Assembly (NCBI GenBank): GCA_016125275.1
Contig: WGMB01000003.1
Span: 1,653,896 to 1,717,895 of the forward strand
Reading direction: 5' to 3'
DNA from: Acidobacteriota bacterium
Lineage (GTDB): Bacteria > Acidobacteriota > Terriglobia > Bryobacterales > UBA6623
Length of the DNA: 64,000 nucleotides
Shown here: in pieces, positions 1 to 64,000 of the stretch
How positions within the stretch are numbered: the first letter of the stretch is position 1
Layout of the letters: each line of letters starts with the position of its first letter
The notes under the pieces: model-generated
Database searches by the model: none
What the model saw: only the letters and a program-made list of their open reading frames with translations
Told to the model about the DNA's origin: nothing
Translations under genes and position numbers: made by a program

Positions 1-553
1 CGGGATGCTTCTCGAACTTCTCGAACAGATGCTTGCGGCGGGCGCACAGCCAAGCCTTGCCGTCGTAGGCGGCCGCCCGCCATACGTAGTGACCGTAGGT
101 CCCCTCCAGCATCTCCGGCCCGTGCCAATCCTGTCCGTCGGAGGACCAGGCGGCAAACCCCAACATCTCGTTCATGTCGCGGTTCTCCGGCGCCTTCTTG
201 CCGGTGTACCAAGTGCCCGAATAGACGAACAGCTTGCCCTGAAAGACGAGAAAGTGCGGATCGCGCACATCGCGGTCCGGCACGGAAAACTCGTGAACCT
301 GCCGCCAATCCTTCCCGTCCACGCTCTCCAGCACCAGAATCCGCGACGACGGAAACAGCATGTGCCCCTCCGGACACGTCCGGAACGTCAAGTACATCCG
401 CCCCCGAAAGAGCACCATGTCCGTAAAGGCGTTGTGCTCGCCGTTGTGGAAGACCTGGCGGACGGAAACGACCTTCAAGGGAGCGGCGGCGGCGGCCAAA
501 CGGGGCAGGAGAAGGCCTCCCGCGAGCAGCGTCCGGCGACTGATCGGGTGCAT
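1..553 (-). CDS. BNR/sialidase-like exported protein, N-terminal part (runs off the window)
   Basis: The first 184 codons of a protein that continues beyond base 1. It begins MHPISRRTLLAGGLLLPRLA, with a twin-arginine and hydrophobic stretch that looks like a Tat signal, so export is likely. The following residues contain Asp-box-like motifs (S-x-D-G-x-D-W and S-V-D-G-K-D-W) typical of BNR/sialidase-type beta-propellers and glycosidase-like proteins, plus repeated short beta-strand patterns (LFVYSGTWY). The family call is from motif pattern only, and the active-site region is not visible. The ATG lies 7 nt after a TATCAT box and is divergent from the gene starting at 581. Confidence 0.6.
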   Translation of the reverse strand, partial: MHPISRRTLLAGGLLLPRLAAAAAPLKVVSVRQVFHNGEHNAFTDMVLFRGRMYLTFRTCPEGHMLFPSSRILVLESVDGKDWRQVHEFSVPDRDVRDPHFLVFQGKLFVYSGTWYTGKKAPENRDMNEMLGFAAWSSDGQDWHGPEMLEGTYGHYVWRAAAYDGKAWLCARRKHLFEKFEKHP

Positions 554-560
554 GTCGTCA

Positions 561-566
561 ATGATA
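561..566 (-). promoter_or_regulatory. -10 box TATCAT for the gene starting at 553
   Basis: TATCAT on the minus strand ends 7 nt before the ATG at 553, giving a leaderless or nearly leaderless transcript. It overlaps the plus-strand box TATACT at 565-570. No clear -35 is seen. Confidence 0.5.
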
Positions 567-570
567 TACT
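565..570 (+). promoter_or_regulatory. -10 box TATACT for the gene starting at 581
   Basis: TATACT ends 10 nt before the GTG at 581. It shares two bases with the divergent minus-strand box, so the two promoters probably exclude each other. Confidence 0.45.
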
Positions 571-580
571 TCCGGCGTCT

Positions 581-1180
581 GTGGAGGTTCCTCCGTGGAT
601 CTTCGAACAGCCGCCGGGTTGGGTTTCCTGGCTGGTCTCTGGAGTCACGCTGCTTGGCTTCCCTCCCGCCTTCGTCGGGCTCGTTCTGGCGTGGGTCCAA
701 CCGCGGCGCACCGTCCGAGCGGCCGAAGCCGCCGAGAAAGCCGCCCGCGATACTCGGGACAGGCTTCGGAGTTACGACGCAGCCATCTCCTGCCTCGAAG
801 CGATCCGGCTCCTCCGAGAGATCAAGGCGGCGCTCAACTCTGCGCAATGGGAATCGATGTTGGACCGCCACGAGCAGCTCGCCATCGTGCTGATCCAAAT
901 CAAGGAACGCTCCCAGGACTTGGTGACAGAAGCCGACAGAAAGAGCATGGGGGCCATGCTCAGGGAGCTCCACAAGATCGAGGCGCAGATCCGGCTGCGA
1001 TCCTCTCGCCCGCTGGACACGGAGGCGCTGGCGACTCTAGCATCAAGGCTGCAAGAGCAACTCAATCGCCTCGTGGAGATCTCGGCTCGCCTTCACGCCC
1101 ATCAGGAAATCAGCCATGACACTCGAAGAAAAAGTCGGCCGCATTGTGGATCGTCTCCTCGCAAAGACGATGGCGCATGA
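581..1180 (+). CDS. Small membrane-anchored protein with helical tail, unknown function
   Basis: A 199-residue protein if started at the GTG at 581. The open frame extends upstream, but that part is antisense to the sialidase-like gene and looks non-coding. Residues about 12-35 form one hydrophobic membrane segment (WLVSGVTLLGFPPAFVGLVL). A long charged, helix-rich cytoplasmic part follows, with many Glu, Arg and Leu residues, probably coiled coil. No known family is recognised. The last 65 nt overlap the next gene in another frame. The GTG start is supported only by the box at 565-570 and by codon pattern; no Shine-Dalgarno motif is visible. Confidence 0.55.
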   Translation: MEVPPWIFEQPPGWVSWLVSGVTLLGFPPAFVGLVLAWVQPRRTVRAAEAAEKAARDTRDRLRSYDAAISCLEAIRLLREIKAALNSAQWESMLDRHEQLAIVLIQIKERSQDLVTEADRKSMGAMLRELHKIEAQIRLRSSRPLDTEALATLASRLQEQLNRLVEISARLHAHQEISHDTRRKSRPHCGSSPRKDDGA

Positions 1181-1451
1181 GATCACCTGGGAGAAGTCTT
1201 TCGACGGCAACGTCGGCTACACGTTCCCGGACTCCTCAATCGAGGTCTACCGTTCCGTGACTCCGGATCAAGAAGAGCAGGTCGGCGTGATCCTCTACGA
1301 CGAGAACGGCCGAGAAGTCCAGACGCTGCCGGGCGACCGCATCGGACGCCTCGAAGAGCTCAGGAAGCTCCACGACCTAGCCCAAAAGGATGTTCTCGGC
1401 GTCAACAAGATGGTCGACGCCCTGCTCGAACGCCTCGAGCGCGCCTCCTAA
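1116..1451 (+). CDS. Hypothetical protein, 111 aa
   Basis: Begins [19 protein letters not shown] and ends in a Leu/Glu/Arg-rich helix. The central part ([15 protein letters not shown], then [16 protein letters not shown]) looks like a small beta-sheet with amphipathic helices at both ends. No signal or membrane segment is seen and no family is recognised. The start lies inside the 3' end of the preceding gene, which suggests coupled translation. Its stop overlaps the stop of the convergent DUF1501 gene by 4 bp (1448-1451). It may be a small regulator or partner of the membrane protein before it, but this is only a guess from position. Confidence 0.6.
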
Positions 1452-2860
1452 GCCAACAGCTTCTCCACCACGTTCCCGTGGACGTCGGTCAGCCGGAAAT
1501 CCCTGCCCTGGAAGCGGTATGTCAGCTTCTTGTGGTCAAAGCCCAACAGGTGCAGCAGCGTCGCGTGCAAGTCGTGCACGTGGACCTTGTCCTCCACCAC
1601 ATTGAAGCCCAGATCGTCGCTCTGGCCCAGCGTGATGCCCGGCTTCACGCCGCCGCCGGCCAGCCACATCGTAAACGCGTTGGGGTGATGGTCGCGCCCG
1701 TCGTCGCCGCCCTGCACCATCGGGGTCCGGCCGAACTCGCCGCCCCAAATCACCAGCGTATCCTCCAGCATCCCGCGGTTCTTCAGGTCTTTGATCAGCG
1801 CCGCCGCGGCCTGGTCGGTCGACTCGCAGTTCGCCTTGATCGCCTTCGTCAGGTTGCCGTGCTGATCCCAGGCCTCATGGAACAGCGTCACGAACCGCAC
1901 GCCCTTCTCCACCAGTCGCCGCGCCAGCAGGCAGTTGTTGGCGAATGAGCCCACGCCCGGCTTCGCGCCGTACATATCGAGCACGTGCTGCGGCTCGTTG
2001 GAGATGTCCATCAGCTCCGGCGCCGAGGACTGCATCCGGAAGGCCATCTCGAAGGAATTGATGCGCGTGGCGATCTCCGGGTCGCCCAGCTTGTCCAGCC
2101 GCATCTTGTTCAGTGAGCTGATGGCGTCCAGCGAATCGCGCTGTAGCTCGTCGTCCACGCCTTCCGGGTTCGACAAGTACAGGACCGGGTCGCCCGAGGA
2201 GCGGAACTGCACGCCGGAATACACCGTCGGCAGAAAGCCCGAGCCCCAGTTCGAGTTGCCGCCCGACGGCCCCTTCGAGCCCGAGCTGAACACGATGAAC
2301 GCCGGCAGATCGCGCGTCTCCGCGCCCAGCCCGTACGTCGTCCAGGCCCCGAACGACGGCCGCCCGAACTGCTGCGAGCCCGTGTTCATCAAAATCTGCC
2401 CCGGCGCATGGTTGAAGGCGTCGGTCGACATGCCCCGCACGATCGCGATGTCGTCCACCACGTCCTTCAGGTACGGCAGCAGCTCCGAGATCTCGGCGCC
2501 GGACTGCCCGTGCCGCGCGAACTTGTACTTCGGCCCCAGCAGCTTCGAGTTCGGGTTGATGAACGCCGCCCGATATCCTTCCAGCAGCTCCTTCGGCGGC
2601 AACTGCCCGTCCAGCTCCGCCAGCTTGGGCTTGTTGTCGAACATCTCCAGGTGGCTCGGCCCGCCCGCCATGAACAGGTAGATCACGCGCTTGGCCTTGG
2701 GGGCGAAGTGCGGCTGCTTCGGCGCCAGCGGATCGTCGTTCTGGACGGCGTAGCCGGACTCGGCGAACAGTGAATTGAGCGCCAGCGAACCCAACCCAAC
2801 CCCGCACTGGCCCAAAAACCAGCGGCGTGCGAGCGGTCGTCCTACGAGTTGATTCTTCAT
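1448..2860 (-). CDS. DUF1501 family exported protein
   Basis: A 470-residue member of the DUF1501 (sulfatase-like/alkaline-phosphatase-fold) family. It starts with a Tat-like signal ([11 protein letters not shown]), followed by [20 protein letters not shown], the usual family opening, and later [12 protein letters not shown] and [20 protein letters not shown], the conserved C-terminal metal-site-like region. The family is abundant in Planctomycetota and some Acidobacteriota and is almost always paired with a DUF1553 cytochrome-like protein. Its substrate is not established. It lies 9 bp downstream of such a gene in the same direction, with AGAGGA 4 nt before the ATG, so the two form an operon. 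Confidence 0.9.
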
Positions 2861-2869
2861 GGCGTCCTC

Positions 2870-5800
2870 TTATTCCTTGGTGATGGCTTCGTCCAGGTTC
2901 AGCAGCACGCGCGAAACCGTCGTCCAGGCGGCCAGCTCCGGCTGGGCCTCCCCGGTCAGCTTCTGTGCGTCGAGCTCGCCCGCGCGCAGCCGTCCGCGCT
3001 GCTTGTCGAGCATCGCCAGCAGCTCGGCCTTCTCCGCCTCCACCGGCTTGCGCGTCAGCACCCGCCGGAAGGCGTATTCCAGCCGCTCGGCGTCGGTCTT
3101 GCCGCCGCTCTCGAGCGTCCGCGCCGCCAGCGCCCGCGCCGCTTCCAAGAAGGTCGTCTCGTTCAGCGTCGTCAGCGCCTGCAGCGGCGTGTTCGAGCGC
3201 GCCCGGCGAATGCAGGCCGCGTCGCCGTTGGGCGTGTCGAAGGCGTCAAGCTGCGGATACGGCACCGAGCGGTAGCGGAACGTGTAAATCCCCCGCCGGT
3301 AGCGGTCCTCGCCCTCCTCCACCGTCCAGCGCTTCGGCCCGTAGCTGGCCGGCGGCAGGAACAGGAACTTCGGAGCCGGCGGATACACCGGCGGCCCGCC
3401 CATCTTCTCGCTCAGCAGCCCGCTGGCCGCCAGCGCCAAGTCGCGTACGATCTCGCCTTCCACGCGCAGCCGCGGAGCCCGCGCCAGCCAGCGGTTCTTG
3501 GGGTCCTTCTCCAGCAGCTCCGGCGTCACCGCGGCCGACTGCCGATACGTCTTCGACGTCATGATCAGCCGGTGGATGTGCTTCAGGCTCCAGTCATTCT
3601 CCATCAGCTCCACGGCCAGCCAGTCGAGCAGCTCCGGGTGCGAGGGGTCCGGCGCCTGCGTGCCCAAGTCCTCGGCCGTCTCGACCAGACCCACGCCGAA
3701 ATACCCTTGCCAGATGCGGTTGACGATCGACCGGGCCGTCGTCGGGTGCCCCCGGTCGGTCAGCCATTCGGCAAACTGCAGCCGCGGCGCCTCCTGCGGC
3801 GTTTCGGCGTGCATCGCCGGCAAAAAGCGCGGCGTGCCCGGCTCCACCGTCTCCTTCGGCTTCAGAAAGTTGCCGCGCTCCAGCCGGTGCGTCAGCCGCG
3901 TGTCCTCGCGCTCCATCATCACCAACTGCGTCGTGCCTTCCGGGTGCCGCTTCCACAGCGTCTCGATCTCGGCGTTGGCGTCAGCCCACTCCCCCACGGT
4001 CGTCCGCCAGTAGGAGAAGATCGTGCGCTCCTGGTCCTTCGTGCGCCGCTCCGCCGGCACGGACAGCAACTGCCGCACCTTCGCCGGCAGCGGGTCGGCC
4101 ACGGCGTCCTCCGCCTTCGTCACCGAGATCCGGAAGCGGCCCAGGTTCAGGTTCTGGTTGTCGTCGGAGTTGTAGCCGCCGTGCTGCTGCGAGAGGTTCA
4201 CGGCGAACTCCACCTCGCCCTCCGCGTCGATCGGCTTGTCGAGCCGAAACACGGCCTTGCGCGGTTGATTCCGCCGACCCGGCCCGTTGTCGGTCGACCA
4301 GGCGCTCATCGCAAAGCCGTCGATCGCAAAGCCCACATCGCCCAGCAGCCGCCGCTTCTGCTCCTTGTCCGGAAACTGCCGCAGGTCCACCAGGCTCATC
4401 TCCGGGTTCACGTCGGCCGTGGCCTCCACGAAGTGCAGCTTCGTCTTCTTCTTCGGATCGTCCTTGGCAATGAGCTCGACCTCGAACTCCGTCAGCGCCG
4501 CCGTGCCGTACACCGACCGCCCCGGCCCGCCGCGCGGCAGGTTCGGGTCCATCAGCAGCTCCAGCTCAAAGGCCTGCACGCCTTGCAGATCCTTCTTGCC
4601 GAACAGCGTCACCACGTGGCGCGTCGGAGCATAGCCCTGCGCCAGGATCGAGCCGTCCTCGTAGTAGTGGTACTTCTGCCCGCTGGGCTCCTCGTGCTGC
4701 AGCTTCAGCGTCTCCCACTCCGGCAGCCCCTGCTTCGCCTTCTGCTCCCAGGCCGCCATATCTTTGCGCCAGCCCGGCTTGGAAGCCATCAGGCGGTTCT
4801 CGATCGCGTCGATCTTCTCGAAGATCGCCCGCCGCTCGTTCTGCTCCTCGTCGGTGTAGACGACGATGTTGGCCTCGTGCGAGTTGTTCAAGAAGGCGAA
4901 CAGCCGGTAGTACTCTTCCTGCGTCAGCGGATCGAACTTGTGGTTGTGGCACTGCGCGCACTGCACCGTCAGGCCCAGCATCGCCTTGCCCACCGCGTCC
5001 ATGCGGTCGAACATCGCCTCCATCCGGAACTGTTCCGGGTCGATGCCGCCTTCCTCGTTGATCATCGAGTTGCGCAGAAAGCCCGTCGCCACCCGCTGCG
5101 ACTGCGTCGCCTGCGGCAGCAGGTCCCCTGCGAGCTGTTCCAGCACAAAGCGGTCGTAGCCCGTGTCCTGGTTGAGCGCGTTGATCACCCAGTCGCGGTA
5201 GAACCACACCTCGCGCGGCTTGTCCTTCTCAAAGCCGTCGGAGTCGGCGTAGCGCGCCGCGTCCAGCCAGCGCCGCCCCCAGCGCTCGCCGTAGTGCGGC
5301 GAGGCCAGCAGCTCGTCGATCAGCTTGGCGTAGGCCTGCGGGCTCTTGTCGGCCAGAAAGCGATCGGTCTGCTCGATCGTCGGCGGCAAGCCCACGATGT
5401 CCAGATAAGCCCTCCGCAGCAGCGTCGTGCGGTCCGCCTCGGCGGACGGCTTCAGCCCCTGCTCGGTCAGCTTGGCCAGAATGAAGCGGTCGATCGGATT
5501 CTTCGACCACTCCGCGTCACCCACCTGGGGCGGCGCGGCGCGTTTGGGCGGAATGAACGACCAGTGCGTCTCGATTTTCGCCTCGGCGCTGGCCTCGTCC
5601 GGCCACTTCGCGCCCTCGGCGATCCAGGCCTTCAGCGTCGCCGTCTCCGCCGCCGGCAGCTCACCGCCCATCGGCATCCGCGGCTGGTCGCCCAGCCCCG
5701 CCACTCGCCGGTACAGCTCGCTCGTCTCCGGGTCGCCCGGCACGATCGTCTTGCCCGACAAGCCGCCCTTCAAGGCGATCGACTTCACGTCCAGCCGCAA

Positions 5801-5965
5801 CTGCCCAAGCTGTTGGCCTTCGCCGTGGCAGCCCACGCAAGCCTTCTGGAAGATCGGCTGCACGTCGCGCACGAAGTCCACGGGCTCGGCGGAAGCCAGC
5901 GCGGCCAGCAGTAGCGGCGCGGCGAAACGGAAGGCGGCCAATCGCATGGTTCCCGGGAGTCGCAT
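2870..5965 (-). CDS. PSCyt1-DUF1549-DUF1553 planctomycete-type cytochrome protein
   Basis: A 1031-residue exported protein. After a hydrophobic signal comes a PSCyt1-type haem domain (DFVRDVQPIFQKACVGCHGEG; CxxCH haem site). A DUF1549 region follows (NPIDRFILAKLTEQGLKPS, LLRRAYLDIVGLPPT) with a second CxxCH (CAQCHNHKFDPLTQEEYY), and the C-terminal DUF1553 part (ARSNTPLQALTTLNE). A central insertion around residues 400-600 looks like a carbohydrate-binding or LamG-type beta-sandwich (inference). These proteins are paired with DUF1501 partners, as here, and are thought to act in periplasmic oxidation or polymer breakdown, though no reaction is proven. Two in-frame ATGs 18 nt apart (5965, 5947) arise from a short duplication. 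The second gives the cleaner signal peptide. Confidence 0.9.
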   Translation of the reverse strand: MRLPGTMRLAAFRFAAPLLLAALASAEPVDFVRDVQPIFQKACVGCHGEGQQLGQLRLDVKSIALKGGLSGKTIVPGDPETSELYRRVAGLGDQPRMPMGGELPAAETATLKAWIAEGAKWPDEASAEAKIETHWSFIPPKRAAPPQVGDAEWSKNPIDRFILAKLTEQGLKPSAEADRTTLLRRAYLDIVGLPPTIEQTDRFLADKSPQAYAKLIDELLASPHYGERWGRRWLDAARYADSDGFEKDKPREVWFYRDWVINALNQDTGYDRFVLEQLAGDLLPQATQSQRVATGFLRNSMINEEGGIDPEQFRMEAMFDRMDAVGKAMLGLTVQCAQCHNHKFDPLTQEEYYRLFAFLNNSHEANIVVYTDEEQNERRAIFEKIDAIENRLMASKPGWRKDMAAWEQKAKQGLPEWETLKLQHEEPSGQKYHYYEDGSILAQGYAPTRHVVTLFGKKDLQGVQAFELELLMDPNLPRGGPGRSVYGTAALTEFEVELIAKDDPKKKTKLHFVEATADVNPEMSLVDLRQFPDKEQKRRLLGDVGFAIDGFAMSAWSTDNGPGRRNQPRKAVFRLDKPIDAEGEVEFAVNLSQQHGGYNSDDNQNLNLGRFRISVTKAEDAVADPLPAKVRQLLSVPAERRTKDQERTIFSYWRTTVGEWADANAEIETLWKRHPEGTTQLVMMEREDTRLTHRLERGNFLKPKETVEPGTPRFLPAMHAETPQEAPRLQFAEWLTDRGHPTTARSIVNRIWQGYFGVGLVETAEDLGTQAPDPSHPELLDWLAVELMENDWSLKHIHRLIMTSKTYRQSAAVTPELLEKDPKNRWLARAPRLRVEGEIVRDLALAASGLLSEKMGGPPVYPPAPKFLFLPPASYGPKRWTVEEGEDRYRRGIYTFRYRSVPYPQLDAFDTPNGDAACIRRARSNTPLQALTTLNETTFLEAARALAARTLESGGKTDAERLEYAFRRVLTRKPVEAEKAELLAMLDKQRGRLRAGELDAQKLTGEAQPELAAWTTVSRVLLNLDEAITKE

Positions 5966-5977
5966 GGTTCCGGGAAG
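5942..5977. repeat. 18-bp tandem duplication over the start codon
   Basis: Two near-identical 18-bp units (5942-5959 and 5960-5977; both begin tcgcatggttcc) place two in-frame ATGs at the head of the DUF1553 gene. Confidence 0.6.
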
Positions 5978-5979
5978 TC

Positions 5980-5985
5980 ATTGTA
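5980..5985 (-). promoter_or_regulatory. -10 box TACAAT for the DUF1553-DUF1501 operon
   Basis: TACAAT on the minus strand, 14 nt before the ATG at 5965 and 32 nt before the ATG at 5947. It predicts a very short leader. Confidence 0.45.
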
Positions 5986-6114
5986 GCGCCCGCCTTTGCA
6001 CGCAGCAGCAGCGCTCCCTCTTTTTGCACTTCCCGATGCTCTATTTTCACTAGCCGCAACGAACCCGTATCCATCCCGCCTCCCTCGCCGCCGTTTCCGA
6101 TCCTTTACCCCTGA

Positions 6115-6142
6115 TTGAAAGCTCTTATGGGAGAGATAAGAC
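6115..6142 (+). promoter_or_regulatory. Candidate sigma-70 promoter of the urease operon
   Basis: TTGAAA (6115-6120), a 16-nt spacer, then TAAGAC (6137-6142), about 58 nt before ureA. It is the best match in the 234-nt gap between the divergent DUF1553 gene and ureA. The -10 match is moderate. No operator repeats are obvious. Confidence 0.35.
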
Positions 6143-6199
6143 GCCTGTTCCGGGTCGATCCATCTGGTAGCGTGAAGCTGTTACCGGCGCGTCCCCGTC

Positions 6200-6502
6200 A
6201 TGCGACTCACCGAACGAGAAATCGACAAGCTGCTCATCTTCACCGCGGCGGAAGTGGCTCGGCGGCGCAAGGCGCGGGGATTGAAGCTCAATCACCCCGA
6301 AGCCGTCGCTCTCATCACCGCCGAAGTGCTCGAAGGCGTGCGCGACGGCAAGAGCGTCCAGGAGCTGATGAGCTTCGGAGCCACCGTGCTGACGCGGGAA
6401 GACGTGATGGAAGGCGTGGCCGAAATGATTCCCGAGATCCAGGTCGAGGGAACCTTCCCGGATGGGACCAAGCTGGTCACCGTCCACGACCCGATCCGAT
6501 GA
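6200..6502 (+). CDS. ureA: Urease gamma subunit
   Basis: A 100-residue protein, the normal length for a separate gamma subunit. It starts [20 protein letters not shown] and carries the conserved [10 protein letters not shown] and VHDPI features, ending VTVHDPIR. UreA is one of three structural subunits of the cytoplasmic nickel enzyme that hydrolyses urea to ammonia and carbamate. It is the first gene of a complete ureABCEFGD operon, 13 nt before ureB, so the three structural genes are separate rather than fused as in Helicobacter. Confidence 0.97.
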
Positions 6503-6515
6503 GAGCAGGTCAGCG

Positions 6516-6821
6516 ATGATTCCAGGCGAAAGCTTCCTCGAAGACGGCGAGATCGAGATCAACGCGGGCCGCGAAACCCGCACCCTGCGCGTCGACAACC
6601 AGGGCGACCGTCCCATCCAGGTCGGCTCCCACGCCCACTTCTTCGAGGTCAACGCCGCGCTCGATTTCGATCGGGAACAGGCCTACGGTTTCCGCTTGAA
6701 CGTGCCCTCCGGCACCGCCCTGCGCTTCGAGCCGGGCGAGGGCCGCCGGGTCGAGTTGGTGGCCCTCGGCGGCGCCCGCCGGGTCTTCGGCATGAACGCC
6801 AAGGTGCAGGGAGACCTCTAG
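6516..6821 (+). CDS. ureB: Urease beta subunit
   Basis: A 101-residue subunit with the UreB hallmarks: [19 protein letters not shown] at the start, then the signature [11 protein letters not shown] (here [19 protein letters not shown]) and a terminal [12 protein letters not shown]. The ATG at 6516 is chosen because homologues begin M-I-P-G-E and because gagcaggt lies just upstream. The open frame to its left is the out-of-frame tail of ureA. The protein forms the urease trimer core with UreA and UreC. Confidence 0.96.
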
Positions 6822-6847
6822 ATCTTCCCGCGCGCGAGACAACAGCC

Positions 6848-8554
6848 ATGAAGATCAGCCGCGAACGCTACGCAGCCCTGTACGGCCCCACCGCCGGAGA
6901 TCGCATCCGGCTCGGCGACACCAACTTGATCCTGGAGATCGAGAAGGACTTCGCCGTACCCGGCGAGGAGGTCGTCTTCGGCGGCGGCAAGACGATTCGC
7001 GACGGCATGGGCCAGTCCCAGCGCACCCGCGGCGAAGGCGCCCCCGACCTGGTCATCACCAACGCCGTCGTGCTCGACTGGTGGGGCGTCGTCAAGGCCG
7101 ACGTCGGCGTCCGCGCCGGCAAGATCTCCGCCATCGGCAAGGCCGGCAACCCCGACGTGCAAGACGGCGTCACCCCGGGCCTCGCGATCGGCCCCTCCAC
7201 CGAGATCATCGCCGGCGAGGGCAAAATCCTCACCGCCGGCGCCATCGACTCCCACATCCACTTCATCAGCCCGCAGCAGGCCTGGGAGGCCCTCTATTCC
7301 GGCGTCACCACCATGCTCGGCGGCGGCACCGGTCCGGCTGAAGGCTCCAAGGCCACCACCTGCACGCCCGGCTGGTGGAACATCCAGCGCATGCTCGAAG
7401 CCGTCGAGGCCTTGCCGCTGAACTTCGGCTTTCTGGGCAAGGGCAACGGCTCCCTGCCGGCCGCGCTCGAAGAGCAAGTTCGCGCCGGCGCCATGGGACT
7501 CAAGCTGCACGAAGACTGGGGCACCACCCCGGCCGCCATCGACTGCTGCCTCGGCGTGGCGGACCGTTTTGACGTGCAGGTGGCCATCCATACCGACACC
7601 CTCAACGAGTCCGGCTTCGTCGAGAACACCATCGCGGCCTTCAAAGACCGCACGATCCACACCTATCACTCCGAAGGCGCCGGCGGCGGCCACGCCCCCG
7701 ACATCCTGAAGATCGTCTCCTTCCCCAACGTCCTGCCGTCGTCCACCAACCCGACGATGCCCTACACGGTGAACACCCTCGAGGAGCACCTGGACATGCT
7801 GATGGTCTGCCATCACCTGTCCAAGAAAGTGCCCGAGGACATCGCCTTCGCCGAGTCCCGCATCCGGCCCGAAACCATGGCCGCCGAGGACGTTCTGCAC
7901 GACATGGGAGCGATCTCGATGATCGCCTCCGACTCCCAAGCCATGGGCCGCGTCGGCGAGGTCATCTGCCGCACCTGGCAGACCGCCCATTCGATGAAGG
8001 CCCAGCGCGGCGCCCTGCCCGGCGACTCCGAGCGCAACGACAATCTGCGCATCAAGCGCTACGTCGCCAAGTACACGATCAATCCGGCCCTGGCGCACGG
8101 CCTCGGCGAGTACGTCGGCTCGGTCGAAGTCGGCAAGATCGCCGACCTGTGCCTCTGGACGCCCGCCTTCTTCGGTGTCAAGCCCGAGCTGGTGGTCAAG
8201 GGCGGCTTCATCGCGGCGTCGCTGATGGGCGACCCCAACGCCTCCATCCCCACGCCCGAGCCGGTGCGCTACCGGCCGATGTTCGGCGGCATGGGCCGCG
8301 CCCTCGACGGGCTGTGCTTCTCCTTCGTCTCGCAAGCCTGCCTCGACGAAGGCTCCTTGTCGGCCCGCCTGCGCCGCACCGCCCTGCCCGTCAAGGGCTG
8401 CCGCAACATCGGTAAGGCCGACATGAAGCTCAACGACGCCGCCCCCCGGGTCGACGTCGACCCCGAGAGCTACCAGGTGCGCGTCGACGGCAAGCTCATC
8501 CACAGCGAGCCCGCCCGCGACCTCCCCCTGGCCCAGCGCTACTTCCTGTTCTAG
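6848..8554 (+). CDS. ureC: Urease alpha (catalytic) subunit
   Basis: A 568-residue amidohydrolase-fold subunit of canonical length. Expected nickel ligands are visible: His136 and His138 (SHIHFISP), Lys219, the residue normally carbamylated (GLKLHEDWG), the His in [12 protein letters not shown] near 248, the His in [13 protein letters not shown] near 274, and the Asp in ASDSQAMGR near 362. The flap motif [13 protein letters not shown] supplies the catalytic His. All key residues are intact, so an active enzyme is expected. It is read from an ATG 26 nt after ureB. Activation requires the accessory genes that follow directly. Confidence 0.98.
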
Positions 8555-8574
8555 AAAGGATCACGAACGAGCCC

Positions 8575-9030
8575 ATGATCTCCTCCGCCATGATCCGCAT
8601 CGAATCCTTGCCCGACACCTTCGAGCCGCCGGGCGAAACCTTCGAGACCATCCGGCTGCCGATGAACGCCGTGGACCGCACCCGCGTGCGCCGCCGCCTG
8701 CTCGCGCCCGACGGCGTCGAGCTCGCCCTGGCCCTGCCCACCGGCACGCGCCTGTGGCCCGGGCAGATCCTGTGCTCCGGCCCCGGCAAGCTCTACGTCG
8801 TCGAAGCCGCCCCGGAGGACGTGCTCGTGCTGCGTCCGCGCCACCTCCGCGAGGCCGCCTTCGCCGCCCACCTGATCGGCAACATGCATCGCGACATCGA
8901 CCTCGAAGGCGAGGGCATCGCCGCGCTCTACGACGACGCGCTGGCTAACCGGCTGACCCGCGCGGGCTTGGATTTCACCCGCGAGCGGAGGCCGTTCATC
9001 GGAAGCCCGAATGGAGAGCACGTCCACTAG
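8575..9030 (+). CDS. ureE: Urease nickel metallochaperone UreE
   Basis: A 151-residue protein with the UreE layout: an N-terminal peptide-binding-like beta domain (RRRLLAPDGVELALALPTG) and a ferredoxin-like metal domain with the conserved stretch HLIGNMHRDIDLEGEGI, which includes the metal-binding His. The C-terminus ends EHVH, a short His tail rather than the long His-rich tail of Klebsiella UreE, so nickel storage capacity is probably small. Two starts are possible (ATG 8575 or the in-frame ATG at 8590). It overlaps ureF by 20 nt, which suggests translational coupling. It delivers Ni2+ to UreG. Confidence 0.9.
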   Translation: MISSAMIRIESLPDTFEPPGETFETIRLPMNAVDRTRVRRRLLAPDGVELALALPTGTRLWPGQILCSGPGKLYVVEAAPEDVLVLRPRHLREAAFAAHLIGNMHRDIDLEGEGIAALYDDALANRLTRAGLDFTRERRPFIGSPNGEHVH

Positions 9031-9715
9031 CGGAGGCGCCGAACAAGCGACCGCCGACCAGGGCCTCTCGCTGCTGCGGCTGCAGCAGTTGTTCGATTCG
9101 CAGTTTCCGATCGGGACGTTCGCGCATTCCGGCGGCCTCGAGACCTACTCGCACCGCCCGGGGTTCGACGCCGCCGCGCTCGGCGAGCTGTTGGCGGCGC
9201 AGATCGAGCACGGCTGGGGGCGGCTGGACCTGGCCGCTTTCGCGCTGGCCTGGCAAGCCGCCGGCGACCGCGCCGAGCTCGAGCGGCTGGCCGCCGAGGT
9301 GGAAGCCTGGAAGCTCGTCCCCGGTCAGCGGCTGGCGAGCATCCGCCTGGGGCGCCGGATGGCGGCGCTGGCGGCGCGGCTGTTTCCCGCGCTCGCCCCG
9401 GACTGGAAGCTCTCCCGGCCGCACCTGTGCGTCACGGCCGGGGCTTTGACGCGGAGGCTCGGGCTGCCGCTCGAGCAGTCGCTGCTGTTTTTCGCGCAGT
9501 CGAACCTGACCGCTTCACTGGCGGCGGCGACCCGCGCCATGTCCCTGAGTCCTGAGCAAGCCCAGGAGCTGCTCATCGGCTTGCAGCCGGCCCTGACGCC
9601 GGCGGTTCAACGGACGCTCGCAGACCCTCGCGCGTCGCTCTTTGCGGCTACGCCGGGCCTCGACGTCCGAGCCCATCAACAAGCGAGCCTCCACACCCGC
9701 TTGTTTCAGTCGTGA
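9011..9715 (+). CDS. ureF: Urease accessory protein UreF
   Basis: A 234-residue all-helical protein with the UreF signature DSQFPIGTFAHSGGLETY near residues 29-46 and a long Leu/Ala-rich helical body. UreF bridges UreD and UreG in the activation complex on apo-urease and acts as a checkpoint for UreG GTPase activity (family knowledge). It starts inside ureE and ends 36 nt before ureG. A short acidic N-terminus precedes the first conserved helix, so an internal start is possible but none is better supported. Confidence 0.93.
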   Translation: MESTSTSGGAEQATADQGLSLLRLQQLFDSQFPIGTFAHSGGLETYSHRPGFDAAALGELLAAQIEHGWGRLDLAAFALAWQAAGDRAELERLAAEVEAWKLVPGQRLASIRLGRRMAALAARLFPALAPDWKLSRPHLCVTAGALTRRLGLPLEQSLLFFAQSNLTASLAAATRAMSLSPEQAQELLIGLQPALTPAVQRTLADPRASLFAATPGLDVRAHQQASLHTRLFQS

Positions 9716-9751
9716 CCGGTCCAAGGCCCGGTCCAGGAGAGTGAGCCAGCC

Positions 9752-10429
9752 ATGCCCCCCGCCAAAATAGGCATCGGAGGACCGGTCGGGTCCGGCAAGA
9801 CCGCCCTGCTCGACCGCCTCTGCAAGGCGATGCGCGATCGCTACGAGATCGCCGTCATCACCAACGACATCTATACCTACGAGGACGCCGAATTCCTCAC
9901 CCGCTCCGGCGCCCTGTCCCGCGACCGCATCCTCGGCGTCCAAACCGGCGGCTGCCCCCACACGGCCATCCGCGAGGACACCTCGGTCAACCAGGACGCC
10001 GTCGAGGAGCTCCAGGAGCGCTTTCCGCAAGCCCAGATCCTGTTTCTGGAGTCCGGCGGAGACAACCTGGCCGCCTCCTTCAGCCCCGAGCTCGTCGACG
10101 TCAGCATCTACGTCGTCGACGTCGCCGGCGGCGACAAGGTGCCCCGCAAGGGCGGCCCAGGCGTCACCCGCAGCGACCTGCTCGTCATCAATAAGATCGA
10201 TCTGGCGCCCTACGTCGGAGCCGATCTGGAGGTGATGCGGCGGGACGCCATGAAGCTGCGCGGCGACAAGCCGCTGGTCTTCACTGACTTGCGCCACGGC
10301 GAGGGCCTCGACGAAGTGGTCCGCTGGATCCGCCGCGACGTCCTGTTCGAGGACGTCAGCGACGAGCTCAGCTTCGCAGCCCCCCGGCTGGCCGCCGTCA
10401 AGGCCTCCAACGGACGTTCCAAGGAGTGA
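9752..10429 (+). CDS. ureG: Urease accessory GTPase UreG
   Basis: A 225-residue SIMIBI-class GTPase. It has a P-loop GPVGSGKT at residues 10-17, the nickel-binding Cys-Pro-His at 68-70 ([11 protein letters not shown]) and a guanine-specificity motif NKID at 147-150. UreG powers nickel insertion into UreC together with UreDF, receiving nickel from UreE. The ATG follows a purine-rich stretch (ccaggagagtgag) that fits a ribosome site. Its TGA overlaps the GTG start of ureD. Length and motifs are canonical. Confidence 0.97.
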
Positions 10430-11256
10430 CGGCAAGGGCTCCAGCGGCGGCCGGGCTGCGCAGCCGCACCCGGCTGGTGTTTGCTTTGCGCGCGGGACGC
10501 ACGGTTCTGGCCGTCCGCGACCTCGGCGCGCCGCTCAAGGCCATCCGCCCGTTCCCGCTGGCGGACGGGCGGGCGCTGCTGCAGCTCATCTCCGCCGCTC
10601 CGGGCCTGTTCGGCGGCGACGACTACGAGCTCGACATCGAGGTCGAGCCCGGCGCCCGCGCACTCGTCGTCGCCGCTTCCGCCGCCAAGCTCCACTCCAT
10701 GGTTCCCGGCGCCCGCGCCCGCCAGACAGTCCGTCTGCGCGTCGCCGAAGGCGCCTCGCTCGAGTACCACCCAGGCCGCAACATCCCTTTCCCCCAAGCC
10801 GACTACGAGCAGGTCCTCCAAGCCTCGGTCGACCCTCGCGGCCGCCTGGCCCTGGTGGAGAGCTGGGCCATGGGCCGCCTGCATCGCGGCGAGCGCTTCC
10901 TGTTCCGGCGGCTGTCAGCCCGCACCGCCATCGATCGCGCCGGCCAACCCCTCTACCGCGACGCCCTCGAGCTCGCCCCCTCCGCCGGCCGCTTGCCCGA
11001 GCAGGGCCTGCTCGAAGGCGCCCACTACTGCGTCGCCGGCGTCTGGTGCGGCCCCGCCGGCGAGCCCTCTCCCGAGCCGTCCATTCCTTTTTGTGAAGAA
11101 GACGCCGTCCTAGGACCATTCGCGCCCGGATGTTGGTACCTTAGGGGCCTGTTTCGGGACGGGCTCGCAGCCGACGACGCGGTGCGGGCGGCCCAAGCCG
11201 CCGCCGACGCGGCCTGGAGCCACTCGTCGTACGACTGGGCCCGCTTCGCGCCCTGA
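10426..11256 (+). CDS. ureD: Urease accessory protein UreD
   Basis: A 276-residue UreD/UreH protein recognised by [19 protein letters not shown] near the start, then [29 protein letters not shown], a beta-helical scaffold pattern. It binds apo-urease first and recruits UreF and UreG. The start is the GTG at 10426, whose last two bases belong to the ureG stop (GTGA), so translation is coupled. Placement of ureD last in the operon differs from the ureD-first order of Klebsiella but is common elsewhere. Confidence 0.92.
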
Positions 11257-11285
11257 GTTCCGAAACCGAAGGAGCTTGGAACGAA

Positions 11286-12278
11286 TTGATCGCCGTCATC
11301 GGGGCGGGAGTCGCCGGAACCGCTTGCGCCAGAGCGCTGTTTGACGCCGGCCTCGACGTCGCCGTGTTCGACCAGGGACGCGCCGCGGGAGGCCGCGCCG
11401 CCGCCCTGCGAGCCCCCACCGGCATCCGCTACGACCACGGCGCCCAGTTCTTCACCGCCAAGACCCCGGAGTTCCAGGCTCAGGTCGAGCAGTGGCTCGC
11501 CCGCGGCGTCATCTCCCCCTGGAACGCCCGTTTCGCCGACCTCGACGGCGGCCTGGTCGCGCTGCGCTCCGCGCGGGACGAGCCGCGCCGCTACGTCGGC
11601 GTCCCCGGCATGGACTCGGTCGCGTTCGATCTGCTCGGCGCGGTCGATTTCCGCCCCGGCGTCGCCGTCAGCGGCGTCTGGGGCGAGCCCGGCGCCTGGA
11701 CCATCGAAGACAGCAGGGGCGCCGCCTTGGGAGTGTTCGACGCCGTCGTCAGCGCCACGCCCGCGCCCCAAACCGCCCAACTGCTGCGCCAAGCCGCCCC
11801 CGCCCTCGCCGAACGCTCCGGCGGCGTCCCCATGACCGCCTGCTGGGCCGTGCTCACCGCCTTCCGCGAGCCGCTCGAGCTGCCCTACGACGCCGCCTTC
11901 GTCTCCGGCGGACCTTTGTCCTGGATCGCCCGCGACTCGAGCAAGCCCGGCCGCGAGACCGATCTCGACGCCTGGGTGCTGCACGCCTCGCCGAAGTGGT
12001 CCGAGGAACACGTCGACGCCCCCGCCGCCGACATCATGCGCCTGCTGCTCACTGCCTTCGGCGAACGGACCGGCCTCGGCGCCCCCACGCCGCGTGAAGC
12101 CTGGGCCCACCGCTGGCGCTACGCCACCCCGCCCCAACCGCTGCCGCAAGCCTGCCTGCTCGACGCCGACCTGCGCGTCGGCGCCTGCGGCGACTGGTGC
12201 GGCGGCCCCCGCGTGGAAGGCGCCTGGCTCAGCGGCGTCGCCCTCGCCCGCCAAATGATCGAGGGCCTGTCCGCCTGA
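11286..12278 (+). CDS. FAD-dependent renalase-like oxidoreductase
   Basis: A 330-residue protein with an N-terminal dinucleotide-binding GAGVAG (residues 6-11), an acidic strand end (VAVFDQGRAAGGRAA, the usual FAD-ribose site plus GGR motif) and YDHGAQFFTAK, typical of renalase-like and amine-oxidase-like flavoproteins. The C-terminal FAD motif (GDWCGGPRVEGAWLSG) is present. The substrate is unknown. The start is taken as the TTG at 11286, with aaggag about 11 nt upstream. It sits 29 nt after ureD and may be co-transcribed with the urease genes, but it has no known role in urease maturation. Confidence 0.85.
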   Translation: MIAVIGAGVAGTACARALFDAGLDVAVFDQGRAAGGRAAALRAPTGIRYDHGAQFFTAKTPEFQAQVEQWLARGVISPWNARFADLDGGLVALRSARDEPRRYVGVPGMDSVAFDLLGAVDFRPGVAVSGVWGEPGAWTIEDSRGAALGVFDAVVSATPAPQTAQLLRQAAPALAERSGGVPMTACWAVLTAFREPLELPYDAAFVSGGPLSWIARDSSKPGRETDLDAWVLHASPKWSEEHVDAPAADIMRLLLTAFGERTGLGAPTPREAWAHRWRYATPPQPLPQACLLDADLRVGACGDWCGGPRVEGAWLSGVALARQMIEGLSA

Positions 12279-12289
12279 ACAGGCCCTCG
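12260..12289. terminator. Bidirectional stem-loop between convergent genes
   Basis: Perfect 11-bp GC-rich stem (12260-12270 with 12279-12289) and 8-nt loop. The TGA of the oxidoreductase gene lies in the loop. No long T run follows, so it may be a transcript-end hairpin rather than a classic intrinsic terminator. Confidence 0.55.
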
Positions 12290-12318
12290 CCAAGTCTCCC
12301 GCAATCCCTCCGGATCGC

Positions 12319-14319
12319 CTACTGCACGTAGAGGAACGCGTTCAGGTTCATCATCGCCAGCGCGAACTCCCGCAACGGGTGCGCCGCCAGGAAGGCCTGC
12401 GCCGTCTCGAGCTCTTTCGCCGTCGGCATCCGGTTGGCCGCCAGCAGGTAGGCGCGCTCCACCTGTTGCCGCGGGTCGTCGCCGACCTCCCGCTCCAGCC
12501 GGTCCGCGAAGGACTTCGCCAGATCGTTCGACAGCGTGCCATTGAGCAGCTCCAGCGATTGCGGCGCGTGCGTCGAGGTGTCCCGCCGCGCGCATGTCGT
12601 CAGCGACGCCGGCTGGTCGAACACTTCCATGAACGGCAGCCGCAAATTGCGCTTGGCGATCAGATACACCGACCGCCGGTCGTGCTCGGCCGCATCCGCC
12701 GTCACCGCCCACTGCGTCGGGTCGTAGAGCAGATCCACCAGCGTCTCCTGCACCGGCACGATCACGCTCTCGCCGCCCATCTTCGAGTTCAGCCGGCCTG
12801 AAACCGACAGCATCGCGTCCCGCACTTCCTCGGCCGAGAGCCGCCGCATCGGCCCGTGCCACAGCAGCCGGTTGTCGGCGTCCTTCGCCATGCCCGCCTC
12901 CTGCATCGCCGGGCTCTCCGACGCTTGCCGGTACGTCGCCGACATCAGGATCATCTTGTGCAGCGGCTTCATCCGCCAGCCGTTGGCCATGTACTCGGTC
13001 GCCAGCCAGTCCAGCAGCTCCGGGTGGCTCGGGCGGTCGCCCATGAACCCGAAGTCGTTCGGCGTGTTCACGATTCCCTTGCCGAAGTGGAACGTCCAAA
13101 TGCGGTTCACGAACACCCGCGCCGTCAGCGGATGCTCCGGATTGGCCAGCCAGTTCGCCAGGATCAGCCGCGGATTGCGGGTGTCCGGCGCCATCTGCTC
13201 GGTCCCTTCCGGCAGCAGCACGCCCAGCATCCGCATCCCCACCTGCTCGCCCTTCTGGTCGTAGTTGCCGCGGTTGAGCACGTGAACCTCGCTCACCTGC
13301 TCGAAGTCGTCGTGGATGGTGGTGATGTTGTTCGGCGGAGGCGGCAGCTCGGCCTCGAGCTTGGAATACTCTTCCTCCAGCTCGCGGCGCTTGTCCGCAT
13401 CCACTTCGTTCATCTCGCCGCGCATCTTTTTGAGCTTCGCGCGCAGCTTCTTGGTCGTCTCGCGCCACTCCTCCGGCGACATCGCGCCGCCCAGCGGCAC
13501 ATCGGCCTCATGCCCGGCCGCCAAGAAGGCCTGCATCCGGTAGTAGTCCTTTTGCCGAATCGGGTCGAACTTGTGGTCGTGGCAGCGCGCGCAGCCCACC
13601 GTCAGCCCCAGAAACGCCGCGCCCACGATGTCTGTGCGGTCGGTGAGCACCTCGTTGCGCGACGACGCCACCTCCTGGTTGCCCGCGTTGCGCCGCACGG
13701 CCCCCAGCCGGTGGAAGCCCGCCGCGATCAGCAGCTCCTGATTGCCTTCCTCCGTCGGCGCCCCCTCCACCATCTCGTCGCCCGCCAACTGCTCGCGCAG
13801 AAACTCCACGAACGGCTTGTCGTCGTTGAATGACGAGATTACGTAGTCGCGGTAGCGCCACAGCCCCGGCAGGTAGCGGTCGTACTCGAAGCCCTCGGTC
13901 TCGGCGTAGCGCACCACGTCCAGCCAATGCTGTCCCCAGCGCTCGCCGTAGTGCGGGCTCGCCAGCAGCCGGTCCACCACCGTCTCCCAGGCGTCGGGAG
14001 ACCGGTCGGCGACGAAGTCGGCCACCTCGGCCGGCGTCGGCGGCAGGCCCAGCATGTCGAAGTAAGCGCGCCGGATCAGCGTGGCGCGGTCGGCTTCCGG
14101 CGCCGGCTCCAGCCCTTCCTTGTGCAACGCCGCCAGAATGAAGCGGTCCACCGGAGTCTTCGCCCAGCCCGCCCCCACATCCGGAACGGCCGGCCGCTCG
14201 GGTCGCGCAAACGCCCAATATTTCCGCTCGAACTCCTTATATTCGGCCTTTGGCGCGGAAAGCAGCGCGGCAGGCAGCAGAGCGAGCAGAGTGGCGGCGG
14301 CGGTTCGGCGGAAACCCAA
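12319..14319 (-). CDS. DUF1549-DUF1553 protein without PSCyt1 domain
   Basis: About 666 residues. A signal peptide (GFRRTAAATLLALLPAALLSA) is followed directly by DUF1549 (KTPVDRFILAALHKEGLEP, LIRRAYFDMLGLPPTPAEV), a CxxCH site (GCARCHDHKFDPIRQKDYY) and C-terminal DUF1553 (TCARRDTSTHAPQSLELLN). The N-terminal haem domain seen in the 2870-5965 gene is absent, and no DUF1501 partner is adjacent. A Lys/Glu-rich helical insertion around residues 270-320 looks like coiled coil. The start is the TTG at 14319, because GGAGGG sits 8 nt upstream and the product then opens with a clean signal. A TTG at 14352 is the longer alternative. Confidence 0.85.
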   Translation of the reverse strand: MGFRRTAAATLLALLPAALLSAPKAEYKEFERKYWAFARPERPAVPDVGAGWAKTPVDRFILAALHKEGLEPAPEADRATLIRRAYFDMLGLPPTPAEVADFVADRSPDAWETVVDRLLASPHYGERWGQHWLDVVRYAETEGFEYDRYLPGLWRYRDYVISSFNDDKPFVEFLREQLAGDEMVEGAPTEEGNQELLIAAGFHRLGAVRRNAGNQEVASSRNEVLTDRTDIVGAAFLGLTVGCARCHDHKFDPIRQKDYYRMQAFLAAGHEADVPLGGAMSPEEWRETTKKLRAKLKKMRGEMNEVDADKRRELEEEYSKLEAELPPPPNNITTIHDDFEQVSEVHVLNRGNYDQKGEQVGMRMLGVLLPEGTEQMAPDTRNPRLILANWLANPEHPLTARVFVNRIWTFHFGKGIVNTPNDFGFMGDRPSHPELLDWLATEYMANGWRMKPLHKMILMSATYRQASESPAMQEAGMAKDADNRLLWHGPMRRLSAEEVRDAMLSVSGRLNSKMGGESVIVPVQETLVDLLYDPTQWAVTADAAEHDRRSVYLIAKRNLRLPFMEVFDQPASLTTCARRDTSTHAPQSLELLNGTLSNDLAKSFADRLEREVGDDPRQQVERAYLLAANRMPTAKELETAQAFLAAHPLREFALAMMNLNAFLYVQ

Positions 14320-14399
14320 GGCGAAATCCCTCCGGACGGAACACCCGGACAAGGGTCTGGCGAGCGCGCGCAGATCGACCCAAGTTCCGTCCAGTGAGA

Positions 14400-14405
14400 A
14401 TTTTA
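14400..14405 (-). promoter_or_regulatory. -10-like TAAAAT for the lone DUF1553 gene
   Basis: TAAAAT on the minus strand about 80 nt before the TTG start at 14319. This is an ordinary leader length, consistent with the Shine-Dalgarno motif at that start. Confidence 0.35.
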
Positions 14406-14450
14406 GCGGGCCTCGCCGCCCCGGTCAATCGGATTCGGGAATCCCCTTGC

Positions 14451-14456
14451 TAGACT
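14451..14456 (+). promoter_or_regulatory. -10 box TAGACT, leaderless GTG at 14465
   Basis: TAGACT ends 8 nt before the GTG at 14465. This supports that start, which opens a signal peptide. Confidence 0.5.
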
Positions 14457-14464
14457 CAGAGCAC

Positions 14465-15589
14465 GTGTCCGGCAAGCGTTGGCGGGCCTGTTTCGTCCTG
14501 TGGTCCGCCCTGCTCGGGGCGCACTTTCCGGCAGTCGCAAGGGCCCAGAAATCCACGACCGCGGTCGACTGCCGAGGCTCCGTTTTCGAGCCGCACCTCG
14601 ACTTTGAATTTCGCTTCTTTACCGGCTTCCGCGTCTCCATCCGCGCCCGCGAGCTCAGCGGCCCCGAGCGGCCCATGATCGCCCGCGTCCGCATCGAGCC
14701 CCTCGAGCCCGCTGACGCCAAGCCCGTCGAGCTCAACAGCGAAGGCTGGCTGCAAAACATCCCCGCCGACGCCCGCGGCTCCATCGAGATCGACGGCTCC
14801 TTCGCCGTCGGCCCGGGCCTCTATCGCATCGAGTGGTTCTTGCTCGACAGCCTCGGCCACTCCTGCAAGCTCACCTGGGACGTCGACGCCGCCCTCACCA
14901 AACGCGACGGCGACGTCACCCTGCAACTCGGCCCCGGCGAGATCGCCGACTCCCGCCTCGGCCTGTTCCGCCCCGAAAAAGTCCGCACCGACCCCGCCCT
15001 GGGCCAGCCCCTGCGCGTCAAGGTCTTGCTCAACCTCGACACCTGGAGCCGCCGCCGCGCCGGGGTGCGGCTGTTCGAGTTCATGCCGCGCATCTCGGCC
15101 CTGCGGGCCATCTCCCGGCACCCCCGCATCGCGCGCGTCGCGCTGGTCGCCTTCAGCGTGGAAGAGCAGCAGACCTATCTGCGCCACGGCTTGCAGGACC
15201 ACTTCGACTTTCCCGGCCTGCAGCCGGCTATCGACGAGATCTCGCCCGCGCTCATCTCCTTCGAGCAGCTCGGCAAGGACAAGACCAAGGACTTCCTGAC
15301 CGAGATCCTGCTGCGGGAGCTGCCGGGCGACGAAGACGTCGACGCCTACATCTTCCTCGGCCCCGACCCCGAGCCCGGCCGCCGCGCCGACAAGGACAAC
15401 CTCGCCGCCATCGGCCGCCTGCCCGCTCCGGTCTTCTATCTAAACTTGGCCCGCAACCCCTGGAAGGGCCTGCTCGGCTCCGCCACCTCCGCCCTCGACG
15501 GCAAGCAGCTCCGCTACCGAGACCCTCGCGACCTGGCCGAAGCCATCAACGAGGTCATCGAGAAGATCGACGCCCGGCGCGCCCAATAG
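14465..15589 (+). CDS. Secreted protein of unknown function, 374 aa
   Basis: Starts at a GTG and opens with a signal peptide (GKRWRACFVLWSALLGAHF, cleavage near ARAQ). The mature part begins with beta-rich sequence (FEPHLDFEFRFFTGFRVSIR, RVRIEPLEP) and includes DSLGHSCKLTWDVDAAL. The second half looks like an alpha/beta domain (LRVKVLLNLDTWSRR, RIARVALVAFSVEEQQTYLR, VDAYIFLGPDPEPGR). The second half resembles proteins that compare or report numeric quantities, but no named family is recognised. It lies between divergent and convergent neighbours, so it is probably monocistronic. Upstream in-frame codons are antisense to the DUF1553 gene and are excluded. Confidence 0.75.
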   Translation: MSGKRWRACFVLWSALLGAHFPAVARAQKSTTAVDCRGSVFEPHLDFEFRFFTGFRVSIRARELSGPERPMIARVRIEPLEPADAKPVELNSEGWLQNIPADARGSIEIDGSFAVGPGLYRIEWFLLDSLGHSCKLTWDVDAALTKRDGDVTLQLGPGEIADSRLGLFRPEKVRTDPALGQPLRVKVLLNLDTWSRRRAGVRLFEFMPRISALRAISRHPRIARVALVAFSVEEQQTYLRHGLQDHFDFPGLQPAIDEISPALISFEQLGKDKTKDFLTEILLRELPGDEDVDAYIFLGPDPEPGRRADKDNLAAIGRLPAPVFYLNLARNPWKGLLGSATSALDGKQLRYRDPRDLAEAINEVIEKIDARRAQ

Positions 15590-15599
15590 CCCGGGCGTC
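15569..15599. terminator. Stem-loop at a convergent gene end
   Basis: Nine-bp perfect stem (15569-15577 with 15591-15599) and a 13-nt loop that contains the TAG stop of the upstream gene. It serves both strands, as the TIG-protein gene ends at 15608. Confidence 0.5.
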
Positions 15600-15607
15600 C
15601 TGCGCGC

Positions 15608-18600
15608 TCAGTTGCTGAACGTCGAGCAGGCCGGCGCGCCCGCCCCGGCCGCCGCCGTCACGCTGCCCGCCGCGTTGCTCAGCGTCAGGCTCACGCCGCC
15701 CACGTCCGCCGCCCGGCCGCTGACGTTGAAGATCGCCCGCAGCAGGAATCCGCCGGTCCGCTTCTGCGTCCCCGACGTGTCGGCAAAGCGGCCTTGGAAG
15801 GCCTGCACCAGGTCCGGCCGCGTCGCCGCGTCGCCGCCCAGCTCGATCGTCGCCGAAGAGCCCGGCGCGGCCTGGAACGCAAACCGCATCGAGGCCACCT
15901 CGCGGGTGTTCGAGTAGCCGGTCGCCTCCACCGTCAACTGCGTCGCCGAGGCGCACGAGAACGTCGCCGAATCGATCACCGGCGGACCGGTCGGAATCGG
16001 CGCGTCCAGCGCTCCGCCCTCCGCCGGGCTCACGTCCACGCCGTCGGCCTCGAACGTCGCCACGTAGCGCAGCGTCCCCGCCACGGTTCCGGTCTGGAAG
16101 GCCGCCTCCACGGAGCCGTCCGGCCCCAGCGGCAGCCTCTGCCTTACGCCTCCCGCGGCCCACTGCGCCGTCGTGCAGGGCGCCACCGGAACGTCGCCCG
16201 AGACCGCGCCGTTGGCCGTCGCCGCGTCGATCACGGTCACCGAGCAGGTCCGGCTGCTCGAAGCCGCTCCCGCTTGGCCGCCGGGGAATCCCCCGAGCAG
16301 ATCCAACCGGAAGCTGTACACGCCCGTCTCGGTCGGAACGCCCGTCAGCGCGTCGCCCTCCACCGTCAGCCAGTCGCCGCCGTCCAGCGGCTCCATCCGC
16401 CACGAAGCTCCCGCCGTGTCGCAGGCCGCCACCAGCGGCTGCCGGTACGGCGCGCCCACCACCGCCGCCGGAAAGCCGCAGTCGATCTCCGGCGGCTTCG
16501 AGCTCGGCGCGGCACCCGTCGCCGCCGGGTTGATCGGAAACACCGTCACCTGCGGCGCCAGCCGCAGCGACTGCCGCAGCAGCACGTCCACCTCGGCCCC
16601 GGAAGCTCCTTCGGCCTCCACCCGCACCGTCGACTGCGCCGCCGAGCCCAGGCTGCCGCCCAGCACCAACACCGTGGCCGAACGCAGCACGCCCACCCCG
16701 GCGTAGTGCGCCAGCGGCGAGCCCGCGCCGCCCGTCTGCAGTGTCGCCGTGAACAGGCCCGGCCGCGGCGGCGTGAAGATCAAGTCGAAGCCGCAGTTCT
16801 GCCCCGGCTCGAGCACCGCGTCGCCGCAGTCCGAGGGCTCCACCACGAAGGGCTGGTCGATCGCCAGCGCCCCCACCCTCCCCGGCCCCGAGCCGCCGTT
16901 GAGGACCACGCAGCGCAGCCGGCTGTTGTCGCCCACCGCCGTGCGCGCAAAGGCGACCTCGCCGCTGGTCGGGCCGCCCACGCCGCCGTCTGTCGGGCAG
17001 CTCAGCGTCAAATCCTTCGGCGCCAGCTCGGGCTCCACCGGCACTACCACCGTCTGGTCCGCGCACGTGGAGCAGACCTCGGCCGGATTCCGGATTCGGA
17101 TCGTCACCGACCCGCCCGGCGCCGACCCCGGCGGAATCGACAGGTCGATCCGCGAACAGATCGACGAGCCTGCCGCGTCCGTCGAGCAGTCCGAGATCCG
17201 CGGTTCGCCGCCCGTGCAGAAACCGCCTTCCAGCCCGTCCACCACGATCTCGGCCGATTCGTGGATGTTGGCGCCCGTGATCGTGATGACCGTGCAGCCG
17301 TTCGGCCCGACGCTCGTCGTCGGCGGATTCGTGGTCGGAATCAGCGGCTGAATGTCAAAGCAGGCCGGCGCGGAGACCAGTTGCGCGCTCGGCGCCGCCA
17401 CGGTGACCTTCGGCGCCAGCGGATCGGCGGCGCAGGCCACGGTCGCATCGCGCGGACGCTCCCGCGCCAGCAGCGCCGGCGTCAGCTCCACCAGCACCGT
17501 CGTCTGGAATGGGGCGCTGGTCTGGCCGCTCCATTCCCGGCTCAGCGAAGCCGCCGGCGGGCAGGCGCTCGTCGCCGGCCCCAGCGCCGCGCCGTCCCAG
17601 CGAGCCTCCAGCGCGCCCGGGTCGCCGCCCGCCGCGCTCACGTCGATCGCCAGGCACATCGAGCCGCTTCCGGCCGTCGCGCTCATCGGACGCAGCGCCG
17701 TGATCTGCAAGTCCAGCGGATTCTCCACCACGTCCAGCGGCACGGGGCTCGAGCAGACCTCCGCCGTCCCGCTGCCGCTGCACACGCTCACCTGCACCGT
17801 TCCCGGCTGATCCACCTCGCCCGGCGGCAGACACACCGTCATCAGCGTCGGCGAAGCCGGCGCGGTCGGGTCCAGCCGCACTGGCCCGTTGAAGCCGTCG
17901 AGCAGCAGCACCGACTCCGGCCGAAACCCGCGTCCAGCCACCAGCAGCTCGCAGGGGCCGCCGATCGTCCACACCGTTGGGGCCAGGTTCGTGATGGTCG
18001 GCAGAATCCGCAGGTTCACCGCGTTCGAGCGCTGCCCGTCGGGATTCTCCACTTCCACCGGGGTCACTCCGGCCAGCGTCGTCTGGGTCGCGCTCAGGGT
18101 CAGGTTCATCTGCGAGGCGTTGAGCCACTGTACCGACGTCTTCGCCGCCGCGACGCCGCCAAAGCGGACCGTCGCCTGCGAGTCGAAGTTCGAGCCGTGG
18201 ATGGCGATCGTCGCCGCTCCCGAGCCCGCAATCAGCGACGGCGGAGCCAGCGTCGTGATCGTCGGCGGCCCGGCGCTCGGGGCGCTGATCGTGAACTGGA
18301 TCGGCCCCGACGTATTGCCGTTGGCGTTGCGGATCGTCACCACGCCCACGCCCGCCGTGGCCAGATTCGCCGCCGGAATCACCGCGCTCAGCCGATTCAC
18401 CGCACCGAAGGTCGTCGCCAGCGGCTGCCCGTTCCACAGCACCGTCGCGCCCTGCTCGAAGCAGTCTCCCTGCACCGCCAGGTCCACCGGCCCGGAACCC
18501 ACCGTCGCCGAACCCGGCTGCATCGTCGTGAACGGCGTCGCCCCGATCGTGAACGGGAAGGCGTTCGAGGTCACCTGTCCGGTCTTCACCACCACCTGCG

Positions 18601-19924
18601 ACGCCCCCGGCGTCGCCAGCGCCGCCGAGGTGACCGTGCCGATCAACTGCCCGCCGTTGCCCGGAACCGTCGCCAGCGCCGTGCCGCCCAGCTCGATCAC
18701 CCCGTCGAACGGCAGGTGCTGGCCCACCACGATGATGTCGAACGGCGCGCACGGCGGATACGACGCCGACGGCCGCACGCTCTCGATCAGCGGCGCCGTC
18801 GGCTGCGCCACCACGAACGGCAGCCCGCCCGACGTGTTGCCGTTGGCGTTGCGCACCGTGATCGTCGCCGTCGTCGGCGTCGTCAGGTTCCCCGCCGGCA
18901 CGTTCGCCTGCAAGGCCGTCGCACTCAGAAACGTCGTCGGCACCGACTGCCCGTTCCACAGCACCGTCGCGCCTTGTTGAAAGCAGCTCCCCTGCACGAT
19001 CACCGTCACGCCCGTCGAACCCGCCGTCGCCGTGTTGGGCTGCATGCTCGTGAACGGCGTCGCGCCTACCGTGAACGACACCGCGCTCGTATCCGGCAGC
19101 CCCGTCGTCTGGACCAGGACCGACGTCGGCCCCGGCGTCGCCAACGCCGCCGCCGTCACCGTCGCCGTCAGCGTCGTCGCATTCACGAGCGTCGTGTTGA
19201 GCACCGTCGAGCCCAGCTTGATCTTTGAGCCGGAGACGAAGTTCTGCCCCGTCGCGGTCAGCGTAAAGGGAGCGCACGGCGGCCCCGACGAGGTCGGCGA
19301 CACACTCTGTAGCACCGGCGGATTATTGTTCACCTGGAACGGCAGCGCCGTCGTCGAGGTGTTGCCGTTGGCGTTGCTCACCGTCACGTTCGCCGAGCCC
19401 ACCGCGGCCACGTTGCCCGCCGGAACCGCCGCCGTCAGCGTCGTCGCGCTCTGGAACGTCGTCGTCAACCCCTGCCCGTTCCACAGTACCGTCGCCCCGG
19501 GCTCGAAGCAGTCGCCCTGCACCGTCAGCGTGAACCCGCCTGAGCCCGCCACGGCCGAGGTCGGCTGCATCGCCGTCAACGGCGTCGGCCGAATCGCGAA
19601 CGGCAGTGTGTTGGACAGCGGTTCATCGGGGTTTTCGACCGCCAGATCAACCGTGCCGGGCGTCGCCAAGTCAGCAGACTCCAGCGTCGCCGTCATCTGA
19701 GCGTCGTTCACATAGGTGGAGTCGATGAGGGTCTCCCCCAGTAAAACCACCGACGAAGAAGAGAAGTTCTGCCCGCTCAGCGTCAAGGTGATCGCCGCGC
19801 ACGGCGGATACGACTGGTTCGGGCTGACGTTGGTCAACACCGCCTGGGCAAGAGCCGGCGCGACCGACGCCAACACCGCTAGGAAAGCTGTGAATCCGAG
19901 TCGAATCGTGCGCATCATCTCCAT
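15608..19924 (-). CDS. Large exported TIG/IPT-repeat surface protein
   Basis: About 1438 residues. A signal peptide (MRTIRLGFTAFLAVLASVA, ending ALAQ) is followed by tandem IPT/TIG immunoglobulin-like domains with repeated motifs such as GATVLWNGQ and NANGNTS, each repeat carrying one conserved Cys pair (PPCAPF ... GDCFE). Further TIG-like domains follow, then an ASPM/choice-of-anchor-D-like region (VEPSDCGDAVLEPGQNCGFD) and a putative-Ig segment (GDALTGVPTETGVYSFRLDL). No membrane anchor is obvious at the C-terminus. It is probably a secreted or cell-surface adhesin-like or matrix protein, as often seen in Bryobacterales. The start is chosen at the ATG-rich cluster (19924/19918/19915) just before the signal. 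Upstream codons lack signal character. Confidence 0.85.
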   Translation of the reverse strand: MEMMRTIRLGFTAFLAVLASVAPALAQAVLTNVSPNQSYPPCAAITLTLSGQNFSSSSVVLLGETLIDSTYVNDAQMTATLESADLATPGTVDLAVENPDEPLSNTLPFAIRPTPLTAMQPTSAVAGSGGFTLTVQGDCFEPGATVLWNGQGLTTTFQSATTLTAAVPAGNVAAVGSANVTVSNANGNTSTTALPFQVNNNPPVLQSVSPTSSGPPCAPFTLTATGQNFVSGSKIKLGSTVLNTTLVNATTLTATVTAAALATPGPTSVLVQTTGLPDTSAVSFTVGATPFTSMQPNTATAGSTGVTVIVQGSCFQQGATVLWNGQSVPTTFLSATALQANVPAGNLTTPTTATITVRNANGNTSGGLPFVVAQPTAPLIESVRPSASYPPCAPFDIIVVGQHLPFDGVIELGGTALATVPGNGGQLIGTVTSAALATPGASQVVVKTGQVTSNAFPFTIGATPFTTMQPGSATVGSGPVDLAVQGDCFEQGATVLWNGQPLATTFGAVNRLSAVIPAANLATAGVGVVTIRNANGNTSGPIQFTISAPSAGPPTITTLAPPSLIAGSGAATIAIHGSNFDSQATVRFGGVAAAKTSVQWLNASQMNLTLSATQTTLAGVTPVEVENPDGQRSNAVNLRILPTITNLAPTVWTIGGPCELLVAGRGFRPESVLLLDGFNGPVRLDPTAPASPTLMTVCLPPGEVDQPGTVQVSVCSGSGTAEVCSSPVPLDVVENPLDLQITALRPMSATAGSGSMCLAIDVSAAGGDPGALEARWDGAALGPATSACPPAASLSREWSGQTSAPFQTTVLVELTPALLARERPRDATVACAADPLAPKVTVAAPSAQLVSAPACFDIQPLIPTTNPPTTSVGPNGCTVITITGANIHESAEIVVDGLEGGFCTGGEPRISDCSTDAAGSSICSRIDLSIPPGSAPGGSVTIRIRNPAEVCSTCADQTVVVPVEPELAPKDLTLSCPTDGGVGGPTSGEVAFARTAVGDNSRLRCVVLNGGSGPGRVGALAIDQPFVVEPSDCGDAVLEPGQNCGFDLIFTPPRPGLFTATLQTGGAGSPLAHYAGVGVLRSATVLVLGGSLGSAAQSTVRVEAEGASGAEVDVLLRQSLRLAPQVTVFPINPAATGAAPSSKPPEIDCGFPAAVVGAPYRQPLVAACDTAGASWRMEPLDGGDWLTVEGDALTGVPTETGVYSFRLDLLGGFPGGQAGAASSSRTCSVTVIDAATANGAVSGDVPVAPCTTAQWAAGGVRQRLPLGPDGSVEAAFQTGTVAGTLRYVATFEADGVDVSPAEGGALDAPIPTGPPVIDSATFSCASATQLTVEATGYSNTREVASMRFAFQAAPGSSATIELGGDAATRPDLVQAFQGRFADTSGTQKRTGGFLLRAIFNVSGRAADVGGVSLTLSNAAGSVTAAAGAGAPACSTFSN
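18290..19860 (-). repeat. Three ~524-nt tandem repeats encoding TIG domain pairs
   Basis: Blocks such as ttgccgttggcgttgc recur near 18315, 18838 and 19362, and the string tgcccgttccacag recurs near 18425, 18948 and 19473. This gives a period of about 524 nt (about 175 codons). High DNA-level identity implies recent duplication or gene conversion. Confidence 0.7.
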
Positions 19925-20045
19925 TTCCCGCGACGGGTCCCGCGACGGCGGCGCTAGGCCCAGTTTAGAGCTTTCCAGGGACCTTGCAAGTCGGCCTCGG
20001 CGCCCGAATATCCATGAGGGGGATCGGCGCATAATGGCGCTAAAC

Positions 20046-20051
20046 TACATA
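20046..20051 (+). promoter_or_regulatory. -10-like TACATA, leaderless start at 20060
   Basis: TACATA ends 8 nt before the ATG at 20060. TAAACT at 20041-20046 overlaps it and is an alternative. Confidence 0.4.
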
Positions 20052-20059
20052 GGCGTCCA

Positions 20060-20779
20060 ATGCTACTCGGGCTCAACGTTTCCGTTTGGAAAGATTCCCG
20101 CCGCCGCGCGGCCTGGAATCCTCCCTTGCTGCTGCTGTTGACCAGCCTGGGAGCGGCGGCGCTGACCGCCCAGTCGCAAAAGGTCGAGCAAGGCCCCTAC
20201 CGCCTGGAAATCTCCCTCGAGCGCGAGACCCCCAGCGGCTGGGAAACCGTCGAGCCCGGCCTGATCCTCGAAGCCGACGACCTCGTCCGCTTTCGCGTCG
20301 TCTCCAACGCCGACGGGTACCTCAACGTCAGCAGCAAAGGAACCAGCGGGGCCTACACCACGCTGTTTCCCTCCGTCGACGCCGGCGAGGAGAACCGCAT
20401 CCTGGCCGGCCGCATGATCCCGGTGCCGCAAACCGCCGGCGCCTTCCGGCTCAAGGGCCCCGCCGGGCACGACATCGTCTATTGGGTGCTGAGCCCGCAG
20501 CCCTTGCCCGCGCCCTACCAGCCGCTGCCCGCCGCGCCGGCTTCTCCGCCGCCCAGCGCCGAGCTGATGCCGCGCTGTGATGAAACCATCCTGCGCGCCC
20601 GCGGCGACTGCGTGGACTCCTCGTCCGGCGTGCGAAGCTCACAGGATCATGGCTCCAACGCCTCCGCGCAGCGTTCCCGTGACCTGCTGTTCGTGCAGAA
20701 GAAGAAGTCCTCCGTCGTCAGCGCCCCCGAAGGCCTCCAGGGCCCGGTGATCTTCGAATACAGGATCGCCCACAAATAA
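20060..20779 (+). CDS. DUF4384-type exported protein
   Basis: A 239-residue protein. An N-terminal hydrophobic segment (LLLLLTSLGAAALTAQ) suggests a signal or anchor after about 20 leading residues. The core (LILEADDLVRFRVVSNADGY ... TLFPSVDAGEENRILAG ... FRLKGPAGHDIVYWVLS) matches the DUF4384 pattern, a beta-sandwich often found next to, or fused with, caspase-like peptidases and serine/threonine kinases. A Pro/Ala-rich linker precedes the C-terminal tail. It is 4 nt upstream of the caspase-like gene, so the two form an operon. Function is unproven; a cell-surface or regulatory partner is likely from context. Confidence 0.75.
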   Translation: MLLGLNVSVWKDSRRRAAWNPPLLLLLTSLGAAALTAQSQKVEQGPYRLEISLERETPSGWETVEPGLILEADDLVRFRVVSNADGYLNVSSKGTSGAYTTLFPSVDAGEENRILAGRMIPVPQTAGAFRLKGPAGHDIVYWVLSPQPLPAPYQPLPAAPASPPPSAELMPRCDETILRARGDCVDSSSGVRSSQDHGSNASAQRSRDLLFVQKKKSSVVSAPEGLQGPVIFEYRIAHK

Positions 20780-20783
20780 CGCC

Positions 20784-22868
20784 ATGCCTGTCCTCGGCCG
20801 CCTCCTGCTCCTCTCCCTGTTGGCCGCGGCGGCCGTCGCACAACAGCCGGCCCAGCCCCAGAAGCGCGACTTGAACCTGGTGGACGAAGATCCGGCCAAG
20901 GTCCTGGCCGAATCCGGCGTCCCCCGCAGCTACGCCCTCGTCGTCGGCGTCTCGCAGTACCAAAAGCTGCCCGAGAAGAGCTGGCTGCAGTTCGCCACTC
21001 GCGACGCCGAAGCCATCTACCGCATCCTCATCAGCCCCGAGGGCGGCAACTTCCGCACCGAGAACGTCCGCCTGCTCACCGGCGACCAGGCCACCAAGGC
21101 CAATCTCACCAGGGAGCTCGAGGAGTGGCTGCCCGGCAAGGCCCAGCCCGGCGACCGCGTGCTCATCTACTTCGCCGGCCACGGCTTCGTCGCCGACGGA
21201 CAGGCCTATCTGGCGCCCTTTGACGTCGACCCCGCCGACATCGCCGCCTCCGGCTACTCCATGAGCCGTCTCGGCGAGGTCATCGGCGGCAAGATCCAAG
21301 CCAAGGACAAGGTGCTCATCACCGACTCCTGCCACAGCGGCGCCATCACGCCCACTGCCGAGGGCGAAGCCAACTCGGCGCTCAACGCCTCTCTGCTCGA
21401 CCTCAACACCTCCACCTTCGTGCTCACCGCCAGCCGCGACCGCGAGTCCTCCTACGAGGGCGACGCCTGGGGCGGCGGCCACGGCGTATTCACCTACTAC
21501 GTCGTCAAGGGCCTCGAAGGCGAGGCCGACTGGAACGGCGACGCCATCGTCACCGCCGACGAGCTCGCCGAGTACACCCGCACCGAGGTCCGCCGCGCCA
21601 CCCGCACGCTGCAAACGCCCACCTCCGACCGCGGCAGCTTCAACCCCAACATGCTGCTGGCCTACTTCCCCAGCGGCTCGGCCATCTCGCCCGCCGCCCC
21701 GCCCGAGGAGCGCTACGGCACGCTCGTGTTCGAGTCCAACAAGGACGGCGTCGAGCTGTTCCTCGACGGCGAGCCCCAAGGCGTCGTCAACCAGAACAAG
21801 CCCCTCACGCTCCCCGGCCTGCGCGCCGGCGCCCACTCCATCCAGGGCGTCAAGATGGGCTACGAGCCCGACGGCCCCCGCGAGGAGATCGTCTACCCGG
21901 GCCAGAAGAAGACCGTCAAGCTCAAGATCCTGTTCCCCCGCAAGCAGAGCCCCGAGGCCGCCAAGGCCCTCGAGGAAGGCGTCGAGCTCTACCAGCGCGG
22001 CGAGGAGCGCAACTACCGCAAGGCCGTCGAAAAGCTCGAGCTGGCCCTCTCGCTCGAGCCCGACTACTCCCGGGCGGCCATGTACCTGGGCCGCGCCTAC
22101 AGCGCCCTGTTCGACTACGACGAGGCCAAGCGGGCCTACGAAAAGGCCATCGAGATCGACCCGGACTACCTCGAAGCCCGCTCCAGCTACGGCGGCATGC
22201 TGCTCGACATCGGCGAGGCCGACGAAGCCATCCGCCAGCTCACCTTCGTCACCCAGCGCGAGAAGGACAACTTTCTGGCCTGGCTGATGCTCACCCACAC
22301 CCTGCACATCAAGGATCTCTACGACCGCTCCATCGAAGCGGCCCAGAACGCCATCCGGCTCGAGCCCGAGGCCGCCGAGCCGCACCTGGTGCTCGCCGAC
22401 GACTACCGCCTCAGCGACCGCTGCGAGCAGGCCCTGCCCGAGTACGAGCGCTACCTGGAGCTGAGCGACTTCCAGAGCTCCGCCGCCGGCAAGATCTTCG
22501 GCTACGGCCTGCGCGGCTTCCTCGTCGGCGGCGGCAAGAAGACCCGCGCCTCGATCAAGGACATCTGGCAGACCCTGCAAGTCCGCGCCTACCACGGCCT
22601 CGGCGACTGCGAACGCATCCTCTACCGTCCCGACCCCGCCATCGCCTACTACCGCAAGGCGCTCGACGTGGCCGAGGACGACCCCATGCTGCACTTCGGG
22701 CTGGCCCTGGCGCTCACCCGCAAGACCGAGATCACCGGCGACCTCGCCTACCTGCCCCAGGCCCGCGAGCAGTTTCAGCGAGTCGTCTCCCTCAACCCCG
22801 CTTTGGACGAAGCCGAGCAGGCCCGCGGCTATATCGGTAAGATCGAGTCATTGCTCAAGGGGCAGTGA
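20784..22868 (+). CDS. Caspase-like peptidase with PEGA and TPR domains
   Basis: A 694-residue protein. A signal-like N-terminus (GRLLLLSLLAAAAVAQQ) precedes a C14-type caspase fold (SYALVVGVSQYQKLP ...) with the catalytic pair His133 (YFAGHG) and Cys183 (TDSCHSG). Around residues 310-390 is a PEGA-type domain (GVELFLDGEPQGVV ... LRAGAHSIQGVKMGYEPDG). The rest is a TPR array (SRAAMYLGRAYSALFDYDEA, PDYLEARSSYGGMLLDIGEA). Substrates are unknown. Prokaryotic caspase homologues of this layout probably act on envelope or signalling proteins. It is co-directional with DUF4384 upstream and the Ig-like gene 21 nt downstream. Both catalytic residues are intact. Confidence 0.88.
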   Translation: MPVLGRLLLLSLLAAAAVAQQPAQPQKRDLNLVDEDPAKVLAESGVPRSYALVVGVSQYQKLPEKSWLQFATRDAEAIYRILISPEGGNFRTENVRLLTGDQATKANLTRELEEWLPGKAQPGDRVLIYFAGHGFVADGQAYLAPFDVDPADIAASGYSMSRLGEVIGGKIQAKDKVLITDSCHSGAITPTAEGEANSALNASLLDLNTSTFVLTASRDRESSYEGDAWGGGHGVFTYYVVKGLEGEADWNGDAIVTADELAEYTRTEVRRATRTLQTPTSDRGSFNPNMLLAYFPSGSAISPAAPPEERYGTLVFESNKDGVELFLDGEPQGVVNQNKPLTLPGLRAGAHSIQGVKMGYEPDGPREEIVYPGQKKTVKLKILFPRKQSPEAAKALEEGVELYQRGEERNYRKAVEKLELALSLEPDYSRAAMYLGRAYSALFDYDEAKRAYEKAIEIDPDYLEARSSYGGMLLDIGEADEAIRQLTFVTQREKDNFLAWLMLTHTLHIKDLYDRSIEAAQNAIRLEPEAAEPHLVLADDYRLSDRCEQALPEYERYLELSDFQSSAAGKIFGYGLRGFLVGGGKKTRASIKDIWQTLQVRAYHGLGDCERILYRPDPAIAYYRKALDVAEDDPMLHFGLALALTRKTEITGDLAYLPQAREQFQRVVSLNPALDEAEQARGYIGKIESLLKGQ

Positions 22869-22889
22869 CGTCCGGCCGAAGACACCATC

Positions 22890-23534
22890 ATGCCTACGAT
22901 CCACACCTTGCTCCGCGTCGGCCTCTCGGCCCTGCTCGTGGCTCTGTCGCTCCGCCCGGACGTGGCCTTCGCGCAAGCCTCCACCACGGCGCCGAAGCTC
23001 AAGATCAACATCCTCGACGGCCAGGGCGCGGTCAACAACGTCAAGCAGCGCATGGCGCGCGAGCCCGTGGTGCAGGTCACCGACGAGAACGACCGCCCCG
23101 TCGGCGGCGCCTTGGTCACCTTCGCCCTGCCACAGCAAGGCCCCAGCGGCATCTTCTCCAACGGCGCGCGCTCGCTGACCGTCACCACTGACGCCAACGG
23201 CCAGGCCGCCACCGGCCCCATCACGGCCAACTCCTCCAAGGGCGATTTCGAGATTCAAGTCTCGGCCTCGCACGAGGGTCAAACCGCGACCACGACGCTC
23301 AACCAGACCAACATCGGCGCGGGCCTGTCGGCGGCGACCCTGGGAATCATCATCGGAGCCGTGGCCGCGGGCGCGGCCATCGCCATCATCGCCTCCACCG
23401 GCGGCGGCAACGACTCACAGACCAATCGCACCACCACCATCACCCCCGGCGGAGGCACGGTGACTTCGCCGCTGACGATCGCGCCCGGCATGGCCGGCCG
23501 CTCCGGCGCCCCCGGCTTCCAACTCTCCTGGTAA
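22890..23534 (+). CDS. Secreted Ig-like protein with a C-terminal membrane segment
   Basis: A 214-residue protein. The signal peptide (LLRVGLSALLVALSL, cleavage after AFAQ) is followed by a bacterial Ig-like (Big_1/invasin-type) domain: REPVVQVTDENDRPVGGALV, then GIFSNGARSLTVTTDANGQA. A strongly hydrophobic segment (AATLGIIIGAVAAGAAIAII) near residues 148-170 is probably a membrane span. A Gly/Thr/Ser-rich tail follows. It is the third gene of the DUF4384-caspase cluster. Similar proteins in Acidobacteriota carry this Big_1-plus-TM layout. A role in surface display or signalling to the caspase-like protein is inference. Confidence 0.75.
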   Translation: MPTIHTLLRVGLSALLVALSLRPDVAFAQASTTAPKLKINILDGQGAVNNVKQRMAREPVVQVTDENDRPVGGALVTFALPQQGPSGIFSNGARSLTVTTDANGQAATGPITANSSKGDFEIQVSASHEGQTATTTLNQTNIGAGLSAATLGIIIGAVAAGAAIAIIASTGGGNDSQTNRTTTITPGGGTVTSPLTIAPGMAGRSGAPGFQLSW

Positions 23535-23552
23535 GCAGAACCAGGCAGCCCC

Positions 23553-24992
23553 TCAGCCCCAAGTCCCCTGCAAACCCTGCGCAGGCTCGGCAATTGACTG
23601 GAACCTTACCAACCGCACGGTATCGCTGTTCTTCAGCGCCGCCAGCGGCATCACGCCGGCCTCCAGCATCTTCTCGATGCCCCGCTCGGTCAGCAGCGCC
23701 TCGGTCGGCGGCTGCAGCTTGTCCTCGCCGTCCTCGCTGTAGGAGTACAGCGGCAGCCGCTCCGCGTCCCGCGCCCGCAGCCGCATCTCCCAGCCCTGCT
23801 CGCTGAAGGTCTGCGCCGCCAGGCAAGCCGCCAGCAAGGCCGCGTTCGCCCACAAGTAGTCGTCCGGCCCCGGCGCGCCCTCGATCTCCTCGAACGCGAA
23901 CGTCTCGCACGGGTCCGAGTCCCGCCCGTACGGCGCCCTCGCCAGAAAACGCGGTCCCGCCAGTCCGATCCAAGGCGCCTCCGGAAACGTCCGCAGTTGC
24001 CGCCACCATTCGCTCGGCTCCGCCTGCCACTGGTTCGGCTCGGCCAGCGCCTCCGCCGACGGGCAACCGTACAGCGCCGGCGAAGCCCCCGCCAGCAGCG
24101 GCGCCTCGGCCGCCCGAGCCAGCCCGCCCAGCATCGCGATCAGCCGCACATCGTCTTCGCTATCGCCGATCGTCAAATCCGCGGCCAGCAGCGACCAGCG
24201 CGGCGCGCCCGGCGTCGCCACCGTCGACTCCACCAGCACTTTGTACAGCGCCGACTCGCTCAAGTCCGCGCCGCCGAACAGGTCCGCCTCCATCTCTTCC
24301 CGCGACACGTCCAGCAGGTAGAGCTTCAAGTCGACACCCGTCTCGATCCGCCGCGTGAGCTGAAACAGCGTCCGCCACAGCGCCTCCAGCCGCGCCAGCG
24401 GCGGATACCGCAGCAGCGCCCGCATCGACTCGCCAACCGTCTCGTCCACCTTGCCGATCAGCTCCGGCTGCCGCGGGTCGGCCGCCGGCTCGGCGTGCTT
24501 CTCCACCACCCGGTCGATGAACTGCTCCAGCCCGTCCTTGCGCCGCGGCGCCGGCGCCGCCTCGGTTTCGGACAGGATGCTGTCGAGCAAGCTGCCGCCG
24601 CCCGCCGCGGGCGCGACCGTCACCGCCGCCGGAGCCGGTTTCGGCGCCGCCGGCTCGATCTCCGCCTGCATCCGCCGCGCCGCTTGCCGGAACGACGCCG
24701 GGTCCTGCAGTTGCTCCCGCAGATCCTTGAGCTGCTCGAACGCCGGAACCTCCTCCAGCAGCCGATCCGGGTGAAAATCGTCCAGCTCGTGCAGCTCCAG
24801 CGTAAAGCTGCCGCCGTCGCCCAGCCCCAACTTCACGCCCGGCCGCAGCCGCGCCAGCACAGCGTCGAAATTGTCTCGATCGACAGCCAGCGGACGCCTC
24901 TGCGCCAACGCCGGACCTGCGGCGTCAGCCCCTCGCGAAGCCCTCCCGCTGAAGTCGCCCAACAGGAGAATACGAAATGGATCTTCGCGCAT
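23553..24992 (-). CDS. Fused TssB-TssC type VI contractile sheath protein
   Basis: A 479-residue protein. The first ~120 residues are TssB/VipA-like (PFRILLLGDFSGRAS, then DNFDAVLARLRPGVKL and the ELDDFHPDRLLEEVPAF motif). An Ala/Pro-rich linker follows. From about residue 190 the sequence is TssC/VipB-like (YPPLARLEALWRTLFQLTRR, LDVSREEMEADLF, WIGLAGPRFLARAPYG, DYLWANAALLAACLAAQTF, LTERGIEKMLEAGVMPLAAL). The usual small-subunit and large-subunit genes are thus joined, and the TssC part stops soon after the conserved LxxxGxxPL region, about 90 residues short of a standard TssC. It is divergent from tssK across an 82-nt gap. Confidence 0.82.
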   Translation of the reverse strand: MREDPFRILLLGDFSGRASRGADAAGPALAQRRPLAVDRDNFDAVLARLRPGVKLGLGDGGSFTLELHELDDFHPDRLLEEVPAFEQLKDLREQLQDPASFRQAARRMQAEIEPAAPKPAPAAVTVAPAAGGGSLLDSILSETEAAPAPRRKDGLEQFIDRVVEKHAEPAADPRQPELIGKVDETVGESMRALLRYPPLARLEALWRTLFQLTRRIETGVDLKLYLLDVSREEMEADLFGGADLSESALYKVLVESTVATPGAPRWSLLAADLTIGDSEDDVRLIAMLGGLARAAEAPLLAGASPALYGCPSAEALAEPNQWQAEPSEWWRQLRTFPEAPWIGLAGPRFLARAPYGRDSDPCETFAFEEIEGAPGPDDYLWANAALLAACLAAQTFSEQGWEMRLRARDAERLPLYSYSEDGEDKLQPPTEALLTERGIEKMLEAGVMPLAALKNSDTVRLVRFQSIAEPAQGLQGTWG

Positions 24993-25060
24993 CGGCCCCC
25001 ATTCTCAACTACCGCCCGGCCCCTGTCAAAGCCCCTCTTCTCGGGCGCCGTCGGGTCTGC

Positions 25061-25066
25061 TAGGGT
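25061..25066 (+). promoter_or_regulatory. -10-like TAGGGT, leaderless tssK start
   Basis: TAGGGT ends 8 nt before the ATG at 25075. Confidence 0.4.
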
Positions 25067-25074
25067 AGAAATCC

Positions 25075-26436
25075 ATGCGCCGGCTGCAACCCGTCATCTG
25101 GTCGAAGGGCACGTTCCTGACGCCGCAGCACTTACAGGCGCAGGACCGCTACATCGAGGGCTTGCTCGGCTTCCGCCTGCAAGCCCAGACCTTCCGCCCC
25201 TGGGGCTTTCGCGAGCTCGAGATCGACCAGGAGCAGCTCTCCAACGGCATCCTGCAGGTCAACCGGGCCTCCGGCCTCATGCCCGACGGCTTGGCCTTCG
25301 ACATCCCCGGCCCCGACCCGGCGCCCACGCCCAAGCCCCTCGCCGCCCACTTCAAGGGCGACCGCCGCCGCCTCAAGGCCTTCCTCGCCATCCCGCCCTT
25401 GCGCGAAGGCGCCGTCAACGTCTCGCCGCCCACGGACCGCGCCGACACCCGCTACATCTCCGAGGCCATGGCCTTGCGCGACGAGAACACCGGGCAGATG
25501 GAGAAGTCCATCCAGGTCGGCCGCAAGAACTTCCGCATCGTCACCGAAGTGGAGTCCCAGCGCGGCCTCACGGTGATGCCTCTGGCGCACGTGGAGCTCT
25601 CCGCCGCCGACGTCTTTCAGCTCGACCCGCGCTTCGTGCCGCCCGTCAGCGTCACCGCCGCCAGCGAATACCTGGTCGCCATCGCGCGCCGCATCGTCGA
25701 GATCCTGGCCGCCAAGAGCACCACCCTCGCCGGCATCCGCCGCGAAAAGAACGCCCTGCTGGCCGACTACACTACCTACGACGTCGCCAACTTCTGGCTG
25801 CTCTACACCGTCAATTCTTACTTCCCCGGCTTCCGCCGCCTGTTCGAGGGCAACCGCTCCCACCCCGAGCAGCTCTTCCGCACCATGCTCGAGATGGCCG
25901 GCGCCCTCACCGCGTTCTCCTCCGAGATCCAGACCGCCGACCTGCCCGTCTACGACCACTCCGACCTCGGAACCTGCTTCACCGACCTCGACGAGAAGCT
26001 GCGCCGCCTGCTCGACACCGTCATCCCGCGCAACTTCATTACCCTGCCGCTCGAAAAGGTCCGCACGGCCATTTACGCCACGAACATCGAAGAGCGGCGC
26101 TTCCTCGAAGGCACGCGCCTCTTCCTCGGCGTGGCCACCGAAGCCCGCGTCTCCGACCTCATCAACCGCGGCCCGTCGCTCATCAAGATCGGCTCCAACG
26201 ACTCGGTCGACCAGATGGTCCGCCAAGCCCTGCCCGGCCTGGCGCTGCGCCACCTGCCGAATCCGCCGGCCACCCTGCCGGTCCAGAAGAAGTATCAGTA
26301 CTTCAGCCTCGACCCGGTGGGCGAAGCCTGGGAGCAGATCGTGCGCACGCGTTCCCTGGCCGCCTTCGTCCCCGACGAGCTGCCCTCGCCGCGCCTGGAG
26401 CTGGTGATCCTGCTGCCCGAAGGCCAAACGGTCTAG
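25075..26436 (+). CDS. tssK: Type VI secretion baseplate subunit TssK
   Basis: A 453-residue protein close to the usual ~445. The opening PVIWSKGTFLTPQHLQAQDRY is the TssK signature. Further family features are WGFRELEIDQEQLSNGIL, the SGLMPDGLAFDIP segment and a C-terminal neck/head region ending RLELVILLPEGQTV. TssK connects baseplate wedges to the membrane complex in the cytoplasm. It is divergent from the TssB-TssC fusion and is the only other type VI gene in the window. No TssE, F, G, ClpV, Hcp or VgrG homologue is seen within the window, so the rest of the machine would have to be elsewhere. Confidence 0.9.
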   Translation: MRRLQPVIWSKGTFLTPQHLQAQDRYIEGLLGFRLQAQTFRPWGFRELEIDQEQLSNGILQVNRASGLMPDGLAFDIPGPDPAPTPKPLAAHFKGDRRRLKAFLAIPPLREGAVNVSPPTDRADTRYISEAMALRDENTGQMEKSIQVGRKNFRIVTEVESQRGLTVMPLAHVELSAADVFQLDPRFVPPVSVTAASEYLVAIARRIVEILAAKSTTLAGIRREKNALLADYTTYDVANFWLLYTVNSYFPGFRRLFEGNRSHPEQLFRTMLEMAGALTAFSSEIQTADLPVYDHSDLGTCFTDLDEKLRRLLDTVIPRNFITLPLEKVRTAIYATNIEERRFLEGTRLFLGVATEARVSDLINRGPSLIKIGSNDSVDQMVRQALPGLALRHLPNPPATLPVQKKYQYFSLDPVGEAWEQIVRTRSLAAFVPDELPSPRLELVILLPEGQTV

Positions 26437-26443
26437 CCAGTGG

Positions 26444-26465
26444 GGCCGGACATTCCTGTCCGGCC
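26444..26465. terminator. Stem-loop between tssK and Gfo/Idh gene
   Basis: Eight-bp perfect stem (26444-26451 with 26458-26465) and a 6-nt loop attcct. The same GGACATTC..GTCC core appears in the hairpin at 29065-29086, so it may also be a small repeat family. Confidence 0.5.
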
Positions 26466-26472
26466 GGCCCCT

Positions 26473-27615
26473 TCAAGCCAGGGGGTGCCCGCGGTCTTCC
26501 AGCGGAAACCGCAGCTCCCGCCCCTTCGCCTGCGACTGGTACACGCCCACGATCATCTCGATCGTCCAGCGCCCGTCCACCTCGCTGCACACCGGCTTGC
26601 GGTCCTGGTCGATGGATTCCAGCAGATCCGCCACCAGCAGGGCATTGGCCAGGATGTGCCGGTCGGCGTGGGAAAAGCCCTCCGGCTCGTCCGCCTGGAT
26701 CGGCTCCCAATTGGCCCCATCTCCCGGCAGCCACGATGCCGAGCGCAGCACGGCCGTCTCCCCGCCGCCGGGGTAGATCGCGTTCGGCAGGTAGATCACG
26801 CCCCGGCTGCCGTAGATCCACGTCCCAAAGCGCAGCGGATGAGTCTGGTTCGAGTCCTTCGAGCTGAAGTAGCCGTGTACGCCGCCGTCGAAGGCGTACA
26901 TCGCCGCAATCTCCCGCCCGGCGATCGGCCCGATCGGCTCCCGCGGCGTCCCCGGCTGCATCGGCCCGCCCTTGGTGGTCACGTGCGCGACCACGGACTG
27001 CGGGTCGCCCAGCAGCATCCGCATCACGTCCATCAAGTGCGAACCCAGTACCATCAGGTCCTCGCCCCCGGCGCGCGTGTCCTCCTTGCCGCGCGTCCGC
27101 ACCTCCTGGATGTCGCCGATCTCCCCCGCCCCCACGATCTCCCGCACCTTCTTCACGTACGGCGAGCTTCGCATCTGATGGGCGAGCTGCAGCTTGATCC
27201 CGGCGTCCTGCACGACTTGCACCATGCGGTCGGCGTCAGCCAGATCCTTGGCGAAGGACTTCTCCTGAAAAACATGCGCGCCGGCCTCGGCCGCGGCCGT
27301 CAGCATCTCCACCCGCTGGTCCAGGTGCCGCGGACAGATCGAAACCAGGTCCGGCTTCTCGGTCCGCAACATCTCGCGGTAGTCGGCGTAGGAGCGGGCC
27401 GCCCGGCAGCGCTGCTGCGCCTTGGCCCGGCCGGCGGCGTCCGGGTCGGCGACGGCCACCACCTCGATCGCCGGAAAGGCGCTCCAAACCGTATCGATGC
27501 CGTGGCCCCAATCGCCGCGCCCGGTATGGCCGATCACGGCGACCCGGCGAGGTTTTTGCGCCGCCGGAGACGAAGCGGCTGCGGCAAACAGGGCAAGCAG
27601 ATCACGGCGACGCAT
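26473..27615 (-). CDS. Tat-exported Gfo/Idh/MocA family oxidoreductase
   Basis: A 380-residue protein. The N-terminus MRRRDLLALFAAAASSPAAQ is a short Tat-like signal. A Rossmann opening follows (RRVAVIGHTGRGDWGHG, with the NAD-site acidic residue in VVAVADPDA), then SICPRHLDQRVEMLTAAAEA and QEKSFAKD (Gfo/Idh EKP-like motif, here EKS). Substrate is unknown; relatives act on sugars and inositols. Exported members are frequent in Acidobacteriota and Planctomycetota and use tightly bound NAD(P). It is in the same direction as the PQQ-like gene downstream. A TACAAC box is only 3 nt before its ATG, too close for a normal start site. Confidence 0.85.
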   Translation of the reverse strand: MRRRDLLALFAAAASSPAAQKPRRVAVIGHTGRGDWGHGIDTVWSAFPAIEVVAVADPDAAGRAKAQQRCRAARSYADYREMLRTEKPDLVSICPRHLDQRVEMLTAAAEAGAHVFQEKSFAKDLADADRMVQVVQDAGIKLQLAHQMRSSPYVKKVREIVGAGEIGDIQEVRTRGKEDTRAGGEDLMVLGSHLMDVMRMLLGDPQSVVAHVTTKGGPMQPGTPREPIGPIAGREIAAMYAFDGGVHGYFSSKDSNQTHPLRFGTWIYGSRGVIYLPNAIYPGGGETAVLRSASWLPGDGANWEPIQADEPEGFSHADRHILANALLVADLLESIDQDRKPVCSEVDGRWTIEMIVGVYQSQAKGRELRFPLEDRGHPLA

Positions 27616-27725
27616 GGCGTTGTAGCGCGCGCCTCCAGGCGAGCCGCGCAGGCCTTCCGGCCTGCGTTCCGGTATGCCGCAGCGCGTCCCCTAGAGCATA
27701 CAGCCGCCGTCAAGCTTTTCAAGCG

Positions 27726-29024
27726 TCAAGGCCTGGCCGCCAACGAATACCGCACGATCTCCCGGTCATTGCGAATGATCAAACAACGGTTCGCATAGGC
27801 AGGGTGCGTCCAGTGCACCGCATCGAGTTCCCGCCGCCGCATCGAGGGCTGCGTCGGTTCGAGCAGAAACGTCCTATCGATCTCCTCGAAGCCCTCCGGC
27901 TTCAGTCGCGCCAGGACCAACTCGCCGCGGTCGTTGTTGATGAAGTAGCGGTCGCCCTGCCGAACGATCTGCCCTGACGCCCAGCGGGCGTCCTCTTTGG
28001 TCAGCGCATGCGTCTCCCACACGCGTCGCCCCGTGCGCGCGTCCAGCGACCGCAGCGCGCCGTAGCTGCCGATGCCGTACACGCGGTCGCCGTCCACCAC
28101 CGGCGTGGTCACCAGCGAATGCAGCCCGTCGGTTTCGATCTCGCTGTTCGAATTGCCCTTCCAGATCAGCTCCGCTCCGGGTCTTTCGGAGTCCAGCCGG
28201 TACATCCGCGAGCCGTTGTAGAACGACGACACCAGCAGGCCATGGGGGCTGAGAACGGGAGTAGCGACCACCAGCCCCACGTTGGCCTGGAACGGCTGTT
28301 GCCACAGCACCGCGCCGGTTTCCGGGTCGAGCGCCTGGACCGCCTGCGGAGTCCACTGGACGACCTGCCGCCGTCCTCCCACCTCGATCAAAATCGGCGG
28401 CGAGTAGCCGGGCTCGCTATCGGACGACAAAGCCCGCCACAGCTCTTTGCCCGTCCGCTTGTCGAACGCCACGACCTTGGCGTCGGGCTCGCCGCCCAGC
28501 AGCACGATCAGCCGATCGTCCACCACCAGCGGAGCGGCCGTGAATCCCCACGTCGGCAACTGCGCCGAGAAATCCCGCTGGGCGTTGAGCTGCCAGACGA
28601 CTTCGCCATCCGAGGCGCGCAGGCACAGCAGATCGCCCACCGCGCCGTAGACGTAGACCCGGTCGCCGTCCACGGTGGGCGTCGCGCGCGGCCCCAAATC
28701 ATACTGCAAGCCGGCGTAGTCGACCGGCCACTCCCGCTGCCACAGCCGCTCTCCGGTCTCTTCGTCCAGGCAGAGGGCGCGCTCGACCCCCTTGGAGCCG
28801 GTCCCGGGCTCGAGCTCGGTGACAAACACCCGGCCATCCGCAACCGCCGGCCCCGCATAGCCTCGCGAGATCGGCTTGCGCCAGACGGCTGTCAGGCCCT
28901 CGGCCGGGAATTTCTCGAGAACCCCGTCCTCGGTCCAGACGCCTAACCGGCCCGCGCCGCGCCACTCCGGCCAGTCAGCGGCGGGTAATATTGTGGCAAA
29001 CAGCAGGGCGAGAGCGACGCGCAT
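27726..29024 (-). CDS. Exported PQQ-binding-like beta-propeller protein
   Basis: A 432-residue protein. A short signal (RVALALLFATILPAA) precedes DWPEWRGAGRLGVWTEDGVLEKFP, the standard start of outer-membrane-assembly/PQQ-like propellers in Planctomycetota and Acidobacteriota. Repeated tryptophan-docking motifs follow, of the type AxDxxTGxxLW (CLDEETGERLWQ, FDKRTGKELW, LDPETGAVLWQ, LDARTGRRVWE). No catalytic Asp-containing dehydrogenase signature or Cys pair is seen, so enzyme activity is doubtful; a scaffold or sugar-related role is more likely. It is transcribed from a leaderless promoter at 29034-29039. Confidence 0.85.
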   Translation of the reverse strand: MRVALALLFATILPAADWPEWRGAGRLGVWTEDGVLEKFPAEGLTAVWRKPISRGYAGPAVADGRVFVTELEPGTGSKGVERALCLDEETGERLWQREWPVDYAGLQYDLGPRATPTVDGDRVYVYGAVGDLLCLRASDGEVVWQLNAQRDFSAQLPTWGFTAAPLVVDDRLIVLLGGEPDAKVVAFDKRTGKELWRALSSDSEPGYSPPILIEVGGRRQVVQWTPQAVQALDPETGAVLWQQPFQANVGLVVATPVLSPHGLLVSSFYNGSRMYRLDSERPGAELIWKGNSNSEIETDGLHSLVTTPVVDGDRVYGIGSYGALRSLDARTGRRVWETHALTKEDARWASGQIVRQGDRYFINNDRGELVLARLKPEGFEEIDRTFLLEPTQPSMRRRELDAVHWTHPAYANRCLIIRNDREIVRYSLAARP

Positions 29025-29033
29025 GGCGGCTTC

Positions 29034-29039
29034 ATTGTA
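29034..29039 (-). promoter_or_regulatory. -10 box TACAAT, leaderless start at 29024
   Basis: TACAAT on the minus strand ends 9 nt before the ATG at 29024. Confidence 0.5.
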
Positions 29040-29064
29040 GGGCCACCGGCCGGCCGCCGCGTGG

Positions 29065-29086
29065 AGACGGACATTCTCGTCCGTCT
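29065..29086. terminator. Stem-loop after the PVC haem-protein gene
   Basis: Eight-bp perfect stem (29065-29072 with 29079-29086) and a 6-nt loop, just past the stop at 29092 on the minus strand. It shares its core with the hairpin at 26444. Confidence 0.5.
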
Positions 29087-29091
29087 TCTCC

Positions 29092-32000
29092 CTACAGCCC
29101 AGCCCGCAAATAAGCGATCACGTCCGCCAATTCCTGCTTCGTCATGTCCTCTTCCAGCCCCTCCGGCATCAGCGACACCGTCGACGCCCGCATCTCCTCG
29201 ATCTGGTCCCGCCGCACCGACACATCCTGGTACTCCCCGCGCAGCGTCACCGACTCCGCCGACTCGCCCGCCAGCAGCCCGTCCAGAATCATGCCGTCCT
29301 TGGTCACCACCATGTAGTTCGTGTAGTTCGACTGGATTTCGAAGCTAGGGTCCAGAATGTGCGCCAGCAGCTCCTCCTGCGTCTTGTTGTTCACACCCGA
29401 AAGGTCCGGCCCCAGCCGCCCGCGCTCGCCCTGGCTCAGGTGGCACTTGGCGCAGGTCTTCTTGAACACCGCCTCGCCCCGCCCCGCGTCGCCCGTCAGC
29501 GCCAGCACGTCCTTGTACTGCTCCACCACCTTGGCGCGCCCACCCGAGCCCGAGCCGAACAGCTTCGCCGCCCGCGTCCGCACTTCCTCGGAAGGATGCT
29601 CCGCCAGCCGAATCCGCGCCACCGGGTCGATCGCCGCCGGCGGAATCGCGCCGCTGTCCACCGCCGCCAGCAACTGGTCCACCCAGCCCTGCCGCCGAAT
29701 CAGCGTGTCCACCGCGCGCGTCCGAGCCGCCGGGCCATAGCCGCTCCAGCCCGCCAGCAGCAGCTCGGCGGCAGCCGGCTCGTCAAAGCTCGACAGCGTC
29801 TCGATCGCCGCCTCGTGCAGCTCCGGGGCCGCCGGCGACGACAGGATCTTCCCCAGCGCCGGCGCCACCTCGTTCCACGTGCCGCCCTTCAAGAACCGCA
29901 CCGCCCGCACCCGCCGCTCCAGGTCAATCTCTTCGCTCACGGCCGCCCGCTGCGCGTCCGAAAGCATCGTCGGCAGCGCAAAGTACTGCGCGTCTCCCAG
30001 CGCCGCGTCCCGCACCGTCTCGTCCTTGTCGCCCATCCAGCGGCTGAACAGAGCCTCCGCGCCCGAAACCTTCAGCCGCCGCTCGCCCGAAAGCTCCAAG
30101 CCCCGGCCCAAGCCCTCCAGCGCCGCCGCCTTCCACGCCGGCGCCTGCAACCGTGGGCTGCCGCCCACCGCCTGCAAGAACAAGCCCAGCCCCTCGCCCT
30201 TCGGCGCCGCCCCAATCTGCGCCGCCAACCCGGCCAGAAACTCCCGCCGCCCCTCGGCGTCGTCGCCGTCGCTGAAGAAGTCCCTGTGCGAGCTCAGCAA
30301 GCGGTTCAGCACGTCAAACGGCCGCCCGTTCGCCGAGGTCAGCAGCGCCGCCCGGAACCACGGATCGGCCGCATTGGCCGCCGCCATCGCCGCCACGGCC
30401 TTCTGCGACCCGTCGATCTCTCCCAGCGTCAGAGCCACCTGCAGCCGCACCTTCGGGTCCTCGTCGCTCTGCATCCCGACGACCGTGTTCGCCAGCTCCG
30501 GCAAAAAGCCCTCCGCCAGCCGCACCGCGTGCCGACGCACCTCCGGGTGCTCGGCCGCCAGCGCCGCTTTGACCTCGGCGGACGTCAGCGCCCCCAGCCC
30601 GTCCAGGGTCCACAGCGCGTGCAGCTTCGACTCCGGCGTCGGCCCCTCGGCCGCCATCTTCCGCAACGCCTCCGCCGCCGAGCCGTCCTGCTTCTCCAGC
30701 AGCAGCCGCTGCGCCGTCCTGCGGTGCCAGGCGTTGGCGTGCGCCAACAGCTCCACCAGCTCCGCCGTCGAAGCCGTTCCCAGCGAAACCTCCAAGCCCC
30801 TCTCCACCGCCGGCTTTTTCGGCTTGATGCGCCAAATGCGGCCGCGGTCCGTGCCGCGGTAGAAGTCCAGTTGCAGCCGCTTCTGGATCGCCATCGGAAT
30901 CGACGCCGGCTCCTCGATGTACTCGCGGTAGAAGTCCATCACATAAAGGTTGCCGTCCGGAGCGTTGGCCAGGTTCACCGGCCGGTGCCAGGGGTCGCTC
31001 GATGCCAAGAACTCCTTGCCCACCGGCCGCGGCTCCGAGCGATACGTCACGCCCTTGTCGAACAGCAGCTCCCGGTGCACCAGCCCGCCGTTGGCGTCGG
31101 CGATAAACACGTTGCCGTAGAAATCCGGCCCAAACGCGTCGCCCAGGTAGACCGTCGCGCCCGTCGCCGCCGTAAAGTGGCCGCCCACCAGCTCCACCCG
31201 CCCCGGCTTGGTCTCGTCATAGCGCTCCTGCCTCACCTGCGTGCGCTCCACGCGCCACTGCTGCGGCTTGGTCAGCGGATAGACCACCGAGTTCGACGGA
31301 TCGTCCTCGGGCACATATTGCAGCAGGCTCGGCGGCGCAAAAAACGCATTCCGCAGCACATAGCGCGCCGGCAGCACCGCGTGCCGCAGATGCACCGTGT
31401 TCTGCGACATGAAGCGGTCGCCCCACTGGTTGAACGTCATGCCGAACTGCGTCGGCCCCGTCGCCGGCGCGAACTCGCCCGTCCCCGGGTGGAACCGAAA
31501 ATCGAACCCGCGAATGAACACCGGCTTGCGGTCCGGAAACTTCGGGGACTTGATCTCCCCCGGCCGGCCGTTGTTGGCGGCATAGATCCAGTTGTCGTAC
31601 CCGAACCGAAAATTCGTAATGCGGGCCTCGGGGCTGACGTTGGTGTCGAACCCCGTGTACCAAACCTCGCGCAGGTCGGCCACATGGTCGCCGTCGGTGT
31701 CCTTCAAGTAGAGGATGTCCGGCGCCGACGCCACAAAGATGCCGCCCTTCCAAGGGAAAACGCTGGTCGCCTGCAACAGGTGGTCGGCAAAGAGGGTCGC
31801 CTTGTCGATCCGCCCGTCGTGGTCGGAATCCTCGAGGTAGCGAATGCGGCTGGCGGGCTGATCGCCGGCCTTGGGATCGAAGGGATAGTCGAGCATCTCG
31901 GCCACATACAGGCCGCCGTTCTCGTCAAAGCAAAGCTCGACGGGGTCGGCGACGTTGGGCTCGGCGGCAAACAGCTCGAGCTGAAAGTCGTCGACGATCT

Positions 32001-32127
32001 GGAAGGTCTGGACCGCCGCCGAAGGCTCCGTGGGGTCGGTATCGTAGGGCCCCTTTTCGGGCTGAGACGAGCCGCACGAGAGCAGCAGCGCGAGGAGCGA
32101 GAGCAGAGCCGGCAAGCGAGGGTTCAC
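29092..32127 (-). CDS. PVC-type haem-binding dehydrogenase-like lipoprotein
   Basis: About 1011 residues. The GTG at 32127 opens a lipoprotein signal (LLSLLALLLSC, Cys near residue 17). An N-terminal propeller of the membrane-bound-dehydrogenase type follows (VADPVELCFDENGGLYVAEM, DSDHDGRIDKATLFADHL, DLREVWYTGFDTNVSP). The middle is helical HEAT-like (EVKAALAAEHPEVRRHAVRLAEG). The C-terminus holds a cytochrome-c-like haem site (KTCAKCHLSQGERGRLGPDL, CxxCH). This layout is typical of planctomycete sugar-oxidising or membrane-bound proteins; the substrate is unknown. The longer frame upstream is rejected because the lipobox and the box at 32134 fit only the GTG start. Confidence 0.88.
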   Translation of the reverse strand: MNPRLPALLSLLALLLSCGSSQPEKGPYDTDPTEPSAAVQTFQIVDDFQLELFAAEPNVADPVELCFDENGGLYVAEMLDYPFDPKAGDQPASRIRYLEDSDHDGRIDKATLFADHLLQATSVFPWKGGIFVASAPDILYLKDTDGDHVADLREVWYTGFDTNVSPEARITNFRFGYDNWIYAANNGRPGEIKSPKFPDRKPVFIRGFDFRFHPGTGEFAPATGPTQFGMTFNQWGDRFMSQNTVHLRHAVLPARYVLRNAFFAPPSLLQYVPEDDPSNSVVYPLTKPQQWRVERTQVRQERYDETKPGRVELVGGHFTAATGATVYLGDAFGPDFYGNVFIADANGGLVHRELLFDKGVTYRSEPRPVGKEFLASSDPWHRPVNLANAPDGNLYVMDFYREYIEEPASIPMAIQKRLQLDFYRGTDRGRIWRIKPKKPAVERGLEVSLGTASTAELVELLAHANAWHRRTAQRLLLEKQDGSAAEALRKMAAEGPTPESKLHALWTLDGLGALTSAEVKAALAAEHPEVRRHAVRLAEGFLPELANTVVGMQSDEDPKVRLQVALTLGEIDGSQKAVAAMAAANAADPWFRAALLTSANGRPFDVLNRLLSSHRDFFSDGDDAEGRREFLAGLAAQIGAAPKGEGLGLFLQAVGGSPRLQAPAWKAAALEGLGRGLELSGERRLKVSGAEALFSRWMGDKDETVRDAALGDAQYFALPTMLSDAQRAAVSEEIDLERRVRAVRFLKGGTWNEVAPALGKILSSPAAPELHEAAIETLSSFDEPAAAELLLAGWSGYGPAARTRAVDTLIRRQGWVDQLLAAVDSGAIPPAAIDPVARIRLAEHPSEEVRTRAAKLFGSGSGGRAKVVEQYKDVLALTGDAGRGEAVFKKTCAKCHLSQGERGRLGPDLSGVNNKTQEELLAHILDPSFEIQSNYTNYMVVTKDGMILDGLLAGESAESVTLRGEYQDVSVRRDQIEEMRASTVSLMPEGLEEDMTKQELADVIAYLRAGL

Positions 32128-32133
32128 ACGGCC

Positions 32134-32139
32134 ATTGTA
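32134..32139 (-). promoter_or_regulatory. -10 box TACAAT, leaderless GTG at 32127
   Basis: TACAAT on the minus strand ends 6 nt before the GTG at 32127, which begins the lipoprotein signal. Confidence 0.55.
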
Positions 32140-32177
32140 GCTTCGGGCAGAAGACGATTCGCGCAGCGAGAGCCCGT

Positions 32178-32227
32178 CAGCGTCCCGTAGGGACGCTGTA
32201 GAAACCAGCCCCCGGTGAAACCCGGGG
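32178..32227. repeat. REP-like double hairpin
   Basis: Two adjacent hairpins: a perfect 9-bp stem with a gta loop at 32178-32198, and a 6-bp ccccgg/ccgggg stem at 32210-32227. Paired palindromes like this are typical of REP/BIME elements, which are common in acidobacterial and planctomycete genomes. No RAYT transposase gene is seen. Confidence 0.5.
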
Positions 32228-32439
32228 TCCACGAACACCCAACCCACACTCTCCTCCCGTTTGCGATCGACCGCAGGACAAACGCCTTCGTCCCCTTTCA
32301 CCAACCTCCGCCGACCGCCCCGCCACGCGCGGCGCGTCTCCCAGCCCGCACACGCCAAGCCCGAACCCCTTCCCTATGCCAAGGCCAAACCAGGCGACAA
32401 TACTCCCACCAACACAGGGGTAAGGCCCTTATGCTGTGC

Positions 32440-32445
32440 TAAACT
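32440..32445 (+). promoter_or_regulatory. -10-like TAAACT before the island operon
   Basis: TAAACT ends 14 nt before the ATG at 32460, giving a leader of about 7 nt. Confidence 0.35.
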
Positions 32446-32459
32446 GTGGCCCATTTCCG

Positions 32460-33737
32460 ATGACCGAGATCGCGATACTGCAGTTAGGTGACGTGCACTA
32501 CCCCGACGAAGAAAGCCGGCGGGCAATTGACCACGCCGACGACGCTCTTCCCGCGAGACTGGTGGAAGGTATCTCCCCGAACCCGCTGCAAATCGTCATC
32601 CGGGCAATAACCAAACTACCGCCACGCGATCGGCATGCCTACCTGCTGTGTGGAGACCTGACTTCTAGAGGAAGCGTCGAAGGTTACGACAAGTGCGTCC
32701 AGTACCTCTCCGACGCTCTCGCCTTGACATCCGTTGCGGACTCCAAGTTCCATGTCGTACCCGGGAACCACGATGTCGACCGAGCTGCCGTAGACCACGA
32801 CAGTCCAACGTATGACCAAAAGTTCCAGCGCCTGCTAGAAGCCTGGCGGCAGCGAGGCAAGTCCCTCACAACGACCCGATTTCGCAACACCCTCTTGAGG
32901 GTGAAATCCTGTAAGTCAGCGATCTATTCGTTAAATTCATCGATCGGCTGCGGGGAGCGTCGATTCCTCCCTGCACAGATTACAACAGAACTTACCGCGC
33001 TCTTGTCTGAGTACGAAAGACAAACCAGCACACATGAAGCATTCACATTACTGGGTGAGGTGCTGGACACCCCCGCTTTTCTTGAGAACGACATAAGTGA
33101 GGTCACCGGACATATTGGCGGTCTCCCAGACTCGATCCTGCCGGTTATCGTGTCGCACCACAATCTCCTGCCCCAAGCCACGCCTCGCCTCTCGCTCTAT
33201 GCTGAACTCGTCAACGCTGGCCTGACCAGGGCTCGCCTCTCTCGGCTGGGTCGCCCGGTCATATATTGTCACGGGCATATTCACGATACTCCTGTCGAGA
33301 TAATTACTAATCCGGACCGCGTAAGTGGTTCTCTTATATCCATATCAGCCCCTCTGCTTTCTGATGGCTTTAACGTCGTTCGCGTTCGCTTTGGAGAACG
33401 CCGCACTCCCATTGGAGTCATGCTCAGTCGTTACAAGCTTGATCAAAGGACGCTGAGAATAAGTCCTGATCAGACTCCGATTCGCATCTTTCCCACCATA
33501 CCCGGTCGTTGGCAAACCCTGGCGCATCCCAGCCTACCAGGAGTGTTGGCCAGGTTGCGTAGTGGTAGATTATACAGACTTGTGGACGCATTCCACGCAT
33601 ACTCCAAGCGAAATCCAGGGCTGCGAGAGTCGGTTTTTGCGGAAGTGATCGAGGAAGGTTTCTGGCTTGGACTGCTTCAAGTCCAGGATCATGATCTAGA
33701 CTTCCCTCACTGGAAGATCGAGAAGGTAATACGATGA
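32460..33737 (+). CDS. Calcineurin-like metallophosphoesterase (island gene 1)
   Basis: A 425-residue protein with every metallophosphoesterase motif: Asp11/His13 (GDVHYPD), Asp66 (LLCGDLTSRG), Asn103-His104-Asp105 (VPGNHDVD), His233 (IVSHHN) and Gly-His-x-His at 272-275 (YCHGHIHDTP). It should be a two-metal phosphoesterase or nuclease acting on nucleotides or DNA/RNA (family inference; substrate unknown). The first residue is the ATG at 32460; the GTG at 32436 is less likely. Its last 4 nt overlap the ATPase start. GC content is visibly lower than in flanking genes (for example 26 of 60 bases at 33301-33360), suggesting horizontal origin. Confidence 0.9.
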   Translation: MTEIAILQLGDVHYPDEESRRAIDHADDALPARLVEGISPNPLQIVIRAITKLPPRDRHAYLLCGDLTSRGSVEGYDKCVQYLSDALALTSVADSKFHVVPGNHDVDRAAVDHDSPTYDQKFQRLLEAWRQRGKSLTTTRFRNTLLRVKSCKSAIYSLNSSIGCGERRFLPAQITTELTALLSEYERQTSTHEAFTLLGEVLDTPAFLENDISEVTGHIGGLPDSILPVIVSHHNLLPQATPRLSLYAELVNAGLTRARLSRLGRPVIYCHGHIHDTPVEIITNPDRVSGSLISISAPLLSDGFNVVRVRFGERRTPIGVMLSRYKLDQRTLRISPDQTPIRIFPTIPGRWQTLAHPSLPGVLARLRSGRLYRLVDAFHAYSKRNPGLRESVFAEVIEEGFWLGLLQVQDHDLDFPHWKIEKVIR

Positions 33738-35677
33738 CTGTATCGCCGTTCGCCCAGGATCGCTTTGAGTATGAGCACAAACATATCTACTTTCTGCCGC
33801 AACCGCTTTTCACAGAGCTTCTTATTCCAAAGTCAATTTATCTCGTAGGCACCCGAGGCACAGGCAAGACGACCATTCTGCATGCCCTAAGCGCCAAGGA
33901 GCAAGCGGCGAACCCCAGCCTGAAGGGCCAACTTAATGGGTCATTCCCGGCGTTGGACTACTTTGGCGTCTACCTAAAACTCACTAAGTTCCTTTCGGCG
34001 GACCTTGAGGCGTGGTTGTCTACTTATGATATATCGATCGGCGGTAAGATCTTTTCGTTTTACTTGGAAGTACTCTTTATAGAAGCTGTACTAGACTCCA
34101 TTTCCGAGCTCTTGGCTTCGCGGCACTTGAATGTGTCGGTAGCGTCTGAGTATGCGACCACGCAGCGCATAATTGGGCACGTGACAGAGTTGCGGCAGAT
34201 GGCTGGCCAATCTAATGTCGCTCTTCCTCGATTGTGTTCTGCCTTCGCTCACCTCCGAGAGCAGATCGAGACCTGGGCTCAGCTCAAGCTCGCTCTGACT
34301 CCGGAAGAGCTAAGTCGACGGGTCCGTCTCCGGCCGATTGGTGCCCTAGGTAGAGATGTCTTTCCCGTTCTGCGCGACCTGTGTGCGTCCACTGGCGAAT
34401 TTGAGGGCCGTGACCGCCTCGCTTTCAAGGTGTGCCTCGATGAGGCTGAGGTGCTCCAAGATCTGGGCCAGACATGCCTAAACACTCTGGTTCGCCTTTC
34501 CGAGCACCCGCTTTTTGTCGTTGCCTCGTACGTTCGAGAGCGAGACAACCTGCAGGCGACATATCTTCCGAATGTCAGTGCTGATAGCCCAGATCGCCGC
34601 ATAAAGCCCCTCGATGAGGCGCTGTCGGGGAGTTTTCGGGATTTTGCACAGGGCGTTGCAACCGTTAGGATCCGAGATCGTGTCCGAAATGCCGATATAA
34701 CATTCACTGCCGAGACGACTCTCGGCAAACTAGACATTAATAGGCTCTTGGAAAGAATTTTGAAGCATTCGGAATCGCCACTGGCTCGGGAGATGCAGGA
34801 TGCGGCCGAAGAACTTAGTCGCACGGAGTTCTATCGAGGTGGTCCGGATTCCACTCAGGCGAAGCCATACTACGAAGCGCATGTTGTTCGCTCTCTCGGG
34901 ATTGAGATCCCCGAAAAAGGAACACCACGCTGGAAGAGGCGGTCTCAGGAGAGCGCAGAAATCCGTAAAAGGATGGTCGCCTCCTATTTGGTGCTTTGTT
35001 CCCGACTCAACGTCCAGCCGAAGTATGCATTCGCGGAAATGCTTTTCGACATCAGTGACCGCTGTATTAGAGATTTTCTCGGGCAGCTCGATTCACTGCT
35101 GTCACACAGCGGGGTAGAGTTGGTCCAGTTTTGCAGTGAGCGCATACCCGTCGACATTCAGAACGCGGCTCTGGTGAAGGCTGCCGAGCGCAAGCGAGAT
35201 TTCGTTCCGCGCTCGGGGCTCTCGCTCCCAAAGGACACGGCAAGGCTCCTAGATGCATTAGGCAAGATTACTGCAGTGCTCCATAGTAGCGGCGATACCA
35301 GTAGATCTCTCCGCTCAAGTGAGCGTGGCCGGTTTTGCCTTGACCTACCGGCGGAATCGTCCGAAGCAAGTAGTAGGATCGACGAATTGATCCTTGAGGC
35401 GGCGGAGAGAGGCTACCTTCAACTTCTCAGGAGCGATGGTAATCGACGCATTTTTCGAGTCCACAACTCCCTCGCGCCGTTCTACTCTTTTTCTTACCGA
35501 GGTTCATATTATGAAATCCAAGTCAGTGTCAAGGATCTTGTCGAGGTTCTAAATCAACCAGACCACGATGCGTTCGAGGGAGCAGTAGAGCGGCTAGCTC
35601 GCCGGCTTGCAGGTCTCCCGGAGAACGGCTTCCCGCTGCTGGAGTTGATGGAGCAAGGGGGAAACGTAGAGGGATGA
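33734..35677 (+). CDS. P-loop ATPase, ORC/Cdc6-like (island gene 2)
   Basis: A 647-residue protein. Walker A is GTRGTGKT at 39-46, after a short lead (YEHKHIYFLPQPLF), and Walker B is FKVCLDEAE with Asp236-Glu237. The segment EHPLFVVASYVRERDNL looks like a following sensor strand. The ~190-residue stretch between the Walker motifs is mostly helical. The C-terminal third ends in a winged-helix-like region (LILEAAERGYLQLLRSDGNRRIFRVHN). The pattern resembles ORC/Cdc6-type AAA ATPases found in some defence clusters (inference). It overlaps genes 1 and 3 by 4 bp each, so strict co-expression is expected. Cofactor binding seems intact; the target is unknown. Confidence 0.85.
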   Translation: MTVSPFAQDRFEYEHKHIYFLPQPLFTELLIPKSIYLVGTRGTGKTTILHALSAKEQAANPSLKGQLNGSFPALDYFGVYLKLTKFLSADLEAWLSTYDISIGGKIFSFYLEVLFIEAVLDSISELLASRHLNVSVASEYATTQRIIGHVTELRQMAGQSNVALPRLCSAFAHLREQIETWAQLKLALTPEELSRRVRLRPIGALGRDVFPVLRDLCASTGEFEGRDRLAFKVCLDEAEVLQDLGQTCLNTLVRLSEHPLFVVASYVRERDNLQATYLPNVSADSPDRRIKPLDEALSGSFRDFAQGVATVRIRDRVRNADITFTAETTLGKLDINRLLERILKHSESPLAREMQDAAEELSRTEFYRGGPDSTQAKPYYEAHVVRSLGIEIPEKGTPRWKRRSQESAEIRKRMVASYLVLCSRLNVQPKYAFAEMLFDISDRCIRDFLGQLDSLLSHSGVELVQFCSERIPVDIQNAALVKAAERKRDFVPRSGLSLPKDTARLLDALGKITAVLHSSGDTSRSLRSSERGRFCLDLPAESSEASSRIDELILEAAERGYLQLLRSDGNRRIFRVHNSLAPFYSFSYRGSYYEIQVSVKDLVEVLNQPDHDAFEGAVERLARRLAGLPENGFPLLELMEQGGNVEG

Positions 35678-36690
35678 AGTATCAGGATGCGTTTCTGCAA
35701 GCCGTGTCGATCTCCAGTTCAGGACCACCGCGGGCCCTCCGCGACCGCTATGACGTAGGCCTTTTTTGCCCGAGCTGGGATGCCAGATGTAGATCGATAC
35801 TTGCCGTTGCAGAGGTGGCTTGGGATATTTCGATCGTTCTGGAACTCGAGTCGGACGATCCCGAGGGACACAGGGCTCAAAACTTCCGTGATGTGGAGAG
35901 GTTCGTTAAAGAACGGAGCGGAGAAGTGATCATCTGCAAAGGGGAGTCGGTGAACACTGCCGCGCTATGGGAAAAGTTGCACGTAGCTCTAAGAGGTGCA
36001 TGGGGCGATCGGCGTAGTAGCAGCATGTTTATCGATTATTCGACTTGCCCTCGGTTCTACTCTTTGGGAAGTTTTGCAGTAGGGGTTAGCAGCGGGCGGG
36101 TGGGAGTAGTAGATTTTTTTTATAATGAGGCTGAGTATACTAAGACCAGCACAGAGGGTGAGTATGAGGACTACCCGTTCTCGTCAGGAAGATGGCAAGT
36201 TGTTCCTATACACGGCCTGCAAGGCAGTTTTCGACCTACGGCACCAAAGCTATTTGTGGTGTCGGCCGGATTTCAGGGCGACAAGACCGCGCGCGTCCTC
36301 TCGAGGGAAGACCCCCACCGCGTAAGCTTACTTATGCCGATTCCTGGGACGGTTCTGGAGTATGATGCGGAAGTCCGTGCTAGGAACGACGACATCGTAA
36401 GGACCTATCTGATACCGGGAGAGCAGATCATCGAGGCAGCCGCTGGAGATGCTGTTGCAGCGTGGAAGCGGCTTGGGAAGGCCGGACTTGAGAGGTTCGA
36501 AGAAGAGGATGTGTACTATCTGTGCTGTGGGACAAAGCCACATTCTCTAGCTTTAGCGCTTCGCTCGATAACGACTACCCATCCGACTGTATTGTACAAT
36601 ATACCAGAGCGCTTCAACTATGTGCCAGTGGTGCCGACGGGGAGAAGCTGGGTGTACAAGATCCGGGACCTCAGCAGTCTCCTGTACTAG
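35674..36690 (+). CDS. Unrecognised two-part protein (island gene 3)
   Basis: A 338-residue protein starting MKYQDAFLQAV, overlapping the ATPase stop by 4 bp. The N-terminal part has a conserved-looking motif FCPSWDARC (31-39), a Rossmann-like rise VAWDISIVLELES and DYSTCPR (121-127). A second alpha/beta part starts near residue 190 (KLFVVSAGFQGDKTARVL, then RVSLLMPIPGTV) and ends YYLCCGTKPHSLALALR. The two halves suggest tandem Rossmann or CARF-like sensor domains, but I cannot name a family. No signal or membrane segment is seen. Its fixed position after a phosphoesterase and an ATPase suggests a sensor or effector of the same system. Confidence 0.75.
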   Translation: MKYQDAFLQAVSISSSGPPRALRDRYDVGLFCPSWDARCRSILAVAEVAWDISIVLELESDDPEGHRAQNFRDVERFVKERSGEVIICKGESVNTAALWEKLHVALRGAWGDRRSSSMFIDYSTCPRFYSLGSFAVGVSSGRVGVVDFFYNEAEYTKTSTEGEYEDYPFSSGRWQVVPIHGLQGSFRPTAPKLFVVSAGFQGDKTARVLSREDPHRVSLLMPIPGTVLEYDAEVRARNDDIVRTYLIPGEQIIEAAAGDAVAAWKRLGKAGLERFEEEDVYYLCCGTKPHSLALALRSITTTHPTVLYNIPERFNYVPVVPTGRSWVYKIRDLSSLLY

Positions 36691-36697
36691 GTCAAAA

Positions 36698-37519
36698 ATG
36701 CCAAGGCCATTTTTGAGGTGGGTGGGGGGTAAGCGATGGCTTGTAGGGGAGGTAGCTCGCCTAGCGGGGAAGGGAGGTTACTCCCGCTATGTGGAGCCGT
36801 TCCTGGGAGGAGGTGCAGTCTTTTTTGGTCTCGGATTGAGTAACGCAGTCCTTGGCGATCGCAATGAGGAATTGATGAATGTATACGCCCAGGTGCGGGA
36901 CCGTCCGGAGCAATTGATTCGGCAGCTCAAGAAGTTGGAGGTCAGCAGAGAGTCGTTTGGAGCCGTGCGGCAGGATCGGCCCAAGGGAGCCGTTGGGCGT
37001 GCGGTTCGGTTTTTGTATCTCAATCGCACCGCATTCTCAGGACTTTATCGTGTGAATATGAGAGGGGAGTATAATGTTCCGTACGGAGGCGGGCGACGCA
37101 CGCCAGAGGTTCTGTGGAAGCGGCGATTGCTAGAGGGGGCGTCGGAAGCCCTCCAAGGGGTCGAGTTAGTTTCGGGGGATTTTGAGAAGACAGTCGACGC
37201 GTGCCGAGAGGGTGATCTGGTGTATTGCGACCCTACGTACGCAGGAGAGCGGCCACGGGAGCGGTTCGACAGGTACAACGCTGAGAAGTTCACTTGGCGG
37301 GATCAGGAGCGACTAGCGAGGTCCTGCAGGCTGCTCGCGGAAAGGGGATGCACGGTGATCGTCAGCAATTGTGCGGATTCGAGCGTCTTAGAGTTGTACT
37401 CGCCGCATGAGTTTGTTGTCGTGGAGAGGCTCTGCCGGGTTAGTGCGAACGTTCGCCATCGGACGCGGGTGAACGAAGTGCTGATGGCTTTTCGGCCGAA
37501 AGGCCGGACAGGGCGATAG
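36698..37519 (+). CDS. Dam-family DNA adenine methyltransferase (island gene 4)
   Basis: A 273-residue protein of the alpha-type N6-adenine methyltransferase group. It has FLRWVGGKRWL (SAM motif X/I lead), YVEPFLGGGAVFF (SAM motif I), FLYLNRTAFSGLYRVN and a catalytic motif IV read as DPTY at 178-181, where most Dam enzymes have DPPY. DPTY variants are known in phage-type enzymes, so activity is plausible. The ATG at 36698 is chosen because homologues start just before the FLRW motif and the longer frame is antisense-like. It lies 7 nt after island gene 3. It may be self-protection for the module, an orphan regulator or a phage remnant. Confidence 0.88.
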   Translation: MPRPFLRWVGGKRWLVGEVARLAGKGGYSRYVEPFLGGGAVFFGLGLSNAVLGDRNEELMNVYAQVRDRPEQLIRQLKKLEVSRESFGAVRQDRPKGAVGRAVRFLYLNRTAFSGLYRVNMRGEYNVPYGGGRRTPEVLWKRRLLEGASEALQGVELVSGDFEKTVDACREGDLVYCDPTYAGERPRERFDRYNAEKFTWRDQERLARSCRLLAERGCTVIVSNCADSSVLELYSPHEFVVVERLCRVSANVRHRTRVNEVLMAFRPKGRTGR

Positions 37520-37710
37520 GTGAGGTCGGGGACAGAGACGCCAGGGGATCTCTTGATCGTCCCCCGCCACCCCCATCCCGCATTTTCCAAGCCACCCAAC
37601 CCCAACCCCATCAACAAGTTCCACTCCCAGCCAACACAAATTCCTTGCACCCCCGCGCTACCCTGAAATCGCGGGGCCAAATCATCCACCCGGCCCCGAT
37701 GTCAGGAATC

Positions 37711-38145
37711 ATGAAGAAAAAGCTGACAAAAGCGGACATCTATGCCCTGGCCAAAACCCGTCAGGACCCGCCCGTCACCGAGCGCCAGCACCGCCTCATC
37801 GCCGCTCTGCTCGACAGCCACACGCTCAAGGCCGCCGCCCATGCCGCCGAAGTCGCCGAGCGCACCGTCTACCGCTGGCTCAAGCAGCGCCCCTTCCGGG
37901 ACGCCCTCCAGCAAGCCCGCCGCGAGCGCTTCTGCGTCAGCAACGCCCTGCTCCACAAGCTCGCCCTCGACGTCCCCGCGCAGATCGCCGCCATCCTCCA
38001 GGACCCGGCCACAGCCCCCACCACCCGCATCCGAGCCCTCTCCACCTTGCTCCGCTTCGCCCAACAAGGCATCGAAATCGACGACCTCGCCAATCGCGTC
38101 AGCAACCTCGAGACTTCCACCAAATCCAACAGCAAGAGGCCCTAG
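37711..38145 (+). CDS. HTH protein, terminase-small-subunit-like
   Basis: About 144 residues from the ATG at 37711 (an ATG at 37699 is also possible). A helix-turn-helix is read at SHTLKAAAHAAEVAERTVYRWLKQ, followed by a helical body (RERFCVSNALLHKLALDVPA) and an acidic Leu-rich tail. This resembles the N-terminal HTH of phage terminase small subunits (phBC6A51-like). No terminase large subunit or other phage gene is adjacent, so it is either an orphan regulator or a remnant. It has host-like high GC and lies just outside the low-GC island, 5 nt before the next gene. Confidence 0.65.
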   Translation: MKKKLTKADIYALAKTRQDPPVTERQHRLIAALLDSHTLKAAAHAAEVAERTVYRWLKQRPFRDALQQARRERFCVSNALLHKLALDVPAQIAAILQDPATAPTTRIRALSTLLRFAQQGIEIDDLANRVSNLETSTKSNSKRP

Positions 38146-38150
38146 CCGCC

Positions 38151-38714
38151 ATGGTCACCCTCCCCAACCACAACCTCCGCAACCGCGTCGAGCGCATGGA
38201 GCGCCATTACCCTCCAGCCCTCGCCGAGCCCGAGGTCATCATCCGCGTCTACGGCGACTACGAGCAGGGCGGCTACACCATGTCCCAGATCAACTACGGA
38301 ACCCACACGGAATTCTTCATTTATGACCTGGATCCCGACGAATACGCCGAGTTCATGACGCCCATCGAGGGCGTGGACGACGAGCCCGTCGACATCCTCG
38401 CACCCGGCGAGCCGTCCGACTTCCAGGCCCCAGCCCCGGAACCCGAACCGGAGCCCGACCACAACCCCACGCTAGCCGCCCGGCAACCCCCCATCCGCAT
38501 CACGCCGTCCGAAGGCCCCCGCCACCTCGACCCCGTCCTGGCCTACCACCTCCGCCTACCGGAAAGCGCCCTCGCCCCGCCGGTCCGCGACCCGCTTCCC
38601 CCGCGCCGCGAATTCTCGAGCCCCGTCACCACCCCCGGCCGCGGCCCCGCCGCCGACATCCGCCTCACCTTCTCCTCCCCCAAATCCCCCCGCAAACGCC
38701 CCACTTTCCAATAG
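38151..38714 (+). CDS. Acidic Pro-rich hypothetical protein
   Basis: A 187-residue protein. The first ~80 residues could fold (LPNHNLRNRVERMERHYPPA, VIIRVYGDYEQGGYTMSQIN, LDPDEYAEFM). The rest is low-complexity, rich in Pro, Glu and Arg (PAPEPEPEPD, LPPRREFSSPV), and probably disordered. No signal peptide or family is recognised. It starts 5 nt after the HTH gene, so they are likely translated together. The function is unknown. Confidence 0.5.
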   Translation: MVTLPNHNLRNRVERMERHYPPALAEPEVIIRVYGDYEQGGYTMSQINYGTHTEFFIYDLDPDEYAEFMTPIEGVDDEPVDILAPGEPSDFQAPAPEPEPEPDHNPTLAARQPPIRITPSEGPRHLDPVLAYHLRLPESALAPPVRDPLPPRREFSSPVTTPGRGPAADIRLTFSSPKSPRKRPTFQ

Positions 38715-38726
38715 CGAATTAGAGCC

Positions 38727-38752
38727 CCAGGCGTGGGCCTGGAAAATTTTCC
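38727..38752. terminator. Stem-loop and A/T palindrome between convergent genes
   Basis: A 6-bp hairpin (38727-38732 with 38737-38742) runs into a perfect 12-bp palindrome ggaaaattttcc (38741-38752). This arrangement suits a bidirectional terminator between the genes ending at 38714 and 38767. Confidence 0.45.
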
Positions 38753-38766
38753 GGACAGCCAAGACT

Positions 38767-39651
38767 CTATTCAACCCCGCTCCCCACCAACCTCCCCAGC
38801 CCCTCCAAGTTCTCCCGCAGCGACTCCTCGGCATCCACCTCCGGCCGGTGATCCAAAATCCCGATCGGCCCCGCATACCCCGACTCCCGCACCAGATCGA
38901 TCATCCCCCGGTCCTGCGTCCCCGTCCCCAACGGCAAAATCATCGGCCCGCCCGGCGTCATCCCGTTCAAATTCACCGCCAGCAAATGCGGAACCATCCA
39001 CGCGAACAGCCCCGGCAGCCGCTCCATCTGCTCCTGCCCGTGGTGAAAGTTGTACACCATGCCCACGTTGTCGGCCTGCACCTCCAGCAGCGCCGCCAAC
39101 TGGTTCTCCGGCTCGCCGTACCAGCCGCCGTGGTTGTACAGCCCCACCCGCCCCTCGATCGTCTTCGCCTCGGCCGCAATCGCCTCGATCGCCTGCACCG
39201 TCAGCGCCACCTTCTCCTCCTGCGACAGCCCCTCGAAGGCCTTCTCCTGCAGCAGCACCCACAAGTCGGCCGACTCGTTGTTGCGCCGCAACGCATCCAT
39301 CGCCAGCTTCACGCTGCCGCTGAGCGGATCGCGCGGGTCCACCCCGCCGCACCACCACGCCGCCAGGTCGATGCGCTTCTCGCGCAACGCAGCGATCTCC
39401 TCGTCGAAGCTGGGGATGTGCTCCTCGCGGTAGTCATAGGCCACGGCCTTGATGCCCAGCCGCTCCAGCATCTCCGCCCGCTCCTTGGGCCCGCGCTTGG
39501 AGGCGTCGAACGGCACGATGCACCAAGCCATCAAGTTGTCGCGCGAGAAGATGCCGGCGTCCGCCAAAGGGTCGGGCGCCTGGGCCTCCGGCTCGGGCGC
39601 CGAACCGCCGCAAGCCGCCAGCAAAAGGAGGAGGGGGAGTAGGAATCGCAT
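38767..39651 (-). CDS. Lipoprotein with sugar-isomerase-like TIM barrel
   Basis: A 294-residue protein. The lipoprotein signal is LLPLLLLLAACGGS (Cys near residue 15). The body resembles the xylose-isomerase-like TIM barrel of sugar-phosphate isomerases/epimerases: MAWCIVPFDASKRGPKERAEMLERLGIKAV, SFDEEIAALREKRIDLAAWWC, VGLYNHGGWYGEPENQ, NVGMVYNFHHGQEQ and VNLNGMTPGG. Likely metal-binding Glu and His residues are present but unverified. Exported members of this family are common in Planctomycetota and Bryobacterales. Substrate is unknown. The upstream reading frame is antisense to the amidohydrolase, so the ATG at 39651 is used. It shares a divergent promoter with that gene. Confidence 0.85.
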   Translation of the reverse strand: MRFLLPLLLLLAACGGSAPEPEAQAPDPLADAGIFSRDNLMAWCIVPFDASKRGPKERAEMLERLGIKAVAYDYREEHIPSFDEEIAALREKRIDLAAWWCGGVDPRDPLSGSVKLAMDALRRNNESADLWVLLQEKAFEGLSQEEKVALTVQAIEAIAAEAKTIEGRVGLYNHGGWYGEPENQLAALLEVQADNVGMVYNFHHGQEQMERLPGLFAWMVPHLLAVNLNGMTPGGPMILPLGTGTQDRGMIDLVRESGYAGPIGILDHRPEVDAEESLRENLEGLGRLVGSGVE

Positions 39652-39659
39652 TCGCCCGC

Positions 39660-39665
39660 AGTATA
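39660..39665 (-). promoter_or_regulatory. -10 box TATACT, leaderless start at 39651
   Basis: TATACT on the minus strand ends 8 nt before the ATG at 39651. Confidence 0.5.
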
Positions 39666-39690
39666 GCTCCGCCGTCCCCGCGCCCCCTGC

Positions 39691-39696
39691 TATCAT
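39691..39696 (+). promoter_or_regulatory. -10 box TATCAT, leaderless start at 39706
   Basis: TATCAT ends 9 nt before the ATG at 39706. It forms a divergent pair with the box at 39660-39665. Confidence 0.5.
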
Positions 39697-39705
39697 CCTC
39701 CCGCC

Positions 39706-40983
39706 ATGAAGCTCGCTCACGGCTGGACCCTCCTCCGCAACGGCCAACTCGTCGACGGAACCGGCGCCCCGCCCGTCCCCGACGCCGCCGTTGTCGTCCG
39801 CAACGGCAAAATCCTCTACGCCGGCCCCTCCGCCGGAGCCCCCGAAACCCCGCCCGACGCCCGCGTCATCGACGCCCACGGCGGAACCATCCTGCCCGGC
39901 CTCGTCGAAGCCCACTTCCACGCCACCTACTTCAACGTCCTCGAGCTCCAGGATCTCGACATCCGCTATCCGGTCGAATACGTCACCATCCGCGCCGTCA
40001 AAAACGCCCAAACCGCCCTCGAAGCCGGCTACACCGCCGCCCGCAGCGGCGGCAGCCTGTTCAACATCGACGTCTGGCTGCGGCGCGCCCTCGACGAAGA
40101 CATGATCCCCGGCCCCCGCCTCGCCCCTTCCGGCCGAGAGATTTGCGGCGCCGGCGGCCTCATGGACTGGAACCCCGACTACCGCAAAATCGGCATGGAA
40201 GGCCTGGTACTCATCGTCAACGGCCCCGACGAGGCCCGCGCCGCCGTCCGCAAGCTCGTCAAAGACGGCGTCGAGTGGGTCAAGACCTACCCCACGGGAG
40301 ACGCCGCCGCCCCCGACATCAACGACCATCACTCCCTCTCGATGACCTTTGAGGAGATGCACGCCGTCGTCGGCACGGCCCACAACCACGGCCTCAAAGT
40401 CACCGGCCACTGCCGCGCCAACCAAGGCATCAAGAACGCTCTGCGCGCCGGCTACGACGCCCTCGAGCACGCCACCTTCATGGACGACGAAGCGCTGGAC
40501 CTGCTGCTCGAACGCAACGTGCCCGTCGTGCCCGCCCTCTGGTTCGAGCAAGCCTCGGTCGACCACGGCGCCCAGTTCGGCATGTCCCAGCGCGTCATCG
40601 ACGGCCACAAGGAGACCCTCGAAGGCGGCGCCGCCAGCGCCCTCCGCATCCAGCGCGCCGGCGGACGCATCGCCCTTGGCGGCGACTTCGGCTTCACCTG
40701 GACGCCGCACGGAACCTACGCCAAAGAGATCACCTTTTTCGTGCGCCAAGTCGGCTTCACGCCGCTCGAAGCGCTCACCTGCGCCACCAAGAACGGCGCG
40801 GAGCTGATGGGCCGCGGCCACGAAATCGGCACAGTCGAACCCGGCAAGCTGGCGGACCTGCTGGTCGTCGACGGCGACGTGCTGCAAAACATCCGCCTCC
40901 TCGAAAACCGCGCCAACTTCCGAGCCGTCCTCCAAGGCGGCCAACTCAAAGCCGGAAAACTCGCAGCAGAGCCGCGCCCGTAA
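39706..40983 (+). CDS. Amidohydrolase (imidazolonepropionase-like)
   Basis: A 425-residue cytoplasmic protein with the amidohydrolase-superfamily layout. The N-terminal beta part is followed by the metal motif His70-x-His72 (VEAHFHATY), a Lys in VEWVKTYPTGD, His in VTGHCRAN, His in LEHATFMDDE and Asp in ALGGDFGF. The C-terminal typical run is GTVEPGKLADLLVVDGD. These residues fit a mono- or binuclear metal hydrolase acting on cyclic amides, peptidase-type substrates or lactones; the substrate is unknown. No signal peptide is seen, unlike the divergent lipoprotein. The MOSC gene starts 40 nt downstream. Confidence 0.88.
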   Translation: MKLAHGWTLLRNGQLVDGTGAPPVPDAAVVVRNGKILYAGPSAGAPETPPDARVIDAHGGTILPGLVEAHFHATYFNVLELQDLDIRYPVEYVTIRAVKNAQTALEAGYTAARSGGSLFNIDVWLRRALDEDMIPGPRLAPSGREICGAGGLMDWNPDYRKIGMEGLVLIVNGPDEARAAVRKLVKDGVEWVKTYPTGDAAAPDINDHHSLSMTFEEMHAVVGTAHNHGLKVTGHCRANQGIKNALRAGYDALEHATFMDDEALDLLLERNVPVVPALWFEQASVDHGAQFGMSQRVIDGHKETLEGGAASALRIQRAGGRIALGGDFGFTWTPHGTYAKEITFFVRQVGFTPLEALTCATKNGAELMGRGHEIGTVEPGKLADLLVVDGDVLQNIRLLENRANFRAVLQGGQLKAGKLAAEPRP

Positions 40984-41011
40984 AGGGCGCGCCCACGGCG
41001 GCGTCCACTGC

Positions 41012-41017
41012 TACCAT
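41012..41017 (+). promoter_or_regulatory. -10-like TACCAT, leaderless start at 41024
   Basis: TACCAT ends 6 nt before the ATG at 41024. Confidence 0.45.
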
Positions 41018-41023
41018 CCCTCC

Positions 41024-41734
41024 ATGGCCGATCGAAGCGTGGGAACGGTCCGGGAGCTCCGCCGCTACCCGGTAAAATCCATGGCGGCGGAATCCCTGCA
41101 ATCCGTCGCCGTCTCCTGGCACGGCCTGGCCGGCGACCGCCGCTGGGCGTTCGTCCGGCCCGACATGGAACGCAGCGGCTTCCCCTGGCTCACCATCCGC
41201 GAAAAACCCGACCTCTGGCTCCACGAGCCGCGCTTCCTCGACCCCGCCGATGTAGAAGCCTCCAAGACCGTCGTCAAGACCCCGGCCGGCGTTGAGCTGG
41301 AAGTCGCCGACCCCGAGCTCGCCCGCAGCCTGGGCGACGGCGTCCGCGTCATCAAGCAGTATGGCGGCGTCTTTGACACCTTTCCCCTCTCCCTGCTGAC
41401 CGTGCAGAGCGTCGAAGGCCTGTCCGCCCTCGCCGGAGAGGCTCTCACTCCCCTCCGCTTCCGTCCCAACCTCGTCATCGACGCCGCCGGGGCCGAACCC
41501 TTTCCCGAGGACCATTGGGTCGGAGCCGTTCTGCGCATCGGCTCCCTGCGCTTCCGCGTCGACGTCCGCGACCAGCGCTGCGTCATGGTCAACGTCGACC
41601 CGGCCGGCGCCGCCCCCAATCCGGCCGTCCTGCGCTCCATCGCCCGCGAGCGCGACGCCCGTTTCGGCGTCTACGGCACGATCGTCCAGCCCGGCGAGGT
41701 CTCAGTGGGAGACCCCGTCGTGATCGAGTCCTGA
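41024..41734 (+). CDS. MOSC-domain protein
   Basis: A 236-residue protein. The MOSC N-terminal beta-barrel starts GTVRELRRYPVKSMAAESL, followed by WHGLAGDRRWAFV. The MOSC domain proper has RPNLVID, then VRDQRCVMVNVDPAGAAPNP with the conserved Cys and ends EVSVGDPVVIES. MOSC proteins handle the molybdenum cofactor or reduce N-hydroxylated compounds (family knowledge); the partner here is unknown. Its own -10 box suggests separate transcription from the amidohydrolase. Confidence 0.88.
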   Translation: MADRSVGTVRELRRYPVKSMAAESLQSVAVSWHGLAGDRRWAFVRPDMERSGFPWLTIREKPDLWLHEPRFLDPADVEASKTVVKTPAGVELEVADPELARSLGDGVRVIKQYGGVFDTFPLSLLTVQSVEGLSALAGEALTPLRFRPNLVIDAAGAEPFPEDHWVGAVLRIGSLRFRVDVRDQRCVMVNVDPAGAAPNPAVLRSIARERDARFGVYGTIVQPGEVSVGDPVVIES

Positions 41735-41908
41735 TCCGACGGGCGGCTGCACGCAAAGCCCCCCGCCGCCACATCCGTAGTACACTCAGCAGTCTGCCGA
41801 CCTGCCCCGCCGCAACCCGGCCGACGCGCCGCCCTTCAACGGCTGACGCGCCGACAACTCATCCGTGCGCCGCAGGCCTGCGCCCGCCGCCACAAGGAGC
41901 TCTTTCCA

Positions 41909-43222
41909 ATGACTGACAACCACCGGACCGGCACGCCGTCCCTCTTCTCCCGGCGCGACATGCTGGGAATGGCCGGCACGGCCCTCGCCGGCCTCGCCTC
42001 CGGCGCCGCCGCGCCCGCCCAGCAGAAGCGCCCCCGCATCGCCTGCGTCGTCACCTACTGGGCCGCCCCCGGCTCCCACGCCGACTGGATCATCTGCAAG
42101 CTGATGGACGGCTATTGGTGGAAAGGCGCCGCCACCGACTCCCGCGTCGACGTCGTCTCGGCCTACATCCACCAGCTCGACGAAAGCCCCCTCGGCCGCA
42201 AGGTCTGCGAGTCCAAAGGCGTCCCCATCTATGACAGCGTCGCCGGAGCCCTCACCCTGGGCGGCGATGAGCTCGCCGTCGACGGCGTCGTGCTGGTCGG
42301 CGAACACGGCATCTATCACACCAACCTCATCGGGCAGAAGTACTACCCCCGCTGGTGGCTCTACCAGCAGATCGTCCGCGTCTTCGAGAAGAGCAAGCGC
42401 TCGGTGCCGGTCTTCAATGACAAGCACCTCTCCACCCGCTGGGACGAAGCCAAGTGGATGTACGATAAGTCCCGCGAGCTGGACTTTCCCCTCTTCGGCG
42501 GCTCCTCCATCCCCTTCTACTACCGCAAGCCCGAGATCGAGCTCGACATCGACACCCCGGTCAAGGCCTCCGTCGTCGCCAGCGGCGCCGGCGACGAAGG
42601 CAGCCTCTTCCACTGCGTCGACGTGCTCCAGTGCTTCGTCGAGCGCCGCAAGGGCGGAGAGAGCGGCGTCGCCTCGGTGCAGAGCATCCGCGGCCCGGAA
42701 ACCTGGAAGTGGACCGAGCGCAACCCCTGGGCCGGCAACCTGCTCGACGCCATCGGCAAGAACTTCGACATGACGCCCGCCGCCCTGCGCGAGTCCTCCC
42801 GCCAGCCCAGCGTCACCATCGTGGAATACCGCGACGGCACCAAGGGCGCCATCTACTCGGTGCGCGGCGTCGGCTGGACCTACGCCGGCGACATCCAGGG
42901 CCGCGACAAGCCGGCGATGACCTCCATGCTCGGCTGGCCCGGGCCCTACTCCCAGTACCACGCCGCCAACGCCTTCGAGCATTGGATCAACGAGATGATG
43001 CTCACCCGCAAGGAGCCCTACAACGCCGAGCGGCTGCTGCTCTCCACCGGCATCACGGCCTTCAACATGGAATCCAACTGGGAGAACGCCCGCTACTCCG
43101 ACGTCGGCCGGGTCGTCGAAACGCCCTATATGGACATGGCCTACCGCACCACCCGCGGACCGATGTTCAACACCGGCCCGCGCCCGCCGGTCATCCCCTA
43201 CGTCCGCGGCTTTGAAAAATAG
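41909..43222 (+). CDS. Tat-exported protein of unknown family
   Basis: A 437-residue protein. A Tat signal (SRRDMLGMAGTALAGLA) precedes RIACVVTYWAAPGSHADWII. Internal landmarks are VDGVVLVGEHGIYHTNLIG, RWDEAKWMYDKSRELDFPLF and WPGPYSQYHAANAFEHWIN. The first third looks Rossmann-like (VDVVSAYIHQLDES, VLVGEH), so a distant Gfo/Idh-type relationship is possible but the usual EKP motif is not visible. The gene has a clear Shine-Dalgarno motif (aaggag, 41895-41900). It lies upstream of the PLP lyase with a stem-loop in between. Similar Tat-marked proteins are common in Bryobacterales. Confidence 0.6.
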   Translation: MTDNHRTGTPSLFSRRDMLGMAGTALAGLASGAAAPAQQKRPRIACVVTYWAAPGSHADWIICKLMDGYWWKGAATDSRVDVVSAYIHQLDESPLGRKVCESKGVPIYDSVAGALTLGGDELAVDGVVLVGEHGIYHTNLIGQKYYPRWWLYQQIVRVFEKSKRSVPVFNDKHLSTRWDEAKWMYDKSRELDFPLFGGSSIPFYYRKPEIELDIDTPVKASVVASGAGDEGSLFHCVDVLQCFVERRKGGESGVASVQSIRGPETWKWTERNPWAGNLLDAIGKNFDMTPAALRESSRQPSVTIVEYRDGTKGAIYSVRGVGWTYAGDIQGRDKPAMTSMLGWPGPYSQYHAANAFEHWINEMMLTRKEPYNAERLLLSTGITAFNMESNWENARYSDVGRVVETPYMDMAYRTTRGPMFNTGPRPPVIPYVRGFEK

Positions 43223-43271
43223 CCGCCCGCCTTAACGATATTCCTCGCGGACTCAGCTAAGATCCAAGGCA

Positions 43272-43298
43272 GACCGGGAGAGCGCCCCTCTCCCGGTC
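43272..43298 (+). promoter_or_regulatory. Perfect 11-bp stem-loop in the leader of the PLP-lyase gene
   Basis: Stem 43272-43282 with 43288-43298 and loop cgccc, 30 nt before the start at 43329. A TAAGAT -10-like box at 43258-43263 would place it at the very 5' end of the mRNA. It may instead terminate the upstream gene. Confidence 0.5.
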
Positions 43299-43328
43299 CC
43301 GACCATACCCGGAGGCCGAACCACTACC

Positions 43329-44510
43329 ATGCAATCCCGCAGAACCTTCCTGGCGGCCGGCGCCGCCTCTTCCTTGGCCTCCGCCGCGGTCGCCGCGTCG
43401 CCCAGTCCCAAGACGACTCTCGACCCCGCCGGCGACCGGCACGTCTATTTCACCCTGGACGGCATCCCGCTCACCCCGCGCGAATGGGCCGGCGTGCTGC
43501 AGCAGGCCGCCGAATCCCACGACTTCAAGCTCGACAGCTACTCCGTCGGCGGCCCCATGGAAGAGCTCGAGGCCCAGTTCGCCCAGAAGCTCGGCAAAGA
43601 AGCCGCCATCTTCTTCGGCACCGGCACGCTCGCCAACCAAGTCGCTATCCGCCACATCACCGGCCCGCAGGCCAAGGCCATCGTGCCGCGCGAGAGCCAC
43701 TACTACGCCGATTCGGTCAACTGCGGCTCCATCCTCAGCCAGCTCGAGCTCATCCCGATGGGCAAGGACCGCGCCACCTTCACCCTCGACGAGATCCGCG
43801 AGGAAGTCGAGTGGAACGCCGGCCTGCGCGGCCATCAGCCCGTCGGCTCCATCATGATCGAGTCCCCGGTCCGCCGGAAGGACGGCGAGGTCTTTGACTT
43901 CGCCGAGATGAAGAAGATCTGCGCCTACGCCCGGGACAACGGCCTGCGCACCCACCTCGACGGCGCCCGCATGTTCCTCGCCGCGCCGTACACCGGCGTC
44001 TCGGTGCGCGAATACGCCGACCAGTTCGACACCGTCTACCTCTCGCTGCACAAATACTTCAACGGCGGCAACGGCGCCATCGTCGCCGGCCCCAAGAAGT
44101 ACATCGAGCCCATGGTCGACACCCGTCGCATGTTCGGCGGAGCCCTGCCCAAGGCCTGGATGTGCGCTGCCGTCGCGCTGCACTACATGGACGGCTTCGA
44201 GCAGCGCTACCAAGCCTCGGTCGACAACACCGAAAAGCTCTGGGCCCAGCTCGACGCTCACCCCAGCTTCCGCATCGAGCGCATCCCCAACGGCTCCAAC
44301 ATCATCGCCCTCCACGTCAAGGGCGACCCGAAGAAGCTCGGCGCCAACCTGCTGAAGGAAGGCGTGACCATCGCCACCGACGGCCACGGCTTCACCGGCG
44401 ACGGCTCGAGCCAGAGCGGCTGGACGCGCCTGCTGCTGCGCACCAACGAGACCTCCAACCGCCGCCCGGCGGACGAGCTCGCGGCGCTGTTCATCCGCGC
44501 CCTCGCCTAG
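43329..44510 (+). CDS. Tat-exported PLP-dependent threonine-aldolase-like lyase
   Basis: A 393-residue protein. An apparent Tat signal (SRRTFLAAGAASSLASAAV) precedes a fold-type I PLP enzyme of the beta-eliminating-lyase / L-threonine-aldolase group: SVGGPMEELEAQFAQKLG, FFGTGTLANQVAIRHI, THLDGARMF (Asp contacting the PLP ring) and the PLP lysine Lys242 in LSLHKYFNGGNGA. An export signal on a PLP enzyme is unusual, because folding with cofactor in the cytoplasm would be needed (compatible with Tat). Substrate is unknown. The gene has no close neighbour with a related metabolic role. Confidence 0.85.
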   Translation: MQSRRTFLAAGAASSLASAAVAASPSPKTTLDPAGDRHVYFTLDGIPLTPREWAGVLQQAAESHDFKLDSYSVGGPMEELEAQFAQKLGKEAAIFFGTGTLANQVAIRHITGPQAKAIVPRESHYYADSVNCGSILSQLELIPMGKDRATFTLDEIREEVEWNAGLRGHQPVGSIMIESPVRRKDGEVFDFAEMKKICAYARDNGLRTHLDGARMFLAAPYTGVSVREYADQFDTVYLSLHKYFNGGNGAIVAGPKKYIEPMVDTRRMFGGALPKAWMCAAVALHYMDGFEQRYQASVDNTEKLWAQLDAHPSFRIERIPNGSNIIALHVKGDPKKLGANLLKEGVTIATDGHGFTGDGSSQSGWTRLLLRTNETSNRRPADELAALFIRALA

Positions 44511-44522
44511 CTTTGCCTGGAC

Positions 44523-44545
44523 GGGGAGGCCGCCACGGCCTCCCC
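44523..44545 (+). terminator. Stem-loop after the PLP-lyase gene
   Basis: Perfect 10-bp stem (44523-44532 with 44536-44545) and 3-nt loop, starting 12 nt after the stop at 44510. Confidence 0.6.
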
Positions 44546-44803
44546 TCTCCGCCTGCGGCCGCCGGCTTGACAGCCGGGCGTACCCTGGTAGCAGGGCCGG
44601 TCGAGTGGCCCATCCGGTGAGACTCAGCCGGGGCCGCTTGGCTCACTTTGGCTCAGAATGGCTCACTTTGGCTCACTTTTTGCGAAAAACTTCGCGCCCT
44701 GAGCCCGGCATCCAATTCATTCCACGGTAGTTAGCCTGTCTCACAGGCCCTCGGCGAGCGGCATTTTCCCGCCACGAACCGCCCGCCCGGCGCCGCCTTG
44801 GCG
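44546..44803. other. Gap with no gene, holding a 10-bp tandem repeat
   Basis: No credible reading frame is seen in this stretch between two convergent genes. It contains the array at 44641-44680. Confidence 0.6.
44641..44680. repeat. Four 10-bp tandem repeats
   Basis: Four head-to-tail units of consensus gctcactttg (unit 2 reads gctcagaatg, unit 4 gctcactttt). The 10-bp period equals about one helical turn, as expected for a protein-binding array. Confidence 0.65.
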
Positions 44804-46420
44804 CTAATCGCGCAGCCGAAAGCAGTACAGCGAGTGCCCGGCCGCCACCGCGATCCGTTGTTTCCCGTCCACCGCAAAGCTCATCGGCCCCGAGATCACC
44901 TGGCCCCCCAGATACTTCCGCCACAGCAGCTTGCCGTCGCGCGCATCCAGCGCCAGGAAGTATCCCGCCCGGTCGCCGGCGAACAGCACGTTCGTCGCCG
45001 TCGACAGGATGCCGCTCTCGCTCATGCCGTCCAGCCGCAGCTCCCACCGGCGCTCGCCCGTCTTGGGATCGAGCGCCCGGATCGCCCCGAACCCGGAGTC
45101 CACGTCCAGCAGATCCGGCTCCGAACGCCGCGCGCCGGAAACCTTCGATTTCGGCGAGCCGCCCGCGTACCAGCGCCCCGGCTCATACTGCTCGTCCCAC
45201 TTGAAGTAGACGCTCGAGTAGCCTTCCCAAGCCGTCAGGTAGAACAAGCCCGTCACCGGGCTGTAGGTCGGCGAATACCAGTTCGTCCCGCCCTGCACCC
45301 CCGGAAAGGTCAACGACCCCTTCTCGCTCGGCCCCTTGCCCTCCACCAGGATCGGTCGGCCCTGGGCGTCGAGCCCCTCGGCCCAGTCCTGGTGGATGAA
45401 CGGTTTGCCCAGCAGGAACTCCCCCGTCGCGCGGTCGAGCACATAGAAGAAGCCGTTGCGGTTGCCCCACAGCATCAGCTTGCGCGGCTTGCCGTCCCAC
45501 TCCATATCCACCAGCACCGGCACCTGCACCGAATCCCAGTCCCACTTGTCATGCGGCGTGAACTGGAAGTGCCAAGCCAGCTTGCCCGTATCGGCGTCCA
45601 ACGCCACCACCGACGAGCTGTAGAGGTTGTCGCCCGGCCGCACGTCCGGGTTCCAGTCCGGCCCCGGGTTGCCCACGCCCCAGTAGGTCAGGTTCAGCTC
45701 GGGATCGTAGGAGCCCGTCACCCAAATCGAGGCCCCGCCGGTCTTCCAGGCGTCGTTCTCCCAGCTCTCATGACCGGCCTCGCCCGGGCCCGGAACGGTG
45801 AAAAACTTCCAGGCCTGTTCGCCGGTCTTGGCGTCGTAGGCCGCCAGGAAGCCTCGAATGCCCAGCTCCCCGCCGGCCGTCCCGATAATTACCTTGTCCT
45901 TCACCACCAGCGGCGCCAGCGCCAGAGCGTATCCGATCGGATAGTTGCAGACCTCCACGTCCCACTGCTTACGGCCCGTCCGCGCGTCCAGCGCGATCAG
46001 ATGGCAGTCCAGCGTCCCCACGTAGACCAGCTCGTCCAGCAGCGCCACGCCGCGGTTCACCCGCCCACAGCAAGGGGTGATGTTCGGCGGAACCTCGTGC
46101 TGGTACTCCCAAAAGATGCGCCCGGTCTTGGCGTCCAGCGCCACCACGTCGTTCGGCGGCTCGGTCAAATACATCACGCCGTCCACCACCAGCGGCGTCG
46201 CCTCGAACTTGTCCAGCGCCTGCGCCTGGTACACCCAGTCGAGCTCCAGCTCCGCCACGTTCTCCGGCCGGATCTGGTCCAACGTCGTATGGCGCAAGCT
46301 GTCGTAGCCGCCCGAATACGTCAGCCAATTGTGAGGCTCGGCCCGGGCTTTCAGAATCCGCTCATAGGGGACTTGGGCCGGCAAGGCGGCGGCGACCAAC
46401 AACAGGCTCAGCAAGCGCAT
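44804..46420 (-). CDS. PQQ-dependent alcohol-dehydrogenase-like protein
   Basis: A 538-residue exported protein. The signal is RLLSLLLVAAALPAQ. The first blade motif is WLTYSGGYDSLRHTTLDQI, typical of methanol/ethanol-type quinoprotein dehydrogenases. Adjacent Cys117-Cys118 (NITPCCGRVNRG) match the vicinal disulfide, and FTPHDKWDWDSVQV carries the catalytic Asp pair. Several W-type docking motifs follow (LDAKTGRIFWEY, LDARTGRKQWDV, LDADTGKLAWHF). It probably oxidises an alcohol or aldehyde in the periplasm, passing electrons to a cytochrome not seen here. Two propeller motifs lack a C-terminal haem domain. It is transcribed leaderless and divergent from ald. Confidence 0.9.
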   Translation of the reverse strand: MRLLSLLLVAAALPAQVPYERILKARAEPHNWLTYSGGYDSLRHTTLDQIRPENVAELELDWVYQAQALDKFEATPLVVDGVMYLTEPPNDVVALDAKTGRIFWEYQHEVPPNITPCCGRVNRGVALLDELVYVGTLDCHLIALDARTGRKQWDVEVCNYPIGYALALAPLVVKDKVIIGTAGGELGIRGFLAAYDAKTGEQAWKFFTVPGPGEAGHESWENDAWKTGGASIWVTGSYDPELNLTYWGVGNPGPDWNPDVRPGDNLYSSSVVALDADTGKLAWHFQFTPHDKWDWDSVQVPVLVDMEWDGKPRKLMLWGNRNGFFYVLDRATGEFLLGKPFIHQDWAEGLDAQGRPILVEGKGPSEKGSLTFPGVQGGTNWYSPTYSPVTGLFYLTAWEGYSSVYFKWDEQYEPGRWYAGGSPKSKVSGARRSEPDLLDVDSGFGAIRALDPKTGERRWELRLDGMSESGILSTATNVLFAGDRAGYFLALDARDGKLLWRKYLGGQVISGPMSFAVDGKQRIAVAAGHSLYCFRLRD

Positions 46421-46429
46421 GGCGGAATG

Positions 46430-46435
46430 ATCATA
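46430..46435 (-). promoter_or_regulatory. -10 box TATGAT, leaderless start at 46420
   Basis: TATGAT on the minus strand ends 9 nt before the ATG at 46420. Confidence 0.5.
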
Positions 46436-46530
46436 CCGCCGCCGCCGCGCCCCTGGAATGGTTATCTGCGCCCGCGCGGAAAAGGAAACCGGCGTGCATT
46501 CCGATGAATCTAACGGAAAGGAGTTTCTCC

Positions 46531-47637
46531 ATGGTCATCGGCGTCCCGAAAGAAATCAAAGATCACGAGACCCGCGTCGGTCTCACCCCGGCCAGCGTTC
46601 AGACTCTCCGCCGCAGCGGACACGAAGTCTTGGTCGAGCGCTCCGCCGGCGAAGGCAGCTCCCTGCCCGACGAGGAGTACGTCGCCGCCGGAGCGGTGCT
46701 GCTCGACGACCCGGCCGACGTCTGGAATCAAGCCGACATCGTCGTCAAGGTCAAGGAGCCCCAGCCCGCCGAGTACGACTACCTGCGGCCCGGCCTGACT
46801 CTTTTCACCTATCTCCACCTCGCCCCCCTGCGTGAGTTGACCCAGCGCCTGCTCGACTCCAAGACCACCGCCATCGCCTACGAGACCGTCGAGCTCGAGG
46901 ACGGCCGCCTGCCGCTGCTCGAACCCATGAGCGAGGTCGCCGGCCGCCTGGCCCCGCAGGAAGGCGCCGAATACCTCGAAGCCGCGCACGGCGGCCGCGG
47001 CGTCCTGCTCGGCGGAGTCCCCGGCGTGGCCCCGGCCGAAGTCGTCATCCTCGGCGCCGGCATCGTCGGCTCCAACGCCGCCCGCGTCGCCGTCGGAACC
47101 GGCGCGCACGTCACCATCCTGGACCTCAACGTCGAGCGCCTTCGCAAGCTCGACGATCTCTATCACGGCCGCGTCACTACGCTCGTCTCCAACCCCGCCG
47201 TCCTGGAGGAGGCCTGCCTCAAGGCCGACCTATTGATCGGAGCCGTGCTGGTGGCCGGAAAATCCGCCCCAAAGATCGTCACCGCTGATATCATCCGCAA
47301 GATGCGGAAGGGCTCCGTGTTCGTCGACGTAGCCATCGACCAGGGCGGCTGCGGCGAAACCTCCAAGCCGACCACGCACTCCGACCCGGTCTTCACGGTC
47401 GACGGCGTGATCCACTACTGCGTCACCAACATGCCGGCGCTGGCCCCGCGCACGGCCACCCTGGCGCTGACCAACGCCACGCTGCCCTACCTCAAGGCCT
47501 TGGCCGACCAGGGCCTCGAGCGCGCCATGCACAACGACGACGCCTTGTTGCTGGGTCTGAACACGTATCGCGGCGAAGTCGCCCACCCCGGAGTGGCCGA
47601 ATCGCAAGGCAGGGACTGGCATCCGGTGGAGCTGTGA
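46531..47637 (+). CDS. ald: Alanine dehydrogenase
   Basis: A 368-residue protein, near the usual ~371. It begins VIGVPKEIKDHETRVGLTPA, the family signature, with the active-site Lys in VVKVKEP and the catalytic His in FTYLHLAPLREL. The NAD-binding motif is VVILGAGIVGSNAARVA with the acidic VTILDLN strand end. The ATG at 46531 is chosen because a strong AAAGGAG lies upstream and homologues start M-x-I/V-G-V-P-K-E. It converts alanine to pyruvate and ammonia, or the reverse under high ammonia, which would fit with urease-derived ammonia in the same cell (inference). The stop overlaps the start of the next gene. Confidence 0.95.
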   Translation: MVIGVPKEIKDHETRVGLTPASVQTLRRSGHEVLVERSAGEGSSLPDEEYVAAGAVLLDDPADVWNQADIVVKVKEPQPAEYDYLRPGLTLFTYLHLAPLRELTQRLLDSKTTAIAYETVELEDGRLPLLEPMSEVAGRLAPQEGAEYLEAAHGGRGVLLGGVPGVAPAEVVILGAGIVGSNAARVAVGTGAHVTILDLNVERLRKLDDLYHGRVTTLVSNPAVLEEACLKADLLIGAVLVAGKSAPKIVTADIIRKMRKGSVFVDVAIDQGGCGETSKPTTHSDPVFTVDGVIHYCVTNMPALAPRTATLALTNATLPYLKALADQGLERAMHNDDALLLGLNTYRGEVAHPGVAESQGRDWHPVEL

Positions 47638-48857
47638 CGGCGCGGCTCGGCCTCGTGGCTCTCACCCTGGCCCTGACGGCCCCTTCGGGCGTCGGGGCTC
47701 AATACGGCAGCTTCGAGGCTTGGCCTTGCGACCGGGCCCTGCGCGCGATCGAGTCCCGGCCCGGCTACGGCGGGAGCCACTTCGCTCGCTGCCAGGATGA
47801 CGGCGAGACCCTTTGGCTCGGCATCGCTGCCAAGCCCCGGTTCGCCCAGGCGCTGCTCAGCCGCGCCGCCGGCGCTGTTCCCGATCGCATGGTGCGCCGC
47901 ATCGGGTATCTGCAGAATCCCCCCGACCCGGCCCTCTTCCAGCAGGCGTTGTCCCGCCAACCGGCGCTGGCCTCGCCGGCGGACGGCGCCGAGACCCAGC
48001 AGGCTCGCGTGTCGCTGGCGGGTTGGCTGCCCAACCTGCGGGAGTTCGAGCGGTCCGGCGGCATCCAGACCTGGGGCCTCCCGGTTTGGCGCCGCCTGGG
48101 CCCATCGGCTTGGGCGGACGCCACGGTCGGGGTTCCTTGGGCGCGCCTGCCGGAAGCCGTCGAGTTGCAGAAGACCGTCGCGGTCCCGTCCGCGCTCGAA
48201 GCGCTGCAATTGCGAAGCCGCCACGGCAGCGTCACCATCCGCGTGGCGCGCAACGCGCCCTCGCTGCATCTGTCCAGCCCCTCCGGCAAGGCCTCCGGCT
48301 GCGATTCGATCGGCCCTGTTCTGGGCACGCTCTTCGTCGACTGCTCGAGCCCGGCCGGGGACAAGGACGTCGTCGTCACGATTCCAGAAACGTTCCCCGC
48401 TACGGTCGAGACCGAGAGCGGCCCCATTCGTCTGGAGGGCTCTCCGCAGTTCGTCCGGCTGGTCACTGTCGCCGGCTCGGTCGAGTTGGCCGGCCCCCGC
48501 AGCGCCCAGGTCGACGCGGCCTGGGTGACCTCCCCCAACGACCTGCAATTGCCCAGCGGCTATGACATCGACGGCGCCCGCGGCTTCCGTCCGCCCTACC
48601 GTCGCACGGTCGACAACCGCAACGCCGTCGAATGCGCTCCGGCCACCGGATCGCAAGTCGAGCCCGATCCTTCCCGCGCGAGATACGATCCCTTCGACCC
48701 GATCTATACGACCGACCCCTTCGGTCCGGCGCCGACTCGGAGCGCTTACCGCTATCTCAACTGGGATTCCGTGCCGGGTTGTGACAGGCCGCAATTCAGC
48801 GGTCTCATCCAGATTCGCGCCGGCCGCCCGGAAAGCGTCCGGATCAAGTTCCGGTGA
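47634..48857 (+). CDS. Secreted protein of unknown function, 407 aa
   Basis: Begins at a GTG that overlaps the ald stop (GTGA) and opens with a signal (ARLGLVALTLALTAPSGVGA, then Q). The body is beta-rich, with scattered Cys residues (EAWPCDRAL, HFARCQDD, SGCDSIGP, FVDCSSP), suggesting disulfides. A stretch with LRSRHGSVTIRVARNAPSLH, followed by VTIPETFPATVETESGPIRL, looks like a beta-helix or adhesin-type repeat (DUF4097-like pattern, uncertain). The end has NAVECAPATG and YRYLNWDSVPGCD. No family is firmly recognised. Start overlap with ald suggests shared transcription, though the two functions seem unrelated. Confidence 0.7.
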   Translation: MTARLGLVALTLALTAPSGVGAQYGSFEAWPCDRALRAIESRPGYGGSHFARCQDDGETLWLGIAAKPRFAQALLSRAAGAVPDRMVRRIGYLQNPPDPALFQQALSRQPALASPADGAETQQARVSLAGWLPNLREFERSGGIQTWGLPVWRRLGPSAWADATVGVPWARLPEAVELQKTVAVPSALEALQLRSRHGSVTIRVARNAPSLHLSSPSGKASGCDSIGPVLGTLFVDCSSPAGDKDVVVTIPETFPATVETESGPIRLEGSPQFVRLVTVAGSVELAGPRSAQVDAAWVTSPNDLQLPSGYDIDGARGFRPPYRRTVDNRNAVECAPATGSQVEPDPSRARYDPFDPIYTTDPFGPAPTRSAYRYLNWDSVPGCDRPQFSGLIQIRAGRPESVRIKFR

Positions 48858-48886
48858 CGCCCCGCCCGGTCGCCTCGCACCCTCCC

Positions 48887-49297
48887 TCAACGAAAGATCG
48901 CCACAAACCCCTCCTGCACAAAGTGCCGGTCATGGGTCAGCGCGTCAGATAGCCCCCGAGTTCTCATGACGGTCATCGAAATGCAGTCTGTAAGGCTGTA
49001 GAGTTTATCCGGCCGGCTTTCGAACAGAGCCACCCCCCCCAGGAAGGTGTCTCTGCTCTGGGGCACGACGTCTACCCCGGGGTCTTCCAAGACGGCCCGC
49101 ACCCAGGCGGTCGCAACCGCTCGCAATCGCTCGTCGCGTACGCCCAGGTGCGTCGCGAACTCGATCAATACTTCGTCGGTCGTCACCAGCAGCGCATCGT
49201 CGAGGGCCGCGTCAAATCGCCGAACCACGCTGTGCCACTGGTCGCTCGGGTCCGCCAAGGCGGTCCAGAAGAAGGTGTCCGCGAACAACTCCCTCAT
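48887..49297 (-). CDS. PIN-domain toxin (VapC-like)
   Basis: A 136-residue PIN protein. Acidic residues expected at the active site are visible: Asp7 (LFADTFFW), Glu in TTDEVLIEF, Asp in SLTDCISM and Asp in LTHDRHFVQEG. PIN toxins cleave RNA. The start overlaps the antitoxin stop by 4 bp (49294-49297), the normal VapBC arrangement. It is the first of two such modules in the region. Confidence 0.85.
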   Translation of the reverse strand: MRELFADTFFWTALADPSDQWHSVVRRFDAALDDALLVTTDEVLIEFATHLGVRDERLRAVATAWVRAVLEDPGVDVVPQSRDTFLGGVALFESRPDKLYSLTDCISMTVMRTRGLSDALTHDRHFVQEGFVAIFR

Positions 49298-49593
49298 GAA
49301 TTCGACTTGGCAGCGCCGTACAGGTAATGATCATGCTCCGCCGCAAAGTCCGTGGGGAGTTCCTGCAACGCCCGGCGAACCTCTTCCGGCGCTTGAGCTC
49401 GGATCTCTTCGAAGCGTTCCGAGATCGGGCGCCGCCGACGTTTTCCTTCCGCCGCGTTCGGCTCGTCTGGAGACGGGTCCGTCTCCAGCGCTTCTCGCAA
49501 CACTTGGGACACGAAACCATCGGCGTCCATGCCGCACTCCGCCGCCTTGTCGCGGACGAGTTGTTCGAGGTCCGGCGTCAAATGGATCGTCAT
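49294..49593 (-). CDS. VapB-like antitoxin
   Basis: A 99-residue protein from the ATG at 49593. The longer frame is disfavoured because homologous antitoxins start at MTIHLTPDLEQLVRDKAA. The N-terminus resembles a ribbon-helix-helix DNA-binding domain, then comes GFVSQVLREALE, and the C-terminal helix with EEIRAQAPEEVRRALQEL would wrap the toxin. A TATAGT box lies 22 nt upstream of the start. It pairs with the PIN toxin downstream and probably represses its own promoter. Confidence 0.75.
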   Translation of the reverse strand: MTIHLTPDLEQLVRDKAAECGMDADGFVSQVLREALETDPSPDEPNAAEGKRRRRPISERFEEIRAQAPEEVRRALQELPTDFAAEHDHYLYGAAKSNS

Positions 49594-49697
49594 CAGCGTC
49601 GCCTTCGTCTGTTCGGCACTATAGCAGCCGGACAGGAGAATGAGAGCCGGGCGCCGTCGCACCAAAAATTACCGTTCGGAACGGTGCAGGAGCGTGC

Positions 49698-49703
49698 TAG
49701 TCT
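49698..49703 (+). promoter_or_regulatory. -10 box TAGTCT, leaderless GTG at 49710
   Basis: TAGTCT ends 6 nt before the GTG at 49710, supporting translation of the N-terminal HTH extension. Confidence 0.5.
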
Positions 49704-49709
49704 GAAAAC

Positions 49710-51413
49710 GTGAGCGAGACCTCCTGGGCCTCCCGCGGCCTCTCCGTCGAGGAAGCGGCGCAGATGCTGAGCGTGACCCCCAAAACGGTCAACGAGCGCA
49801 TCCGCCGCGGCTACGGAGAGGACTGGAAGCCGATCGACAACCTGCTGCCCGAGCCCGACGGCGTGCGCATCTTCGTGCGCGGCCACGGCTTCTCCTTCTA
49901 CGACCAAGTCGAGCTCGACGCCGTCGAGAACGGCGGCTCCGCCGACATCAACGCCCGCTGGCGCGTCCGCCCGCTCGACCGCGACAGCCTCCGGCTGCTG
50001 GAATCCTCCGGCCTGGGCGACGGGCCTTGGAAAGGCGGCCGCCTGCGCCGCGTTCACACCATTCGCACCACTTCGTTCCGGCGCGCCGACCTGGGCCGCT
50101 CCATGCGGCTATGCCACCCGGACGACATCTCGACCATTCTCAAGCTCACCCGACCCGCTGCGCCCAAGCAGACCGAGGAACCCATGACGATTCGCAACGA
50201 CGACCCGACCAGCCCGATCGAAAGCGGCGGCATCTTTGACGACAAGCCCTTCTACCGCATCGGCAAGCTGCCCCCTTACGTTTTCGCCGTCATCAACGAG
50301 ATGCGCGCCAAGGCGCGCCGCGCCGGGCTGGACGTCATCGACCTCGGCATGGGCAACCCCGACGGGGCCACGCCCAAGGTCGTCATCCAGAAGCTCGTCG
50401 AAGCTTCCAAGGACAAGCGCAACCACCGCTACTCGATGTCCAAGGGCATCCCCAAGCTCCGCGAAGAGATCTGCAAGCGCTACAAGGCGAACTACGACGT
50501 CGATCTCGACCCGGAAACCGAGGCGATCGCCACCATGGGGGCCAAAGACGCCCTGGCGCACCTGCTTTTCGCCGCCATCGGCCCCGAAGACAAGGTCGTC
50601 ATGCCCGATCCGGCCTATCCCATCCACCAATGGGGCGCCAGCATGGCCGAAGGCCGCCAATGCGCCCTGCCCATGCCCTCTCCGGCGGAATTTCTGAACC
50701 GTTTGGAGGATGAATACAAGAAACCGGGCCCGAAACCCAAGATGATCCTGGTTTCGTTCCCCCACAACCCGACCACGCAGGTCGTGGACCGGGATTTCTT
50801 CGAAACCCTGGTCGCCCTGGCCCACCGCCACGGCACGATGATCCTGCACGACTTCGCCTACGCCGACCTCTGCTTCGACGGCTACAAGGCCCCCTCGATC
50901 CTCGAGGTGCCCGGCGCCAAGGAAGTCGCGGTTGAGATCTTCTCGATGTCCAAGTCCTACAACATGGCCGGCTGGCGAGTGGGCTTCTGCCTGGGCAACA
51001 AGAAGATGATCAACGGCTTGGCGCGCATCAAGTCGTACCTGGACTACGGTATGTTCCAGCCGATCCAGATCGCCTCGATCATCGCATTGCGGGAGTGCGA
51101 AGCCGACGTCAAGCAGATCTGCGACAACTACAAGGTCCGCCGCGACGTCTTGGTGGACGGCCTGCACAAGGCCGGCTGGATGGTGGAGCCGCCGCGGGCG
51201 ACGATGTTCCTGTGGGCCAAGATCCCGGAGCGCTACGCCTGGGCCGGCTCGCTGGAGTTCGCCAAGCTGACGCTGGAAAAAGCCCTGGTGGCGGTATCGC
51301 CCGGCATCGGCTTCGGCGCCGAAGGCGAAGGCTACGTGCGCTTCAGCCTGATCGAGAACGAGCAGCGCATGCGCCAAGCCACCCGCGGCATCAAGAAGCT
51401 GCTGGCGGACTGA
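49710..51413 (+). CDS. HTH domain fused to class I/II aminotransferase
   Basis: A 567-residue protein. Residues 1-158 hold an excisionase/MerR-like helix-turn-helix (LSVEEAAQMLSVTPKTVNER) and a domain of unknown type. From Met159 it is a PLP aminotransferase of the alanine / LL-diaminopimelate type: IDLGMGNPDGATPKVVIQKL, YSMSKGIPKLREEICKRYK, VSFPHNPTTQ, DFAYADLCFDG and the PLP Lys415 in SMSKSYNMAGWRVGF. The C-terminal part alone (409 residues from 50184) has family length, and GAGGAA lies 4 nt before that internal ATG, so a second shorter product is possible. It probably makes alanine or a lysine/murein precursor. Confidence 0.82.
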   Translation: MSETSWASRGLSVEEAAQMLSVTPKTVNERIRRGYGEDWKPIDNLLPEPDGVRIFVRGHGFSFYDQVELDAVENGGSADINARWRVRPLDRDSLRLLESSGLGDGPWKGGRLRRVHTIRTTSFRRADLGRSMRLCHPDDISTILKLTRPAAPKQTEEPMTIRNDDPTSPIESGGIFDDKPFYRIGKLPPYVFAVINEMRAKARRAGLDVIDLGMGNPDGATPKVVIQKLVEASKDKRNHRYSMSKGIPKLREEICKRYKANYDVDLDPETEAIATMGAKDALAHLLFAAIGPEDKVVMPDPAYPIHQWGASMAEGRQCALPMPSPAEFLNRLEDEYKKPGPKPKMILVSFPHNPTTQVVDRDFFETLVALAHRHGTMILHDFAYADLCFDGYKAPSILEVPGAKEVAVEIFSMSKSYNMAGWRVGFCLGNKKMINGLARIKSYLDYGMFQPIQIASIIALRECEADVKQICDNYKVRRDVLVDGLHKAGWMVEPPRATMFLWAKIPERYAWAGSLEFAKLTLEKALVAVSPGIGFGAEGEGYVRFSLIENEQRMRQATRGIKKLLAD

Positions 51414-51426
51414 GCGGGCCGGGCTG

Positions 51427-51457
51427 GGAAATGGAGCCGATCACTGGCTCCATTTCC
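51427..51457. terminator. Perfect 12-bp stem-loop between convergent genes
   Basis: Stem 51427-51438 with 51446-51457 and 7-nt loop gatcact, between the aminotransferase stop (51413) and the antitoxin stop (51481). Confidence 0.65.
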
Positions 51458-51480
51458 GCCCCGCGCAAAACCGCACGCGC

Positions 51481-51744
51481 CTACAGCGGCAGATCGTGCC
51501 GCTTTTTCAGCTCGGCCAGAAACTCCCAGGCGTCCCGCACCCTTCCGGCTTCCACGTCAGCGAGGCCGGCCTCGAAGTCCGCGCGCGTCTTCTCCGGGTC
51601 CTCTTCTTCTGCAGGATCCAGAAGGTCCTCCAGCAGGTCTCGCAAGTAATCCTCGACCCGAGCATACCCAGCCGCCCTGGCCTTAGCCACGGCCTGCTCG
51701 TGAGCCGCCGAGTCCAGCTCAATGGATAAGGTCTGCGCGCTCAT
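51481..51744 (-). CDS. Orphan RHH-type antitoxin-like protein
   Basis: An 87-residue protein starting MSAQTLSIELDSAAHEQAVA, a ribbon-helix-helix-like opening. A helical acidic second half follows (LRDLLEDLLDPAEEEDPEKT). ParD-like proteins have this shape. No toxin gene lies downstream, because the aminotransferase terminator follows. The start is the ATG at 51744, with gcgagga just upstream and a TAGATT box 7 nt before. It could be a relic of a toxin-antitoxin unit or a stand-alone regulator. Confidence 0.65.
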   Translation of the reverse strand: MSAQTLSIELDSAAHEQAVAKARAAGYARVEDYLRDLLEDLLDPAEEEDPEKTRADFEAGLADVEAGRVRDAWEFLAELKKRHDLPL

Positions 51745-51751
51745 TCCTCGC

Positions 51752-51757
51752 AATCTA
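51752..51757 (-). promoter_or_regulatory. -10-like TAGATT for the orphan antitoxin
   Basis: TAGATT on the minus strand ends 7 nt before the ATG at 51744. Confidence 0.4.
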
Positions 51758-51790
51758 CGACCCCGCGGCATTGCGGTCAAGAGGCGTACC

Positions 51791-52249
51791 CTAGCCGAAT
51801 ACGTCGACCATCTCCAAGAAGGCGCCGTGCGGGGTTCGAAATGTCGAGAATCCTCGGCGGTCCAGGGTCATGATGGCCCGTACTCCCACTCGGTCAGCCA
51901 GTTGCAGCAGATTGGCGTCAGCAAAGTCCATGGGAGTATCGGCGTACCGGAGCATCAGATCAGCAGCCTGGAGGACCTCATCCGGCTGACAGAGATCGTG
52001 AACGCGCGCCCCGCTGCCGGCCAGGAAAAGGCCCAGAAGCTCAGGCCCTCGATCGGTAGCCGACAGGAAGTGCATCGCCTCGGTTACGACCGACGACGTC
52101 GTATGGAGCGTCCCGCGAAACACGTCGATCGCACGGCCCACGTTCTGATGAAAAGGATCTATGGCAGAAAGATAGGCCACCATGGGCCCGGTATCGAGCA
52201 GCAGATCCTTTACGGACGCCAATTGTGGGCCCGGATCGACTCGCGCCAC
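51791..52249 (-). CDS. PIN-domain toxin (second VapC-like)
   Basis: A 152-residue PIN protein: Asp in LLLDTGPMVAYL, Glu in VVTEAMHFL, Asp in TPMDFADANLL and Asp in MTLDRRGFS give the acidic cluster. The GTG at 52249 is chosen because a strong GGAGG lies 6-9 nt upstream, inside the antitoxin gene; the TTG at 52222 is an alternative. The start overlaps the antitoxin by about 40 nt, so translation is coupled. It should be an RNase toxin held in check by the upstream antitoxin. Confidence 0.82.
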   Translation of the reverse strand: MARVDPGPQLASVKDLLLDTGPMVAYLSAIDPFHQNVGRAIDVFRGTLHTTSSVVTEAMHFLSATDRGPELLGLFLAGSGARVHDLCQPDEVLQAADLMLRYADTPMDFADANLLQLADRVGVRAIMTLDRRGFSTFRTPHGAFLEMVDVFG

Positions 52250-52446
52250 GGAGAACCCTCCTCCTCAACGCCGCCCCGCAGAGCGCCGCGGAGATGGCCC
52301 ACGCGTTCCGCCATCGTGCGGCCCGCAAGGGCTTCTTCCACAATCTCCAGAACCACGTCGGAGACCGCCTTGCCCTCGCGGCGCGCCCTCTCTTCGAGCG
52401 CGCGCTGCACGTCCGGACCAGGCTCGATGGCGATGGGAGCGCCCAT
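52210..52446 (-). CDS. Antitoxin for the second PIN toxin
   Basis: A 78-residue protein, too short to stand out among the long frames here. It begins MGAPIAIEPGPDVQRALEER and contains a helical stretch (RREGKAVSDVVLEIVEEALA), then a basic and acidic tail ending HNWRP. The size, position directly before a PIN gene and overlapping reading frames fit a VapB-type antitoxin. It starts 7 nt after a TACAAT box. Confidence 0.7.
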   Translation of the reverse strand: MGAPIAIEPGPDVQRALEERARREGKAVSDVVLEIVEEALAGRTMAERVGHLRGALRGGVEEEGSPWRESIRAHNWRP

Positions 52447-52453
52447 GGCGCGT

Positions 52454-52459
52454 ATTGTA
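52454..52459 (-). promoter_or_regulatory. -10 box TACAAT, leaderless antitoxin start
   Basis: TACAAT on the minus strand ends 7 nt before the ATG at 52446. Confidence 0.5.
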
Positions 52460-52487
52460 GTACGCAGCCGCCGACCGCGCCCCGCCC

Positions 52488-53654
52488 TCACCCCAGCGCC
52501 CGCTCCCAAGCCCAATACAGCGCCACCGCCGCGATCCCCAGCGACGCCGGAACCACCACGGCCTTGCGATACCACCTCTCCCGCCGGAACCGCCCCACGG
52601 CCAGGAACGCCAGCGCCAGCACCGTCACCTGGCCCAGCTCCACCCCCAGGTTGAAGCCGATCAGCGCCGGGAAGAACCGGTCCGTCGGCGCCCCCAGCTC
52701 GTGCAGCACGCCCGCAAACCCCAGCCCGTGCAGCAGCCCAAACACGAACACCAGCGCCGTCCGCCAAGCGTGCAGCCGGCTCGTCAGCACGTTCTCGATC
52801 CCCACATAGGCGATCGACACCGCAATCAAGGTCTCCACCGGCCGCGACGGCAGCGAAACCACGTCCAGCATCGAAAGCGCCAGCGTCACCGAGTGCGCCA
52901 CCGTGAACGCCGTCACCTGCCACAGCAGCGGCTTCAGCTCCACGCTCAGCAGAAACAGCCCCAGCACGAACAGGATGTGGTCCAGCCCCTTGGGCAGAAT
53001 GTGTTCGAAGCCCAGCAGCAGGTACTGCCCGAACACCCCCTGGCGCACCTGCTCCTGCTGGCCCAGCGCGAACGGCGGGCTCTGCTCGCCCGGACGCAGC
53101 GTGTACTCCTCCGGCCCGGCCGCCTCCGGGTGGAAGATCTTCAGGTCCACCACCTTGAACGCCGGGTCGGCCCGAAACGTCAGCTCGCGCGCGCCCTCCG
53201 GCGTCCGCCCTCGAAAGCGCACCAGCGTCCCCAGCACCGTCGGGATCTCGGCCGTCGTCGCCGCCGGCGTGCCGCGGTGCGGAAACTCGATGGCGGCCTC
53301 GGCCGGCGTCCCGTCGAACTCCAGCCGCACCCACTGGCGCAGCGTCGCCCGCGCTCTGTCGGCCGCCTCGTCGAGCTGGGCCGGTGTCAGCGCCTCCATC
53401 CGCGCGGCCACCACCGCGGAGTCCGTCGCCGGGTCCAGCCCAAGCGCCAAGGCGTCCACGTCGGCGGCCATGTCGAGCTGATAGCCGCCCCGCCCGTCGA
53501 ATACCGCCGCCACGCTGGTGATCTGAAAGTCGTGCGCCCGGGCCCAGCCCAATGTGAGCCAAACCCCCATCGCGAGCAGCCCCGTCCGGCAGAGCCACCG
53601 TAACCTGAAGCTGTCCGCCAGAGCCTTTGTCAGTGGAGCAGGCGATCGCGCCAT
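52488..53654 (-). CDS. HupE/UreJ-type membrane protein
   Basis: A 388-residue protein. An N-terminal signal-like segment (RTGLLAMGVWLTLGWARA) and ~180 residues of extracytoplasmic beta-rich sequence precede a membrane part with the HupE/UreJ signature (LGFEHILPKGLDHILFVLGL) and further spans (FTVAHSVTLALSMLDV, ALVFVFGLLHGLGFAGVL, GVELGQVTVLALAFLAVG). Conserved His residues in the spans fit a metal-related role. The family is often associated with hydrogenase or urease and thought to transport nickel or other metals. The window's urease operon is 41 kb away, so a functional link is only plausible. Confidence 0.8.
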   Translation of the reverse strand: MARSPAPLTKALADSFRLRWLCRTGLLAMGVWLTLGWARAHDFQITSVAAVFDGRGGYQLDMAADVDALALGLDPATDSAVVAARMEALTPAQLDEAADRARATLRQWVRLEFDGTPAEAAIEFPHRGTPAATTAEIPTVLGTLVRFRGRTPEGARELTFRADPAFKVVDLKIFHPEAAGPEEYTLRPGEQSPPFALGQQEQVRQGVFGQYLLLGFEHILPKGLDHILFVLGLFLLSVELKPLLWQVTAFTVAHSVTLALSMLDVVSLPSRPVETLIAVSIAYVGIENVLTSRLHAWRTALVFVFGLLHGLGFAGVLHELGAPTDRFFPALIGFNLGVELGQVTVLALAFLAVGRFRRERWYRKAVVVPASLGIAAVALYWAWERALG

Positions 53655-53660
53655 GCGGCC

Positions 53661-53666
53661 ATTGTC
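53661..53666 (-). promoter_or_regulatory. -10-like GACAAT, leaderless start at 53654
   Basis: GACAAT on the minus strand ends 6 nt before the ATG at 53654. Confidence 0.4.
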
Positions 53667-53779
53667 CTACAGCGGCGCCTTTCCGACGCCCTGGGAGGGC
53701 TCCGTAACCGGGGGCCCGGCCTGGAGCGTCCTGCTATGATGGCGGAGTTTTTGCAACGCGAAACTAGCCGGTAGGTCCC

Positions 53780-55987
53780 ATGCGAAGCCTGAGCACCCTC
53801 ACCCTCTTCCTAGCCCTTTCCGTAACCTCCGCGCCCGCGGCTGACTGGCCCAACTGGCGCGGCCTCAACGACGACGGCGTCTCCCCCGACAAGAGCCTGC
53901 CCGAGAAGTGGTCGCCCGACGGCGAGAACCTCAAGTGGAAGGTTCCCCTCGGCGGACGCTCCACCCCCGTCGTGGTCAACGGCAGCGTCTGCGTCATCCG
54001 CCTGTCCGGCGGCGACGACGCCAAGAAGTGGCAGGAGCAGGTGATCTGCGTCGACGAGAAGACCGGCAAGACCAAGTGGGAGCATCGCCAGAACGTCTTC
54101 CAGACCGACATTCCGCACCACCGCGTCGGCTGGGCGTCGCTCGTCGCCGACGCCTCCAACGGCAACATCTACTCGCACAGCATCAGCGGCGTCGTCACGG
54201 CCTACTCGCCGCAGGGCAAGATCCTCTGGCAGCGCTCGCTCGACGAGCAGATCGGCCGCTTCTCCGGCTTCGGCGGCCGCACCGTCACGCCCTTGCTCGA
54301 CGGCGACCTGCTGATCGTAAGCTTCCTCACGGCCGGCTTCACGCCCAACTTCATCCCGCGTCACCGCTTCTACGCCCTCAACAAGACCACCGGCGAGACG
54401 GTTTGGATGTCCACGCCCGGCGGCGCTCCGTACGACACCACCTACTCGGCGCCGATCGTCCGCGTCATCAACGGCGAGCGTCTGCTGCTGGCCGGCAACG
54501 GCGACGGCGGCATCTACGCCCTGCAGGTGCAGACCGGCAAGAAGGTCTGGGGCTACCTGCTCTCGAAGCGCGGCATCAACACCTCCGTCGTCGAAGAGAA
54601 CGGCGTCGTCTTCGCGTCGCACTCCGAGGACAACCTCGACGAGTCCACGGCCATGGGCCGCCTGGTGGCGCTCGACGGCAAGCAGATCACCGACGGCAAG
54701 CCCAAGCTGCTGTGGATGGTCGACGGCTTCGCCTCCGGCTACGGCTCGCCCACCATCCAGGACGGCATCCTCTACGCGGTCGACAACTCGGCCAACGTCG
54801 TCGCCTTCGACACCAAGAACGGCGAGCGCCTCTGGTCCCAGAACATCGGCATCGCGCAGAAGGCCTCGCCGGTGCTGGGCGACGGCAAGCTCTACGTCTC
54901 CGACGTCGACGGCACCTTCCACATCTTCAAGCTCAACGGCCGCTCGGCGCCCGAGGAGCTCGACGTGGACGTGTTCAAGAACGCCGACGGCTCGGCCACC
55001 CAGATCAACGGCTCGCCCGCCATCGCCAACGGCGTGGTCTACCTGATCACCAACAACGACCTCTACGCCATCGCCCGGCCCGACGCCAAGTCCGTCTCCG
55101 CCAACCCCAAGCTGGGTCCGCCGCAGAAGGCCCCCGCCGGCGCCCAACCGGCCCAAGTGCAGGTGCGGCCGGCCGAGGTCGTCGTCTACCCCAAGGAGAC
55201 CCAGCAGTTCGAGGCCTACGTCTATGACGCCAAGGGCCAGTTGATCGGCCCCGCTTCCGGCGCGGCCTGGGCCAAGGAAGGCGGCTTGCAGGGCGAGGTC
55301 TCCGCGGCCGGCCTGCTCACCGCCGCCCCGGTCAACCGTTCGCAGGCCGGCGCCGTCACCGCCACGGTGGGCGACCTCAAGGGCACGGCCTTCGTCGCCG
55401 TCAAGCAGTCCATCCCCTACTCGCAGGACTTCTCCGACTACGAGCCCAAGAGCGTGCCGCTGGGCTGGCCCGGCGCCCGCGGACGCTTCGAGGTCGTCGA
55501 CAAGGAGGGCGAGAAGATGCTCTTCAAGGCCTCGGCCAACCAGCGCTCCTGGCGCACCACGGTCTACTTCGGCGCAGCCGACGCCCACGACTACACCATG
55601 CAGATGGACTTCATGCCCACCGAGCAGAAGCGCCGCATGCCCGACGCCGGCCTGGTCTCGCACCGCTACACCCTCGACGCCATGGGCAACAAGCAGCAGT
55701 TGATGATCCGCTCCTGGATGTCCGAGCTCGGCCGCTTCTCGGTGGAAAAGAAGGTCACCATCGATCCCGACGTCTGGTACACCCTCAAGTTCCGCGTCGA
55801 ACCCAGCAAGGAGAACGGCCCCACCAAGCTCTTCGGCAAGCTCTGGAAGCGCGGCGAGCCCGAACCCGCCGAGTGGACCATCGAAGCCGTCGACGAGATC
55901 GGCCACTCCCAAGGCAGCCCGGGCCTGTACGGCTATTCCTCGGCCGACATCTACTACGACAACCTGCAGGTCACGGCCAACCAATAA
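53780..55987 (+). CDS. Exported PQQ-like beta-propeller with C-terminal extra domains
   Basis: A 735-residue protein. The signal is LSTLTLFLALSVTSAPA. An opening propeller motif (DWPNWRGLNDDGVSPDKSLP) and several W-docking motifs follow (VDEKTGKTKWEH, LNKTTGETVWMS). Residues from about 460 form a Big_2-like segment (EVVVYPKETQQFEAYVYDAK) and then a beta-sandwich of the 3-keto-disaccharide-hydrolase/LamG type (RFEVVDKEGEKMLFKASANQ, YTMQMDFMPTEQKRRM). The first part is probably structural or sugar-related; the second resembles polysaccharide-acting or binding modules. No Cys pair or dehydrogenase signature is seen. The next gene, 43 nt on, is a second propeller. Confidence 0.85.
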   Translation: MRSLSTLTLFLALSVTSAPAADWPNWRGLNDDGVSPDKSLPEKWSPDGENLKWKVPLGGRSTPVVVNGSVCVIRLSGGDDAKKWQEQVICVDEKTGKTKWEHRQNVFQTDIPHHRVGWASLVADASNGNIYSHSISGVVTAYSPQGKILWQRSLDEQIGRFSGFGGRTVTPLLDGDLLIVSFLTAGFTPNFIPRHRFYALNKTTGETVWMSTPGGAPYDTTYSAPIVRVINGERLLLAGNGDGGIYALQVQTGKKVWGYLLSKRGINTSVVEENGVVFASHSEDNLDESTAMGRLVALDGKQITDGKPKLLWMVDGFASGYGSPTIQDGILYAVDNSANVVAFDTKNGERLWSQNIGIAQKASPVLGDGKLYVSDVDGTFHIFKLNGRSAPEELDVDVFKNADGSATQINGSPAIANGVVYLITNNDLYAIARPDAKSVSANPKLGPPQKAPAGAQPAQVQVRPAEVVVYPKETQQFEAYVYDAKGQLIGPASGAAWAKEGGLQGEVSAAGLLTAAPVNRSQAGAVTATVGDLKGTAFVAVKQSIPYSQDFSDYEPKSVPLGWPGARGRFEVVDKEGEKMLFKASANQRSWRTTVYFGAADAHDYTMQMDFMPTEQKRRMPDAGLVSHRYTLDAMGNKQQLMIRSWMSELGRFSVEKKVTIDPDVWYTLKFRVEPSKENGPTKLFGKLWKRGEPEPAEWTIEAVDEIGHSQGSPGLYGYSSADIYYDNLQVTANQ

Positions 55988-56030
55988 GCCCAGCCGCCCC
56001 GGAACACTTCGCTAACGAGAGACATCCCCA

Positions 56031-57440
56031 ATGCACCGCATCCTTTCTCTTCCCATCCTCCTGGCCGCCCTCAGCGGCGCTCTCCCGGCCGCGGACTGGC
56101 CCATGTGGGGCGGCTCGCCGAACCGCAACATGGTTTCGAGCGAGAAGAACATCCCCCGCACCTGGGACGTCCAGTCGAAGACCAACGTCAAGTGGGTCTC
56201 CGAGATCGGCTCCCAGTCCTACGGCAACCCGGTGGTGGCCGAGGGCAAGGTCTTCGTCGGCACCAACAACCAGCTCGAGCGCAACCCCAAGATCACCGGC
56301 GACCAGGGCGTGATGATGGTCTTCGACGAGAAGACCGGCGAGTTCCTGTGGCAGATGGCGCACCCCAAAATGGAGTCCGGCCGCGTCAATGACTGGCCCG
56401 AGCAGGGCGTCTGCTCCTCGCCCGCCGTCGCCGACGGCGTCGTCTACTACGTCTCCAACCGCGCCGAGCTGATGGCGATGGACGTCAACGGCTTCCGCGA
56501 TGGCAAGAACGACGGAACGGTGCAGGATGAGAAGTTCACCTCCGAGATCGACGGCGACGTGCTCTGGTCGCTGGACATGTACACCGAGCTCGGCGTCTTC
56601 CCCCACAACATGGCCGCCACCTCGCCGCTCATCATCGGCGACATGCTCTACGTCAACACCTCCAACGGCGTCGACGAGAGCCATGCCAACATCCCCTCGC
56701 CCCGCAGCCCCAGCTTCCTGGCCGTCAACCGCCACACCGGCGAAATCGTGTGGGAGAGCAACGCCCCCGGCGCCAACATCCTGCACGGCCAGTGGTCCTC
56801 GCCGGCCTACGGCACCATCGGCGGCGTCGAGCAGGTGATCTTCGGCGGCGGCGACGGCTGGCTGCGCGGCTTCGAGCCCAAGACCGGCGAGATCCTGTGG
56901 CAGTTCGACGCCAACCCCAAGAACTCCGAGTGGAAGCAGGGCCGCGGCGACCGCAACAACCTCATCGCCACCCCGGTCGTGTATGAGGACAAGGTCTACG
57001 TGGCCGTCGGCCAGGACCCCGAGCACGGCGAAGGCGTGGGCCACCTGTGGGCCGTGGACGCCACCAAGCGCGGCGACATCACCGAGTCCGGCCTGGTCTG
57101 GCACCACCCCTTCCGCCGCACCATCTCAACCGTCGCCATCGACAACGGCGTGCTCTACGCCGCCAACTTCTCGGGCTTCCTGCACGCCGTCGATCTCAAG
57201 ACCGGCGAGCTGCTGTGGGAGCACGACATGCTGGCCGCCGTGTGGGGCTCGCCCTACGTCGTCGACGGCAAGGTCTTCATCGGGGATGAGGACGGCGACG
57301 TGAGCGTGCTGCAGGAGGGCCGCTCGTTGGAGGTGCTCTCCGAGGTCAACTTCGGCAACACCATCTACTCCACGCCGGTGGTCGCCAACGGCGTGCTGTT
57401 CATCATGACCCGCTCGCACATCTACGCCATCGCGCAGTAG
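56031..57440 (+). CDS. Exported PQQ-like beta-propeller protein
   Basis: A 469-residue protein. The signal is LSLPILLAALSGALPA. The propeller starts DWPMWGGSPNRNMVSSEKNI and shows repeated docking motifs (FDEKTGEFLWQM, VNRHTGEIVWES, FEPKTGEILWQF, VDLKTGELLWEH). No dehydrogenase signature is present. Asn/Asp-rich loops around NAMDVNGFRD-like segments may bind calcium (uncertain). It lies 43 nt after the other propeller gene, so the two are probably one transcript; they share about the same opening but differ in C-terminal domains. Function is likely periplasmic; substrate is unknown. Confidence 0.85.
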   Translation: MHRILSLPILLAALSGALPAADWPMWGGSPNRNMVSSEKNIPRTWDVQSKTNVKWVSEIGSQSYGNPVVAEGKVFVGTNNQLERNPKITGDQGVMMVFDEKTGEFLWQMAHPKMESGRVNDWPEQGVCSSPAVADGVVYYVSNRAELMAMDVNGFRDGKNDGTVQDEKFTSEIDGDVLWSLDMYTELGVFPHNMAATSPLIIGDMLYVNTSNGVDESHANIPSPRSPSFLAVNRHTGEIVWESNAPGANILHGQWSSPAYGTIGGVEQVIFGGGDGWLRGFEPKTGEILWQFDANPKNSEWKQGRGDRNNLIATPVVYEDKVYVAVGQDPEHGEGVGHLWAVDATKRGDITESGLVWHHPFRRTISTVAIDNGVLYAANFSGFLHAVDLKTGELLWEHDMLAAVWGSPYVVDGKVFIGDEDGDVSVLQEGRSLEVLSEVNFGNTIYSTPVVANGVLFIMTRSHIYAIAQ

Positions 57441-57464
57441 GGGCGGAAGCGCATCGTCTCTCGG

Positions 57465-57495
57465 GAGCCGCCGGCTGCAAAGTCGGCGGCTCTTT
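57465..57495. terminator. Rho-independent-like terminator
   Basis: Perfect 9-bp stem (57465-57473 with 57484-57492), 10-nt loop and a short T run. It separates convergent genes ending at 57440 and 57514. Confidence 0.7.
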
Positions 57496-57513
57496 GCGTT
57501 TGCGGGGAAATTC

Positions 57514-59028
57514 TCAGATCTGGAACGACCAGTCTCGAACGGTCTCCGGCTGCACCCACTCGAGCACGCCGGCGATCTGCTGCTCGCGCCAGTAGCGCGG
57601 CCAGTCGATCGTCTCCGGGTCCCAGGCGAGCTTCTCGCGGTCGGCGGCGGAGAGCAGTCCCACGCCCCGCCGGATGTTGGCGGCCTCGAATACGTAGGCG
57701 TTCTCGAGCACGAACGGCAGGTACTGGTCGATCACGTCCTCGCGGAAGCTCGCCTGCAGCCCCAGCTTGCGCATCTCCACCGCCCGCGCGCTCAAGGCCT
57801 TCGAGCCCGGCAGGCCCGCGCCTTGCAGGCGCCGCCCCCAGGTCTGGAACAGCTTCTCCAGCGTCTCGGCGCGTTGCTTGGCCCGCTGCGTCGCGCGCTC
57901 GTAGCCCGGCCCGTCCAGCAGCCGCGGGGCGCCGCGAAAGCCCTTGGGGTTGCGCCGCCGCGCCTCCTCGGCCAGCAAGGCCAACAGCGGCTCCATCGGG
58001 TAGGGGTTCACGTCCGCCGACGCCAAGTGATAAACCGGGTCGGCCGCGCCCTCCAGCAGCAGCGCCGAGGCGATCAGGATGCCGGCGGCGATCAGGTCCA
58101 CCGGCACGATCTCCAGCGCCAGATCCGGCCGCGCCGGCCAGTCGCGCATGCCGCTCAGCGCCATCAACACCAGCGGCGCCGCCGTCCGGCCCCCCTCCAC
58201 CCAGCCGGGGAACGGGAAGCGCCGGGCGCTCTCCACGATCGCCGGCCGCACAATCGTCTTGCGCAAGCCGCGGCGGGCGACCAGCGTCTGCTCGGCCAGG
58301 CTCTTGGTGTAGGTGTAGGCGTTCACCCAGCCCCAGCGCTCGGCCCGCTCGCGGCCCAACCGGGTGAGCTGCTCCAGCGCCCGTCGGTCGCGGCGGACGC
58401 CGCCGTCGGTCATCTCCGCCACCCTCTCGCGCAGAATCGCCAGCTCGGCGGCGGCGTCGAAGGCCCGGTCGTCCTCGCCCATCCGGCGCGGGTAGAAGCC
58501 CTCGATCGGCTCGTCCTCTTCGATCAGCCCGTCGGCCCGGCCGGCCACGTAGCAGGTGGAGATGTGCGTCAGCGCCGCGCCCAGCGCCTCGGCCAAGTCG
58601 GCGACGTTCTCGGTCGCCTCCACGTTGGCCTTCAGCGCCTCGTCCACCGGCGGAAAGAACTCCACCAGCCCCGCACAGTGGATGATCAGCGACACGCCCG
58701 GCAGCGCCGCCGGGTCCAGGCCGCACAGCGGGTCGGAGGCGTCGCCCTCCCACACCCTTACCCGCTCGGCGAACCGCTCCCTGCCGCCGCCTTCCAGCAA
58801 CGGACGCAGCGCCGGGGAGCCCAGCACGTCCTCGGCGAAGCGCTGCTCGGCCGAGCGTCCGCGGCTGCGCCGCAGCAGCACGTGCACCCGCCCGACCTCC
58901 GGGTAACGGTCCAGCAACAGGCCCAACACGACTTTGCCGAGGAATCCCCCGCCGCCGGTGAGCAGGATCTCCCTGCCGGCGAAAGTGCTCTGGACGTTGA
59001 TCACGTTGGGACGGGCGCTGCGCCGCAC
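57514..59028 (-). CDS. NAD(P)-dependent extended SDR, fatty-acyl-CoA-reductase-like
   Basis: A 504-residue protein. The extended SDR glycine motif is ILLTGGGGFLGKVVLGLLLD, followed by IIHCAGLVEFFPPVDEALKAN and the catalytic YxxxK in YTYTKSLAEQT. The layout, with a C-terminal helical region of ~140 residues, resembles fatty-acyl-CoA reductases (male-sterility-type) and related carboxylate or polyketide reductases. The substrate is probably an acyl thioester (inference). The start is a GTG at 59028 or, more compactly, the GTG at 59004. No operon partner is seen. It is divergent from argS. Confidence 0.78.
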   Translation of the reverse strand: MRRSARPNVINVQSTFAGREILLTGGGGFLGKVVLGLLLDRYPEVGRVHVLLRRSRGRSAEQRFAEDVLGSPALRPLLEGGGRERFAERVRVWEGDASDPLCGLDPAALPGVSLIIHCAGLVEFFPPVDEALKANVEATENVADLAEALGAALTHISTCYVAGRADGLIEEDEPIEGFYPRRMGEDDRAFDAAAELAILRERVAEMTDGGVRRDRRALEQLTRLGRERAERWGWVNAYTYTKSLAEQTLVARRGLRKTIVRPAIVESARRFPFPGWVEGGRTAAPLVLMALSGMRDWPARPDLALEIVPVDLIAAGILIASALLLEGAADPVYHLASADVNPYPMEPLLALLAEEARRRNPKGFRGAPRLLDGPGYERATQRAKQRAETLEKLFQTWGRRLQGAGLPGSKALSARAVEMRKLGLQASFREDVIDQYLPFVLENAYVFEAANIRRGVGLLSAADREKLAWDPETIDWPRYWREQQIAGVLEWVQPETVRDWSFQI

Positions 59029-59179
59029 CGGCGACAGGGCAGAACTCCAACCTATCCAGCGGGTTGCGCGATGTCAAGGCGCCCGCCGGGGCTATGCTAC
59101 GCTAGCCGAAGCGGGTCGCCGCCGGGAGCAACCAGTCGGGTTGGCCGGCGGTTTTTTCGATTCCGCGAGGAATTCCCCA

Positions 59180-61159
59180 GTGTTTCTGAGTCTCGAAAAG
59201 CGGCTCCGCGAGGCCGTCGCAGCCCATATCCGTCAGACCTACCAGCTCGATCCGCCGATCGTGGTGGAGTCGCCCAAACAGGCGCAGTTCGGCGAGTTGG
59301 CCCTGCCCGTCTGCTTCACGCTGGCCAAGGAGCTCAAGCGGCCGCCGCGCAAGATCGCCGAAGAAGTCGCCGCCGCCATGCCCCCCGTCGACGGCGTGGC
59401 CGCTCTGGAGGTCGCCGGCGCCGGCTACATCAACGTCCGCTTCGACCGCGCCGCCTACGCCGCCAGTCTCCGCAAGCCCAAGGATTCCGTCACCGCCGCC
59501 GGCGAGAAGATCATCGTCGAGCACACCAACATCAACCCCAACAAGGCCGCCCACATCGGCCACCTGCGCAACGCCGTGCTAGGCGACACCCTGGTGCGCA
59601 TGCTGCGCGCCCTCGGCAAGCAGGTGGAGGTGCAGAACTACATCGACAACACCGGCGTACAGGTCGCCGACGTCGTCGCCGCCTTTCACTTCGTCGAGCA
59701 AAAGTCGCCCGCCGAGGTCCAGGCTATCGTCGACGACCCCTCTGTGCGCTTCGACTACCTCTGCTGGGACCTCTACGCCCGCGTCTCGGCCCGCTACGCC
59801 GCCGAGCCCGAAACCAAGCAGTGGCGCGCCAGCACGCTCAAGGCCATCGAGGAGGATCACGGCGAGCTGGCCGAGATGGGCCGCGTGGTGGCCAGCGCCA
59901 TCGTCAACCGGCACCTCGACACCATGCTCCGCCTCGGCATCGAGTACGACGTGCTGCCCTATGAGAGCGAGATCCTGCACCTGAAGTTCTGGGCGGCCTG
60001 CTTCGAGCTGCTCAAGCAGCGCGGCGCCATCCATCTCGAGCAGCAGGGCAAGCTCAAAGGCTGTTGGGTGATGCCCGCGTCGCTGTTCGACGAGGACCAC
60101 AAAGAAGCCGAGGAGGGCGAGGAAGAGGGCGAGTTCGAGCAGGACAAGGTGATCGTCCGCTCCGACGGCACCGTCACCTACGTCGGCAAGGACATCGCCT
60201 ACACCCTCTGGAAGTTCGGTCTGCTCGGCCGCGACTTCTACTACGAGCCCTTCCGCGACTACCCCAGCGGCCACCGCGTCTGGCGCTCGGTCAGCGTCGA
60301 CCCCGGCGCGCCCACGCCGTCGTTCGGCGACGGCGCCGGCGTGTTCAACGTCATCGACGTGCGCCAGTCCTACCTCCAGGATGTCGTCAAGGCCGGCCTG
60401 CAGGCCCTGGGCTACCAGAACGAAGCCCAGCGCTTCGTACACTTCAGCTACGAAATGGTGGCGCTGACGCCGCGCTGCTGCGCCGAGCTCGGCATCGAGC
60501 TCTCTGACGAAGACAAGCGCCGCCCCTTCGTGGAGGTTTCCGGCCGCAAGGGCCTGGGCGTCAAGGCCGACGACCTGCTCGACATGCTCGTCCGCGGCGC
60601 CTTGTCCGAGGTCAGCAGCCGCCACACCGCCCTGCCTGCCGAAAAGCAGGAGGAGATCGCCCGCCAGATCGCCGTCGGCGCCCTGCGCTACTTCATGCTG
60701 CGCTTCACGCGCACCACCGTCATCGCCTTCGATTTCCAAGAAGCGTTGAGCTTCGAGGGCGAAACCGGGCCCTACGTGCAATATGCCGCCACGCGCGCAC
60801 GAAATATCCTGCGCAAGCTATCGGAACGAGGCGAAGAGATTCCCGACTTTGCCGCCGAGCTGACCGACGCCGCGCTGGCGCGTCAGCTCGAAAGCGAAGA
60901 CTTCTGGCAGCTCCTGCTCAGCGCGTCGCGCATGGAATGGACGATCGACCGGGCCATCGCCGCCGGCGAGCCGGCCCAGTTGGCGCGCTACGCCTTCCAA
61001 GTCGCCCAGACCTTCAACAACTTCTACCACCAGCACCACATCCTCAATGAAACCGATCGGGAACGAAAAGTCTTTTTGCTCTGGATGACGCAATTTTTCT
61101 TGCACGAGCTGGTTACATTGATGGACGTGATGGGTTTGCCGGCGCCGGAAGTCATGTAG
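59180..61159 (+). CDS. argS: Arginine-tRNA ligase
   Basis: A 659-residue class I tRNA synthetase. The GTG at 59180 is chosen because GAGGAA lies upstream and the product starts FLSLEKRLREAVAAHI, the N-terminal Add1-type domain. The HIGH motif is at 125-128 (AAHIGHLRNA), after INPNK. A KMSKS-equivalent is SGRKGLGVKADDLLDML. The C-terminal DALR-type helical domain ends VTLMDVMGLPAPEVM. A charged Glu-rich insertion (HKEAEEGEEEGEFEQDK) near residue 310 is longer than in E. coli. The enzyme charges tRNA-Arg and is essential. It precedes a GNAT gene by a few bases. Confidence 0.95.
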   Translation: MFLSLEKRLREAVAAHIRQTYQLDPPIVVESPKQAQFGELALPVCFTLAKELKRPPRKIAEEVAAAMPPVDGVAALEVAGAGYINVRFDRAAYAASLRKPKDSVTAAGEKIIVEHTNINPNKAAHIGHLRNAVLGDTLVRMLRALGKQVEVQNYIDNTGVQVADVVAAFHFVEQKSPAEVQAIVDDPSVRFDYLCWDLYARVSARYAAEPETKQWRASTLKAIEEDHGELAEMGRVVASAIVNRHLDTMLRLGIEYDVLPYESEILHLKFWAACFELLKQRGAIHLEQQGKLKGCWVMPASLFDEDHKEAEEGEEEGEFEQDKVIVRSDGTVTYVGKDIAYTLWKFGLLGRDFYYEPFRDYPSGHRVWRSVSVDPGAPTPSFGDGAGVFNVIDVRQSYLQDVVKAGLQALGYQNEAQRFVHFSYEMVALTPRCCAELGIELSDEDKRRPFVEVSGRKGLGVKADDLLDMLVRGALSEVSSRHTALPAEKQEEIARQIAVGALRYFMLRFTRTTVIAFDFQEALSFEGETGPYVQYAATRARNILRKLSERGEEIPDFAAELTDAALARQLESEDFWQLLLSASRMEWTIDRAIAAGEPAQLARYAFQVAQTFNNFYHQHHILNETDRERKVFLLWMTQFFLHELVTLMDVMGLPAPEVM

Positions 61160-61176
61160 AATTGCATCACTCGGCC

Positions 61177-61611
61177 ATGGATTATCGTTACGCCGAAATT
61201 GCGGACATTCCGACGCTCGCCGTCGCTGAAGAACGGTTCCTGGCCGACGTGACGGCCTCCGAAATCCCCAGTCGCGCCGCCATCGAGGAGCGCTGGAGGG
61301 AGCGTTTGGAGGGCGACCACCGGGCGGTGCTGTTCGAAGACGAGGGCGAGCCCCTGGCCTACGCGCTCTACGTTCCCACGGCCGTCGGCGTGACCGTGGA
61401 GCAGCTCTTCGTGTGGCGCGAACGCCGCCGCCAGGGCCTGGGCCGCGAAATGATCGAGCTGCTGCGGGAAGAGATCTGGTCGCCGACGGTGCGCGTGGCC
61501 ATCGACGTCACGCACACCAACACCACCGGCCGAGCCTTTTTGGCGTCAGTCGGCTTCGCCGAAGCCCGCGTGCTGATGGAACAGCTCCCGCGCCCGGTGG
61601 AATCCGACTGA
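61177..61611 (+). CDS. GNAT-family N-acetyltransferase
   Basis: A 144-residue protein from the ATG at 61177, with a TAGAAT box 14 nt upstream; a TTG at 61162 is an alternative. The fold is marked by DYRYAEIADIPTLAVAEERF, then AVLFEDEGEPLAYALYVP and the acetyl-CoA loop EQLFVWRERRRQGLGREMIE (R/QxxGxG/A-like). The C-terminal beta-alpha end is IDVTHTNTTGRAFLASVGF. Target is unknown (amino acids, peptides or small amines). It sits just after argS but belongs to its own short transcript or the argS operon. Confidence 0.85.
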   Translation: MDYRYAEIADIPTLAVAEERFLADVTASEIPSRAAIEERWRERLEGDHRAVLFEDEGEPLAYALYVPTAVGVTVEQLFVWRERRRQGLGREMIELLREEIWSPTVRVAIDVTHTNTTGRAFLASVGFAEARVLMEQLPRPVESD

Positions 61612-61623
61612 AGCCGCCCCCTC

Positions 61624-62979
61624 CTAGAAATCCCGGAACGGCCCCCGCGGCTCGGCCGCCTGCATCTCCGCTTTCCAGTCCCAGAAGCGCTTCTGCATCA
61701 TCCGCAGCACGTCCGGCTTCTCCGCCGAGAGGTCGTGCTTCTCGCCGATATCGGCCGAGAGATCGAACAGCCCGCCGTAGTCCGGCGCTTCCACCCACTT
61801 CCAGTTGCGGTAGCGCAGCGCCCGCGTGTTGCGGCGCTCCCAAACCATCTGCTCGCGCTCGGACTTCGCCTGGCCCGCCAGCACCGGCAGCATGTCGAAG
61901 CCGTCGTACTTCACGCCCTGTGGCAGTTCCGCCCCCGCCAGCTTCACCAGCGTCGGAAACACTTCGAGCGACGTCAGGAACTCATGCGTCACCGTCCCGG
62001 CCGGAATCTTTCCCGGCCAGCGCGCGGCGAACACCACCCGCACGCCGCCCTCCCACATCGTCGCCTTCTTGCCGTGCAGCGGCGCGTTACTGGCGCGCCC
62101 CGCGCCGCCGTTGTCGCTGAAGAAGATGACCAGCGTATTGTCGAGCTCATCGTACTTCTCGAGCGTCGCGAACAGCTCCCCGATGGACTCGTCCATCGCC
62201 GTGATCGAGCCCAGGTAGCGCGCCTGCGGCGTACCCGGCTCCTCTGATCCGTACATCTTCAGGTGCTCTGGCTTGGCCTGCGGGCCGGCCTTGTCGAAGT
62301 TCGACGCGCCGTGCGGCGCATTGAACGGCATGTAGAGGAAGAACGGCTCGTCGTGGTGCTCTTCGAGGAACCTTACGCCCTCCCGCTCGAACAGATCGGT
62401 GGCGTAGCCGGACTCCTTGACCTTGTCGTTGTCTCGCCACATCGACGGCCAGCCGTAGCGCTCATGCGTAAAGTAATCGATGCCCGTATTGGTGAAGCCG
62501 TAGAAGAAGTCGAACCCTCTCTGCCGCGGCCGGTAGCGGGTGAGCTGCCCGGAATCCCACTTGCCCACCACGCCGGTGGCGTAGCCGGCCTTCTTCATCA
62601 CCTCGGCGATGACGGTTTCCTGCGTGTCCAGCCCGAGGATGGCCTCGGGGGTGATGGCGTACTCCTCCGGCTCGAAGGTCACGCCGAAGTCCGCCACGTC
62701 GTTGCGGATCATGTCGTACAAGCCGTTGCGCTGCGGGTAGCGGCCGGTGAGGATCGAGCCTCTCGACGGCGTGCAGGCCGGCCAGGAGACGTAGAAGTCC
62801 GTCGCCCGGACGCCCTCGGCCACGATGCGGTCCAGGTTCGGGGACTTCAGCTCGGGCCGTCCGCAGCAGCCCAGGTCGGCATAGCCCTGGTCGTCGGAGA
62901 CGATCAGCAGCACGTTGGGTTTGTCCTGCGCGGCCGCGCCCAGAGCGAACAGAGTCAACAGCAGGAAGGGAATCCGCAC
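61624..62979 (-). CDS. Exported type I sulfatase
   Basis: A 451-residue protein. The GTG at 62979 opens a signal (RIPFLLLTLFALGAAAQ), and a leaderless box fits it. The sulfatase core starts PNVLLIVSDDQGYADLG, and the catalytic Cys69 is in the C-x-P-S-R motif (ACTPSRGSILTGRYPQRNG), which should be converted to formylglycine by a maturase not seen here. Later FFSDNGGAGRASNAPLHGKK fits the metal and substrate region. The enzyme removes sulfate from sulfated polysaccharides or lipids in the periplasm. Sulfatases of this type are abundant in organisms that also carry DUF1501/1553 genes. Confidence 0.93.
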   Translation of the reverse strand: MRIPFLLLTLFALGAAAQDKPNVLLIVSDDQGYADLGCCGRPELKSPNLDRIVAEGVRATDFYVSWPACTPSRGSILTGRYPQRNGLYDMIRNDVADFGVTFEPEEYAITPEAILGLDTQETVIAEVMKKAGYATGVVGKWDSGQLTRYRPRQRGFDFFYGFTNTGIDYFTHERYGWPSMWRDNDKVKESGYATDLFEREGVRFLEEHHDEPFFLYMPFNAPHGASNFDKAGPQAKPEHLKMYGSEEPGTPQARYLGSITAMDESIGELFATLEKYDELDNTLVIFFSDNGGAGRASNAPLHGKKATMWEGGVRVVFAARWPGKIPAGTVTHEFLTSLEVFPTLVKLAGAELPQGVKYDGFDMLPVLAGQAKSEREQMVWERRNTRALRYRNWKWVEAPDYGGLFDLSADIGEKHDLSAEKPDVLRMMQKRFWDWKAEMQAAEPRGPFRDF

Positions 62980-62985
62980 GGCGAG

Positions 62986-62991
62986 ACTGTA
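62986..62991 (-). promoter_or_regulatory. -10 box TACAGT, leaderless GTG at 62979
   Basis: TACAGT on the minus strand ends 6 nt before the GTG at 62979. Confidence 0.5.
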
Positions 62992-63032
62992 GCACGAAAC
63001 TTTGTCGCATCCCACGCGGCCCTTTCGCCATC

Positions 63033-63038
63033 TATACT
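63033..63038 (+). promoter_or_regulatory. -10 box TATACT, possible leaderless TTG at 63045
   Basis: TATACT ends 6 nt before the TTG at 63045. An ATG at 63084 would give a leader of about 39 nt instead. Confidence 0.45.
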
Positions 63039-63044
63039 GAGAGG

Positions 63045-63485
63045 TTGGGCGCTGTTTCCGCGCCCGACGCTCCCCTGGTCGTAATGCGTACACTCGTCAG
63101 CAAAGAAGGATTGGATCGCCTCGGAATGGCCGCTTCGCTGGCCTGCGGGGTGCACTGCGCGCTCGCGCCGCTGGCGGTGGGGGCCTTGGCCGTGGTGCCG
63201 TTGGAGTGGGCGTTCTCGCGCGTCAGCGAGGCCGTCATGCTCGGGCTCACGCTGCTGCTGGCCGTGGCCAGCCTGGCGCCGGCCTACCTCAAGCAGCATC
63301 GCCGCAAGAGCTGCCTCGGGCTGTTCGCCCTGGGTGCTGCGCTGCTCACGTTCGGCAAGCTGGGCGCGCACGGCGGAGCCTGGGAGCCCACGCTGCTGGC
63401 CTCCGGCGCCGGTCTGATTGCCTCCGCGCACCTGGCGAACCTGCACTTCTGCCGCCAGTGCAAGAAGTGCTCGCACGAGTGCTGA
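63045..63485 (+). CDS. MerC-domain membrane protein
   Basis: A 146-residue protein. It has four likely membrane spans and the MerC-type Cys motif LACGVHCALAPLAVGAL near residues 32-50. A Cys-rich tail FCRQCKKCSHEC carries four Cys residues and could bind a metal ion. MerC proteins are mercury uptake components, but many chromosomal homologues have no mer genes around and unknown function. The TTG at 63045 fits the leaderless pattern; the ATG at 63084 is an alternative start. It ends 22 nt before a convergent small gene. Confidence 0.75.
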   Translation: MGAVSAPDAPLVVMRTLVSKEGLDRLGMAASLACGVHCALAPLAVGALAVVPLEWAFSRVSEAVMLGLTLLLAVASLAPAYLKQHRRKSCLGLFALGAALLTFGKLGAHGGAWEPTLLASGAGLIASAHLANLHFCRQCKKCSHEC

Positions 63486-63489
63486 GCCC

Positions 63490-63505
63490 GGCGGCCCCTG
63501 CCGCC
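63490..63505. terminator. Short GC hairpin between convergent genes
   Basis: Six-bp stem (63490-63495 with 63500-63505), no T run. Weak terminator candidate. Confidence 0.35.
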
Positions 63506-63507
63506 TG

Positions 63508-63753
63508 CTAGAGCTTCTGAATCGTTCCCAACCCGGGAATCACGTAAGGCGGGCTGGTGTAGGTGCAGCCGTACCAGACGCCGCCGACCTCCTTGCCTGG
63601 AATCACGACCGCTCCGCCGATCGAAGGCGGCACGATGTTCGGGGTGGTCATCATCCCCTCGTACATGGGCCGCGGGTCGGGGATCGGCCCCCCGGTCCCC
63701 ATCGGCGGCTGCATGGCGGGCGCTTGCACGGTGAATCGAATCCGAGTGGGCAT
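63508..63753 (-). CDS. Small Pro/Gly-rich hypothetical protein
   Basis: An 81-residue protein, MPTRIRFTVQAPAMQPPMGT, rich in Pro, Gly, Met and Thr and ending YVIPGLGTIQKL. No signal, membrane segment or family is recognised. The start is the only ATG in frame at the head of the sequence. The Tyr/Thr/Pro-rich end could be a surface or matrix peptide. The codon pattern is host-like, but the small size keeps confidence modest. Confidence 0.4.
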   Translation of the reverse strand: MPTRIRFTVQAPAMQPPMGTGGPIPDPRPMYEGMMTTPNIVPPSIGGAVVIPGKEVGGVWYGCTYTSPPYVIPGLGTIQKL

Positions 63754-63852
63754 AGCTGAAGCGCAACTCCGATTTGCGCCCCCACAGCATACGGCGAGCG
63801 CACCCGAAAATGCACCCCTTTTCTGCTCGTCCGAGCCCCCCGGTTTCCTCCC

Positions 63853-64000
63853 TCACGGCCCGGGCGGAATCATCGCCAGCACGTCGTCGAGCGTGTCGGC
63901 GTCTTGCGGCTTCTTGTCCTTGCGCCAGCGGTTCATGCGGGGGAAGCGCACGGCCACGCCGGACTTATGGCGGGTCGAGCGCTGAATGTTCTCGAACGCC
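63853..64000 (-). CDS. C-terminal end of ATP-dependent DNA ligase (partial)
   Basis: The last ~48 codons of a gene that enters from beyond base 64000. The sequence [20 protein letters not shown], followed by [19 protein letters not shown], matches the conserved end of ATP-dependent DNA ligases (motif VI region, with R-F-P-R and R-W-R-x-D-K). It ends with TGA at 63853. Whether the protein is a stand-alone ligase or part of a LigD-type protein cannot be told from this fragment. Confidence 0.8.

Follow-up and report, generated by a model that had tools for sequence, protein, structure and literature searches.

The window, a 64-kb stretch of the genome of a soil acidobacterium, carries two genes of the type VI secretion system (T6SS), encoding a fusion of the sheath subunits TssB and TssC and the baseplate subunit TssK (Table 1). 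The original prediction of one 479-residue chain with a shortened TssC is borne out by the reading frame and by Pfam, which places VipA (PF05591) at residues 3-111 (2.3e-15) and VipB (PF05943) at residues 178-467 (4.2e-52, profile positions 3-300 of 301). Both parts score below the NCBIfam equivalog cut-offs (TIGR03355: 183.6 bits, cut-off 271.5; TIGR03358: 51.4 bits, cut-off 97.25). TssK is full length and is matched by PF05936 (433.8 bits, 8.7e-130) and by TIGR03353 (384.9 bits, cut-off 100). Named T6SS proteins used as queries against the window returned no T6SS gene other than these two, leaving TssK as the sole type VI companion of the fusion, as predicted. The adjoining stretch 20060-23534 encodes a DUF4384 protein, one of caspase-TPR type (Peptidase_C14, 20784-22868) and one that weakly resembles Ig-like/carboxypeptidase-regulatory sequences. 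Genes of the caspase family, with different accessory domains, likewise border the T6SS clusters of loci L059, L060 and L063.

Table 1. Features of the fusion/tssK locus (positions within the window)
Feature	Positions	Strand	Basis or remark
TssB-TssC fusion, by alignment without sheath domain 1 (no VipB_2)	23553..24992	-	Single open frame, 479 aa
TssB-like part, residues about 1-111	24660..24992	-	PF05591 match; TssB PDB chains
Disordered linker, residues about 112-152	24537..24659	-	pLDDT; contains short helix
Linker helix GGSLLDSILSETEAA, residues about 132-146, resembling the ClpV-docking helix of TssC	in 24537..24659	-	
TssC N-terminal part (middle/outer sheath layer), residues about 179-479	23556..24458	-	PF05943; Foldseek TssC matches
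tssK, baseplate subunit, 453 aa, divergent from the fusion	25075..26436	+	PF05936, TIGR03353

When 15 fusions are aligned as a profile, they match TssB from about residue 23 to 124 (e.g. 5urw_1A) and TssC from about residue 10 to 369 out of 494 (Myxococcus 5urw). Relative to TssB, the first ~22 residues and the C-terminal end are missing from the fusion, and since the match starts only at about residue 23, so is the N-terminal handshake strand. The absent TssC end was first put at about 90 residues; measured against the canonical TssC of the host (494 aa, VipB_2 from 379), it comes to about 115-120 residues, the entire VipB_2 domain. No VipB_2 match (PF18945) was found in the window fusion or in any other fusion scanned. 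The tail FQSIAxPxxxLxGxW, or near variants of it, is common to the fusion homologs.

A shortened TssC and profile scores under the NCBIfam cut-offs are what a degenerating pseudogene or an assembly artefact might show, and a remnant and a frameshift had both been considered initially. However, dozens of homologs in different genomes stop at the identical point, dN/dS is 0.03-0.14 in close fusion pairs with measurable dS, and the predicted fold is good. The shared end point shows that the fusion is not a frameshift artefact and, together with the low dN/dS, excludes decay; this explanation is refuted, its residual probability being negligible. The fusion is under purifying selection, in agreement with the initial view that it is not decaying.

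The AlphaFold2 model of the fusion, based on an alignment of 16 sequences from which one row from a plasmid record was left out, has a pLDDT of 84.7 and a pTM of 0.83. The pLDDT falls below 50 at residues 117-152 of the linker, where a helix is modeled at 136-139. Foldseek ranks TssC from T6SS sheaths (5n8n, 3j9g, 5urw) highest, with a weaker match to VipA. In the TssB/TssC protomer, domain 1 is the inner layer, in which TssB β1 and the C-terminal strands of TssC form a handshake; domain 2 comprises TssB β2 and β3 with TssC β1 to β4 and β8, and domain 3 the outer helices; the handshake strands and the inner domain hold the sheath rings together (PMC5807055). Judged by alignment, the fusion retains domains 2 and 3 and lacks domain 1 (TssB β1, the TssC C-terminal strands and VipB_2).

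The host assembly (7.55 Mb, 20 contigs, 97.6% complete; window on contig 14) encodes a complete T6SS at other loci, to which the window adds one more piece. Contig 17 has canonical tssB and tssC at its end, and this TssC contains both VipB and VipB_2. At the end of contig 4 are hcp, tagJ, tssA, tssE, tssF, tssG, clpV (above the TIGR03345 cut-off) and vgrG, so that the tssE, F, G, clpV, hcp and vgrG genes proposed as search targets are all present, and contig 1 has tssM, tssL and another tssK. The ends of contigs 17 and 4 are probably parts of a single operon, to judge from how the genes are arranged in relatives such as L052. PF18945 occurs once in the genome, in the canonical TssC; the missing piece of the fusion is therefore not encoded separately. 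The suggestion of a divergent contractile machine does not survive these findings: a separate full-length TssB/TssC pair, which in combination with lack of expression of the fusion had been named beforehand as an argument against it, is present along with the complete T6SS. A separate contractile machine or an extracellular contractile system (eCIS) is likewise ruled out by the distant fold scores and by the lack of further structural genes nearby, tssK being the only tube, baseplate or spike gene beside the fusion in the 64-kb window.

The fusion was found in 12 of 60 relatives (35-46% identity), every one of which has a canonical TssC; 8 have the canonical protein only. Canonical TssC is thus present in 13/13 fusion genomes versus 8/48 others (Fisher p 3e-8, uncorrected for shared ancestry). 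Across the class, counting listed matches, the fusion occurs in 37 of 299 genomes, the orthologs being 35-51% identical with the same end point, and canonical TssC in 35/37 of these versus 36/262 others (Fisher p 2e-23, again uncorrected for shared ancestry). Among the matches listed for a sample of the phylum, at least 17 more fusions occur in other classes, nearly all with canonical TssC. The fusion is not essential to every T6SS, because 36 of the 71 T6SS genomes of the class do without it. Two drafts are exceptions: G263 (L093, 93% complete) has the fusion but no TssC, VipB_2, TssF or above-cut-off ClpV, and in G156 (86% complete) the fusion is present and TssC and VipB_2 were not found. 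These may reflect either assembly gaps or true independence from the T6SS. The absence of a detectable T6SS from G263 and the isolated position of the gene in many Bryobacterales would suit a moonlighting role, in which a domesticated sheath fragment is used outside secretion, but near-perfect co-occurrence with the T6SS and location in T6SS clusters across two phyla make this very unlikely.

In most Bryobacterales relatives the T6SS genes are dispersed and the fusion has no T6SS neighbors, which accounts for the "lone" tssK of the window. In other loci the fusion lies near a B-C-hcp-tagJ-A-E-F-G-H block (L043, L075, L076, L077, L080/L081, L086, L087), near tssM/L/K (L079, L082, L088) or, as in the window, beside tssK (L045, L078). 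T6SS clusters in other families of the class include the fusion: it is directly upstream of tssB-tssC in L076 and L077, the divergent fusion/tssK pair recurs in L078, and in L075 the fusion, again divergent from tssK, sits between a B-C-hcp-tagJ-A-E-F-G block and tssK-tssK-tssL. T6SS clusters are complete in L059, L060, L062 and L064. The Eleftheria terrae cluster has tssK followed by the fusion; in roseobacters the fusion lies between clpV and vgrG. A RebB family R-body gene cluster lies downstream of the Eleftheria T6SS (L062 33199-35298). No conserved upstream partner emerged in Bryobacterales, where the neighbors vary (KaiC-like, GHL10-like, methyltransferase, sigma factor); in two genomes of one genus, a conserved gene with weak similarity to glycosyl hydrolases (GHL10) is directly upstream of the fusion (L037 9013-11055(-), L038 6805-8856(+)). 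A candidate ClpV beside the fusion in L046 was rejected, as the gene of the same cluster in host locus L050 is a MacB/FtsX permease.

The recurrent tssK neighbor (window, L043, L045, L075, L078 and Eleftheria L062) bears on the main rival explanation, that the fusion is an end piece or baseplate adaptor that stops or starts polymerisation by packing, with its domains 2 and 3, against the sheath's first or last ring or against TssK and the baseplate. Retention of the outer and middle layers with loss of the inner handshake would be compatible with such a part. However, tssK flanks tssB also in a genome without the fusion (L052), and the neighborhood is therefore not specific; moreover, the handshake strands expected of a ring or baseplate adaptor are absent. 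We consider this explanation unlikely. A tssK specific to the fusion was also ruled out: the window-type tssK occurs in 20 of 21 related T6SS genomes, whether the fusion is present or absent, usually with a second tssK. "Lone", as the gene was first described, thus holds for its position beside the fusion in the window, but not for its type, which is that of the T6SS. As a rule, a Bryobacterales genome with a T6SS has two tssK paralogs (about 33-42% identical); those of the host (G000) are at C14:1678970 and C1:281794.

The linker is poorly conserved except for a near-invariant Ser134 and an invariant Leu136 within GGSLLDSIL, and in the profile alignment its helix pairs with the N-terminal helix of TssC. 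The latter is the docking site of ClpV, with the sequence LLDEII in V. cholerae (PMC4239648, PMC5048182), and at the sequence level the fusion carries a helix of this type. LLDxI or a close variant is found in acidobacterial fusions and likewise in their canonical TssC. Proteobacterial fusions have (D/S/A)(D/A)FxxL(L/I/V) and their TssC a similar (D/E)FxxLL (SDFQKLI, SAFQQLI and DDFARLV in roseobacter and Eleftheria fusions versus SEFEALL, AEFANLL and SDFSALL in TssC); the motif is weak in a few fusions (L088, L083). Because the helix resembles that of the cognate TssC in each lineage, we read this motif pattern as suggesting that the fusion follows the ClpV of its own lineage. TagJ and the TssC docking motif have been considered not to occur together, except only in Solibacter usitatus (PMC4239648). 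One T6SS here combines TagJ (ImpE) with a TssC containing LLDQI (L092 12907-13869 with L005 18316-19800), and this combination appears to be general in these acidobacterial clusters.

Phylogenetically, the fusions fall into a single clade, distinct from canonical TssC (UFBoot 100 for the split, branch length 1.09), spanning Acidobacteriota, Eleftheria (Betaproteobacteria) and roseobacters. Proteobacterial fusions nest among acidobacterial ones, with UFBoot 94 for the grouping with L083. The roseobacter proteins bring in TssC_L, a TssB-TssC fusion with a second, N-terminal full-length VipA domain, reported only from Alphaproteobacteria and described as a recent event there (PMC9515649). A literature search, which may have missed later work on TssC_L, returned no fusion under the name TssB-TssC or TssBC. 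The annotated starts of the roseobacter genes (L060 16225-19728, L064 12318-15728, L059 16459-19650) miss the N-terminal TssB; when the frames are extended upstream, a first, full TssB appears that is 77-84% identical to the canonical one. These proteins contain acidic LDDLLxxL repeats and a tail, (D/E)MDxELxALLxxL, in common with Eleftheria. The compact form occurs in Acidobacteriota and Eleftheria. As the proteobacterial forms nest among the acidobacterial ones, TssC_L looks like a derived form of a more widespread compact protein, and transfer would have run from Acidobacteriota to Proteobacteria.

Taken as a whole, these observations lead us to favor, with a little less than even confidence, a conserved accessory T6SS subunit: a single-chain mimic of the TssB:TssC protomer that modulates the sheath via ClpV. 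Without the handshake strands and domain 1, the fusion could neither give nor take strands and would not polymerise into a sheath; it would instead act on the sheath built by canonical TssB/TssC. The motif makes ClpV the most likely route, through docking, recruitment of or competition for this disassembly ATPase by the linker helix. The fusion would thereby set sheath turnover, tuning sheath assembly or ClpV recycling. In roseobacters, the extra full TssB and the long acidic linker could tether the module to the sheath.

That same extra TssB could enter the sheath, which, with the intact TssB:TssC core, would fit a co-assembling subunit that occupies some positions of a normal sheath and alters its stability or contraction. 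The compact form, however, has neither handshake strands nor inner domain, and among 152 invariant positions of canonical TssC the fusion keeps 40, replaces 40 and has no counterpart for 48; co-assembly is accordingly quite unlikely. Extending the accessory-subunit reading to the whole phylum is possible but somewhat doubtful: the fusions would imitate sheath protomers without polymerising, and would be ancestral to Acidobacteriota, with later transfer to Proteobacteria. By offering ClpV the docking helix of TssC away from the contracted sheath they would regulate sheath recycling, and they would constitute a third T6SS sheath gene.

The fused short sheath gene of this soil acidobacterium is neither a new weapon nor a wreck, but a conserved extra part of an ordinary T6SS. 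The roseobacter fusion, in turn, is not a recent alphaproteobacterial oddity; it belongs to a widespread family whose lesion is now defined as loss of the entire inner sheath domain with retention of a helix of the ClpV-docking type. This raises the testable question of whether sheath assembly or recycling is under the control of a dedicated mimic that does not itself polymerise. Annotation pipelines label plasmid-borne fusions "contractile sheath large subunit", a name that may distort T6SS counts and phylogenies of the sheath.

Among known systems, TssC_L (PMC9515649) is a TssB-TssC fusion in a T6SS cluster beside canonical tssB and tssC; matches in Leisingera, Ruegeria and Qingshengfaniella fit its description, and their cores fall in the clade of the window protein. 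In both, a single chain has VipA followed by VipB, and the genome also contains tssB and tssC as separate genes. TssC_L differs by its long acidic repeats and by the additional full-length TssB that precedes the core, whereas the window form is the compact core with one VipA. TssC40 (ImpD) of Agrobacterium and Rhizobium, which is needed for Hcp secretion and is non-redundant (PMC3702570), is likewise a second TssC homolog adjoining the canonical one. However, in Rhizobium and Azospirillum the homologs are full-length proteins that include VipB_2 but no TssB part, and equivalence to the fusion was rejected on these grounds; the tree places TssC40/ImpD next to the fusions (UFBoot 89), possibly through long-branch attraction. 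Extracellular and phage contractile sheaths (9gtp, phage 812) have a distant fold similarity to the fusion, with Foldseek E-values of 1e-3 or worse versus 1e-21 for T6SS TssC. The canonical TssB/TssC (VipA/VipB) sheath has the same fold in domains 2 and 3; in contrast, the fusion is one chain, without VipB_2 and the TssB N-terminal strand, and scores below both NCBIfam cut-offs.
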